Shown here one piece after another: positions 1-43,025 of a DNA stretch of 43,025 nucleotides; positions within the stretch are counted from its first letter, which is position 1; every line of letters begins with the position of its first letter. The stretch comes from Clostridiaceae bacterium (GTDB lineage: Bacteria; Bacillota; Clostridia; Acetivibrionales; DUMC01), in assembly GCA_012840075.1 (NCBI GenBank), contig DUMC01000018.1, positions 1 through 43,025 on the forward strand, in the 5' to 3' direction. A program made the translations under genes and the position numbers. The notes beneath the pieces are model-generated. The model did no database searches and was not told where the DNA came from. It worked only from the letters and a program-made list of their open reading frames with translations.

Positions 1-900
1 GTAAAGATTGGTGTTTATGCATATGCACGGCTTTTTATTATAAATTTGAAGATTGATGATGTATTTACTATTGCAGTGCCTGTTATAGCTGCAGTAAGTG
101 CCTTGATAAGTGCAGGGGCGGCAATGCGTGCAAATGATATTAAGCGGGTTATTGCATATTCTACTATAAGTCAGCTTGCATTTATTCTTTTGGGATTGTC
201 CTGCGGCAATAAAATTGGTGTAGTAGGCGGCATGCTGTATATACTGATGCATAGCGTGGCAAAAGGAGGATTGTTCCTTTGTGCAGGAATAGTAGAGCAC
301 AGTATGCACACTAAAGATATTACAAAAATGGGCGGCTTGTACAAAACCATGCCTTTGACTACGATTTCCTTTGCTTTTTGTGCTTTCTCGGTAATGGGTA
401 TACCTCCCTTTGGCGGGTTTTTTGCTAAGTACCTTGTGATAGAAGGTATTATCTCAAAAGGAAATATTGTTTTGGGAGCAGTGTTTATTCTTGGTGCTGT
501 TATGACAGTTATGTACCTTACAAGACTTTTTGTTAAAGTGTTCCTAGGACAGCAGGCCGATCACGGCATAAAAGGTGTTAGTCAAGGTATAGAATCTGCT
601 GATCACAGCATAAAAGAGGCTGATTACCGGTTGAAAGAGGAAAAATCCTTAATGACAGAAAGTGCGAAAGACAATGATACATTAATGATAGATAATAATC
701 CGGCAGCGACAGATAATAATCCATCTGCAGTAGAAGATTCGAAAATGGCAGCAAATGAGCAAAAAGAAACATCTAATGTGAAAGAGGGAACACCTTTAAT
801 GGTAGCATCCGTAATAATACTTGCTGCACTGTCTTTGTTACTAGGAATATTCATAAGCTTGCCGTCAGGGCTTGCATCTTTGTTTGGGGAGGCCATATAG
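1..900 (+). CDS. Antiporter-like membrane subunit of group 4 [NiFe] hydrogenase (NuoL/M/N family), 5' partial
   Basis: The frame is open from base 1 (reads VKIGVYAYARLF...), so the gene begins upstream; the TTG at 46 is not a believable start. What remains is the C-terminal half of a proton-conducting antiporter subunit of complex I-type and Hyf-type enzymes. Visible family marks are the segment NDIKRVIAYSTISQLAFILL, the helix with LHSVAKGGLFLCAG, and GIPPFGGFFAKY. It should lie in the membrane arm and couple electron flow to ion pumping. A hydrophilic insert of roughly 75 residues (about bases 550-785), rich in Asp, Asn, Glu and Lys with near-repeats such as ADHGIKG/ADHSIKE, separates the last two membrane segments and is not typical of the family. 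The next gene follows 3 bases after the stop, so this is the upstream part of the hydrogenase operon. Confidence 0.85.
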   Translation, partial: VKIGVYAYARLFIINLKIDDVFTIAVPVIAAVSALISAGAAMRANDIKRVIAYSTISQLAFILLGLSCGNKIGVVGGMLYILMHSVAKGGLFLCAGIVEHSMHTKDITKMGGLYKTMPLTTISFAFCAFSVMGIPPFGGFFAKYLVIEGIISKGNIVLGAVFILGAVMTVMYLTRLFVKVFLGQQADHGIKGVSQGIESADHSIKEADYRLKEEKSLMTESAKDNDTLMIDNNPAATDNNPSAVEDSKMAANEQKETSNVKEGTPLMVASVIILAALSLLLGIFISLPSGLASLFGEAI

Positions 901-903
901 TAT

Positions 904-2844
904 ATGTTTTCATACGATATGTTTAATACTTTAATGGATTCAATTAGCTCATTTTTGAGTCATGGTGCAAATATTATTTTGTTCATGATAGTGCTGCCGT
1001 TAATATGGGGAATAATTGGATGGCTTTTAAAGAAAAATTATTTGCTACAACTTGCAGTTGTTGTATTATCTTCTACAATAAATATTTTATTCGCATTAAG
1101 CCTTTATTTATCGAAAGGATTCTATGTGACCTTTCCTTTTGCCTCAAGCGGGTTGGATATTGCTTTTAATATTTACAAATTTTCAGCTTTGTTCTTAATG
1201 TTTATTGCAATAGGATTTTTCCTTGTAACTTTATACGGTACAGCTTTTTTAAGAAATGAAAAACATGCAGGTATCTTTCTACTTTATATGTATATAAGCC
1301 TTGCCATTCTAAACGGTGCCATTCTTTCTGATAACCTTGGTGTTATGCTGTTTTTCTGGGAAGGCCTCTTATGCACCTTATTTGGAATGCTTGTGACAAA
1401 CAATGAGCAAAAACCAAGGGCAGCGGTTAAGGCACTGGTGCTATCCGGCACTGCGGATCTTTTGCTGATGCTGGGTATTATAATTACCGTTTACCGGGCA
1501 GGAACACCTTTTATAAGCCAAATGGGAAAACTCAGTATAACCGGAGTATCCACCGTTGGGTTTATGTGCATGATGCTTGGGGCTATAGGGAAAGCAGGAT
1601 GTATGCCTTTTCACAGTTGGATTCCCGTTGCGGCAGGAGACGCTCCTGTTCCTTTTATGGTGGCTTTTCCCGGTGCTATTGAAAAATTGCTGGGTATATA
1701 TCTTGCCGTTAGAATTGTAATCGATATTTATGATTTCCGGTCGGGAAGCATTTCAAGCATAGTGATTATGGTAATAGGAACTCTTACGATAATATTTGCC
1801 GTTGCAATGGCATTAATTCAGAAAGATATGAAACGTTTGCTTTCATACCATGCTATAAGTCAGGTAGGTTACATGGTATTAGGAATAGGGACGGCATTGC
1901 CCATAGGAATTATTGGCGGTCTTTTTCATATGCTTAATAACGCAATATATAAAAGCTGCTTGTTTATGACGGCGGGAAGCATTGAGAAACAGACAGGAAC
2001 AACGGATCTGAAAAAAGTCGGCGGACTTGGAAAGAGGATGCCTATTACCATGATCTGTTTTATGATAAGCGGATTTGCAATTGCCGGGCTACCACCCTTT
2101 AACGGATTTTTCTCCAAGGAGTTAATTTTTGATGCGGCTTTGGAAAGTCACCTGATATTTTATTTGGGAGCATTATTAGGTGCCTTCATGACTGCCGTGT
2201 CTTTTTTGAAAATGGGAAGGGCGGCTTTTTCAGGACCACTGAAATTTCCTGAAAATTCCCCGGGAAAACTTGCGAGTGGTAAAAATGGTTTTCATGAATC
2301 TAATATTAGTGTCCGCGAATCCGACATTGGCATGCTTTTACCAATGGTAATTATGGCTTTTTTAAGTATAATTTTCGGTATCATAAATACGCTGCCTTTA
2401 GATAAGCTTCTGGGATCTGCACTAGGGTATAATAAGACATATTCAGGGTGGCCGCATTCGATGTTGCTTGTTGTCGTTTCATTTATTATACTTGGTTTAG
2501 CCCTTTTGGACCATATATACGGATATAGAAAAACGGGCAGTGCAATAAATGCAGCGGACCACATTCACTATGCCCCCCTGCTTAAGAATATCTACAATGC
2601 AGCAGAGAAACAATGGTTTGATCCATATAATCATTTGATGTATGTAGTGAATGGATTCTCTACCTTTTGCACCTTAGTAGAAAGAAGCATCAGTTGGGTT
2701 TACGATTACGGAGCGGTTAAAATTGTCGAAGGTGCAGGAAACCTGTTGCACAGGCTGAACAACGGAAGTCTGTCACGTTATCTCTTTGCTGCTGTTGCAG
2801 GTGTGGCCGGTATCGTAGTTATTTTTCTGGTCGTTCTTTTGTAA
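904..2844 (+). CDS. NuoL-like antiporter subunit of group 4 [NiFe] hydrogenase
   Basis: A 646-residue polytopic membrane protein of the NuoL/HyfB/MrpA type. Key parts are FFWEGLLCTLFGM (conserved Glu in a membrane helix), IGKAGCMPFHSWIPVA with the following EKLLGIYLA (channel lysines), QKDMKRLLSYHAISQVGYM, and AIAGLPPFNGFFSKE. A long C-terminal section after residue ~480, including a helix-rich tail ending in membrane residues, fits NuoL-like subunits with the lateral helix. A hydrophilic stretch near residues 445-480 again looks inserted. It is the second of three antiporter-type subunits encoded in tandem; the third starts 14 bases after its stop. Assignment to the membrane arm of the hydrogenase follows from the operon; which ion is pumped (H+ or Na+) is not visible. 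Confidence 0.88.
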   Translation: MFSYDMFNTLMDSISSFLSHGANIILFMIVLPLIWGIIGWLLKKNYLLQLAVVVLSSTINILFALSLYLSKGFYVTFPFASSGLDIAFNIYKFSALFLMFIAIGFFLVTLYGTAFLRNEKHAGIFLLYMYISLAILNGAILSDNLGVMLFFWEGLLCTLFGMLVTNNEQKPRAAVKALVLSGTADLLLMLGIIITVYRAGTPFISQMGKLSITGVSTVGFMCMMLGAIGKAGCMPFHSWIPVAAGDAPVPFMVAFPGAIEKLLGIYLAVRIVIDIYDFRSGSISSIVIMVIGTLTIIFAVAMALIQKDMKRLLSYHAISQVGYMVLGIGTALPIGIIGGLFHMLNNAIYKSCLFMTAGSIEKQTGTTDLKKVGGLGKRMPITMICFMISGFAIAGLPPFNGFFSKELIFDAALESHLIFYLGALLGAFMTAVSFLKMGRAAFSGPLKFPENSPGKLASGKNGFHESNISVRESDIGMLLPMVIMAFLSIIFGIINTLPLDKLLGSALGYNKTYSGWPHSMLLVVVSFIILGLALLDHIYGYRKTGSAINAADHIHYAPLLKNIYNAAEKQWFDPYNHLMYVVNGFSTFCTLVERSISWVYDYGAVKIVEGAGNLLHRLNNGSLSRYLFAAVAGVAGIVVIFLVVLL

Positions 2845-2858
2845 GGGGGAAAACGTAG

Positions 2859-4322
2859 ATGAGAGTTATAGATTATATTACGGTTTCATTTTTAGTTGTA
2901 CCGATTATTATAATATTGATTAATAACCTTTTGTCAAAGCATATTGCCAAAAGGATCAGCTTTTATTTGGTAGGAGCTGCGGCTGTTCTACAGATTGCTG
3001 CATCTGTTGCGGACTTTTTTCTGCTTCCGTATTACAAGCTGCATGAATATAAGTTTACCCTGCTCTGGAATATTGATAATCCGGATTCGGAGTACTTTGC
3101 TGTAAATTCGCTTTCCCTTGTAATACTGTTTTGCATAGGATTTGTTACTTTTATATCCGTTTTGATTGCAAAGCATACAATAGATAGGAAAAAAGTATCA
3201 TATGTCAATCTTTTAATGACATTAATTTTTGGGATGAACGGAATGCTGATAGTGACAGACCTTTTTTCACTATATGTATTTCTTGAAATTGTGGGAATAT
3301 CAAGCTTTGTTTTAATAGCTTTGTTTAAATCCGAAACTGGGCTTGAAGGTTCCTTTAAGTACCTTGTTATGTCGTCATTGGCGAGCATATTTGTATTGAC
3401 GGGACTGGCTTTTGTTTTTATGCATGTAGGAAGTCTGCAATATGAAAATATAAGCAAATATATTTTAAGCGGTCATGGTAGTTCTCGGCTGTACCTTATG
3501 TATGCAGGAATGATTCTCTTAATTGCAGGATTTGCTACGAAATCAGGGGCAGTACCGTTTCACAGTTGGCTGCCGGATGCGCATCAGAGTGCAGATACTG
3601 CTATATCTGTGCTTTTAAGCGGAATTGTTATTAAGGTTGCAGGTGTATACGGTCTCATAATATTGTCAAGGTTATTTGACGGCATTCCTGCTGTTAATTT
3701 GACTCTTTTAGTCATGGGAACTGTTTCAATCATTGTAGGGGCATTACTGGCGCTAAAACAGGATCATTTCAAGCGCATAGTGGCTTATTCAAGTGTAAGT
3801 CAGGTTGGATATATGCTTCTCGGGGTCGGCGCCGGCGGTACCCTTGGATTGCTGGGAGCGGTTACACATATATTTAATCACGCAACATTTAAATGTACCT
3901 TGTTTTCAAATGCGGCTGCTTTACATGAACAAACGGGCACTCTCGATATAAATGATATGGGTGGGTTGCACGAAAAAATGCCCGTAACGGGATTTTCATC
4001 AGTAACGGCTTTCTTGTCAACTGCAGGAATACCGCCTTTTTCAGGCTTTTGGAGCAAGCTTTTAATCGTCATGGCTTTATGGATGAATGACTTCAAAGTA
4101 TTTGCAGGTATTGCACTTTTTTCGAGTATTTTCACCGCTTCTTATTTCCTGCGGCTGCAAAAGAAAGTTTTTTTCGGAAAGGTGCCGAATAAATATGAGT
4201 ATGTGAAGGAAATCGGTGGTAGTATTAAATATGCTGAAATATTTCTTACAATAATTATGATTGCAGTGGGATTAGCATTTCCATTGGCACTTTTATATCT
4301 TAAGGGAAGAGGGATATTGTAA
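2859..4322 (+). CDS. NuoM/NuoN/MrpD-like antiporter subunit of group 4 [NiFe] hydrogenase
   Basis: A 487-residue membrane protein with the proton_antipo_M fold. Motifs seen: LYVFLEIVGISSFVLIAL (membrane Glu), KSGAVPFHSWLPDAHQSA, KVAGVYGLI (channel Lys), KQDHFKRIVAYSSVSQVGYM, HIFNHATFKCTLF and STAGIPPFSGFWSK. Length is normal for the family and there is no hydrophilic insert, unlike its two upstream paralogues. A GGGGG-containing ribosome site precedes the ATG. With the two preceding genes it gives the complex three antiporter modules, as in respiratory complex I (NuoL, M, N). The ~200-base spacer to the next gene is unusually long for this operon and consists of short degenerate repeats. Confidence 0.88.
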   Translation: MRVIDYITVSFLVVPIIIILINNLLSKHIAKRISFYLVGAAAVLQIAASVADFFLLPYYKLHEYKFTLLWNIDNPDSEYFAVNSLSLVILFCIGFVTFISVLIAKHTIDRKKVSYVNLLMTLIFGMNGMLIVTDLFSLYVFLEIVGISSFVLIALFKSETGLEGSFKYLVMSSLASIFVLTGLAFVFMHVGSLQYENISKYILSGHGSSRLYLMYAGMILLIAGFATKSGAVPFHSWLPDAHQSADTAISVLLSGIVIKVAGVYGLIILSRLFDGIPAVNLTLLVMGTVSIIVGALLALKQDHFKRIVAYSSVSQVGYMLLGVGAGGTLGLLGAVTHIFNHATFKCTLFSNAAALHEQTGTLDINDMGGLHEKMPVTGFSSVTAFLSTAGIPPFSGFWSKLLIVMALWMNDFKVFAGIALFSSIFTASYFLRLQKKVFFGKVPNKYEYVKEIGGSIKYAEIFLTIIMIAVGLAFPLALLYLKGRGIL

Positions 4323-4538
4323 GGGAATGCTATAATGATATGGATAATGCTATAATGCTATGAATGTGAAAATAGGCACTTTCATAAGGCTTATTATGAA
4401 CATGGTAGATTGTAAATATTATTATGATTGTTAAGATTATGAAGATTATTAAGATTATGAAGATTGTGACGGTTGTGAAGATGATGTTTTAGATGTATAC
4501 TTTAAAAGAACATTAATATTGTAATGGGGGAATATGAC
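4323..4538 (+). repeat. Intra-operon spacer of short tandem duplications
   Basis: About 200 bases without a gene inside the hydrogenase operon. It holds near-copies of GATAATGCTATAAT and of AAGATTATGAAGATTAT (around 4425-4475), i.e. different short direct duplications one after another. No promoter of good quality and no terminator hairpin was seen, so the operon probably reads through. Confidence 0.5.
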
Positions 4539-5036
4539 GTGGAAGCGATTATATATATTTGTCTTGGATTTATGCTGATTTGCAGCTTTCTTGTGGTAAG
4601 GATTAAAAGCATGTTGAAGTCAGCCGTAGCATTGGCTGCTGCAAGTGCTGCGTTGGGCATTATAATGTATGTGCTTGGTTCCGCTTGGGCGGCATTAATT
4701 GAAATATCTGTCTGCTCAGGCTTGGTTACTGTAATATTCATAAGTGCTATAAGCTTGTCCAATACCGACAAAAAGGAACTGCAAAAGTTATATGAGGATA
4801 AAAAGCGCATGGCTTATTTGCCTGTAGTTCTCATAATAGGCGGAATTATCTTTATCTTTGTTGCGCTTTCAACAGATTCCTTGTTGCCACAAGCAGTTTC
4901 AGTGGCACAGGAAATAGATAATTTCAGAGAAGTATTGTGGAACAATCGTCAAGCAGATATATGGGCACAGGCTATTGTGATTATTGCCGGTGCCATAGCA
5001 GTTACTGTTTTATTTAAGGAGAAGGATACAATATGA
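4539..5036 (+). CDS. NuoJ-like membrane subunit of group 4 [NiFe] hydrogenase
   Basis: A small protein (165 residues) with about five membrane helices, resembling NuoJ (ND6). The helix AALIEISVCSGLVTVIFISAI carries the acidic residue and Gly-rich turn of the NuoJ third helix; a charged loop follows (NTDKKELQKLYEDKKR). I prefer the GTG at 4539, because GGGGG at 4526-4530 lies 8 bases before it; the upstream in-frame ATG at 4524 has no ribosome site. The stop overlaps the next start (ATGA), indicating translational coupling with the NuoK-like gene. Assignment rests on topology, size and gene order. Confidence 0.75.
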   Translation: MEAIIYICLGFMLICSFLVVRIKSMLKSAVALAAASAALGIIMYVLGSAWAALIEISVCSGLVTVIFISAISLSNTDKKELQKLYEDKKRMAYLPVVLIIGGIIFIFVALSTDSLLPQAVSVAQEIDNFREVLWNNRQADIWAQAIVIIAGAIAVTVLFKEKDTI

Positions 5037-5347
5037 GCAATTTTAATTTGGAAATTATTATACTGGTTGTCGGATTTTTAATGATTATTGCAGGAGTTTA
5101 TTGCCTCATACGCACATACCATTTATTGAAAATACTAATAGGGATTGAAGTGGCAATGAAAGCCGTTACCATGTTTATCATACTTGCAGGACATATTAAC
5201 GGGAAAATTAACCTTGCCCAAACATTTGTTATCACTATGATTGTTACGGAGGTTGTGGTTGCAGTTGTTGCTGCGGGGCTTGCCATAAATCTATATAGGA
5301 AATATGGGAATATGGATGTTCGCAATTTAAGAAAATTGAAAGGATAG
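5033..5347 (+). CDS. NuoK-like membrane subunit of group 4 [NiFe] hydrogenase
   Basis: 104 residues with three membrane helices, the size and topology of NuoK/MrpC/HyfE. The two membrane glutamates of the family are present: one in helix 2 (LLKILIGIEVAMKAV) and one in helix 3 (VITMIVTEVVVAVVAAGLAI). In complex I these belong to the E-channel that links quinone-site chemistry to the antiporter subunits. Overlaps the previous gene by four bases. Confidence 0.82.
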   Translation: MSNFNLEIIILVVGFLMIIAGVYCLIRTYHLLKILIGIEVAMKAVTMFIILAGHINGKINLAQTFVITMIVTEVVVAVVAAGLAINLYRKYGNMDVRNLRKLKG

Positions 5348-5359
5348 AGGGTTGTAAGG

Positions 5360-5680
5360 ATGGAAAATCTGATATTTGCACCACCGATTGTTTTTGTGAT
5401 ATTTGTTGGTATATTCATTCTGTTGTCGAGAAGTATAAAAAGATATTCATACAATAGTACAGGAAAAGAGCGTGAGTCGGGTGCTTATGCTTGCGGACAG
5501 CAAAACGTGCGCAATTATGTTAATCCTGATTACACGCAGTTTTTTCCGTATGCCTTTTTTTATACGATAATGCATGTTTTGGTGTTGGTGATAGCAACAG
5601 CACCATATGATGCGCTGGTTCTGCCTATTGTATATATTGCAGCAGGAATACTTGCGTTGATAATAATATTCAGAAAATAA
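5360..5680 (+). CDS. NuoA-like membrane subunit of group 4 [NiFe] hydrogenase
   Basis: 106 residues: a membrane helix, a loop carrying KERESGAYACGQQNVRNYV, then two helices. The loop corresponds to the ESG..P.G loop of NuoA (ND3), which in complex I lies at the junction with the NuoB/NuoD-type subunits and contains the redox-sensitive Cys region; a Cys is present here too. NuoA-like subunits are not part of the simpler Ech hydrogenases, so this gene points to a complex-I-like architecture. Preceded by a GAGGG ribosome site and 12 bases downstream of the NuoK-like gene. Confidence 0.75.
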   Translation: MENLIFAPPIVFVIFVGIFILLSRSIKRYSYNSTGKERESGAYACGQQNVRNYVNPDYTQFFPYAFFYTIMHVLVLVIATAPYDALVLPIVYIAAGILALIIIFRK

Positions 5681-5877
5681 TATGTATTTGAAAAGTAATA
5701 TGCAGGAAGCAATAAGCAGGAAAATAAATACAGAATATAATATGCGATAGAAAATTTTGAATATGATATTGAATGGTATGAATATAGTATGCTGATGGAA
5801 GTATTGAATATAGAAGGACTGAATATAAAACATACAGGAGAAAGTATGCGGGAAGTAGCATTAAGAGGTGATTATCT
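5681..5877 (+). repeat. Intra-operon spacer, AT-rich short repeats
   Basis: About 200 bases between the NuoA-like gene and the small subunit. It contains repeated pieces such as GAATATAATATG, GAATATGATATTGAAT and TATTGAATATAGAA. No open frame with a ribosome site and no terminator hairpin was found. Confidence 0.45.
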
Positions 5878-6447
5878 TTGAAACTTTTGGAAAAAGCAAT
5901 TAATTGGGCAACACGTAAGTCGCCCTGGATAATACATTATAATTCAGGTTCGTGCAATGGTTGTGATATAGAAACCATAGATGCTTTAACACCCAGGTTT
6001 GACTTGGAACGTATAGGTATTATACAGCAAGGCAGTCCTCGCCATGCGGATATACTCATATGTACAGGAGCGGTTACTATTCAGACCAGAGACCGACTAA
6101 AGCAGATATATGATCAAATGCCGGAGCCTAAATATGTTATTGCAGTAGGTACATGTGCATGCTCAGGTGGTATATTTGACGGCTGCTATTGTGTGATGGG
6201 TGGGGTGGACAGTGTTATACCTGTAGATGTTTATGTGCCAGGATGTGCTGTTCGACCTGAAGCAATAATCAGTGCCGTTCAAAAACTTCTTGATACCATA
6301 GGTGAGAGTAAAAAGAAAAGGGACAGTAATGCTAAAAGTTTGGCAGACAGTATGAATAATAATAACTTGACAAGAGGTATGAAGAATAATACCGAAAATA
6401 ATGCTGAAAACAATGGACAGGACGGAGGAGATTTGTGTGCAAGCTGA
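5878..6447 (+). CDS. [NiFe]-hydrogenase small subunit, NuoB-like
   Basis: The electron-transferring small subunit, carrying the proximal [4Fe-4S] cluster next to the NiFe site. Cluster ligands are visible as SGSCNGCDIE (CxxC), VGTCACSGG and VPGCAVRPE. The core ends near residue 145; a tail of about 40 residues rich in Asn and charged residues (NNNNLTRGMKNNTENNAENN) follows, which normal NuoB-like proteins lack. Start is TTG at 5878, with AGAGGTGAT 7-15 bases upstream. The stop overlaps the start of the NuoC-like gene, so the unusual tail also spans that gene's ribosome site. Confidence 0.88.
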   Translation: MKLLEKAINWATRKSPWIIHYNSGSCNGCDIETIDALTPRFDLERIGIIQQGSPRHADILICTGAVTIQTRDRLKQIYDQMPEPKYVIAVGTCACSGGIFDGCYCVMGGVDSVIPVDVYVPGCAVRPEAIISAVQKLLDTIGESKKKRDSNAKSLADSMNNNNLTRGMKNNTENNAENNGQDGGDLCAS

Positions 6448-6949
6448 ACAGGAGATAGTTGATAGATTGTGTGAAGAATTCCCTTTTCTAAAAGGCAGGG
6501 TACATGTTCAAAGACAAAAACGGATTTTTACCGGTCATCTTGTTAAGGAAGAATTTGAGCAAGTAATTCGTTATTTGCATAATAATATGGGGTTTTATAA
6601 AGCTAACCATGTGGTAGGAACGGATGAAGGTGAGAATCTCGGTTTCATTTATTTGCTGTCGAATAAAGAAGGGATTATGCTGGCTTTGAAAGAAATAGCA
6701 CCTAAATCCGACCCGAAGATTAATTCAATGACTTGCATATATCCGTCTCTTGAACGTCATGAGAGAGAACTTGTAGATCTTTTCGGAGCCGAAGTTCAGG
6801 GTTTGCCCGAAGGACCTTCATATCCGTTGCCGGATGGTTGGCCGAAAGGGAACTATCCATTACGAAAAGAATGGAAACCTGAATATTTCGATAAAAATAC
6901 TATGACATACAATCCACCTGATGCCGGTAACGATAAGGGAAAACGGTAA
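6437..6949 (+). CDS. NuoC-like (30 kDa) subunit of group 4 [NiFe] hydrogenase
   Basis: A soluble subunit of the complex_I_30kDa family that helps bind the large subunit in the peripheral arm. Recognisable parts are SMTCIYPSLERHERELVDLFG and the C-terminal YPLPDGWPKGNYPLRKEW. I place the start at GTG 6437 because GGAGGAG lies at 6424-6430, six bases upstream; an in-frame ATG at 6401 would extend it into the small subunit's tail without a ribosome site. With this start the protein has 170 residues, normal for the family, and overlaps the small subunit gene by 11 bases. Confidence 0.82.
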   Translation: MQAEQEIVDRLCEEFPFLKGRVHVQRQKRIFTGHLVKEEFEQVIRYLHNNMGFYKANHVVGTDEGENLGFIYLLSNKEGIMLALKEIAPKSDPKINSMTCIYPSLERHERELVDLFGAEVQGLPEGPSYPLPDGWPKGNYPLRKEWKPEYFDKNTMTYNPPDAGNDKGKR

Positions 6950-6986
6950 AGGAGATAACGGTAGGAGATAACGGTTAAGGAGATGG
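6944..6986 (+). repeat. Triplicated ribosome-binding-site unit
   Basis: Three consecutive units of 13-15 bases starting at 6944, 6959 and 6972, each reading CGGT(T)A(A)GGAGAT. Each copy carries its own GGAG. The last copy directly abuts the ATG of the large subunit gene, which makes that start uncertain. Confidence 0.6.
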
Positions 6987-8290
6987 AAAAAGTGGACGAA
7001 AATAAAGAAAGAGCAGAAAATAAAGAAAATGAAGAAAATAAGGAAAGCAAGCAAAATAGAGAAACATCCGAAAGAAACCGTATAGTTATACCTATTGGTC
7101 CCCAGCATCCTTCTTTAAAGGAACCCAGCAGTTTTATCATAACATTGGAGGGAGAAAAAGTAGTAGATGCGGTAATAGGTGTAGGATATGTTCATAGAGG
7201 GATTGAGAAAGCCTGCGAGAGCAGAACGTATATTCAAAACTTATATTTAATTGAGCGTGTATGCGGGATATGTTCCCATACTCACAGTACTGCTTTCTGC
7301 CAAGGTATAGAAGAATTGGCGGGAATTACAATACCAAGGCGCGCTGCCTATATTAGAGTAATTGTAGCTGAGCTTGAACGTCTCCACAGCCATTTGCTCT
7401 GGTTGGGTGTGGCTGCTCATGAAATAGGTTTTGATACTTTATTTATGTACTCTTGGCGTGACAGAGAAAAAGTTTTGGATGTTTTAGCTGAGATCTGCGG
7501 CAATCGTGTAAACTATGGTATAAATACTATTGGTGGCGTAAGAAGAGATATAGACAGTGAAATGATGCAGGATACGTTAAAAATGGCGGATTATTTAGAA
7601 GGACAGTTAAAATACTATCTTGACCTTGTTATGACGGATAAAGTGCTTTCGGCACGCCTCGTAGGTATTGGGAAACTTTCACGGGAAGATGCGTTGAAGT
7701 TTGGCGTAGTCGGACCTGTTGCCCGTGCTGCAGGTATCATGGATGATATTCGCATTATAGAACCATATGCTGCATATGACGAAATCCCTGTTAATCCGGT
7801 AACGGACACACATGCTGATGTTTTTGGAAGAACGGTAGTGCGAATAAAAGAGATGCTGGAGAGTTTGGAAATAATCCGCTATAGCGTCAAGAACATACCC
7901 GACGGGGATATTGCCGTCAAAGCTCCAAGACGTATACCGGCCGGTGAGGTTATAAGCAGGACAGAGGCTCCAAGAGGCGAGAATATACATTATATTCGCT
8001 CAAACGGCACTGATATGCCGGACAGGGTGCGTATACGTGCACCTTCCCAAGCAAATTGGCAGGGTATGAGGCATATGCTGCAAGGCCAATATCTGGCGGA
8101 TATACCTATTACTATTGCTGCAATCGATCCTTGTTACTCATGTACTGACCGAGCAATAGTTGTGAATTCCGAAAGCGGAACGGAAATTATGGATTGGCAG
8201 GGACTCAGGCAGTATAGTATTGAGTGGTATAAAAAGAGGGGAATTGATGTTTCTTTGGTAAAAATGCCTGAGCGCAAATTTTATGCATAA
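6983..8290 (+). CDS. [NiFe]-hydrogenase large subunit, group 4 (NuoD-like)
   Basis: The catalytic subunit. Both pairs of nickel-iron ligands are intact: RVCGICSHTH near residue 93 and DPCYSCTDR near residue 385, so this is a true hydrogenase and not a cysteine-less relative. The N-terminal conserved region starts at IPIGPQHPSLKEPS; the 30 residues before it are a Glu/Asn/Lys repeat (ENKE, ENKEN, EENKES). About 43 residues follow the second CxxC motif, consistent with a precursor whose C-terminus is removed by the protease encoded at 9762. ATG 6983 is given, but AAGGAG touches it directly, so GTG 6992 (9 bases from the same site) may be the real start. Works with the small, NuoC-, NuoH- and ferredoxin-like subunits to reduce protons from ferredoxin or the reverse. 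Confidence 0.92.
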   Translation: MEKVDENKERAENKENEENKESKQNRETSERNRIVIPIGPQHPSLKEPSSFIITLEGEKVVDAVIGVGYVHRGIEKACESRTYIQNLYLIERVCGICSHTHSTAFCQGIEELAGITIPRRAAYIRVIVAELERLHSHLLWLGVAAHEIGFDTLFMYSWRDREKVLDVLAEICGNRVNYGINTIGGVRRDIDSEMMQDTLKMADYLEGQLKYYLDLVMTDKVLSARLVGIGKLSREDALKFGVVGPVARAAGIMDDIRIIEPYAAYDEIPVNPVTDTHADVFGRTVVRIKEMLESLEIIRYSVKNIPDGDIAVKAPRRIPAGEVISRTEAPRGENIHYIRSNGTDMPDRVRIRAPSQANWQGMRHMLQGQYLADIPITIAAIDPCYSCTDRAIVVNSESGTEIMDWQGLRQYSIEWYKKRGIDVSLVKMPERKFYA

Positions 8291-8464
8291 CATAAATGAA
8301 GAATAAATACTCTGACTGGATCTATAAATTAGATGCATTAACTAAAGACCTAATTAAAACCAAGTAATACCAAGTAATTAGGATAAGACACGGATGAAAA
8401 ACATGAACTTAGTACATGAACTTAAAACATGAACTTAATATATGAACAGAGGGATAGGAAAGTT
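8291..8464 (+). repeat. Intra-operon spacer with ACATGAACTTA repeats
   Basis: 174 bases between large subunit and NuoH-like gene. Four near-copies of ACATGAACTTA lie at about 8400-8445 and a doubled CCAAGTAAT(A) at about 8360-8378. No terminator was seen. Confidence 0.5.
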
Positions 8465-9403
8465 ATGGTTTTGAAATTAGTAAAAATATTAATATTTCCG
8501 GGATTTTCTTTTTTGGCAATTTATGGAATGTTTTTAGAATATTTGGATAGAAAAATTTATGCCCGTATACAGAATAGAATGGGACCGCCGTGGTATCAGC
8601 CTCTGGCGGATTTTTTAAAGCTATTGGGCAAGGAAATCATTATTCCTGCAGATTCAAACAAAAAGATGTTTAAAATTTTACCAATAGTATCTCTTGCGGC
8701 TGTAGCATCTGCGTTTGTTTATATACCTGTTTTTGGAAATACTTCCAGCGCTTTTTTTGAGGGTGATTTGATAATTGTATTGTATCTTATGACAATCACC
8801 ACGATATGTATGTTTCTGGCCGGATGGTATTCGAGGGGTGTATATGCTACTATTGGTTCAGTGCGCACATTGACTCAGATGTTTGCTTATGAAGTACCGC
8901 TATTTATGGCTCTTTTAGCTCCCGCATTGATTGCGAAAACATGGTCAATCACGGGAATGACAGCTTTTTATGAAGAGCATCCTCGTTATATTCTTATTAA
9001 CATACCTGCACTATTTGTAGCATTGATTTCCGGGCAGGGAAAGCTGGAACGTGCACCGTTTGATTCTCCTGAGGCAGAAACTGAAATTGTGTCCGGAGTA
9101 TTTGTAGAATATAGCGGAAGGCTACTTGCTTTCTTTAAACTGTCTGTTGATTGTGAGCTGGTACTGGTGGCTTCTTTGATTTCGGCTATATTTTTGCCTA
9201 TCATGACCGATATTGCAGTTTTAGATTTTGTAATTTATTTATTGAAGACAATCGGCATCCTTATAATTTTTTCGCTGATGCGCTCTATTATGGCACGTTT
9301 CAGAATAGATCAGGTTGTAAAAATTTGTTGGAGGTATTTAACACCGATTGCAACTGTACAAATAATTATTAATCTTTTGATAAGGGGTTTGTTGACACTA
9401 TGA
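8465..9403 (+). CDS. NuoH-like membrane anchor subunit of group 4 [NiFe] hydrogenase
   Basis: The membrane subunit that joins the peripheral hydrogenase module to the antiporter arm. Family signatures: EYLDRKIYARIQNRMGPPW with QPLADFLKLLGKE, and RAPFDSPEAETEIVSGVFVE followed by YSGRLLAFFKL. Around eight membrane helices; about 312 residues from the chosen start. I use ATG 8465, preceded by GAGGGATAGG; an upstream in-frame ATG at 8429 lies inside a run of ACATGAACTTA repeats and lacks a ribosome site. Overlaps the following ferredoxin gene by four bases (ATGA). Confidence 0.87.
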   Translation: MVLKLVKILIFPGFSFLAIYGMFLEYLDRKIYARIQNRMGPPWYQPLADFLKLLGKEIIIPADSNKKMFKILPIVSLAAVASAFVYIPVFGNTSSAFFEGDLIIVLYLMTITTICMFLAGWYSRGVYATIGSVRTLTQMFAYEVPLFMALLAPALIAKTWSITGMTAFYEEHPRYILINIPALFVALISGQGKLERAPFDSPEAETEIVSGVFVEYSGRLLAFFKLSVDCELVLVASLISAIFLPIMTDIAVLDFVIYLLKTIGILIIFSLMRSIMARFRIDQVVKICWRYLTPIATVQIIINLLIRGLLTL

Positions 9404-9762
9404 TTAAGCAAAGAATTGGAAAAATAATAAATGAAGCTGTTAAAAATTTTTTTAGAAAACCGGCTACAATTTCGCTGGCAAAAGACAAGATTCAAATAGT
9501 GAAAAATTATCGGGGAAAACTTGTTTATGATCCTGCAAATTGTACGGGTTGCGGGATGTGTGTACGTAATTGTCCGGCAGCAGCCATAACAATAGTAAAT
9601 GAAGGAACTAAAGAAGAAAGAAAAATGAAAGCAACTTTAAATGTAGGACACTGCATATTTTGCTGCCAATGTGTGGATTCTTGCCCCAAAAAGTGCTTGT
9701 CGTATAGTCAAAATATAGATCTTGCCAGCTTTAATAAAGAGGAACTTAAGATGCAACTTTGA
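9400..9762 (+). CDS. 2x[4Fe-4S] ferredoxin-like subunit of group 4 [NiFe] hydrogenase (NuoI/HyfH-like)
   Basis: 120 residues with two classical cluster motifs, CTGCGMCVRNCP and CIFCCQCVDSCP. In group 4 hydrogenases this subunit accepts electrons from soluble ferredoxin and passes them to the small subunit. An additional CCQC pairing and the following KKC give extra cysteines near the second site. Start ATG overlaps the NuoH-like stop; its stop overlaps the protease start (TGATG). Confidence 0.87.
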   Translation: MIKQRIGKIINEAVKNFFRKPATISLAKDKIQIVKNYRGKLVYDPANCTGCGMCVRNCPAAAITIVNEGTKEERKMKATLNVGHCIFCCQCVDSCPKKCLSYSQNIDLASFNKEELKMQL

Positions 9763-10391
9763 TGTATAAAAACATGGCTTGTACAAGTAAGGATGAAGAT
9801 ATGAATTTCGAAATAAATACACAAACAAATACGGATATGAAAGCAAAAACAAATACGAATACGGATGTAAAGGCTTTTTTGAAAAGGTGTATTAAACCCG
9901 GACAAAGATATGTGGTAATGGGAATAGGATCCACTCTTCGTTCCGATGACGGTGTGGGTATATATTTTATTGAACAACTTAGCAGAACGGTGCAGCAGGA
10001 TAACATGCTTCGGGATAATATACTTTTAATTGCAGGATCCACTGCACCGGAAAATTTCACCGGAGAGATTAAGACGTTTACACCATCTACGCTTTTTATT
10101 GTAGATGCTGCCTGTATGGGACTTACACCCGGAGAAACAAAAATCATACCTGCCAGTGATATAAGCGGCGTATCATTCTCGACTCATATGATGCCTCTTT
10201 CCGTTCTGTTAAATTATCTTGAGGCTGAAATCGGATGTAATGTGGTATTTATAGGTATACAACCTGAATCAACGGAACCGGGCTTTAGCATAAGTGAGGA
10301 TGTAAAAAAAGGCGCCGAACTACTAGCTAAAGAATTTAGCTTTGCATTTGTACACTATTTGACTAGACGAACATCACTTGACAACCGGTAA
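9762..10391 (+). CDS. Hydrogenase maturation protease (HycI/HyaD family)
   Basis: The nickel-dependent endopeptidase that removes the C-terminal extension of the large subunit after metal insertion. Motifs: VVMGIGSTLRSDDGVG with its Asp pair, VDAACMGLTPGE, and STHMMPLSVLLNYLE with a metal-binding His. The conserved domain begins only at residue ~47; before it lies a low-complexity segment with near-repeats (NTDMKAKTNTNTDVKA) that makes the protein (209 residues) some 50 residues longer than usual. Start is the ATG within TGATG, coupled to the ferredoxin gene. It closes the hydrogenase operon and is its dedicated maturation factor by position. Confidence 0.87.
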   Translation: MYKNMACTSKDEDMNFEINTQTNTDMKAKTNTNTDVKAFLKRCIKPGQRYVVMGIGSTLRSDDGVGIYFIEQLSRTVQQDNMLRDNILLIAGSTAPENFTGEIKTFTPSTLFIVDAACMGLTPGETKIIPASDISGVSFSTHMMPLSVLLNYLEAEIGCNVVFIGIQPESTEPGFSISEDVKKGAELLAKEFSFAFVHYLTRRTSLDNR

Positions 10392-10561
10392 AGGATAACC
10401 TAGGATTGAAAATAATGTATTGAATATATTTGCTTGGAAATAAAATATTGTAATTATGATTAATAAACCCTATCTAATTATTCTGCATAATATGTTATTA
10501 TCAACAGCATTACTCATTATGTTAATGCCGATACATACCAAAAAACAGAAGGTGGATTTAA

Positions 10562-11281
10562 ATGATGATGCAAAGTTCTTTTCCAATGACATTAAATAAT
10601 TGTTATTCATATATTCCTATTCCTTACATGAAAGCTTATGTAAACACAGCCGAATGCAGAATGAAGATAGAAGGGAAAGGTAGTATCAGAGTCCGGCCTG
10701 ATACGTCTGTTGTTGTTTTAGGTACAGTCACGGAGAATAAGGAATTGAGGTTCGCCCAGGAAGAAAATGCTGTAAAAATTACGGCAATTTTGAGAGGGTT
10801 AAGAGAGATGGGTATATCCTCGGAAAAAGTACAAACACGATCTTACAATATTTTCCCTCAATATGACTTTGTTGAAGGACAACAGGTATTCAGAGGATAT
10901 AGGGTGGAACACATACTGGAAATTACGGTTAAAGATATCGGCAAGATCGGTCAGGTTATAGACAATGCGGTACAAAACGGTGCAAACCGTGTGGAAAACA
11001 TAAGATTTACCATTTCAAACCCTTCAATGTTTTATCGGCAAGCTTTAAATATTGCAGTTGATGATGCCATTTCAAAAGCTAAAGCTCTTGGAGCTAAACT
11101 AAATATTCATGTATCAACAATACCTTTGCAGATAACAGAAATAAGCCATGAGCCACCAGAACCCATAATACTTCTAGCTTACCAGGCTGCTGAAACGGTA
11201 ACACCTGTACAACCGGGTCAGATTGAGATACAGGCACGAATAGAGGCGATTTTTGCTTACCGGTGTAAATATTCAGTGTAA
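10562..11281 (+). CDS. SIMPL-domain protein (DUF541)
   Basis: 239 residues. The SIMPL/DUF541 domain runs from about residue 35 to the end: IEGKGSIRVRPDTSVVVLGTV, SYNIFPQYDF, FRGYRVEHILEITV, then VQNGANRVENIRFTIS and AISKAKALGAKL. Family members (for example YggE) are linked to oxidative stress or membrane-associated functions, but the biochemical role is not settled. I see no clear signal peptide in the first 30 residues, although many members are exported. Preceded by AGAAGGTGG, followed by a strong hairpin, so it is a single-gene unit, separate from the hydrogenase operon. Confidence 0.8.
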   Translation: MMMQSSFPMTLNNCYSYIPIPYMKAYVNTAECRMKIEGKGSIRVRPDTSVVVLGTVTENKELRFAQEENAVKITAILRGLREMGISSEKVQTRSYNIFPQYDFVEGQQVFRGYRVEHILEITVKDIGKIGQVIDNAVQNGANRVENIRFTISNPSMFYRQALNIAVDDAISKAKALGAKLNIHVSTIPLQITEISHEPPEPIILLAYQAAETVTPVQPGQIEIQARIEAIFAYRCKYSV

Positions 11282-11367
11282 ATACTCCTTCTAATAATCC
11301 ATTTTAATAATATACTATTATTTTATTAGTTTATTCTATTTAGTTCATTTAAGTGATGTACTGTACA

Positions 11368-11405
11368 TTTTAAAGGCACATCTTTAAAAAGATGTGCCTT
11401 TAAAA
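11368..11405. terminator. Perfect 18-bp hairpin terminator, bidirectional
   Basis: Arms 11368-11385 and 11388-11405 are perfect complements (core AAAGGCACATCTTT) with a 2-base loop. The A/T ends give a U-run on either strand. It follows the SIMPL gene by 86 bases. Confidence 0.85.
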
Positions 11406-11669
11406 CTATCTATTATATAAGCCAAATACATTTATTAAAAATGACAAATATAAAACAAACAGTGAAATAGCAGTAGTTCAATAATAATATGATGAGAATT
11501 TCAGTATAATATATTGATATATTATTAATTGCATAGCAAATTATCTTCATAGTACAATAAAGTATATTAATGTGTAATTTTTAATAAAACAAAGTTAATA
11601 TTAAATACTTTTAATATTTTATACTTTTTGACGATGGATGCATCTAAAAGAATATGGGGGTAAAAATGT
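11406..11669. other. AT-rich spacer before uppP
   Basis: Very AT-rich, with no gene and no obvious structured element. The uppP promoter must lie here, but no hexamer pair stands out. The ribosome site of uppP (GGGGG at about 11656) is at its end. Confidence 0.4.
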
Positions 11670-12491
11670 ATGTTTTTTATTGAAATTTTGAAAGCGGTCT
11701 TTTTGGGAATAATAGAAGGAATTACCGAATGGTTGCCTATAAGCAGCACGGGTCACATGATTTTGGTTGAAGAATTCATCAGGCTGAATGCTTCAGATGC
11801 ATTTAAGGAAATGTTTTTCGTGGTCATACAGTTGGGAGCTATATTGGCTGTGGTATTACTTTATTTTCACAAATTAAATCCTTTTTCAGGCAGAAAGTCA
11901 CAAAAAGAAAAGAAAGAGACAATGAGTATATGGTATAAAGTAATTGTTGGAGTAGTTCCAGCAGGTGTTTTAGGAGTTTTATTTGACGACTGGCTGAATG
12001 AACATTTTTACAATTATAAGGTTGTTTCAATTATGTTAATTGTCTACGGTATTCTTTTTATTATTATAGAAAATCGCAATAAAAACAGAACGGCAAAAAT
12101 TACAACATTTAAAGAATTATCTTATAGTACTGCTTTTATCATAGGCATATTTCAGGTACTGTCTTTAATCCCGGGTACCTCTCGTTCAGGTGCAACTATT
12201 TTAGGAGCCATATTGCTTGGAACATCACGAAGCTTAGCTGCTGAATATTCATTTTTTCTTTCTATCCCGGTAATGTTTGGTGCAAGTGCATTAAAGTTGC
12301 TCAAATTTGGTTTTGACTTTTCTGCTATGGAAGTCGGAATCTTATTAACTGGCATGATTACGGCTTTTATTATTTCCATATTAGCAATACGTTTTCTTTT
12401 AGGATATGTCAGAAAAAAAGACTTCAAGGCTTTCGGTTGGTACAGGATAGCGTTAGGAATGATAGTTATAGCATATTTTGCTATGCGGTAA
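11670..12491 (+). CDS. uppP: Undecaprenyl-diphosphatase (UppP/BacA)
   Basis: Integral membrane phosphatase that recycles undecaprenyl pyrophosphate to the lipid carrier for peptidoglycan synthesis; overexpression in other bacteria gives bacitracin resistance. Both family signatures are intact: [15 protein letters not shown] near residue 17 and [10 protein letters not shown] near residue 170 with the catalytic Arg and Ser. 273 residues, about eight helices, normal length. Start ATG 11670 has GGGGG upstream. Monocistronic; the next gene is convergent. Confidence 0.93.
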
Positions 12492-12548
12492 ATATCCTAT
12501 AAAATATTTACATAAATTAAATTAATGGGTAAACGGGATCACATAAAC

Positions 12549-12573
12549 GGAAATCTTTTTCCGACTCTTTTTT
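12549..12573 (+). terminator. Possible uppP terminator
   Basis: CGGAAA...TTTCCG forms a small hairpin followed, after a few bases, by TTTTTT. It lies between the convergent uppP and MATE genes. Weak stem, hence modest confidence. Confidence 0.45.
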
Positions 12574-12613
12574 GTGGAAGAAAGTAAGCTGTTTAGGCTA
12601 AGCCTGACCTCGT

Positions 12614-13975
12614 TTATTGATCCTGTTTATCTTCTAATCTCCTCCAAACAGTCATCATCATTGTGGAAAAGCAGGCAATTCCGCCTATAACTTCTGAAAT
12701 CGGTTCTGATAAAAATACACCTGTAGTACCAAGTCCCCAAAGTCTTGGTAGTATAATGACCAATGGAGCTACGAGAAAAACCTTTCTGAATAATGAGAAA
12801 AATACTGCTTGTTTTGATTTTCCCAGTGCTACAAAAACTGTCTGGCCGGATTGTTGTAAAGCCATCATGAAAAAGCAGGAATAAAAAATACGCATTGCGG
12901 GAATACCTGCTGCCAGTACTTCTTCTTCGCTGTTAAAAATATGGATGAAGAATCCCGGTAAGATTTGGATTAATAACCATACAAAGATATTGTATGATAC
13001 GGATATAATTGTGTTGAATTTAATGCAGCTTTTTACTCTTTTGTATTGTTGCGCTCCGTAGTTAAATCCGATAACAGGTTGTGCGCCGCTTCCCAAACCG
13101 GATATAGGTAATGCAATCAACTCCCGGACTGAATTTATAACTGTCATGATACCTACATATAAGTCTCCTCCGAACTGTTGCAGGGTGGAATTGCATAAAA
13201 ACTGCACTACGGAGTTTGTAAATTGCATAACAAACCCGGAAGTTCCAAGTCCTATAATACGAAACACTCTATGTTTCTTTAATTTGAAACAGCTTATTTT
13301 TAACCTTAAAATGGCTTTCTTCCCTGTCAAAAACTGAAGAACCCATATAGCGGAAAAAAATTGTGAAATAATTGTCGCAAGCGCTGCACCCTGCACTCCC
13401 ATATCAAGTACAAAAATAAAAATAGGATCAAGAATTATATTTGAAACAGCGCCAAAAACCACTGTCATCATGCCGATGCGACCAAAGCCTTGAGAATTGA
13501 TAAAATGATTCATACCTAAACTGATCATGACAAAAATATTTCCCAACAGGTAAATTGAAATATACTGATCTGCATATGAATAGGTGTCATCACTGGCGCC
13601 CAAAAAGTATAACAAGGGCTTTTTTAGCAGCGAACATAGAATGGACAAAATAACACCGCTGCATACAAGCATTATAAACGAATTACCCATGATATTTTCT
13701 GCTTCTTTATAGTTTGAACGTCCCCGCTCAATTGAGCACAAAGGTGCTCCGCCTATACCGAATAAATTGGCAAAAGCTGCTACCATAGAAATAACAGGCA
13801 GGCATATACCAACCCCGGTTAATGCAAGGAATGCATTTTCAGGCATTTTACTTATGTATATTCTATCTACGATATTGTAAAGAACGTTGACCAATTGCGC
13901 CACAATCATGGGGATAGCCATGCTCAGGATATTTTTAACAACGCTTCCTTTTGAAAAGTCATTTTTAATTTCCAT
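12614..13975 (-). CDS. MATE family multidrug/cation exporter
   Basis: 453 residues in twelve membrane helices, the two-lobed MATE/MepA-like fold: FSKGSVVKNILSMAIPMIVAQ at the N-terminus, LYNIVDRIYISKMP, AFANLFGIGGAPLCSIERGR, and in the second half GLGSGAQPVIGFNYGAQQYKRVK. Such proteins expel cationic drugs or metabolites in exchange for Na+ or H+; the substrate cannot be read from sequence. Transcribed away from the PreA-like gene, with which it shares the intergenic region containing the two palindromes, so the two could share a regulator. Confidence 0.88.
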   Translation of the reverse strand: MEIKNDFSKGSVVKNILSMAIPMIVAQLVNVLYNIVDRIYISKMPENAFLALTGVGICLPVISMVAAFANLFGIGGAPLCSIERGRSNYKEAENIMGNSFIMLVCSGVILSILCSLLKKPLLYFLGASDDTYSYADQYISIYLLGNIFVMISLGMNHFINSQGFGRIGMMTVVFGAVSNIILDPIFIFVLDMGVQGAALATIISQFFSAIWVLQFLTGKKAILRLKISCFKLKKHRVFRIIGLGTSGFVMQFTNSVVQFLCNSTLQQFGGDLYVGIMTVINSVRELIALPISGLGSGAQPVIGFNYGAQQYKRVKSCIKFNTIISVSYNIFVWLLIQILPGFFIHIFNSEEEVLAAGIPAMRIFYSCFFMMALQQSGQTVFVALGKSKQAVFFSLFRKVFLVAPLVIILPRLWGLGTTGVFLSEPISEVIGGIACFSTMMMTVWRRLEDKQDQ

Positions 13976-14134
13976 TAATAATGCCTCATTTCTAATGTTT
14001 AGATTTTAAATTTAATTTTAAATAAGTGAGTATTCAATATTGGATTTTATTGCTTGTGAATTGTTATGTCAAGTGAATCGAGAATTATCCAACTATAATT
14101 TTACTCTAAGAGATTATATCTTTTTCAAAAAAAA

Positions 14135-14163
14135 TTGACGAAAAAAACTATATGTTGTATAAT
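14135..14163 (+). promoter_or_regulatory. Near-consensus sigma-A promoter of the PreA-like gene
   Basis: TTGACG (14135-14140), a 17-base spacer, and TATAAT (14158-14163). The predicted start of transcription (about 14170) falls within the palindrome that follows immediately, leaving a 5' leader of about 170 bases before the ATG at 14344. Confidence 0.8.
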
Positions 14164-14179
14164 GTAACTAAATAGTTAC
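14164..14179. promoter_or_regulatory. Palindromic operator candidate 1
   Basis: GTAACTAAATAGTTAC is a perfect dyad with 7-base arms. It touches the -10 box and covers the predicted transcription start, the classical place for a repressor. A near-identical site lies 137 bases downstream. No cognate regulator is encoded next to it. Confidence 0.65.
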
Positions 14180-14299
14180 TTAAAATCAAAATAACTTTGT
14201 ATAACAAACAAAAATAATTTTCATACAAATAAAAATAGTTGTGCTTAGCAAATTAAAATAACCTTGCATAACCTTGCAAGGAATTTTTAAATGAAGTGT

Positions 14300-14317
14300 A
14301 ATAACTAACTAGTTATT
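14300..14317. promoter_or_regulatory. Palindromic operator candidate 2
   Basis: AATAACTAACTAGTTATT is a perfect dyad with 8-base arms; it shares TAACTANNTAGTTA with the first site. It sits about 27 bases before the start codon of the PreA-like gene, just upstream of the ribosome site. Confidence 0.6.
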
Positions 14318-14343
14318 TACTAATAAGAAAAGGAGATTTTATC

Positions 14344-15528
14344 ATGATAAACTATTGCGGAGTAGAGTTTAAAAATCCAATGGTTGTAGCTTCCAGCCCT
14401 TTAACCAGCAAAATCGAACGTCTTATTGAAGCTGAGAAAGCAGGCGCCGCTGCTGTCAGTACGAAATTGGCTTTTATAAGACAACCGTTTTACGGAAAAC
14501 TCAGGATGCATACCTATCTCAATAACGGAAGCATTATTTGTTATGATAGGAGAAACGATATTGAAGAAAGTCTTAAACTCGTAGATGAGGGTAAGAAAAG
14601 AACATCGTTAAAAATATTTACAAATATAACCCATGATTCTCAGGATATGGATGGATGGGCTTATCTTGCCAAAAAGCATGAAGAAGCGGGAGCTGACCTG
14701 ATAGAAGCGAATATGGTTTGTCCCAATATAGGTCTCTCAACCAAAAACATCCGTGGTGAAAGTGCAATCTCGGAACATGAACATGGAGGAGCCGTTACAG
14801 GACAGAATCCTGAGAGAATTGCACAAATAGTTAAGGTTCTTAAGGAGACGGTTAAAATACCAGTTGTAGTAAAACTTACGCCTAATGTAGCAGATATCGG
14901 TGTAACTGCAAAAGCAGCAGAAGATGCCGGCGCGGACGGAGTATGCATTGCAGGAGCGCAATCCTCACTTCCTCTTGTTGATATATATAATGAAGGAAAG
15001 CCTCAATATAGGCTTTTAAATGGTGTTTCACACGGAAGTTTGGGAGGACCTTCAACAAAGCTTATGTGCTTCTCTCTAGTAGCAAATATTGCTAAGAAGA
15101 CTAACCTTCCGATTGTCGGAGGAGGAGGTCTGGAGACATGGCAGGATTGCATCATGATGATGATGTGGGGAGCTAAGCTCGTTACTGTTTGCACCGCTGC
15201 AATGTGGTATGGATGGGAAGTTATTACCAAGCAAGTTATTGGTATGGAAAAATACATGCAGGAAATGGGATACAGCGATTATAGCCAGATAACCGGTAAA
15301 TCTCTTCAATATCTACGTTCTTCGAGCGAACTTGAAGCACTAAAAGGATGGGCTACTGTAAATGTTGAAAAATGCATAGGTTGCGGTAAATGTGAAAAAC
15401 CGGCACATTGTGATGCAGTAAAAATCGTAAATAAAAAGGCTGTTATTGATCCGGAAAAGTGTTTAGGATGCGGCATATGCGAAGCTCTTTGTCCGACTAA
15501 AGCTATATCAATGTATGTTGCGGAATAA
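14344..15528 (+). CDS. Dihydroorotate dehydrogenase-like/PreA-like flavoprotein with C-terminal ferredoxin domain
   Basis: 394 residues. Residues 1-310 form a DHOD-type FMN barrel: YCGVEFKNPMVVASSPLTS at the N-terminus, ANMVCPNIG in the active-site loop, VVKLTPNVADI, and the phosphate-binding IVGGGGLETWQDC. Residues ~335-390 hold two cluster motifs, CIGCGKCEKPAHC and CLGCGICEALCP; the first has an atypical spacing to its fourth Cys. The layout matches PreA, the subunit of NAD-dependent dihydropyrimidine dehydrogenase, but the PreT partner is not adjacent and PyrD-type function is unlikely with a ferredoxin domain, so the substrate is open. AAAGGAG precedes the ATG. Expression is likely controlled by the two palindromes. 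Confidence 0.8.
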   Translation: MINYCGVEFKNPMVVASSPLTSKIERLIEAEKAGAAAVSTKLAFIRQPFYGKLRMHTYLNNGSIICYDRRNDIEESLKLVDEGKKRTSLKIFTNITHDSQDMDGWAYLAKKHEEAGADLIEANMVCPNIGLSTKNIRGESAISEHEHGGAVTGQNPERIAQIVKVLKETVKIPVVVKLTPNVADIGVTAKAAEDAGADGVCIAGAQSSLPLVDIYNEGKPQYRLLNGVSHGSLGGPSTKLMCFSLVANIAKKTNLPIVGGGGLETWQDCIMMMMWGAKLVTVCTAAMWYGWEVITKQVIGMEKYMQEMGYSDYSQITGKSLQYLRSSSELEALKGWATVNVEKCIGCGKCEKPAHCDAVKIVNKKAVIDPEKCLGCGICEALCPTKAISMYVAE

Positions 15529-15546
15529 TGCATGTTGCGGAATAAT
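15515..15546 (+). repeat. Direct duplication spanning the stop codon
   Basis: ATGTTGCGGAATAAT occurs at 15515-15529 and 15532-15546. The first copy contains the stop of the PreA-like gene, the second is noncoding. A recent slippage-type duplication. Confidence 0.7.
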
Positions 15547-15572
15547 TAAATCCGGATAATGCAATAATTCAA

Positions 15573-15655
15573 GGTGTATAGGTAGATGACGGTTTCCGGC
15601 AGCATACGCTTGGATGACGTACACCTGGATGCCGGATGCTACCTTCCTATACACT
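15573..15655. ncRNA. Structured, GC-richer palindromic element; terminator or small mobile repeat
   Basis: An 83-base block of clearly higher GC than the flanking DNA. Outer arms GTGTATAGG (15574-15582) and CCTATACAC (15646-15654) are perfect; inner arms CCGGCA (15596) with TGCCGG (15630) and AGCAT with ATGCT pair as well; GGTGTA/TACACC gives an alternative pairing. ATGACG occurs twice inside. A T-rich run follows. It may terminate the PreA-like gene, but the branched fold is more elaborate than a simple terminator and it is the sort of element expected from a dispersed palindromic repeat. Confidence 0.5.
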
Positions 15656-16199
15656 AATATATTTTTTAAATATATTTTTAAATTTACTTCTGGAACATAG
15701 TTTACCTTCATGTTTACTTTAATTATGTTATTTAATTACGTTATTTTATTACTTTATAAATCAAACAAATTTCGTAAATTGTTCAGATAGATACATCTCT
15801 CAATTTTTAAGCGTTCTTCGATTTATGGAAATACTTTTCTCATTTTTTATGATTTGATAAATTTTTGGGAAATATTTATATTTTATATTATGATAAACTC
15901 AAATTATTTTCTGACGGTAAACCTTTTATTTAGCATGAAAAGGGAATGGTTTTGGTGTATCATATATATATGGGAGCATATTGTATTAATATAATAAATG
16001 TTATATTAATATATATTAATTAACAACAATTTTAGTCTCATATTATACGAATTATATTTATATTATGAATTATATAAATTATATGAGCTTGAAAATACTT
16101 TTATTAAAACTATTGTAAAACTTTTTGCAGCTGGGATAGACAAGGGTAGGGCAAAAAACGGAATGAAAACATAAAATTTGATAGAAAAAGGTGCCTTTT
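15656..16199. other. AT-rich gene-less region before the GGDEF/EAL gene
   Basis: About 540 bases of very AT-rich DNA with several dyads of the type TTATATTAATATATATTAA near 15985-16022. No open frame with a ribosome site was found, and no c-di-GMP riboswitch core could be recognised although the next gene makes or breaks c-di-GMP. Confidence 0.4.
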
Positions 16200-18440
16200 G
16201 TGAATAATAATGAGAAACGAATAATAGAGAAAATAACTGAAGCATTAAATCAAATTCTTAGTGGAAAGAAGACTGAGCCTATCCAATGTGAGAATTCCCC
16301 ACAGTCATTGGGGATATTAATAAGAAAGACGAATGAAGTTATATGTTTTTTTTCTGAAATATTGGATTTTATACTTCCGTTATCCAAGGGGTTATTAAAT
16401 GAAAATCTACCTCAAGGAAGTAATCCGCTTGTTTTTTTATTCAAAGAATTTCATACACATCTTAGAAAGTTTAAAAACGGAGTACATGAAATTAAAAGCG
16501 GGGTTAATGGAGGAATACATGAACTAGAGACCGGAGTTCATGAAGGAGTGCATGAACTAAAAAGCGAGGTTCATGGATTAGGAGAAAGTCATGTCCTAAA
16601 AGATACAAAAAACACTGGATGCAACGAAGATAAAAAGCAGAAATATGAAAGTAACGAAGATGAAATGCAGGAAGAGGTGCAGGTAACTGAATATAAAGAA
16701 AAGGAAGGAGATGGTATTGCAGATAAGTATAGAATGTTGCTGGAGAATGCCAGGGATATTATTTTGTTTATTAGTCCTGACGGATACATATTGGAAGCAA
16801 ACAAGGCAGCTATAGATGCTTATGGTTACAGCAGGGACGAGTTGCTTTCGTTGAAAATATTTGACCTACATAATGAAAATAACAGTTTGGTTATAGAACA
16901 ATATCTTAATGAATCAAATCATAGTGGAATCACCTATGAAACTGTTAATCTACGCAGGGATGGCAGTACTTTTCCTGTAGAAGTAAGTTCCCAAAGCGTT
17001 ATAATCGGAGACCAACAAATCTTAGTTCAAATCATACGGGATATTACGGATAGAAAGCGTGTTGAAGAAAATCTTCGTTACTTTGCTTCGTATGATGCAT
17101 TGACTGGGATTCCAAACAGAAGGGTTCTTGAAGAAACTTATAATGAAATGTTTGGACCTGCAAGCGATATTAGCTTTATGAAAAGAACAGGAGCTCTTAT
17201 ATTAATTGATATAGATAACTTTAAATTTATTAATGATACCTTTGGACACACGGTAGGAGATATGGTGCTTGTTAATCTGGTTTCAATATTGAAAAGAAAT
17301 TTACGCAATGATGATCTTTTAGCACGTTTTGGCGGAGATGAATTTTGTGTTTTGCTGAAAAATGTAAATGTTCAACAAGCAAATATTATAGTGGAAAAAT
17401 TAAGACGCGCTGTGGAACAATCAAGAGTATTGCTTGGAGAATCCGATATATCATTTGGATATACCATAAGCGTAGGAGTAGCTCCAATTCTAGGCGGAAT
17501 GTTAGAATTCCAGGAAATTATATCCCGGGCAGATTATGCTCTTTATCAATCAAAAGAAAATGGCCGTAACCGAGTGTCCTGCATATCTAATGAACAAATA
17601 TCAAAGGATAAGCTTGTAGAAACTAATAATATGATATTCCTTATAAACGAAGCACTTAATACAAACAGGATTGTTTTATATTTTCAGCCTATAGTTGAAA
17701 TATCAACCGGAAAAGTCATTCATCATGAAGCGTTAATCAGAATATTGACTAAAACCGGTGAAATAATTTATCCTGGGAAAACACTGCCAATTGCTGAGCG
17801 CTTTGGTTTAATGCCGTTAATAGACAGACAAGTGCTCAAATTATCTTTTGAGGCATTAGAAAAATATCCTGAGCTCAAACTTTTTATTAACCTTTCGGGA
17901 GCCAGTATCGGTGATGATAGCATTGTTTCAATGATAGAAGAAAATATAAATAGGAGGAAATTTGATCCTTCAAGGCTTGGCTTTGAAATAGCGGAAACAC
18001 TGGCAATGAAAGATTTTGCACGAGCCGAACTCTGGATTAAACAATTGCGTCAAAAAGGGTGCAGGTTTGCTCTGGATGATTTTGGAGCAGGTTTTTCTTC
18101 ATTTTCATATCTTCAATACCTTTCCGTGGACTATGTAAAAATAGATGGCAGTTATATACGGGATTTGGACAGAAATTACAAAAACAGAGCTTTGGTACAG
18201 GCAATAAACATCGTTGCTCATTCTTTTGGCAAAAAGGTAATAGCCGAATTTGTAGAAAATAGTTCAATTTTAAATATTTTAAGCCAGGATAAGGTAAATT
18301 ACGGTCAGGGATATTACCTCGGGCATCCAGAACCGGTGCCGAAATTTGAAAGTATCCCTGTATACATCGAAGGGAATAAAAAAGTGCGCGTTGAAGAGAA
18401 TAAAAAAGCTGAAAAAAATAAAAAAGTTGACAAAAGATAA
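16200..18440 (+). CDS. PAS-GGDEF-EAL cyclic-di-GMP turnover protein
   Basis: About 746 residues. Order: N-terminal region (1-85) of unknown fold; a linker (90-160) with repeated VHEIK/IHELE/VHELK pieces; PAS domain (~170-290) ending in DITDRKRVEENL; GGDEF domain with intact FGGDEF near residue 377; EAL domain starting with EALIR near 509, then FINLSGASI, DDFGAGFSSFSYL, VDYVKIDGSYI, and QGYYLGHPEP. Both catalytic sites look intact, so it could be a diguanylate cyclase, a phosphodiesterase or both; the VIAEFVEN motif differs from the usual VIAEGVE. No membrane helices, so it is probably a cytosolic sensor. Start: GTG 16200 is preferred because AAAGGTG lies at 16187-16193; GTG 16191 is in frame but inside that site. 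The last residues are Lys/Glu-rich repeats. Confidence 0.87.
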   Translation: MNNNEKRIIEKITEALNQILSGKKTEPIQCENSPQSLGILIRKTNEVICFFSEILDFILPLSKGLLNENLPQGSNPLVFLFKEFHTHLRKFKNGVHEIKSGVNGGIHELETGVHEGVHELKSEVHGLGESHVLKDTKNTGCNEDKKQKYESNEDEMQEEVQVTEYKEKEGDGIADKYRMLLENARDIILFISPDGYILEANKAAIDAYGYSRDELLSLKIFDLHNENNSLVIEQYLNESNHSGITYETVNLRRDGSTFPVEVSSQSVIIGDQQILVQIIRDITDRKRVEENLRYFASYDALTGIPNRRVLEETYNEMFGPASDISFMKRTGALILIDIDNFKFINDTFGHTVGDMVLVNLVSILKRNLRNDDLLARFGGDEFCVLLKNVNVQQANIIVEKLRRAVEQSRVLLGESDISFGYTISVGVAPILGGMLEFQEIISRADYALYQSKENGRNRVSCISNEQISKDKLVETNNMIFLINEALNTNRIVLYFQPIVEISTGKVIHHEALIRILTKTGEIIYPGKTLPIAERFGLMPLIDRQVLKLSFEALEKYPELKLFINLSGASIGDDSIVSMIEENINRRKFDPSRLGFEIAETLAMKDFARAELWIKQLRQKGCRFALDDFGAGFSSFSYLQYLSVDYVKIDGSYIRDLDRNYKNRALVQAINIVAHSFGKKVIAEFVENSSILNILSQDKVNYGQGYYLGHPEPVPKFESIPVYIEGNKKVRVEENKKAEKNKKVDKR

Positions 18441-18678
18441 AATATCATTGACAGAATATAAAATATCATTGTCTGATTGGTGATATTTCCACATTGTAAG
18501 AACTTATCTAAAACTTATATAGATCTTAAATTTATATAGATCTTTAAACTTATATATTAAGTATGTTCAGATTAAGTATGTTGAGATGTTCGAAACTTAT
18601 ATTAAAACTTATATTATAAGTATCTTATCTTATAAGCCTCCATTATTAATAAGAGCCTCCATTATTAATAAGTATCTA
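18441..18678. repeat. Spacer made of successive short tandem duplications
   Basis: Contains, in order, doubled AAAATATCATTG, doubled TTATATAGATCTT, doubled AAGTATGTT, and a perfect doubling of GCCTCCATTATTAATAAG (about 18636-18672). Lies between the convergent GGDEF/EAL and mntP genes. No clear terminator. Confidence 0.6.
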
Positions 18679-19248
18679 TCATACTACAAGTATATCCAGA
18701 TGCTCGAACAAAATTTTAGTTCCGATTAAAGTTAGTATAATACCTCCTGCTAATTCTGCCTTACTTTTATATTTTATTCCGAATCTATTACCCATGATAA
18801 CACCAATAAATGATATACCAAATGTGATAGTACCGATTATTGTGACTGAAGGCAGAATGGATACTTTAAGAAATGCAAAAGTTATTCCGACAGCTAATGC
18901 ATCAATACTGGTAGCTAATGCAAGCACAAAAAGCTCCTTAATATCAAGTTGAGTATTACATTCAACGACTTCATCATCCTTCAGACCTTCAATGATCATT
19001 TTACCTCCGATGAAGGCTAACAAGATGAAAGATATCCAATGATCGTAGGCAGTTATATATTTTTCGAATCGATGGCCCAACAACCACCCTATGAATGGCA
19101 TTCCTGCCTGGAATCCCCCAAAGAAAATCCCGATAATCACAGAATGATGATAATTTATTTTTTTCATACATAAGCCTTTGCAAAGAGCCACTGCAAAAGC
19201 ATCCATTGATAAGCCAATAGCAGTTATCAACAACTCAGTTAATCCCAT
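18679..19248 (-). CDS. mntP: Putative manganese efflux pump MntP
   Basis: About 189 residues, six membrane helices arranged as two repeats, each with the family's buried Asp: [13 protein letters not shown] in helix 1 and [14 protein letters not shown] in helix 4. The family exports Mn2+ and in other bacteria is under MntR and Mn-riboswitch control. Start is ATG 19248 ([12 protein letters not shown]) with GGAGG five bases upstream; the in-frame TTG at 19260 overlaps that ribosome site. A structured RNA lies upstream on the same strand. An MntR-like regulator is encoded at 34799. Confidence 0.88.
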
Positions 19249-19261
19249 TTTATCCTCCAAT

Positions 19262-19480
19262 TAGACTGAATAAACTTAAAAGCTCTTAAAAGCTCAAATA
19301 TAAACGTAAACAAAATAAAACTTATGCAAAACATAACTTAAGTTTAAACAAAGCAAAGCTTAAATAAACAAAGCTTAAGCAAAACAAAACATTGGTAAAA
19401 CAAAACTTTGGCAAAACAAATCTTTAGTAAAACAAAACGTTAGCAAAACAAAGCATTAGCCAAACAAAACATTAGCAAAA
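19262..19480. repeat. Run of ~18-base AAACAAAACATTAGCA-type repeats
   Basis: A leader or spacer upstream of mntP, built of many near-copies of AACAAAGCATTAGC/AACAAAACATTAGC spaced about 17-18 bases. Almost devoid of C and G on the minus-strand transcript outside GC dinucleotides, hence probably unstructured RNA. Confidence 0.6.
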
Positions 19481-19481
19481 C

Positions 19482-19552
19482 AAAGCAGGTACATCTTGTG
19501 TACCCGCTTTCTATATAAACAACACATGCACAGCTTTAAAAAGCTGCACATG
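19482..19552 (-). ncRNA. Two-hairpin RNA element upstream of mntP (leader attenuator or small RNA)
   Basis: Hairpin A spans 19552-19525: CAUGUGCAGCUUU, 2-base loop, AAAGCUGUGCAUG, thirteen pairs. Hairpin B spans 19510-19482: twelve pairs around a 5-base loop, followed on the minus strand by UUUGUUUU like an intrinsic terminator. The three imperfect positions are G-U pairs if the minus strand is transcribed but A-C mismatches on the plus strand, which indicates minus-strand RNA. I could not match it to the yybP-ykoY manganese riboswitch. mntP starts 230 bases further on. Confidence 0.55.
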
Positions 19553-20238
19553 AGTCTCATCCTATAAATTCCAAAATAATTAAACCATCAAAATAATAAA
19601 GTCAAGTTAAGTCACCAAAATAAATAAGTCATAACAATTTTCAGGTTATTAAATAAATTTAAAAACAAATAGCAAATAAACTAAATATACTAAATAAACA
19701 ACTTCAACTAAATCACTTAAACAATTTACTGACTAAATACACAGTAAAACGACCACTAAAATTAGAGTGCTATAAATACAAAGTAAAACAAAACGCTACA
19801 CTGCAAACGCTTTCTTTTAAATTAAAAAGCTGCACACCTTATACTTACATATTTTAATATGCCCATTTTATTTTCATTTTATTTTATTTATATTAATATG
19901 TGTTTATATCAATACAAATTTATATTAATATATATTTCTAATTCTAATTCTAATTTTGTTTATATTAGTGTTTATATTAATACATAATGTTTATATTAAT
20001 GCAATCATAAAAGTTTTTTGTTAATTTAATACAGTCATAATAGCATACTTGTTTTTCAATGTCAACATGTTGTAAGGTTTTTAACCTGCATTTATACTGT
20101 ATTTATTCGAAAAGTTTTGAAAATGTGCTTGAAATATTTAGAAAATTTACGAATTTGCTTGAAAATTTGCTCGAAACTTGTCATTTTTTTGTTCAGGCGT
20201 TTTTGTTTTCAGGTGCATTATTTATTCGCATTATGTAT
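19553..20238. other. AT-rich gene-less region between HxlR gene and mntP RNA element
   Basis: About 690 bases. It contains a second copy of the 13-mer AAAAAGCTGCACA (19824-19836; the first is in hairpin A at 19538-19550) and runs of TTTATATTAAT. A plus-strand frame at 20059-20391 exists, but its second half lies antisense to the HxlR gene and it has no ribosome site. A weak minus-strand TTGACT (19605-19600) is the only promoter-like hexamer noticed. Confidence 0.4.
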
Positions 20239-20679
20239 TCAGTTAGAATCTTTTTCGCTAATTACGGCAATTTGACTTTTGTCGATATTTTTTTTGCAAT
20301 AAGGACAATAGTATTGGAGCTCTATAACGTGTTTGCAATCAGCATGTACCAATTTTTTATAACACTTTTTCAGGTGTTTTTGTCCCCATAATATTATACA
20401 GTTAAATAAATCATCTAAGTCTTTTCCGCTTTCTGTAAGAACGTATCGATAACGTGGCGGATGCTCCTGGTATAAAATCGGGACTATCAGTTCATCTTCT
20501 TCAAGGCTTTTTAAGCGATTGGAAAGGAGATTACTGGGGATTCCTTCTAATCTTTCCAATAGCGAGTTAAAAGTGTCATAGCCATTGGCTAGTTGGCGCA
20601 ATATGAGCATCGTCCATTTATCTCCGATAATATTTAAAGTTTGCGCAATATTGCATGGGAAATTATAATGATTTTTCAC
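20239..20679 (-). CDS. HxlR family transcriptional regulator
   Basis: 146 residues. Winged-helix HxlR domain (CNIAQTLNIIGDKWTMLILRQL, then LEGIPSNLLSNRLKSLEEDELI and the wing HPPRYRYVLTESG) in residues 9-105. The C-terminal extension contains CKHVIELQYYCPYCKK, a possible zinc-ribbon or redox-sensing Cys set, not present in minimal family members. Some HxlR regulators respond to aldehydes, quinones or disulfide stress. Start is GTG 20679 with AGGAGAT eight bases upstream. It lies downstream of the CcdA-TlpA gene on the same strand with a 200-base gap; its targets are unknown. Confidence 0.85.
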   Translation of the reverse strand: MKNHYNFPCNIAQTLNIIGDKWTMLILRQLANGYDTFNSLLERLEGIPSNLLSNRLKSLEEDELIVPILYQEHPPRYRYVLTESGKDLDDLFNCIILWGQKHLKKCYKKLVHADCKHVIELQYYCPYCKKNIDKSQIAVISEKDSN

Positions 20680-20878
20680 TTTATTATATCTCCTTTCAAA
20701 ATATATTTCTGCTTTTGTTTTTCATTATTTATTAAGTGTAAATATCAATACTTGCTAATAATTATTATATAATAATTGTTAGCGATATTTATTAGTGATT
20801 GGAGATTATAAGTGATTGGTTATTGGTAAAATATAATTTTGATTTCTATACATAAGTTCAGTTCGTTGGATTCAGAGT

Positions 20879-22468
20879 TTATTCTGTTGTTGAATTCAAT
20901 GTTTGTTCTATTGCATTTTTCATAATATCCTTTGTAAGCATTCCCGGAGCGTAGCCATAGATATTTCCGTTTTTATCTATCAAAAAAGTAGTGGGGAATG
21001 CAGTGATGTAGTATTGCATTAAAACATCGCCGGTTTCATCAAATACTACAGGAAATGTATATCCATTTTCTTTTAAAAAGTTAATTACTCCTTCTTTATC
21101 TAATTCTTGTGTATAATATTTATTTTTTTCGCTGCGGGGATTTGCGACTCCTAGTATTATTACATCACCTTGGTTTTTGTTATACTCATTATATATTTCT
21201 TCAATATCAGGCATTTCCTCACGACAGGGAGGACACCAGGTTGCCCAAAAATTCAAAAATACTACTTTCCCTTTATAATCGGATAAAGTATGTTCATTGC
21301 CATATTGATCCACTAATGTAAAATCAAACGCAGGGATAGGTTCCCTTTCATTTTCGTCATTTTCTTCAATATCAGTTTCTTCTGGATTTGATTTTTCTTT
21401 GTTAGTGCTTTCTTCTCCATTAGCTTCTTCTTTATTAGCTTTATTAGCTTTTTCACCATTGGTTTTGGCTCCGTTTGTTTCAGTATTAATGTCATTATTG
21501 GTATCTATATTGGAATCGGAAGAATTTTTTTCATTTAGCGAATCATTATTACTGTTATTATCTGCAGTGTTTGGTTGTTGGGCAATGTTGTTATCTTCGT
21601 GTTGTGATGTGTTATTATCACCCTGTTGTGACGCGTTATTGTTATTTTGCTGTGAAATGTTGTCATTATCTTGTTGCGCATTATCTTGTTTCGTAGTATT
21701 ACTGCTATTTTGTTGTACTACGTTGCTACGTGGATCAAGTGTGTTTAAATATCCGGATATGCTGTTCATCCATCCTGTAAAAGTCATAATTCCTATTAAG
21801 ATCAGGATAAATCCTCCTGTTTTTACTGTATATTTGACTAATTTTTGGTGTTTGCGCAAAAAGTCTAATGCCTGAGTGGTGAACAATCCTAGCAAAAGGA
21901 AAGGAATGATGAAACCAATTGAATATATTAGTACAAGCATATTTCCTATAAGAGAATTTCTTGCACTTGAAGCCAGAATAAGTACGGAAGATAACATTGG
22001 ACCTATGCATGGTGTCCAGGCAAAGCTGAATGTAAAGCCCATTACTAGTGCTACCAATGGATTTACGCTTTTATTACCTGGATCATAGTTGATCCGTCTT
22101 TCTCGATTTAGGAATTTAAAGTCAAAAATACCTATTTGAAAAAGACCTAGAACAATGATAATTATACCGCCTATGCGGGTAAATAACAGTCGATTGTTCT
22201 TAAAAAAGGTTCCTATGGCAGTAAAGGACATGCCTAAAGTGAAAAAAGCAAAGGAAATTCCTAATACAAAACAAATGGTATGTAAAAAAACTTTTTTTCT
22301 ATTGTAAGCAATTTTTCCGCCTGCTTCAATTCCTTTGGTATTACCTGAAAGATAACTCATATATACGGGTATTAAGGGAATAACACACGGTGAGAAGAAC
22401 GATAGAACACCCTCTACAAACACCATGATAAAACTAATATTATCTTTTGATATTAATGATTCAAACAT
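20879..22468 (-). CDS. CcdA-TlpA fusion: membrane thiol transporter joined to thioredoxin-like domain
   Basis: About 529 residues. Residues 1-235: CcdA/DsbD membrane domain with its two redox cysteines in FFSPCVIPLIP and FAWTPCIGPML. Residues ~240-385: extracytoplasmic linker of extreme Asn/Gln/Asp then Glu/Lys/Asn composition, including four 8-residue repeats (DNDNISQQ, NNNNASQQ, GDNNTSQH, EDNNIAQQ). Residues ~390-529: TlpA/ResA-type domain with WATWCPPCREEMP and the cis-Pro region AFPTTFLID. The protein should pass electrons from cytosolic thioredoxin across the membrane to reduce external thiols in one polypeptide. Start ATG 22468 has AGGAG eight bases upstream; an in-frame GTG at 22477 touches that site. 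Confidence 0.88.
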   Translation of the reverse strand: MFESLISKDNISFIMVFVEGVLSFFSPCVIPLIPVYMSYLSGNTKGIEAGGKIAYNRKKVFLHTICFVLGISFAFFTLGMSFTAIGTFFKNNRLLFTRIGGIIIIVLGLFQIGIFDFKFLNRERRINYDPGNKSVNPLVALVMGFTFSFAWTPCIGPMLSSVLILASSARNSLIGNMLVLIYSIGFIIPFLLLGLFTTQALDFLRKHQKLVKYTVKTGGFILILIGIMTFTGWMNSISGYLNTLDPRSNVVQQNSSNTTKQDNAQQDNDNISQQNNNNASQQGDNNTSQHEDNNIAQQPNTADNNSNNDSLNEKNSSDSNIDTNNDINTETNGAKTNGEKANKANKEEANGEESTNKEKSNPEETDIEENDENEREPIPAFDFTLVDQYGNEHTLSDYKGKVVFLNFWATWCPPCREEMPDIEEIYNEYNKNQGDVIILGVANPRSEKNKYYTQELDKEGVINFLKENGYTFPVVFDETGDVLMQYYITAFPTTFLIDKNGNIYGYAPGMLTKDIMKNAIEQTLNSTTE

Positions 22469-22704
22469 AATTTTCACTCCTGTATTAATTTTGCTATTGC
22501 GTTATTTTGATCCAGAGTTAGTTATAAATAATTATAATACAGATAAATTTAAAAAGTCAAGTAAATTTATTAAATAAAGTTACATACATCTAAGTAAATA
22601 TTATATATAGGCACATATAGGCGCTTATTAATAAATATTTTATTGGGTAAATAATACTATATATAGTAGCATAAGAGAGCAATGTTGGTTAAAAAGAAGT
22701 TGAT

Positions 22705-23457
22705 CTAGAATTGATATTTGATACCTAACAATGAACAAATAGTTTCAGGGATTTTTTGAAGTGGGACCTGAAATTCAACGGCTCCGATATTATAAGCAAC
22801 TTTTGGCATCCCATATACTATGGAAGTTTTTTCATCCTGTCCGATAGTTCTGGCTCCTTTATTTCTCATGGCAAGCAATCCTTTGGAACCATCATGTCCC
22901 ATTCCGGTAAGAATAATACCTATTGCGTTTTTGCCGCATACTTTTGACACTGATTCAAACAAAACATCAATAGAAGGACGATGGCCACTTACTTTCTCGC
23001 CCATAAAACACTCAACCTTATACGTACTTCCTTCTTTTACAACTATCATGTGCTTTTCGCCAGGTGCTATTAATACTTTTCCTGTCTCTATACAATCTCC
23101 TGTTTCAGCTTCTTTGACATCAAATTCAGTTGTATCATTTAATCTTTCGGCAAACATCTTGGAAAAGACAGGCGGTATATGTTGTACTATCACAATACCG
23201 GGTATATTCTTTGGTAAAGATCTTAAAATGGTGTAGATAGCTTCAGTACCGCCGGCAGAAGCTCCAATTGCTATTATTTTAAAATCCGCCCTATTACTAT
23301 TGTTATAACTGTTGCTGCTTCTATTGTTGCAGCAATTGCTACTGCTATTATTACTGCCATTGTTACTTATATTGCTATTGCTCGTGATATTTGCGTTACA
23401 ACTATTTGTTTTATTTATTAAGTTATAATTATTGCCGAAGCTTTTATAAGCATCCAT
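22705..23457 (-). CDS. CheB-type protein-glutamate methylesterase without receiver domain
   Basis: 250 residues. The catalytic domain runs from ~58: IAIGASAGGTEA (nucleophilic Ser), IVIVQHIPPVFSKMFAERL (His), and LTGMGHDGSKG (Asp), so the triad is complete. In CheB this domain demethylates chemoreceptors and is controlled by a receiver domain; here the receiver is absent and the N-terminus instead is a ~50-residue Asn/Ser tail (SNISNNGSNNSSSN). No che genes are nearby. Function could be a constitutive methylesterase/deamidase or another signalling role. Ribosome site AGGAAGGA precedes the ATG. Confidence 0.83.
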   Translation of the reverse strand: MDAYKSFGNNYNLINKTNSCNANITSNSNISNNGSNNSSSNCCNNRSSNSYNNSNRADFKIIAIGASAGGTEAIYTILRSLPKNIPGIVIVQHIPPVFSKMFAERLNDTTEFDVKEAETGDCIETGKVLIAPGEKHMIVVKEGSTYKVECFMGEKVSGHRPSIDVLFESVSKVCGKNAIGIILTGMGHDGSKGLLAMRNKGARTIGQDEKTSIVYGMPKVAYNIGAVEFQVPLQKIPETICSLLGIKYQF

Positions 23458-23856
23458 TCTGGCTATTCCTTCCTAAATTAGTGATTATTTTTATTTCCTG
23501 CTATTTCCCTAAATATATTGATATCTTTTTCAATTCCTGGCTATTATTATAATTCTCAAGGAAGCTAAAAACAGCCTATTTTTACACAAATTAATAGGAA
23601 TTAACACAAATTTATTTACATTAATTAACTCATATTAATATTAATATTTATCCAAGAATTTTTGTACTTGTTCAAATGAAATTTTAATATAAGTGAAATT
23701 TTAAAGTAAATAGAATTTTATTACTTTTTATTATTTGAGTATTTGAGAACGTATGATACGTGTCTTTTTAAATATGTCGGGACGGTGTGTCAATGTCTGT
23801 GTATAAATGTCTGTCTATATATACTTGATTCAATGTACATATATGTGAGCGAAAGT
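23458..23856. other. AT-rich divergent spacer (CheB / rubrerythrin)
   Basis: About 400 bases. Only short repeats are visible, such as TTAATATTAATATT near 23635 and doubled AATGTCTGT(G) near 23792-23815. No gene found. Confidence 0.4.
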
Positions 23857-23885
23857 TTGACGACCATCACATAAACTGCTAATTT
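23857..23885 (+). promoter_or_regulatory. Putative rubrerythrin promoter
   Basis: TTGACG (23857-23862), 17-base spacer, TAATTT (23880-23885). About 97 bases upstream of the ATG. The region that follows is AT-rich with partial dyads; a PerR box could not be identified with confidence. Confidence 0.5.
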
Positions 23886-23981
23886 TAGTAAATAATATAA
23901 TTGCATTCAGATTTATTATAAATGCATCTATTTAAATTTATTTGTAAAAAACTAGTATTTATAAGAAAGGGATGTTAAATA

Positions 23982-24536
23982 ATGACAGTGAAAAATGCTA
24001 TGACTGCTGATTTTTTGCGTTCCGCCTATGGTGGAGAAAGTATGGCACATATGAGGTACCTTATTTGGGGTGATATGGCTGATAATGAAGGAATGCCTAA
24101 TATCGGAAGACTATTCAGAGCTATAGCTTATGCAGAGTGGGTACATGCAGATAACCACTTTAAAGTTTTAAAAGATAAGGTTGGTGATGCAAGCGTAGCT
24201 GCAGGAGCTGTTTTTGGAGCCGGTAAAACGGTTGATAACCTTCAAGGTGCAATAAACGGTGAATTGCACGAAGTTGAACAAATGTACCCTGTATATTTAA
24301 ATACAGCCCGATTCCAAGGTGAAAAAGGTGCTGAAAAATCATTTCACTATGCATTGGAAGCTGAAAAGATACATGCAAAGCTTTTTGAAGAAGCGCAACG
24401 AGCAGCAAAGCAGGGTAGAGACATGAAACTAGAAACCGTTTATGTATGTCCTATTTGCGGACACACAGTCAAAGATAATTTACCCGATACATGCCCTATA
24501 TGCGGAGCCAAAAAAGAAATGTACAAACATTTTTAA
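23982..24536 (+). CDS. Rubrerythrin
   Basis: 184 residues, a peroxide-scavenging non-haem iron protein of anaerobes. Four-helix diiron domain first: GGESMAHMRY, AYAEWVHADNH, GELHEVEQMYP and ALEAEKIHAKLF supply the Glu/His ligands. The C-terminal rubredoxin domain has CPICGH and CPICGAKK for the FeS4 site. Length and order are standard. AAAGGGATG ribosome site. It accepts electrons from rubredoxin or NAD(P)H oxidoreductases, not encoded here. A cluster of GGGGACGG repeats starts within four bases of its stop and probably acts as its terminator. Confidence 0.93.
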   Translation: MTVKNAMTADFLRSAYGGESMAHMRYLIWGDMADNEGMPNIGRLFRAIAYAEWVHADNHFKVLKDKVGDASVAAGAVFGAGKTVDNLQGAINGELHEVEQMYPVYLNTARFQGEKGAEKSFHYALEAEKIHAKLFEEAQRAAKQGRDMKLETVYVCPICGHTVKDNLPDTCPICGAKKEMYKHF

Positions 24537-24539
24537 ATA

Positions 24540-24660
24540 GAGGGACGGTTCTTTTTTAGACAGGGGGACGGTTCTTTTGTCTTTTTTTAGACAGGGGGAC
24601 GGTTCTTTTGTCTTTTTCAGACAAAAGAACCGTCCCCCTGTCTCTCTCTCTGTCTCTCCC
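24540..24660. repeat. GGGGACGG repeat cluster 1, with 25-bp perfect hairpin
   Basis: Units of 25 bases (AGACA, then GGGGGACGGTTCTTT, then TGTCT) at 24558-24582 and 24589-24613, a partial one at 24540, and an inverted one at 24619-24643. The second and the inverted copy form a perfect 25-bp stem with a 5-base loop. Immediately 3' of the rubrerythrin gene. Confidence 0.9.
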
Positions 24661-24751
24661 CTGTCTTTGAAGAACTATCCCCAAGTTTGAAAAAATATGA
24701 TATAATTACCTTATTATGCCTAATGTTGTACATATGTGAGGTGAATCTATT

Positions 24752-25483
24752 ATGTTGGAAGTCAAAAATTTGTCTAAGGCTTTTGGCAACGTAATAGCTG
24801 TCAATAACATAAGTTTTTTTGTGGGAAAAGGTAAGGTATTTGGTCTTGTGGGAGAAAACGGCGCAGGCAAGACTACAACTATAAGGTTGCTTGCAACAAT
24901 GCTTAAACCTACTTCAGGAACTGCTGTTTTAGGAGGACATGATTTAGTACGAGAACCTGAGAAAGTAAGAGGAATTGTAGGTATATTATTTGGAGGTGAA
25001 AGCGGGCTTTATGACAGGCTTACTGCTGCTGAAAATATAGCATATTTTGGAGAGCTCAATAATATGGATAAACATACACTGAAAGAGAGAATCAAACAGC
25101 TGACAAAAATTTTTGAAATGGAGGAATATATCAATAGAAAGACAGGATCTCTTTCAAAAGGAATGAAGCAGAAAGTTGCATTTGCTCGTTCCATTGTTCA
25201 TAATCCTGAAATAATGCTTTTCGATGAGCCGACTTCCGGGCTGGACGTAACTGCAATCAGGAATGTTCATGAGTTTATTGAAAATTGTAAAAATGAAGGA
25301 AAGACAATAATTTTTTCAAGCCACAGCATGGTAGAAATTGAAAAACTGTGTGATAAGATAGGTATTATTCATAAAGGTAAACTTGTAGATGTAGGGACTG
25401 TTAGTGAGCTGCTGGAAAAGCATAATGAGAATACACTTGAAAATGTTTTTGTAAAATTGGTAGGTGATAAAAATGAATCTTAA
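24752..25483 (+). CDS. ABC exporter ATPase, NatA-like
   Basis: 243 residues with a complete ABC ATPase: Walker A GENGAGKTT, signature LSKGMKQKV, Walker B IMLFDEPTSGLD, and switch His in SSHSM. Most similar in layout to NatA (Na+ extrusion) and related CcmA-type ATPases that pair with ABC-2 permeases. Its end overlaps the permease gene by 11 bases, so the two form one transporter. Substrate is unproven; Na+ or a peptide/antibiotic are both possible. Confidence 0.87.
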   Translation: MLEVKNLSKAFGNVIAVNNISFFVGKGKVFGLVGENGAGKTTTIRLLATMLKPTSGTAVLGGHDLVREPEKVRGIVGILFGGESGLYDRLTAAENIAYFGELNNMDKHTLKERIKQLTKIFEMEEYINRKTGSLSKGMKQKVAFARSIVHNPEIMLFDEPTSGLDVTAIRNVHEFIENCKNEGKTIIFSSHSMVEIEKLCDKIGIIHKGKLVDVGTVSELLEKHNENTLENVFVKLVGDKNES

Positions 25484-26690
25484 GCATGTTTGGATAGTAT
25501 TTAAGAAAGAAGTAAAAGACATTGCCAGGGACAGAAAAACGATATTAACAAACATCTTGGTTCCGATAGTTTTAATGCCTCTGCTGTTTTATCTTTTAGG
25601 TGGTGGTATTGAAAGGATGGGAAAGGATATAACTGAAAATATAACAATTGCGCTTTCTGTAAGTTCTGACACAGAAGAGATAAGAAACCTGCTTAAAAAT
25701 GATATATTTGCCGGAAATCCTAATATCAAGCTCCTTGAAGCAGTTGAAGATCCTGAAGAAGCTGTCAGAAGTGAAAGAGTCAGATTTGTAATTGACGTGG
25801 ATAAAGACTATGCCAAAAAACTTGAAGATGGTTTACCTTTTTCTATTACAGTAACATATGATCAATCAAACACTAAATCAAGTGGAAGTTACAGGATTAT
25901 ACTTGACTCTATTAATGAATATAATCAGAAGATTGTTAAAGAAAGACTTAAAAATTTAAACATAGATATAAATATCTTAGAACCCACTAAAGTTATTCAA
26001 AAAAATGTTGCTAAAGAAAAAACCGGCGGCAATATGATGCTTATGATGATGTTGCCTATGTTAGTATCAATCCTTATGGCGGTTGGTGGAATTCCTGCTG
26101 CAACTGATCTTGTAGCCGGTGAAAAGGAGAGGGGTACTTTGGAGCCGCTGTTAACCACCCAGTCTGGACGTGTTTCCATACTTTTGGGAAAATATCTTAC
26201 GGTAACTGCATTTTCAATTGTTTGTGTTATTTCCCAATTTATTGGTGTAGCTATAGGCTTCAAAATAAGTCCCAATTTTTTAATAATAGGTGGCACCGGG
26301 ACAAATAATGGTTTTAATATACCACCGTTAGCTTTATTGTTAATAGTTATTATAACTATCACACTGGGAATGTTTTTTTCAGGAATACAGCTAGCTATCA
26401 GTACATATGCTAGATCCTTCAAAGAGGCTCAGACCTATTTATCGTTTCTCATGATAATTGCAATGGTACCTGCTTATGCAACCATGATGCTTCAACCTGG
26501 AGATGTTAGATTATACATGTTTTTTATACCGTTATTAAATGTAATTGCCTCACTAAAAATGGTACTTGGAAATATCATTAACTATACATATCTTGGAATT
26601 GCCTTTGGTACTTCCATTATATATGTAGTAATATCTCTAATCTTTGCAGCGTCATTATTTAATAAGGAAAAAGTGCTTTTCAGGAACTGA
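25473..26690 (+). CDS. ABC-2 type permease, NatB-like
   Basis: About 405 residues. One N-terminal membrane helix (ILTNILVPIVLMPLLFYLL), a 130-residue extracytoplasmic domain, then five or six helices from residue ~190; the segment VAGEKERGTLEPLLTT is the hallmark coupling region of NatB-type permeases. ATG 25473 is chosen: AGGTGA at 25462-25467 is the ribosome site, and the in-frame GTG at 25464 lies inside it. Partner of the preceding ATPase. Confidence 0.86.
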   Translation: MNLKHVWIVFKKEVKDIARDRKTILTNILVPIVLMPLLFYLLGGGIERMGKDITENITIALSVSSDTEEIRNLLKNDIFAGNPNIKLLEAVEDPEEAVRSERVRFVIDVDKDYAKKLEDGLPFSITVTYDQSNTKSSGSYRIILDSINEYNQKIVKERLKNLNIDINILEPTKVIQKNVAKEKTGGNMMLMMMLPMLVSILMAVGGIPAATDLVAGEKERGTLEPLLTTQSGRVSILLGKYLTVTAFSIVCVISQFIGVAIGFKISPNFLIIGGTGTNNGFNIPPLALLLIVIITITLGMFFSGIQLAISTYARSFKEAQTYLSFLMIIAMVPAYATMMLQPGDVRLYMFFIPLLNVIASLKMVLGNIINYTYLGIAFGTSIIYVVISLIFAASLFNKEKVLFRN

Positions 26691-26765
26691 GAAAAGACAG
26701 TGGCACAAGATGAGATTAAGATAAGATCATAAAATCAAGATAGGATCAAGACAGGATAAGATTAG

Positions 26766-26860
26766 GACAGGGGCAGACAAAAGACGGTTCTGCGTTGGAT
26801 TTTTCAAAATTGGCTCTTTTTTCAACAGTATCGAACCGTTTCCCTGTCTTTTTATTTTTT
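26766..26860 (+). terminator. Degenerate GGGGACGG-type hairpin serving as natB terminator
   Basis: GACAGGGG (26766-26773) and GACGGTTC (26783-26790) pair with GAACCGTT (26833-26840) and TCCCTGTC (26841-26848), followed by a T-rich run. The arms are recognisable as a decayed pair of the dispersed repeat. It lies 76 bases after the permease stop. Confidence 0.6.
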
Positions 26861-26869
26861 TAAATACTC

Positions 26870-26898
26870 TTTACAAATGCAATTATATCCGTTATACT
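26870..26898 (+). promoter_or_regulatory. Promoter of the polyferredoxin gene
   Basis: TTTACA (26870-26875), 17-base spacer, TATACT (26893-26898). The expected start of transcription lies in the adjacent palindrome. Confidence 0.7.
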
Positions 26899-26903
26899 AA
26901 AAA

Positions 26904-26922
26904 TATACCATACGGGGGTATA
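26904..26922. promoter_or_regulatory. CsoR/CstR-like operator
   Basis: TATACCATACGGGGGTATA has the G-run and inverted TATACC/GGTATA arms of operators bound by CsoR-family repressors (copper-sensing CsoR, persulfide-sensing CstR). It directly follows the -10 box, the position for repression. Neither repressor is encoded in this window. Confidence 0.6.
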
Positions 26923-27117
26923 TTACGTTTAAATTTTAAACTCGTTTATGCTTTTAGAATTTGAGTTATTCATTTTATTTTAATTAATAAATGCCTATTA
27001 TGTTATTTATTATTTATTATTTATTTACATAGTAATTTGGTCATTTTTATGCAATTTATAATATTCTATAAAATAGTGTTTTTTTATACAAAATAGTTTT
27101 ACGCTAGGAGGTTGCTG
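26923..27117 (+). other. AT-rich 5' leader of polyferredoxin gene
   Basis: About 195 bases, strongly AT-rich (TTATTATTTATTATTTATTTA), ending with the AGGAGG ribosome site. No structured element recognised. Confidence 0.4.
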
Positions 27118-27873
27118 ATGTTAGTTATGAATAATAAAAAAAGCAATTTTATTAAAGCAAATCGCATTTTTTCTCCTATCAGAGAATATGCGTGGCTTTT
27201 TACTGTACTTGTGGCGATAGGAGGACAATGGGTTCCTAAGCTAGGATTACTTGTTTTGTTTGTAATGATAAGCTTGATGGTAACTGCATTTTTTAACGGT
27301 AGATATTGGTGTGGAAACATATGTCCACATGGAAGCTTATTTGATAAGCTTTTATTACCAATAAGCAGAAATATGAAAATACCGTCTTTTCTAAAATCAA
27401 AAGTGTTTATTATAGCGTTTTTTATCTTTTTCATGTTCAATTTAATCCGAAGGATTGTTAATGCTGCTTCTTGGTGGGGAACCCTTGATTTTTTGGATAA
27501 GGTGGGATATATTTTTTCAAACACATATCTGATAGTTTTAATTGTAGGTGGCATATTGGGTGTAGTAATTACGCCAAGAACATGGTGCCAGTTTTGTCCA
27601 ATGGGCACATTCCAAAAGATATCCTATAAGTTAGGTGTCCTGACAGGAGTTACCAAAAAGACTGAGAAGAAGATAACAATAGAGGATAAAGAAAAATGCC
27701 GCAAATGTGGTAGATGTTCAAAAGTCTGCCCGTTCCAACTAAATCCTCATATGGAGTTTTCTGATAATAATCAATTTGATAATATAGACTGCATAAAATG
27801 TGCTACGTGTGTAAAAAATTGCCCGATTGGCATATTATCGTTGAAAAACAAAAAAGAGATGGTTTTCAAATAA
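27118..27873 (+). CDS. NapH/CcoG-like membrane polyferredoxin
   Basis: About 251 residues. Four membrane helices with two cytosolic-side Cys motifs between them, YWCGNICPHGS and TWCQFCPMG, as in NapH/NosR/RdxA-type proteins, followed by a ferredoxin domain with CRKCGRCSKVCP and CIKCATCVKNCP. Such proteins move electrons from the cytosol to membrane or outer-face partners. ATG 27118 is chosen because AGGAGG stands six bases before it; a TTG at 27112 is too close. No terminal reductase is adjacent. The CsoR-like operator suggests expression under copper or reactive-sulfur stress (inference). Confidence 0.82.
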   Translation: MLVMNNKKSNFIKANRIFSPIREYAWLFTVLVAIGGQWVPKLGLLVLFVMISLMVTAFFNGRYWCGNICPHGSLFDKLLLPISRNMKIPSFLKSKVFIIAFFIFFMFNLIRRIVNAASWWGTLDFLDKVGYIFSNTYLIVLIVGGILGVVITPRTWCQFCPMGTFQKISYKLGVLTGVTKKTEKKITIEDKEKCRKCGRCSKVCPFQLNPHMEFSDNNQFDNIDCIKCATCVKNCPIGILSLKNKKEMVFK

Positions 27874-28051
27874 AAATGTTAGTAGTATAGTATAATTATA
27901 TAAAGTTTTTAATTTATTTAATATAAATTTTAATTATATTTTAAAAAACATTTAAAAAGCATTATTTTGATATTAACACTATTGAGATATATTTAAACCA
28001 ACATTTTTGCGATGTGAGATAAATAGACATAAGGTAGGTAGTGATTTAATC

Positions 28052-29119
28052 ATGTATAGTTTTATGAATGACTACAGTGAAGGAGCTCATCCTCGTATAT
28101 TGGAAATGTTAATGAAATACAATTTTGAGCAAAATGATGGGTATGGAGAGGATATACATTGCGCAAAGGCTAAGGAATATATAAAAAGATTTGTTCAAAA
28201 AGATGATGTGGATATACATTTTATTCCAGGGGGTACTCAAACCAATTTACTGGTCATTTCCTCCTTTTTAAGACCTCATCAATGTGTAATTTCTGCTGAT
28301 ACAGGGCATATTAGCGTCCACGAAACAGGTGCAATTGAAGCTACAGGGCACAAAGTAGTTACTGCACCGTCTGTGAATGGCAAGCTTACACCTGATGCAA
28401 TACAAGAAGTATTGGATTATCATGCAAACGAACATATGGTACAACCTAAAATGGTCTATATATCTAACTCTACTGAATTGGGTACTATATATACCAAAGA
28501 AGAATTAACCGCAATACATAATATTTGCAAGAATAAAGATTTAATTCTATATCTTGATGGCGCACGTATCGGATCAGCTTTAACTTGTAAATTAAATGAT
28601 ATGCAGTTAAAAGATATTGCTGAACTTACAGATGTATTCTATATAGGCGGAACAAAAAATGGCGCCTTATATGGAGAAGCTCTAGTCATATGTCGAGAAG
28701 ATTTGAAAAAAGATTTTCGCTACTTAATTAAACAACGGGGTGCTTTGCTGGCTAAAGGTTTTATACTGGGAATCCAGTTTGAAGCGCTTTTTCAAGACAA
28801 TCTTTATTTTGAACTTGCTGCAAATGCCAATATGATGGCAGAGAAAGTAGCAATGATAATTAAAGAGCATGGATATTCATTCTATGTACCTCCTTGCACG
28901 AACATGATATTTCCAATTCTACCTAACAAACTACTTGATGAATTATCAAAGGAGTTTAAATATTTGATAGAAACAAAAATGGACGAAGAACGCACTGTAA
29001 TTCGACTTGTCACATCCTGGGCAACTCCCCATGAAGCGATAACTCAGCTAGAGAAATTTTTTATGAGACAGGCGAGACAGGGGGACGGGGCGAGACAGGG
29101 GGACGGTTCTTCTGTCTAA
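28052..29119 (+). CDS. Low-specificity L-threonine aldolase-like PLP enzyme
   Basis: About 355 residues, fold-type I PLP enzyme of the beta-eliminating lyase/threonine aldolase family: NDGYGED near the N-terminus, IPGGTQTNLLVISSFLRP, LYLDGARIGSAL (Asp for the pyridine nitrogen) and FYIGGTKNGALYGEAL (Schiff-base Lys). Expected reaction: reversible cleavage of threonine or allo-threonine to glycine and acetaldehyde. ATG 28052 (MYSFMNDYSEG) has GGTAGGTAG upstream; the TTG at 28007 is in frame but lacks a ribosome site. The last ~18 residues (MRQARQGDGARQGDGSSV) are encoded by copies of the GGGGACGG repeat, so the native C-terminus has been replaced or extended. Confidence 0.85.
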   Translation: MYSFMNDYSEGAHPRILEMLMKYNFEQNDGYGEDIHCAKAKEYIKRFVQKDDVDIHFIPGGTQTNLLVISSFLRPHQCVISADTGHISVHETGAIEATGHKVVTAPSVNGKLTPDAIQEVLDYHANEHMVQPKMVYISNSTELGTIYTKEELTAIHNICKNKDLILYLDGARIGSALTCKLNDMQLKDIAELTDVFYIGGTKNGALYGEALVICREDLKKDFRYLIKQRGALLAKGFILGIQFEALFQDNLYFELAANANMMAEKVAMIIKEHGYSFYVPPCTNMIFPILPNKLLDELSKEFKYLIETKMDEERTVIRLVTSWATPHEAITQLEKFFMRQARQGDGARQGDGSSV

Positions 29120-29240
29120 GATAAGATGAGACAGAGGGACGGTTCTTCTGTCTAAGACAGTCTGAGACGATGAAGATGGGACAAGGGGACAGTTCTTTTG
29201 TCTAAGACAGTTTGAGTCGAGATACGGTCCCTCTGTCTTC
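29064..29240 (+). repeat. GGGGACGG repeat cluster 2
   Basis: Four or five units in the plus orientation (around 29076, 29092, 29131 and 29180, with variants GAGGGACGG and GGGGACAG) and an inverted partial one near 29222. The first two lie in the coding sequence of the aldolase-like gene; the second supplies its stop codon. Confidence 0.88.
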
Positions 29241-29326
29241 TAAAACAAAGGGAAGAACGAAATCGCCATCACGACAGCTTTCGAGCTTTGATAAAAAGCA
29301 AATAAGAACAAAAAAAGAAAAGTATG

Positions 29327-29385
29327 TCCTTTCAAAGTATTGTTTAAATATTAAAAAATAAAAACCAAAAAGAGACATACTTTTC
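29327..29385. repeat. 12-bp inverted repeat with 35-base loop
   Basis: GAAAAGTATGTC (29327-29338) and GACATACTTTTC (29374-29385) are perfect complements. AT-rich loop. Could be a terminator of one of the convergent flanking genes or the remnant of a mobile element; no coding remnant is visible. Confidence 0.45.
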
Positions 29386-29470
29386 ATATTTATGGTTATA
29401 GCATGATAACTATAGCATATAACATAAGAATAATACAATGCATTATTAAATTAGCCAGCTTTTCTCCTAC

Positions 29471-29515
29471 CTTCTGATGTAAGATTTTAGATATATAAAT
29501 CTTTAAAATCAGAAG
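29471..29515. repeat. Hairpin with two stacked stems
   Basis: CTTCTGAT (29471-29478) pairs with ATCAGAAG (29508-29515), and AAGATTT (29481-29487) with AAATCTT (29497-29503). No clean T-run follows on either strand. Confidence 0.4.
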
Positions 29516-29534
29516 GGTGTGATAAGTAAGACTG

Positions 29535-29726
29535 GGAATCGTCCTTATGTCTCAGGACAGGAGAACCGTCCCCCTGTCTCATGCTTATGTCTCAGGACAG
29601 GAGAACCGTCCCCCTGTCTCATGGGAGAACCATTCCCCTGTCTCATGCATGCTTCAGACAAGAGAACCGTCCCCCTGTCTACCCCCAGACAAGAGAACCG
29701 TCCCCCTGTCTACCCCTGTCTACTGT
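29535..29726 (-). repeat. GGGGACGG repeat cluster 3
   Basis: Five good units and one decayed unit reading AACCGTCCCCCTGTCT on the plus strand, i.e. in the minus orientation, ending directly at the trpB2 stop codon. Spacing between units varies (about 20-40 bases), and two adjacent units share the longer flank ATGTCTCAGGACAGGAG. The plus-strand frames across it (RRTVPLS-type) are artefacts of the repeat. Confidence 0.88.
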
Positions 29727-31091
29727 CTATACTTTTGGTATTGTAGCGAAACCTTTCTCTAGGTCTTCGTCAGTAGGGATGTAATCAGTCATTGTTCCTT
29801 CGTTATAGCTTATATATGCTGCCAAATCGAAGTATCCTGTTCCTGTTAATCCGAAAATAATGGTTTTCTTTTCTCCGGTTTCCTTGCATTTGAGTGCTTC
29901 ATCTATAGCTACTTTTATTGCGTGAGCTGATTCCGGAGCAGGAAGGATACCTTCGCGACGGGCAAATAAGGTGGCTGCTTCAAACACCTTGGTCTGCTCT
30001 ACTGCACATGCTTCTATATAGCCATCATGATATAGTTTCGAGATTATTGGGCTCATCCCGTGATATCTAAGACCTCCTGCATGGTTTGGTGATGGTATGA
30101 ATCCTGAACCCAGTGTGTACATTTTTAAAAGAGGTGTTGTTCTTCCGGTATCACCAAAATCATAGGCATATTTTCCTCTTGTCAAAGATGGACAGGAGGC
30201 AGGTTCAACACCAATGATTCTTACATTGCTTTTGCCTTGTATTTTTTCGCCAATGAAAGGCGCTATCAAACCGCCAAAATTGGATCCGCCGCCTACACAT
30301 CCTATGATGATATCTGGTCGAATATCGTATTTTTCACAAGCAATTTTAGTCTCCTGACCAATGATGGATTGATGTAACAATACATGGTCAAGTACACTGC
30401 CAAGCACGTATCTACAATTTTTTGTTTTCATAGCGACTTCTATGGCTTCGGATATAGCGCAGCCTAAAGAGCCGCTTGTGTTGGGGTTTTCTGCCAATAT
30501 TTTTCTTCCTGCTTCAGTTGTATTGGAGGGTGAAGGTATTACTTTTGCGCCATATGTTTCCATAACGGCTTTGCGATATGGTTTTTGTTCTGCGGAAATT
30601 TTTACCATATATACGGTTAGATCGATATTATAATACGCACAAGCCATGGATAAAGCAGTACCCCATTGACCGGCACCTGTTTCTGTTGTTAAACTTGTAA
30701 TCCCCTGTTCTTTTGCATAATACACTTGAGCCGCTGCTGAGTTCAATTTGTGGGAACCGGATGTATTTGAGCCTTCGAACTTGTAATATATCTCCGCAGG
30801 TGTATCTAACTCTTTTTCCAAGCAATAAGCTCTTACCAGCGGGGAGGGACGATACATTTTGTAAAAATCAAGAATTCCTTTGGGAATTTCAATATATTCG
30901 TCAGTAGTATTAAACTCTTGCTTAACCAGCTCAGTGCAAAAAAGCTGATTAAGTTCTTCCTGAGTACAAGGCTTCATTGTAGCTGGATTGAGAATAGGAT
31001 CCGGCAACTCTTTCATTACTGCTTTCATATTATACCAGTATCTAGGCATTTCATTTTCTGATAAGTAAATTTTATAAGGTATAGCTTTCAT
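29727..31091 (-). CDS. Tryptophan synthase beta chain, TrpB2 type
   Basis: About 454 residues, long form of TrpB (TrpB2). PLP lysine in SNTSGSHKLNSA, ETGAGQWGTALS, and phosphate loop CVGGGSNFGG are all present. It makes L-tryptophan from indole and serine; TrpB2 enzymes work without a tight TrpA partner, and no trpA is adjacent, so indole salvage or replacement of TrpB1 is possible. ATG 31091 (MKAIPYKIYL) is preferred since AGGA abuts the in-frame ATG at 31100. The leader is a T-box with a Trp codon, supporting a true role in tryptophan supply. Directly after the stop begins repeat cluster 3. Confidence 0.9.
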   Translation of the reverse strand: MKAIPYKIYLSENEMPRYWYNMKAVMKELPDPILNPATMKPCTQEELNQLFCTELVKQEFNTTDEYIEIPKGILDFYKMYRPSPLVRAYCLEKELDTPAEIYYKFEGSNTSGSHKLNSAAAQVYYAKEQGITSLTTETGAGQWGTALSMACAYYNIDLTVYMVKISAEQKPYRKAVMETYGAKVIPSPSNTTEAGRKILAENPNTSGSLGCAISEAIEVAMKTKNCRYVLGSVLDHVLLHQSIIGQETKIACEKYDIRPDIIIGCVGGGSNFGGLIAPFIGEKIQGKSNVRIIGVEPASCPSLTRGKYAYDFGDTGRTTPLLKMYTLGSGFIPSPNHAGGLRYHGMSPIISKLYHDGYIEACAVEQTKVFEAATLFARREGILPAPESAHAIKVAIDEALKCKETGEKKTIIFGLTGTGYFDLAAYISYNEGTMTDYIPTDEDLEKGFATIPKV

Positions 31092-31211
31092 ATGTTTCAT
31101 TCCTTTCTATATTAATATTTAATCTTTTTGTAGTATTCTGATATTAAGTTAATGTTTAGCTCACATTTATTTATTAATGTTTATTAGTATTAATATCATT
31201 ACAAATTATTA

Positions 31212-31665
31212 TGATAAATAAAAAAGTCTTCATCCTAACATAGGACAAAGACTTTTATTTCTAATCTCTGCGGTACCACCTAAATTGCGTAGAAACGCCT
31301 CTCATTTCCATGTACTTACATACATGCTTCCTTGATAACGGGTGAAGTTCCCGCCCGGCATACTTTTCCGCAATCTAAACTAAAACTTATCCAAACTCTA
31401 TATCCAAAATTAAATCATACGTTTTGTTTCTATAATCTGAATCTGTTCTCCGATAAACTTATACGTTATGCTCTGATAAACTTACATCTAATGATTAATT
31501 ATATATTTTTTGATTATATAATTTAAATTATATACTCTCTGTTCATGCGGAATTTCAGCCAAGTCCTCCTGAGTCCATTCGCTGTAAGCTTTATCATCGC
31601 AATCCCACCGCCTGCGACTCTCTTGGGATAAAGACCTTACGCTACTATTCTCAGTCATCGGTTTA
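31212..31665 (-). promoter_or_regulatory. T-box riboswitch, tryptophan type, upstream of trpB2
   Basis: Reads on the minus strand. Stem I: lower helix CUGAG (31654-31650) with CUCAG (31573-31569); AGUAG motif in the specifier loop; AGAGAG bulge; GGUGGGA distal loop. The specifier loop 3' strand reads CGAA-UGG-A, with UGG (Trp) at 31577-31575. T-box sequence AGGTGGTACCGC at 31281-31270, terminator at 31253-31225. Uncharged tRNA-Trp should stabilise the antiterminator and switch on trpB2. About 170 bases of AT-rich sequence between stem I and the antiterminator make it longer than most. Confidence 0.9.
31225..31253 (-). terminator. T-box terminator of trpB2
   Basis: AGTCTTTGTCCT and AGGATGAAGACT pair (one bulge or mismatch) and are followed on the minus strand by TTTTTTATTT. 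Part of the T-box switch. Confidence 0.85.
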
Positions 31666-31847
31666 AGCCAAATTATTAAATTTTATAAAACGCTTTAAAA
31701 AACAGTTTTATAAAATTGTCTTACTGTCGTACATATTAAACGATTGTACATTAAAACTAACTGACAAAACAATGGATAAATTTAAAAATATGATATCTTA
31801 AAAAAGAATAACTGTCAATAGAAAAAATTTTATTTCAGCAAAACCTT

Positions 31848-31876
31848 TTGACAAAAACGGCATATATATGTATAAT
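31848..31876 (+). promoter_or_regulatory. Perfect consensus sigma-A promoter
   Basis: TTGACA (31848-31853), 17-base spacer, TATAAT (31871-31876): an exact match to consensus. It reads rightward, away from trpB2, and 700 bases before the CDF gene, into the gene-less stretch with the ~38-base repeats. Confidence 0.8.
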
Positions 31877-32127
31877 AATTAGAAATGTATAATAATTCGA
31901 AGTGTTCAAGGTCAAAGTCGAAATCAAAATAAATGTTTTGCTTTATAGCCCCGATTAGTCTTTAATATACTCGCAACAAATGAAGAATAATAGAATGGAT
32001 AAATAAAAATAACTATTTAAAAAAGTAAAATAAAATAAAGCAAAATATAGCTTCAGTTAAAAAATAAAGGTGTTATTAAAAAATATAACGGTGGTATTAT
32101 TAGGGTAAAATTCTTATTGGGGTGTGA

Positions 32128-32314
32128 TTTTAGTTAAGTGTACAAACCGTGCATTAAGGGGAGATTTTTTATTCAAGTATGTAACCCATGCGTTTAGAGA
32201 CAACTTCTTAGTCAGGAGTGTGGACTGTATATTTGCGGACACCTTTTATTCAGGTATGTAAACCATACATTTAGATGCAGCTTTTGTTCATGTATATAAA
32301 CCATGTACGTAAAG
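32128..32314 (+). repeat. Five diverged tandem repeats of about 38 bases
   Basis: Units begin near 32128, 32165, 32204, 32243 and 32281. Shared pattern: TTTTATTCAGG, then a small dyad of the type GTATGTAAACCATAC, then TTTAGAGACAAC. The dyad arms change between units but some stay complementary (GTATG/CATAC in unit 4, GTATG/CATGC in unit 2). Units are adjacent without unique spacers, so this is not a CRISPR array. Confidence 0.65.
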
Positions 32315-32329
32315 GTAATAACGGGAACG

Positions 32330-32373
32330 CATCTGTGGTTCTTTATAGCTGTCATTTCCCATAGATGTTTTTT
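32330..32373 (+). terminator. Terminator-like hairpin after the ~38-base repeats
   Basis: CATCTGTGG (32330-32338) pairs with CCATAGATG (32359-32367), including one G-U pair, and is followed by TTTTTT. GGGAA at 32323-32327 can pair with TTCCC at 32356-32360, which would break the terminator stem, as in an attenuator. Confidence 0.55.
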
Positions 32374-32578
32374 AAACTATATGTATTGTGATGATTTTAC
32401 ATTATTTGGATAATAGCACAGGACAAAAACATACAAACAAGGGAAATTATACAAAAAGAAATTATATAAAATTTTATATATAATAAAGTAATACATTGAT
32501 TATGAATAATACATTATTATGAATAATACATTGATTACAATTGAGAGTTGAATAAATAGCCAGGGTGGAGGATGGATT
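32374..32578. repeat. AT-rich spacer with AATACATTGATTATG repeats
   Basis: About 200 bases before the CDF gene. Near-copies of AATACATT(G)ATTATGAAT occur three times at about 32491-32537. Ends with the GGTGGAGG ribosome site of the CDF gene. Confidence 0.5.
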
Positions 32579-33499
32579 TTGATCAAGTATATTATCAGAA
32601 AATTTATAAAGGACTACCAGAACGTAAATAATGTACATGTAAGAGAATCCTACGGCATATTATCCGGAGTGATGGGTATTAGCTGTAACCTGTTCTTGTT
32701 TTTGCTTAAGCTGTTTGTGGGGTTATATATTAACAGTATTGCCGTAATTTCGGATGCATTCAATAATTTTAGTGATTTTGGGTCATCGCTAATAACTATA
32801 CTAGGAGCCAAATTCAGCAGCCGGCCGCCGGATCGTGGTCATCCTCACGGCCATGGAAGATATGAATATATTGCGTCTTTAGTAGTTTCATTCATGATCT
32901 TCATGGTTGGTTTGCAGATAGTCAGAAGTTCAATTGATAAGATTATTAATCCCGAAGATGTACAATTAAATACGCTTTCAATAATAATTCTATTAGTTTC
33001 TGTTTCTGTAAAAATTTGGATGTTCCATTATAATAAATACATTAGCAAAATAATTAATTCAAGTGTTAATAAGGCCGCGGCTTATGACAGCTTGAATGAC
33101 GCAATTGCTACCGGTACTGTGCTCATAGCGACTACCGCAGGTAAATATGTTGATTTTCCTATGATTGACGGTTTAATAGGTCTAACTATTTCGCTTCTTA
33201 TCATTTATACAGGTTTTAAAATTGCAAGGGATTCTGTAAATTTGCTTCTTGGATCATCACCGGATCCGGAGCTTATCGAAAAAATAAACACTTTGGTTCT
33301 CAAAGGTAAGTACATTAAAGGTACCCATGATTTGAAAGTTCACGATTATGGTCCGGGAAATATAATTGCATCGATACATGCCGAGGTTTCGGATGATGTG
33401 AATATAGTTGATGTACATTCGGAAATTGACAATATAGAAAAAGAAATAAAAAAAGAATTAGGTGTTAATATCGTAATCCACATGGACCCAGTTGAATGA
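32579..33499 (+). CDS. Cation diffusion facilitator (CDF) family metal exporter
   Basis: 306 residues. Six-helix CDF membrane domain with metal-site residues DAFNNFSDFGSS (helix 2) and AAAYDSLNDAIAT (helix 5), the loop HPHGHGRYEYIAS, then the cytosolic ferredoxin-like domain (residues ~215-306) with conserved HDYGPGN and IHMDP. Exports Zn2+, Fe2+ or Mn2+ in exchange for protons. The DxxxD pattern of helix 5 and lack of a His there lean towards Mn/Fe rather than Zn (inference). TTG start at 32579, seven bases after GGAGG; the ATG at 32572 is out of frame. Part of a neighbourhood of metal genes (MntR-like, FeoAB, ZIP). Confidence 0.87.
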   Translation: MIKYIIRKFIKDYQNVNNVHVRESYGILSGVMGISCNLFLFLLKLFVGLYINSIAVISDAFNNFSDFGSSLITILGAKFSSRPPDRGHPHGHGRYEYIASLVVSFMIFMVGLQIVRSSIDKIINPEDVQLNTLSIIILLVSVSVKIWMFHYNKYISKIINSSVNKAAAYDSLNDAIATGTVLIATTAGKYVDFPMIDGLIGLTISLLIIYTGFKIARDSVNLLLGSSPDPELIEKINTLVLKGKYIKGTHDLKVHDYGPGNIIASIHAEVSDDVNIVDVHSEIDNIEKEIKKELGVNIVIHMDPVE

Positions 33500-33507
33500 G
33501 ATACGGT

Positions 33508-33646
33508 TTATAATCAATGTTATACTTAGCTTATAATCAATGTTATATTTAGCTTATAAGCAATATTTTATTTGGCTTATAAGCAATATCATAATGACTT
33601 ATAAGCAATGCTATATATGGCTTATGAGCAATATTTCATTTCTTGC
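33508..33646. repeat. Six tandem 23-base repeats
   Basis: Units start at 33508, 33531, 33554, 33577, 33599 and 33622; each begins TTATAAGCAAT or a close variant and ends with GC. Unit junctions create the palindrome GCTTATAAGC (exact at 33552-33561 and 33575-33584). 3' of the CDF gene, convergent with the next gene. Confidence 0.8.
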
Positions 33647-33801
33647 TTTAACAATAATATTGCCACAATTATCTTACCAAATTAATATTACTAAAATATA
33701 ATTGCCTAACTAAATAAAATAATACTACCAAAATAATATTGCCAAAGTAAAAAAATAATATAACCAAAATAATAATATTACTATTGCCAAACTTAAGTTT
33801 C

Positions 33802-34326
33802 TCATCTTAGCAATACAGAATGATGAACACTTGTACAGGGTAGTACTTTAATGTAATGAGATCTATATTCATAACCTTCGTATCTTGCGATCAAAGTATA
33901 ATATCCGGGCGGAATATCTTCAAAAGTAAAGTTACCGTTATGATCAGATATAGTTTCATGAACAGGGAAGAACCCTTCATGACCAAAGTACAAGTAAATT
34001 TTAACGTTTCTAAGTATATTTCTGTTTCTTTCCAAATAAGTAGTTCCGGTTATTTTTGAGGAATAATTTTTGTTGTCATGAAGATGTATGTGAATATTTT
34101 GTGCATTAACTTGTACCGGATTAACATCAACATTTTGCTCCTGTTCAAGATCTTGGGAATTGAACTGAAGACTTTCTTTTTCAATTATATTTTTTATTCC
34201 AAGAGTGTCTTTTTTTGAAATTTTTCCGTTTCCCATTTCGGGAACTTCCTCTTTCATGGTTTCCTCAGTATTTTCAGTATTTTCGGTATTTATTGTCTCC
34301 TCATACAATTTTTCCTGCAATTTCAT
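33802..34326 (-). CDS. Hypothetical protein with carboxypeptidase-regulatory-like (prealbumin-fold) domain
   Basis: 174 residues. Residues ~90-174 look like a CarboxypepD_reg/CNA-B-type beta-sandwich: ITGTTYLERNRNILRNVKIYL, TISDHNGNFTFEDIPPGYYTL, GYEYRSHYIKVLP. Such domains are structural or binding modules and usually extracellular, but there is no signal peptide here; the first 85 residues are hydrophilic (NTENTENTEETMKEE, then a stretch with IHIHLHDN). No enzyme residues to point to. Possibly a spore or cell-surface-associated protein (speculative). Ribosome site AAAGGAG precedes the ATG. Confidence 0.6.
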   Translation of the reverse strand: MKLQEKLYEETINTENTENTEETMKEEVPEMGNGKISKKDTLGIKNIIEKESLQFNSQDLEQEQNVDVNPVQVNAQNIHIHLHDNKNYSSKITGTTYLERNRNILRNVKIYLYFGHEGFFPVHETISDHNGNFTFEDIPPGYYTLIARYEGYEYRSHYIKVLPCTSVHHSVLLR

Positions 34327-34798
34327 TACTCCTTTCTATATAATTGAATTTTACAAAATATGGTTATATAGAATTCTTTATAATTTTCACAACTGTTTTT
34401 TTATCATTTTTATAACTGTCTTTACATAATCCTTATAACTATATCTTTATAACTATAGCTATAACTTTAACTTTAACTATAACTTTCCTTTATAATCTTC
34501 ATAACTATCTCTTGTCATGTTTTTTTTGCAGAACAGTTTTGTCATGCCTTTATACAGCCTTTCAGTACATAATATTATTAATTTTATGTAAAGTGTTACA
34601 GATTACGAAAAAATTTTAAAATTATTTAATCAAATTCTTTCACATAATTTCATATACTTTAATATTAAATTAAAATATTAAATTAAGTTTCATATGCTTT
34701 ATATTAAGTTTCATATAAATCTAAATATGGAATTAAATATAGAATTAAATATAGGTTGAGAATCCTTATACATAAACAATATTCATAAGGCGGCGAAA
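34327..34798. repeat. AT-rich spacer of short repeats upstream of the MntR-like gene
   Basis: About 470 bases. Many variants of TTTATAACTATA/CTTTAACTATAAC at 34405-34490, then TTAAGTTTCATATGCTTTATA duplicated in pieces near 34680-34720 and GGAATTAAATATA/AGAATTAAATATA near 34728-34753. No convincing regulator box or promoter was identified. Confidence 0.45.
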
Positions 34799-35266
34799 TT
34801 GATTATGGGGAATGAATTCTTTACATTCAGGGAATATATGAGAAAAGATCAGGAGCTTTTGACTCCTTCTGCTGAAGATTATATGGAAATGATATACAGG
34901 CTCTCACAGGAGAATGGTTTTACCAGGGTGAATGACCTGGCTTCAGCCTTAAATGTTCAACCACCGTCAGTAACCCGAATGATACAAAAATTAGCCGAAT
35001 TAAACTTGATAAAATATGAAAAATATGGCGTTATCATGCTCCAGCCTTATGGCATTGAAGTTGGAAGGTCATTGTTGGAACGCCACAACTTGATAGAGAA
35101 GTTTTTAAAAATGCTAAATATAAACGAAGGCTTACTGGAAGAAACAGAAAAAATCGAGCATACTATCAATGATGATATTTTAAAAGGAATCAAAGATTTG
35201 GTAAGTTTTTTTACAGATTATCCTGAAATACTTGCAAAATTCAATGAATACAGGAAATCCGAATAG
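34799..35266 (+). CDS. DtxR family metal-dependent regulator, MntR-like
   Basis: 155 residues. Winged helix-turn-helix (TRVNDLASALNVQPPSVTRMIQKL) followed by the dimerisation domain. All metal ligands known from Bacillus MntR have counterparts: Asp and Glu in TPSAEDYMEMIY, His in LLERHNLIEKF, and Glu/Glu/His in ETEKIEHTI. There is no SH3-like third domain, as in MntR. It should bind DNA with Mn2+ (or Fe2+) bound. Extra N-terminal ~20 residues compared with MntR. Start: TTG 34799 lies five bases after AAGGCGG; ATG 34805 is in frame and eleven bases away, so either may be used. Likely regulates metal genes nearby (feoAB, ZIP, CDF, mntP), which is inferred from position. Confidence 0.87.
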   Translation: MIMGNEFFTFREYMRKDQELLTPSAEDYMEMIYRLSQENGFTRVNDLASALNVQPPSVTRMIQKLAELNLIKYEKYGVIMLQPYGIEVGRSLLERHNLIEKFLKMLNINEGLLEETEKIEHTINDDILKGIKDLVSFFTDYPEILAKFNEYRKSE

Positions 35267-35271
35267 GATCC

Positions 35272-37488
35272 CTAAAAATTAAAGATTCTAAAAAAGATTC
35301 TAAAAATCGTAGCTGTTATAAAACAAATGGTAATTGCCACAACCGTAGGAATAAGTACTCCAAGAGCCGTCCATTTCCAGCTTCCTGTTTCTTTTTTGAT
35401 TGTAAGTATTGTTGTGCCGCAAGGCCAGTGTAACAAACTGAACAGCATGGTGTTGAGAGCAGTAAGATAAGTCCAGCCGTTATCAAGCAAAATTTCCCTT
35501 AATGACTCAATGCTTTCAAATTCTATCATAGAGCCCGTGGAAAGGTAAGACATTAATAATATGGGAAGTACAATCTCATTAGCGGGAAGCCCTAAAATAA
35601 AAGCCGTTATAATAAATCCATCCAAACCTATAAATTTTGCAAAGGGGTCAATAAAAACAGCTATGTGGTTCAGAATACTTGAATTTCCTACCTGGATGTT
35701 TGCCATTAGCCAGGTTATTGCACCTGCAGGAGCAGCCACCGTTATAGCTCTCGATAGTACAAAGATTGTTCTGTCTATTATTGAAGTATATAAAACCCTT
35801 CCTATTTGAGGCATCCGATAAGGAGGAAGTTCAAGGGTAAAAGTTGAGGGAATGCCTTTCAATATGGTCTTGGACAGCAAATAAGAAACCAGTAAAGTTA
35901 TGAATATACCTAAGACTATTAACCCTGCTACAGATAAAACTGAAAGTATTAGGCTGCTACCTCCGTTTACAGCAAGGAAAACCATGGAGATAGCTATTAA
36001 GGTAGGGAATCTGCCGTTACAAGGTACAAAATTATTTGTTAAAGTTGCAATAAGTTTCTCCCTGGGAGAATCTATTATCCTGCAGGCAATTACACCTGCC
36101 GCATTGCAACCGAATCCCATGCACATAGTAAGGCATTGTTTTCCATGTGCGCAGGCTTTTTTGAACAAATGGTCAAGGTTAAAAGCAACCCGCGGTAGGT
36201 ACCCCAAGTCTTCAAGTATAGTGAATAAGGGAAAAAATATCGCCATTGGGGGGAGCATAACGGATACAACCCAGGCTACTGTTCTATATATACCAAGTAT
36301 TAGCAACCCGTGTAGCCATTCGGGAAAATTCATATTCTTAAACCATAAAGTAAGTTTATCTTCTATTTTGAAAAGAAAATCTGCGATGACTGACGAAGGA
36401 TAATTTGCTCCTTTTATAGTAATCCACAATATTATACAAAGCAATAAGATCATTAGAGGGATACCAAAGCCTTTTGATGTAATATAGTTATCAACTATTC
36501 TGTCCCTGTTTAGTTTATTCTTATCTTCCCTGACATATTTTTCTTTTATAATTTCAGCTCTCTTATAGATACTTTCGGAAATTAAATCCCTGAGAGCTTT
36601 CCTTTTGATACCGTCTGAAGCTAAACCTGCATACCCGGATTCCCCAAGTATATCTATTAATTTATTCTTCAATTTGTCTTGTAATATGCAGACATCAATT
36701 GATAAGTTACTGCATATGGAATCCAATAATTTTTTGTCACCATCGAGAATTCTCAAAGCTAGCCATCTGGAATTTATCCCGGTGCCGGTATTTATTCCGT
36801 TATGGGTCTTTGCTCCGTTAATTCTTTCTCCTTTAGAGAGAATTTCCTCAACCAGAGGCTGTATTATTTTAAGTCTGTCTTCTATAATTTGGTCGTAAAT
36901 AACCGTTTTGGGCGATGGAACAATCTTTTTTTCACAAACCTTATATATAGTATCTTTGAGTTCCTTTATACCCAAACCCTTCCTTGCAGCGCACGGGACA
37001 ACAGGAATTCCTAATTCTTCCGAGATGCCTTTCGAGTCTATAATTATATTTTTCTTTCTTGCTTCATCAATAAGATTTATACAAAGTATTACATTATTTG
37101 TAAGCTCCATTACCTGGTAAACGAGATTAAGATTTCTCTCCAGGCAAGTTGCATCTACAACTACAATTACGGCATCAGGATTACCAAAACACAAGAAATC
37201 TCTTGCTACTTCTTCCTCTACGGATGAAGCAAAAATCGAATAAGTGCCGGGGAGGTCCACAAGAATGAATTCTTTCTCATTATATGTGAATTGTCCTTTT
37301 GCATTTACTACTGTTTTACCGGGCCAATTACCTGTATGCTGATGAAGTCCTGTAAGCACATTAAAAACAGTGCTTTTGCCGGTATTAGGGTTACCGGCAA
37401 GTGCGATAACATATCGGTCATCAGTTTTTTCAATTTTGAATAAATCTTTTAAAGCGGTGCTTTTTGTGGATTGAAATGTTAATCCCAT
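35272..37488 (-). CDS. feoB: Ferrous iron transporter FeoB
   Basis: 738 residues. N-terminal G domain: G1 GNPNTGKST, G3 DLPGTYS, G4 NLID, G5 CAARKG; then the helical domain (to ~300) and the permease part from ~340 with the two Gate regions carrying CMGFGCNAAGV and FVPCNGRFP. Imports Fe2+ in anaerobes. The C-terminus has a small internal duplication (FRIFFRIFNF) mirrored in the DNA. AGGAGG precedes the ATG. feoA is upstream in the same operon. The stop lies only five bases from the stop of the convergent MntR-like gene, with no terminator between them. Confidence 0.94.
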   Translation of the reverse strand: MGLTFQSTKSTALKDLFKIEKTDDRYVIALAGNPNTGKSTVFNVLTGLHQHTGNWPGKTVVNAKGQFTYNEKEFILVDLPGTYSIFASSVEEEVARDFLCFGNPDAVIVVVDATCLERNLNLVYQVMELTNNVILCINLIDEARKKNIIIDSKGISEELGIPVVPCAARKGLGIKELKDTIYKVCEKKIVPSPKTVIYDQIIEDRLKIIQPLVEEILSKGERINGAKTHNGINTGTGINSRWLALRILDGDKKLLDSICSNLSIDVCILQDKLKNKLIDILGESGYAGLASDGIKRKALRDLISESIYKRAEIIKEKYVREDKNKLNRDRIVDNYITSKGFGIPLMILLLCIILWITIKGANYPSSVIADFLFKIEDKLTLWFKNMNFPEWLHGLLILGIYRTVAWVVSVMLPPMAIFFPLFTILEDLGYLPRVAFNLDHLFKKACAHGKQCLTMCMGFGCNAAGVIACRIIDSPREKLIATLTNNFVPCNGRFPTLIAISMVFLAVNGGSSLILSVLSVAGLIVLGIFITLLVSYLLSKTILKGIPSTFTLELPPYRMPQIGRVLYTSIIDRTIFVLSRAITVAAPAGAITWLMANIQVGNSSILNHIAVFIDPFAKFIGLDGFIITAFILGLPANEIVLPILLMSYLSTGSMIEFESIESLREILLDNGWTYLTALNTMLFSLLHWPCGTTILTIKKETGSWKWTALGVLIPTVVAITICFITATIFRIFFRIFNF

Positions 37489-37608
37489 ATATTTTAACCT
37501 CCTAAAAACTCACAAGTAAGCGTCTTGTACATCTTACATCTGTTTACATATGTTGGACATCTTAAGCGTATCTTTTGATTTAGGCACAATGTAAAATCTA
37601 ATAAGGTG

Positions 37609-37836
37609 TTAACAAGGTGTAACCAAAACCAAGGAAGCTTCTTCTTTCCGCAGAGCTATCATAGCACCTCTTATGTTATAAACCGTAGGATCTCCTGAAG
37701 GTCCATGCCGCACCACCTCTATTCTGGCCCCTTTTGTTAAACCGATGGCCAGCATTCTTTCTCTTAGCATTCCATCCGATAATAAGTCTTTAACTATAGC
37801 ATGATTGCCTGCCGGAATATCATTAAGCCTTGACAT
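37609..37836 (-). CDS. feoA: Ferrous iron transport protein A (FeoA)
   Basis: 75 residues when started at ATG 37836 (MSRLNDIPAGNHAIV), which has GGTGAGGG about eight bases upstream; an in-frame ATG at 37866 would add ten residues without a good ribosome site. SH3-like FeoA fold: LLSDGMLRERMLAIGLTKGARIEVV and YNIRGAMIALRKEEASLVLV. A small cytosolic partner that supports FeoB. 120 bases upstream of feoB on the same strand. Confidence 0.88.
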   Translation of the reverse strand: MSRLNDIPAGNHAIVKDLLSDGMLRERMLAIGLTKGARIEVVRHGPSGDPTVYNIRGAMIALRKEEASLVLVTPC

Positions 37837-37866
37837 TTTGCATACCCTCACCTTACATGGTTTCAT

Positions 37867-38175
37867 AAAACTAATTTTGTTACCTGAAGCTAACTTTAAT
37901 ATAATTTATGCCGATAAAAACGGAACGGTGATTGTACTTGAAGAAATTATTGTTTTTCCATGCCAATTATTTGTCAAAGCAGGTCAGTTATTCGTCAAAG
38001 CAGTTTGAACCTTTTTATTGATATTCTTCTTATTTTTTTATTGATGTAAGGATTATTAGGTATTTTTGAATTCAGTATAAAATTTTTATTAATTTTAATT
38101 AATTAGTTTGGATTTGTTTAAAACCGACACAGTCAAGCATGCATTATCTTGACATCGGCTTTTAATTGATTTTAG
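37867..38175. other. Divergent feoA / ZIP intergenic region, left part
   Basis: AT-rich. The doubled TTATT(T/C)GTCAAAGCAG near 37967-38005 is a short direct repeat. The feoAB promoter should lie here, but I could not identify a Fur or DtxR box. Confidence 0.35.
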
Positions 38176-38199
38176 ATAAACATAACTGTTTGTTTATGT
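38176..38199. promoter_or_regulatory. Possible metal-regulator operator upstream of ZIP gene
   Basis: AACATAACTGTTTG followed by TTTATGTT contains inverted AACATAA/TTATGTT arms. The outer half-sites resemble the AACATAG/CTATGTT arms of enterobacterial MntR boxes, but the spacing differs, so this is tentative. Confidence 0.3.
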
Positions 38200-38247
38200 T
38201 AAAATAAGAGGGGAATATTTAAAAACATATTATATTATGCAGGGATA

Positions 38248-38337
38248 GGGGTGTATTTAATTTAGGCATAAAGTGCTACTGTGAAACGGCAAAACAGATT
38301 TTAGGTTCAACAACAATTTAAGGAATTAAATACGCCC
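38248..38337 (+). ncRNA. Unassigned structured leader upstream of ZIP gene
   Basis: GGGTGTATTTAATT (38249-38262) pairs with AATTAAATACGCCC (38324-38337) over 14 positions with one G-U. It encloses 61 bases with possible inner stems (CTGT/ACAG at 38279-38297). It ends 47 bases before the ZIP start codon. It could be a metal-sensing leader or a small inverted-repeat element; no known riboswitch core was recognised. Confidence 0.4.
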
Positions 38338-38384
38338 ATATTAATTTAATATTTAAATATTTAATTGAAAGGGGATATATTCTT

Positions 38385-39233
38385 ATGGATGTAAGCCTCA
38401 AAAATTTACTTTTTGCTTTTGGAATAACATTGTTGGCGGGTCTGTCTACAGGAATTGGAAGCACACTGGCTTTTTATACTAAAAAAACAAACGAAAAATT
38501 CTTATCTGCAGCATTGGGGTTTTCTGCAGGTGTGATGATATATGTCTCTTTCGTAGAAATATTTGCAAAAGCAAAGGAATCCTTAATTGCCTCATATGGG
38601 GAAACTAAAGGATACTGGATTACAACAATAGCATTTTTTGCAGGAATAGCATTGATCGCTTTAATCGACAAATTAGTACCGGATGAAGAAAACCCTCATG
38701 AAATGAGGGATACTACTGAAATTTGTGATGAAAACGGGGTATGCCGTATTGTAAAAGTGAAGAACCAAGATGACGGAAAATCTACTTTGCTGAGAATGGG
38801 ACTTTTCTCTGCCATGGCTATTGCAATACATAATTTCCCCGAAGGTCTGGCTACATTTGTAAGTGCAATACAGGATGCATCCTTAGGTATAAGTATAGCA
38901 ATTGCCATAGCTATACATAATATACCTGAAGGTGTAGCCGTTTCAGTACCAATTTATTACGCTACCGGGAAAAGAAGCAAAGCATTTTCATATTCATTCT
39001 TATCAGGACTGTCCGAGCCTTTAGGTGCTATTATAGGATATTTACTCTTAAGGAGTTTTTTCAACGATTTAATATTCGGAATAATATTCGCAGGTGTAGC
39101 CGGAATCATGGTCTATATATCATTGGATGAATTGCTTCCCACTGCTGAGAAATACGGTGAACATCATATTGCGATTTACGGGGCAATAGGAGGCATGGTG
39201 ATTATGGCCTTAAGTTTGTTATTATTTGCGTAA
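38385..39233 (+). CDS. ZIP family metal importer, ZupT-like
   Basis: 282 residues, eight helices. The two metal-site helices are intact: IAIHNFPEGLATFVSA and IAIHNIPEGVAVSVPIYY, followed by SGLSEPLGAIIGYLLL. These motifs match ZupT, a broad Zn2+/Fe2+/Mn2+ importer. The cytosolic loop (DEENPHEMRDTTEICDENGVCR) contains His and Cys that may bind metal. AAAGGGG precedes the ATG. Divergent from feoAB, with shared regulatory space. Confidence 0.88.
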   Translation: MDVSLKNLLFAFGITLLAGLSTGIGSTLAFYTKKTNEKFLSAALGFSAGVMIYVSFVEIFAKAKESLIASYGETKGYWITTIAFFAGIALIALIDKLVPDEENPHEMRDTTEICDENGVCRIVKVKNQDDGKSTLLRMGLFSAMAIAIHNFPEGLATFVSAIQDASLGISIAIAIAIHNIPEGVAVSVPIYYATGKRSKAFSYSFLSGLSEPLGAIIGYLLLRSFFNDLIFGIIFAGVAGIMVYISLDELLPTAEKYGEHHIAIYGAIGGMVIMALSLLLFA

Positions 39234-39416
39234 AGTAGCCTAATTATTTGCTTAAAGCAGTTTATAAGAATCACATTTGCACAGATCAATTAATAAAATA
39301 GCTATTAGTAAGATCATATTGTTTATGTAAGACAATCTATAAAATTGATTAATAAAAACTATAAAATTAATTAATAAAAAACCGTAAAAATAAATTTGCA
39401 AACAAAATAAAAGATA
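39234..39416. other. Spacer after ZIP gene
   Basis: AT-rich with repeated TTAATAAAAA pieces (39343-39380). No terminator of good quality seen for the ZIP gene. Confidence 0.35.
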
Positions 39417-39445
39417 TTGACTTTCATAAGTAATTCTCTTAGAAT
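39417..39445 (+). promoter_or_regulatory. Promoter of the T-box-controlled ABC importer operon
   Basis: TTGACT (39417-39422), 17-base spacer, TAGAAT (39440-39445). Transcription would begin near 39452, some 85 bases before stem I of the T-box. Confidence 0.75.
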
Positions 39446-39451
39446 TATAAC

Positions 39452-39822
39452 AAAATTTATTGTAGTGATTTAGTTAGCATTAATGTAGCTAGATGCGAAA
39501 AGATATATTTTGTACGGAATCGTTAATATAGAATAAATAGCGATGACCTGGAAGTAGTAACGGAAGCCAGGGTCCTTTAAGAGAGCTTTCGGGTGGTGCG
39601 AGAAAGCAGGATGCCTTTCCGTGAATTCATCCAGGTAGCTGCAGGCTGAAAGGTAAAAGATGTTACAAATGCTATAGCAATTACCCTGTAGGCTGCGCCA
39701 GGTTCCACCTGTTATAGTGGAGGAGCAATGATTGTTGCTCGCTGAGGTTGTGAAAAACAACGAAGCAAGGTGGTACCGCGATGGAAAGAATCGCCCCTGC
39801 GAAAGCAGGAGGCGATTTTTTT
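39452..39822 (+). promoter_or_regulatory. T-box riboswitch with phenylalanine (UUC) specifier
   Basis: Stem I: GAUGA kink-turn, CCTGG/CCAGG lower helix, AGUAGUAA on the 5' side of the specifier loop, AGAGAG bulge, distal loop GGUGGUGCGA capped by GCTTTC/GAAAGC. The specifier strand is GUGAA-UUC-A, with UUC at 39626-39628, aligned exactly as GAA-UGG-A in the trpB2 leader of this window. T-box AGGTGGTACCGCG at 39768-39780, then the terminator. It should open the downstream ABC importer when tRNA-Phe is uncharged. Confidence 0.85.
39789..39822 (+). terminator. T-box terminator of ABC importer operon
   Basis: AATCGCC-CCTGC, GAAA loop, GCAGG-A-GGCGATT, followed by a T-run. Mutually exclusive with the antiterminator formed by the T-box sequence. 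Confidence 0.9.
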
Positions 39823-39934
39823 AACATATTGGGAAGTATTGATATTTTGTATTTAATTGATATTTTACATTTAATAAAATATAATTCCTTTCATCAATTA
39901 TAAATTTAATTAATAAAAAAAGGGGGATTAAGAA

Positions 39935-41002
39935 ATGAAAAAACATGTTAGAATTTTAGCTATAGTGTTAGGTATTATGATGCTTGCAACAATAGCAGGA
40001 GGGTGTTCCAATAAGGAAAGTACTACAAGTACAAGTCAAAGCGGTCAAAGCCAAAGTCAAAGTCAAAATGAAAATGTAACACAAGATACGAAAGAAACAA
40101 ACACATCAAAGAAACAAAAAATAGGTATTATCCAGTATATAGAGCATGTTGCTTTAGATGCGGCAAGGGAAGGTTTTGTAGCTGCACTGGAAGATAACGG
40201 TTACAAAGACGGTGAAAATATTGAAATTGATTATCAAAATGCTCAGGGGGATCAAAGCAATCTTTCTACGATCAGCGACCGTTTTATAAGCAACCAGGTA
40301 GATTTGATACTGGCAATTGCTACTCCCGCAGCGCAGGCTGTTGCCGGAAAAACCAAGGAAATACCGATTTTGGGAACTGCCATAACGGATTATGTAGCCG
40401 CCAAATTGGTTAATTCAAACGAAGCTCCCGGTACTAATGTAAGCGGTACGACTGATATGAATCCAATAAAAGAACAGATCGATCTCTTGCTTAAGCTGGT
40501 ACCCGATGCTAAAACAATTGGTGTCTTATATACATCTAGCGAAGATAACTCTATAGTGCAAGCAAAAATTGCCAGAGAAATTATCGAAGGTCTAGGACTT
40601 AATTATGTTGAAGTTACAGTTACTAATTCAAATGAGGTACAACAAGCTACCCAGTCCATTGTAGAGAAGTGTGATGCAATATATATTCCTACAGATAACG
40701 TATTTGCATCAGCAATGCCCATAGTCCATGGCGTTACTTCGCAGTCCAAAACTCCGGTTATATGCGGCGAGGCCGGAATGGTGCAAACAGGTGGCTTGGC
40801 AACTTTGGGTATAAATTATTGGGAGCTGGGTTATCAGACAGGATTGATGGCAATTAAAGTTCTGAAAGGAGAAGCTCATCCTTCTACAATGCCTATAGAA
40901 TCCTCTACCAAGTTTGATTTTGCAATAAACGGTACTGTTGCTGAAGAGATTGGTTTAGAGATACCTGAAGACCTCAAGCAATACATTATAGAAGGAGAAT
41001 AA
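39935..41002 (+). CDS. Substrate-binding lipoprotein of TrpXYZ-type ABC importer
   Basis: 355 residues. Lipoprotein signal: KKHVRILAIVLGIMMLATI then lipobox IAGGC (Cys ~24); a Ser/Gln-rich spacer (TSQSGQSQSQSQNENV); then the ABC_sub_bind domain (KIGIIQYIEHVALDAAREGF, GDQSNLSTISDRFI, TNVSGTTDMNPIKEQIDLL, PVICGEAGMVQTGGLATLGINYWELG). This family includes the TrpX component of tryptophan importers of Firmicutes. The leader T-box reads a Phe codon, so phenylalanine or a related aromatic compound is the more likely ligand here (inference). Confidence 0.87.
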   Translation: MKKHVRILAIVLGIMMLATIAGGCSNKESTTSTSQSGQSQSQSQNENVTQDTKETNTSKKQKIGIIQYIEHVALDAAREGFVAALEDNGYKDGENIEIDYQNAQGDQSNLSTISDRFISNQVDLILAIATPAAQAVAGKTKEIPILGTAITDYVAAKLVNSNEAPGTNVSGTTDMNPIKEQIDLLLKLVPDAKTIGVLYTSSEDNSIVQAKIAREIIEGLGLNYVEVTVTNSNEVQQATQSIVEKCDAIYIPTDNVFASAMPIVHGVTSQSKTPVICGEAGMVQTGGLATLGINYWELGYQTGLMAIKVLKGEAHPSTMPIESSTKFDFAINGTVAEEIGLEIPEDLKQYIIEGE

Positions 41003-41005
41003 TAG

Positions 41006-41899
41006 ATGTTGCAGATTATTACAGGCGCAATTTCCCTTGGATTGCTATGGGCTGTTATGACTATTGGAGTATATATTACCTATCGTATTCTGAATATGGC
41101 AGACTTAACAGTGGAAGGCAGCATTGCCATGGGTGCAGCAATTACGGCTAAAGCAATAACAAGCGGAATAAATCCTTATGTAGCAACTTTTTTGGCTTTA
41201 ATAGGCGGAATGGCAGCAGGACTGATTACAGGCCTGCTGCATACTAAAATGAAAATACCTGCATTATTGTCCGGTATTTTAACAATGATTGGATTGTATT
41301 CCATTAACCTGAGAATTATGGGAAAGGCAAATATACCTTTATTGCGAATGGAAACTGTATATACTCCTTTTGAAAACATAGGATTGGACCGTAACAACGC
41401 AGTTATTGCCGTAGGATTCATTTGCGTTTTAAGTTTAATAACAATTTTATACTGGTTTTTTGGTACTGAAATCGGCTGCGCTATACGTGCAACAGGAAAT
41501 AATCCCCGCATGGTTACTGCTCAGGGTATAAACACAAATACAACAATAATTATAGGTTTGATAATCAGTAATGGGTTGGTGGCACTAGGCGGTGGCTTAA
41601 TTGCACAAAATCAAAGCTTTGCTGATATCCAAATGGGAACGGGAACAATTGTAATAGGTTTGGCTTCCGTAATCATAGGGGAGGTTCTCTTTGGGAAAAG
41701 GAACTTCTACATCCGCTTAGTATCAGTTGCTCTTGGTGCTATTACTTATAGGATGATAATTGCATTTGTACTGAAGCTGGGTATGCCTGCAAACGATCTT
41801 AAGCTATTTACGGCTATTACGGTTGCCATTGCATTAGCATTACCTTCAATCAGGAATTACTTTTATCCTGCCAAAATGACCATTAAGGAGGAAGAATAA
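41006..41899 (+). CDS. Permease of TrpXYZ-type ABC importer
   Basis: 297 residues, about nine helices, of the branched-chain/ribose-type permease superfamily (TrpY-like). Recognisable: YITYRILNMADLTVEGSIAMG and the coupling region TEIGCAIRATGNNPRMVTAQGIN, then GLIISNGLVALGGGLIAQNQ. GAAGGAGAA precedes the ATG, which lies three bases after the lipoprotein stop; its own stop overlaps the ATPase start (TAATG). One transporter per operon. Confidence 0.87.
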   Translation: MLQIITGAISLGLLWAVMTIGVYITYRILNMADLTVEGSIAMGAAITAKAITSGINPYVATFLALIGGMAAGLITGLLHTKMKIPALLSGILTMIGLYSINLRIMGKANIPLLRMETVYTPFENIGLDRNNAVIAVGFICVLSLITILYWFFGTEIGCAIRATGNNPRMVTAQGINTNTTIIIGLIISNGLVALGGGLIAQNQSFADIQMGTGTIVIGLASVIIGEVLFGKRNFYIRLVSVALGAITYRMIIAFVLKLGMPANDLKLFTAITVAIALALPSIRNYFYPAKMTIKEEE

Positions 41900-42693
41900 T
41901 GCTGTGGGTTAATGGAATATATAAATGTTTTAATGCAGGAACGGTAAATGAAAAGATTGCACTGCATAATGTAAGTTTATATCTTGAAAAAGGAGATTTT
42001 GTGACTCTGATCGGAGGAAACGGAGCGGGAAAGTCCACGCTTCTTAACTGTATAGCAGGAGTATACCCGGTAGATAAAGGTTCTATAACAATTGACGGGG
42101 TTGATGTTACAAAATTAAGTGAATATAAACGTGCAGCATTTCTTGGGCGTGTTTTTCAGGATCCTATGATGGGAACTGCTTCTGACATGGGAATTGAAGA
42201 GAATCTTGCTTTAGCTTATAGGCGCGGGCAGAGAAGGGGCCTAAAATGGGGTATTACTAATAAGGAAAGAGAATTGTACAAAAAATTGCTTAGTCAGCTG
42301 GGTCTAGGTCTTGAAAATCGCCTTAGTACAAAGGTAGGATTATTATCAGGAGGACAGCGGCAAGCTATAACGCTCTTAATGGCAACTTTGAAAAGGCCAA
42401 AACTACTGTTGCTTGATGAGCATACAGCGGCCCTTGATCCCAAAACCGCAGAAAAAGTTCTTGAATTAACTGATACCATCGTTAAGGAAAGTAATCTTAC
42501 TACTTTGATGGTGACGCATAACATGCGCGATGCTATAAAACACGGCAACCGCCTAATAATGATGCATGAAGGACGTATTATTTTGGATATAAGAGGCGAA
42601 GAAAAGAAAAAACTTACCGTGGAAAATCTGCTTGAGCGTTTTGGTAAAGTAAGCGGTGAAGAGTTTGCTAATGACCGGGCATTGCTTTCGTGA
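41899..42693 (+). CDS. ATPase of TrpXYZ-type ABC importer
   Basis: 264 residues. Walker A GGNGAGKST, Q loop in VFQDPMMGTA, signature LSGGQRQA, Walker B LLLLDEHTAALDP (His follows the catalytic Glu, where Pro is usual in many ABC ATPases), switch His in MVTHNM. TrpZ-like. Coupled to the permease gene. No terminator could be seen in the AT-rich sequence after the stop. Confidence 0.88.
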   Translation: MLWVNGIYKCFNAGTVNEKIALHNVSLYLEKGDFVTLIGGNGAGKSTLLNCIAGVYPVDKGSITIDGVDVTKLSEYKRAAFLGRVFQDPMMGTASDMGIEENLALAYRRGQRRGLKWGITNKERELYKKLLSQLGLGLENRLSTKVGLLSGGQRQAITLLMATLKRPKLLLLDEHTAALDPKTAEKVLELTDTIVKESNLTTLMVTHNMRDAIKHGNRLIMMHEGRIILDIRGEEKKKLTVENLLERFGKVSGEEFANDRALLS

Positions 42694-42900
42694 ACCTCCA
42701 ACAAAGCTAAATCCAATCTTAAGATAAAATGAATAACATGAGTTAAAATGCAGTAAAAGCAAGGAAAATTTAAATATATTGTTTTAATAGCAAAATATTA
42801 TGTCAAGCATAGATTGATATAAAACTTTAGTGGTGCTATATTAATAAAGCGCTTGCAAATAAGCAACACCACCTTCCAAAAAGAAAATTAAAGAAAGTTG
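42694..42900. other. Gene-less AT-rich spacer
   Basis: No open frame with a ribosome site and no hairpin of note between the ABC operon and the promoter at 42901. Confidence 0.4.
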
Positions 42901-42929
42901 TTGACAAAAATAATCAAGCGTGTTAAGAT
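42901..42929 (+). promoter_or_regulatory. Strong promoter near right edge
   Basis: TTGACA (42901-42906), 17-base spacer, TAAGAT (42924-42929). It drives a transcript leaving the window. The first transcribed bases contain the hairpin CTGTCGC/GCGACAG (42937-42955). Confidence 0.75.
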
Positions 42930-42935
42930 AAAAAA

Positions 42936-43025
42936 GCTGTCGCCAAGAGCGACAGAAAAAGGCAACATTGTACAGCATCATTTAGATGATCATTTACATG
43001 GACATTGAAAAGTGAACAGTGTAAA
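42936..43025 (+). other. Probable rRNA operon leader (partial)
   Basis: After the promoter hairpin the sequence ends in CATTGAAAAGTGAACAGTG, which resembles the TTTGAAAACTGAACAGTG-type leader commonly found just before 16S rRNA genes of Firmicutes. The rRNA gene itself is outside the window, so this is an inference from the leader alone. Confidence 0.5.

Follow-up and report, generated by a model that had tools for sequence, protein, structure and literature searches.

A T-box with a phenylalanine specifier before a TrpX-type ABC importer, and the probable substrates of the importer

Does the codon read by a T-box leader tell which amino acid is taken up by the transporter behind it? The question is raised by a three-gene ABC importer of the TrpX type in a stretch of 43,025 nucleotides from a Clostridiaceae bacterium (contig DUMC01000018.1, positions 1-43,025, here called the window). 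An earlier note on this DNA had read a UUC specifier in the leader of the importer, and took it to predict a response to phenylalanine starvation and to suggest transport of phenylalanine or another aromatic substrate. A survey from 2008 placed ABC transporters under tryptophan, not under phenylalanine, T-boxes (PMC2494555). NSS-family transporters of the Bacillus cereus group do stand behind phenylalanine T-boxes, as the importer in the window does, but they are unrelated sodium symporters and not ABC importers (PMC2494555). In the literature searched we found no report of a phenylalanine T-box before a TrpX-type importer; an earlier mention is possible.

The leader and its specifier codon

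Aligned to the full length of RF00230 (model positions 1-219), the leader occupies positions 39,534-39,801 of the plus strand with 90.1 bits (E 3.1e-20). The curated cut-off is 93 bits, and only because of this cut-off did a default Rfam run over the window give no entry for the leader. RF00230 finds 13 T-boxes in this genome, six of them below the cut-off, and synthetase leaders are among these (hisS 92.9, thrS 85.6, valS 71.7 and pheS 59.8 bits). The genes of the T-box operons were recognised from their protein sequences and not by family search. The strongest T-box of the genome (L001, G000:C56:7855-8141, minus strand) can be read as GAA-C-GCA-G in an Ala frame or as GAA-CGC in an Arg frame; downstream lie a 173-aa ORF and an ORF resembling a PLP aminotransferase.

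Stem I of the importer leader carries AGAGAG and GGUGGUG motifs. The AG bulge and distal loop are present, as is the loop E around the specifier, with AGUA of the S-turn (39,556-39,559) opposite GAA (39,623-39,625). The antiterminator core GGTGGTACCGCG (also written GGUGGUACCGCG) lies at 39,769-39,780, where 0.03 chance sites with at most one mismatch are expected in the whole window, and includes the UGGU of the bulge (39,771-39,774). An intrinsic terminator hairpin with a U-run follows at 39,784-39,822 (-25.8 kcal/mol, z -8.9); its 5' strand overlaps the 3' strand of the antiterminator, and the two structures are mutually exclusive. The leader is a standard transcriptional T-box with a terminator, all parts lying on the plus strand; the T-box proposed before the importer is thereby confirmed. 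The range given to it earlier, 39,452-39,822, begins just past a promoter-like TTGACT-17-TAGAAT (39,417-39,445, plus strand; 10 of 12 matches, such sites occurring in the region at about chance number) and ends with the U-run of the terminator. A minus-strand ORF at 39,470-39,760 that overlaps the leader was taken as chance.

A second T-box of the window (31,238-31,667, minus strand, 64.9 bits) precedes trpB2. It measures about 430 nt, and when aligned to the Rfam model it shows 185 nt separating both sides of stem II. The specifier loops of both leaders align as the earlier note wrote, GAA-UGG-A before trpB2 and GAA-UUC-A before the importer. In this genome GAA-NNN cannot safely be aligned by eye, since the spacing varies: the T-boxes of tyrS (UAC), trpB2 (UGG) and hisS (CAC) have the codon immediately after GAA, while one extra base intervenes in those of pheS (G-UUC), the DAHP synthase gene (G-UUC), ileS (A-AUC), thrS (G-ACC), valS (G-GUA) and a MetN-type operon (C-AUG). 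Since the spacing GAA-N-codon is found in about half of the genome's T-boxes, both UUC (Phe) and UCA (Ser) were weighed as specifier of the importer leader.

The lower helix of stem I, formed by CCUGGA (39,547-39,552) and UCCAGG (39,630-39,635), leaves GAA-UUC-A in the loop and thereby makes UUC (39,626-39,628, followed by A39629) the specifier. Folding of stem I alone by minimum free energy gave no clear gain over shuffles, and therefore covariation was used. Across the stem I of 26 homologous leaders, 95.0% of the cells are paired, and both partners have changed in 13 of 18 pairs; the covariation score was reached by none of 500 shuffles and not approached by any slid version. The outer pairs of the lower helix covary, and the innermost one, A39552-U39630, is kept in 25 of the 26 leaders. 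Sister leaders carry UAC at the very three bases that are UUC in the window, which argues against a frame shifted by one base. The shifted frame, a serine specifier UCA, takes its appeal from the spacing in the other T-boxes, which makes the frame a fair question, and it would give a loop of 8 nt if the lower helix had only 5 bp. Against this, A39552-U39630 closes the helix in nearly all leaders, and TBDB, counting back from the 3' side of the specifier loop, takes bases 2-4 as the codon (PMC7778990). Furthermore, the homologues would then read UCA, UCG, UCC and ACA, a mixture of Ser and Thr codons without a consistent amino acid, and the G73 of tRNA-Ser would meet UGGU by wobble only. On the helix, the homologue codons and G73 we reject the serine frame, which is hardly credible. 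The UUC frame has held against helix and homologues, and no other triplet is placed at the specifier.

UUC is complementary to the anticodon of the genome's own tRNA-Phe(gaa). This tRNA and tRNA-Tyr end in ACCA (A73), while tRNA-Trp and all four tRNA-Ser end in GCCA (G73); UGGU can therefore form Watson-Crick pairs with the former two, but only wobble pairs with the latter. UGGU is present in 42 of 44 UUC or UAC leaders of the family, and the UGG leaders have 14 U versus 11 C (Fisher p 3e-6, uncorrected for relatedness). Only a response to tRNA-Phe accords at once with the helix, with the UAC codons of homologous leaders and with the discriminator bases of the tRNAs, which supports the earlier prediction.

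Further phenylalanine T-boxes of the genome precede pheS and a DAHP synthase gene, and the importer would thus join a small set of functions under phenylalanine starvation, namely charging, synthesis and uptake. The T-box of the DAHP synthase gene reads GAA-G-UUC (L003 and L269, G000:C129:55157-55460, minus strand); the gene seems to stand alone, with the next downstream ORFs on the opposite strand. Auxotrophy does not explain the switch, because a single pheA and a single tyrA homologue are present.

The importer and its binding pocket

Behind the leader, on the plus strand, lie a TrpX-like substrate-binding lipoprotein (PF04392, 39,935-41,002), a permease (BPD_transp_2, PF02653, 41,006-41,899) and an ATPase (ABC_tran, PF00005, 41,899-42,693), in the profiles and operon order of the family. 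The lipoprotein is the only TrpX-family binding protein of the genome. Its best NCBIfam match is ABC_SBP_TrpX (NF041285), with 343.4 bits against a curated cut-off of 390; the protein is a member of PF04392 and not a TrpX equivalog. Its nearest solved relatives are CD0873, SP1069 and VC_1101, with tyrosine, tryptophan and phenylalanine bound, respectively. The model of the lipoprotein (pLDDT 94) matches them with TM scores of 0.94, 0.93 and 0.94 at 49%, 39% and 37% identity.

Bradshaw et al. described two selectivity sites in these proteins, the first occupied by Glu (Tyr binding) or Ala (Phe, Trp) and the second by Tyr (Tyr, Phe) or Gln (Trp) (PMC6816091). The protein of the window belongs to the tyrosine type by its Glu279 and Tyr295, and has the shared residues T130, A149, T151, D174 and N255 as well. 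Its two selectivity residues match Glu263 and Tyr279 of CD0873 (PDB 6HNI), the tyrosine-binding lipoprotein of Clostridioides difficile, in which the Glu hydrogen-bonds the tyrosine OH (PMC6816091). CD0873 is stabilised specifically by tyrosine among the 20 amino acids. Its ligand was shown by crystal structure and thermal shift (PMC6816091). The Phe-binding VC_1101 of Vibrio cholerae (PDB 3LKV) shares the fold, the contacts to the amino and acid groups and the Tyr at the second site, but it has Ala at the first site, where the window has Glu, and Phe bound in the crystal. At the indole-contacting site, Gln284 in SP1069, the window has Tyr295.

The pocket is evidence for tyrosine no less than for phenylalanine, and for this reason the specifier alone is no proof of a phenylalanine importer. 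The earlier suggestion that phenylalanine or some other aromatic compound is transported is in keeping with the family, in which structures with bound Trp, Tyr and Phe have been solved (PMC6816091). A parallel is CD0876-CD0877 of C. difficile, an importer of the same family and paralogue of CD0873: strains without it took up less Tyr and Phe (Steglich et al., PMC5951980), the dual specificity that we propose for the window. T-box regulation of CD0876-CD0877 is not reported in that paper, whereas the importer of the window is led by a T-box; for CD0873, too, the C. difficile transporter literature examined makes no mention of a T-box. The trpXYZ operon of Streptococcus suis resembles the window in protein family, kind of operon and transcriptional T-box with terminator, but combines a Trp specifier with Gln in the pocket, where the window has UUC and Tyr (PMC9382623).

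Codons and pockets across the family

TrpX-family genes were collected from the order, class and phylum of the window and from named genomes. After removal of repeats 221 remained, of which 209 had 350 or more upstream bases. A motif search located the leaders, and doubtful cases were settled from Rfam alignments or from the sequence. This survey of specifier codons before homologues, which the earlier note had proposed, gave 24 UUC leaders (the window included), 20 UAC and 27 UGG; 138 genes had no T-box by the motif method, a figure that is an upper bound. Among 54 close homologues with enough upstream DNA, the motif search found no T-box for 18; the genes around homologues that lack a T-box gave no functional clue.

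The UUC and UAC leaders fall into one clade, four distant UAC loci excepted (SH-aLRT 100; 100/100 in the bootstrapped tree). UAC is nested inside UUC twice, and a tree in which the UUC rows are held together is rejected (AU p 0.00015). The simplest history has UUC first, a one-base change to UAC in the genus g106 and another change in a tandem pair. The latter (L045:2560-6700, JASGUQ010000019.1) consists of two TrpX-type binding protein genes, the first with a GAG-UUC-C leader and an Ala pocket, the second with GAG-UAC-A and a Glu pocket; in this pair the codon changes in step with the pocket. The four distant UAC genes (L199, L211, L217, L218) belong to a lineage placed near CD0873 with weak support, and possibly represent a second origin of tyrosine T-box control. 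T-boxes are known to change their specificity in evolution (PMC3766115).

Glu/Tyr is found under 20 of 20 UAC leaders, under 21 of 24 UUC leaders (Ala/Tyr in the other 3) and under 15 of 27 UGG leaders, which otherwise have Ala/Tyr (11) or Ala/Gln (1). With Glu under 15 of the 27 UGG leaders, the two-residue code was rejected as a sufficient predictor of substrate.

These data bear on two other views of the importer. It might be specific for tyrosine like CD0873, with a phenylalanine T-box out of step that uses phenylalanine shortage as a proxy for aromatic shortage. The matching Glu and Tyr residues speak for this, as do the Glu-type pockets behind every UAC leader and the tandem copies of L045, in full agreement with the published pocket code (Ala behind the UUC leader of the first copy, Glu behind the UAC leader of the second). 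Glu279 at the site where VC_1101 has Ala, and the recurrence of the same motif under tyrosine T-boxes, count against a phenylalanine importer. However, the frequency of Glu under UUC and UGG leaders means that Glu alone is no tyrosine marker, and loss of the C. difficile paralogue lowered the uptake of Phe as well as Tyr; we regard strict tyrosine specificity as rather unlikely. Far less probable is that the importer is a genuine tryptophan transporter of the TrpXYZ kind and that its leader misleads. ABC_SBP_TrpX is indeed the best NCBIfam match, but the score stays below the curated cut-off, the pocket has Tyr instead of the Gln of SP1069, and the leader reads UUC and not UGG. Moreover, where a genome has both forms, UGG stands before a different copy: G036, G098 and G298 each have one UUC copy and a separate second copy with UGG, which suggests that these cells keep tryptophan uptake apart from the UUC-led importer. 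The leader counts and the UUC clade with UAC nested in it leave the tryptophan reading unsupported here. The contrast drawn earlier with TrpXYZ-type importers as usual tryptophan transporters is weakened too, as proteins of the TrpX type are no longer associated with tryptophan alone. Most likely the importer takes up phenylalanine and/or tyrosine, the best reading to reconcile the pocket, the codon survey and the uptake by CD0876-77.

A proposed switch and its meaning

From sequence, covariation, complementarity to the genome's own tRNA and conservation of UUC in the clade, we infer the following regulation and substrate. Uncharged tRNA-Phe(GAA) would pair through its anticodon with UUC at 39,626-39,628 and through its ACCA end with UGGU at 39,771-39,774. 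Both contacts together would stabilise the antiterminator over the terminator at 39,784-39,822, and phenylalanine shortage would switch on the importer genes at 39,935-42,693. The substrates would be phenylalanine and probably tyrosine, with tryptophan transported at most poorly. As a whole, a tRNA-Phe T-box that induces an importer of this specificity is the best explanation of the locus and, in our view, a probable one.

A more tentative idea is that sensor and pocket evolve apart in this family: UUC may have become UAC by one base while the two published selectivity residues stayed constant, and the lineage of the window might have a phenylalanine switch over a Tyr-preferring or Tyr/Phe importer. 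What surprises is a constant pocket under a changing sensor codon. The genes of the family are easily named tryptophan transporters from sequence alone, and the survey reveals three sensor codons before them. Annotation makes use of the assumption that the substrate of a transporter can be predicted from its T-box specifier; the pockets that hardly differ between UUC and UAC leaders, and the tandem copies of L045 with their joint change of codon and pocket, form a set on which this can be tested. If sensor and pocket do evolve apart, riboswitch codons would report the amino acid that is lacking in the cell and not the preference of the transporter, and for aromatic importers the T-box specifier would be no safe guide to annotation.
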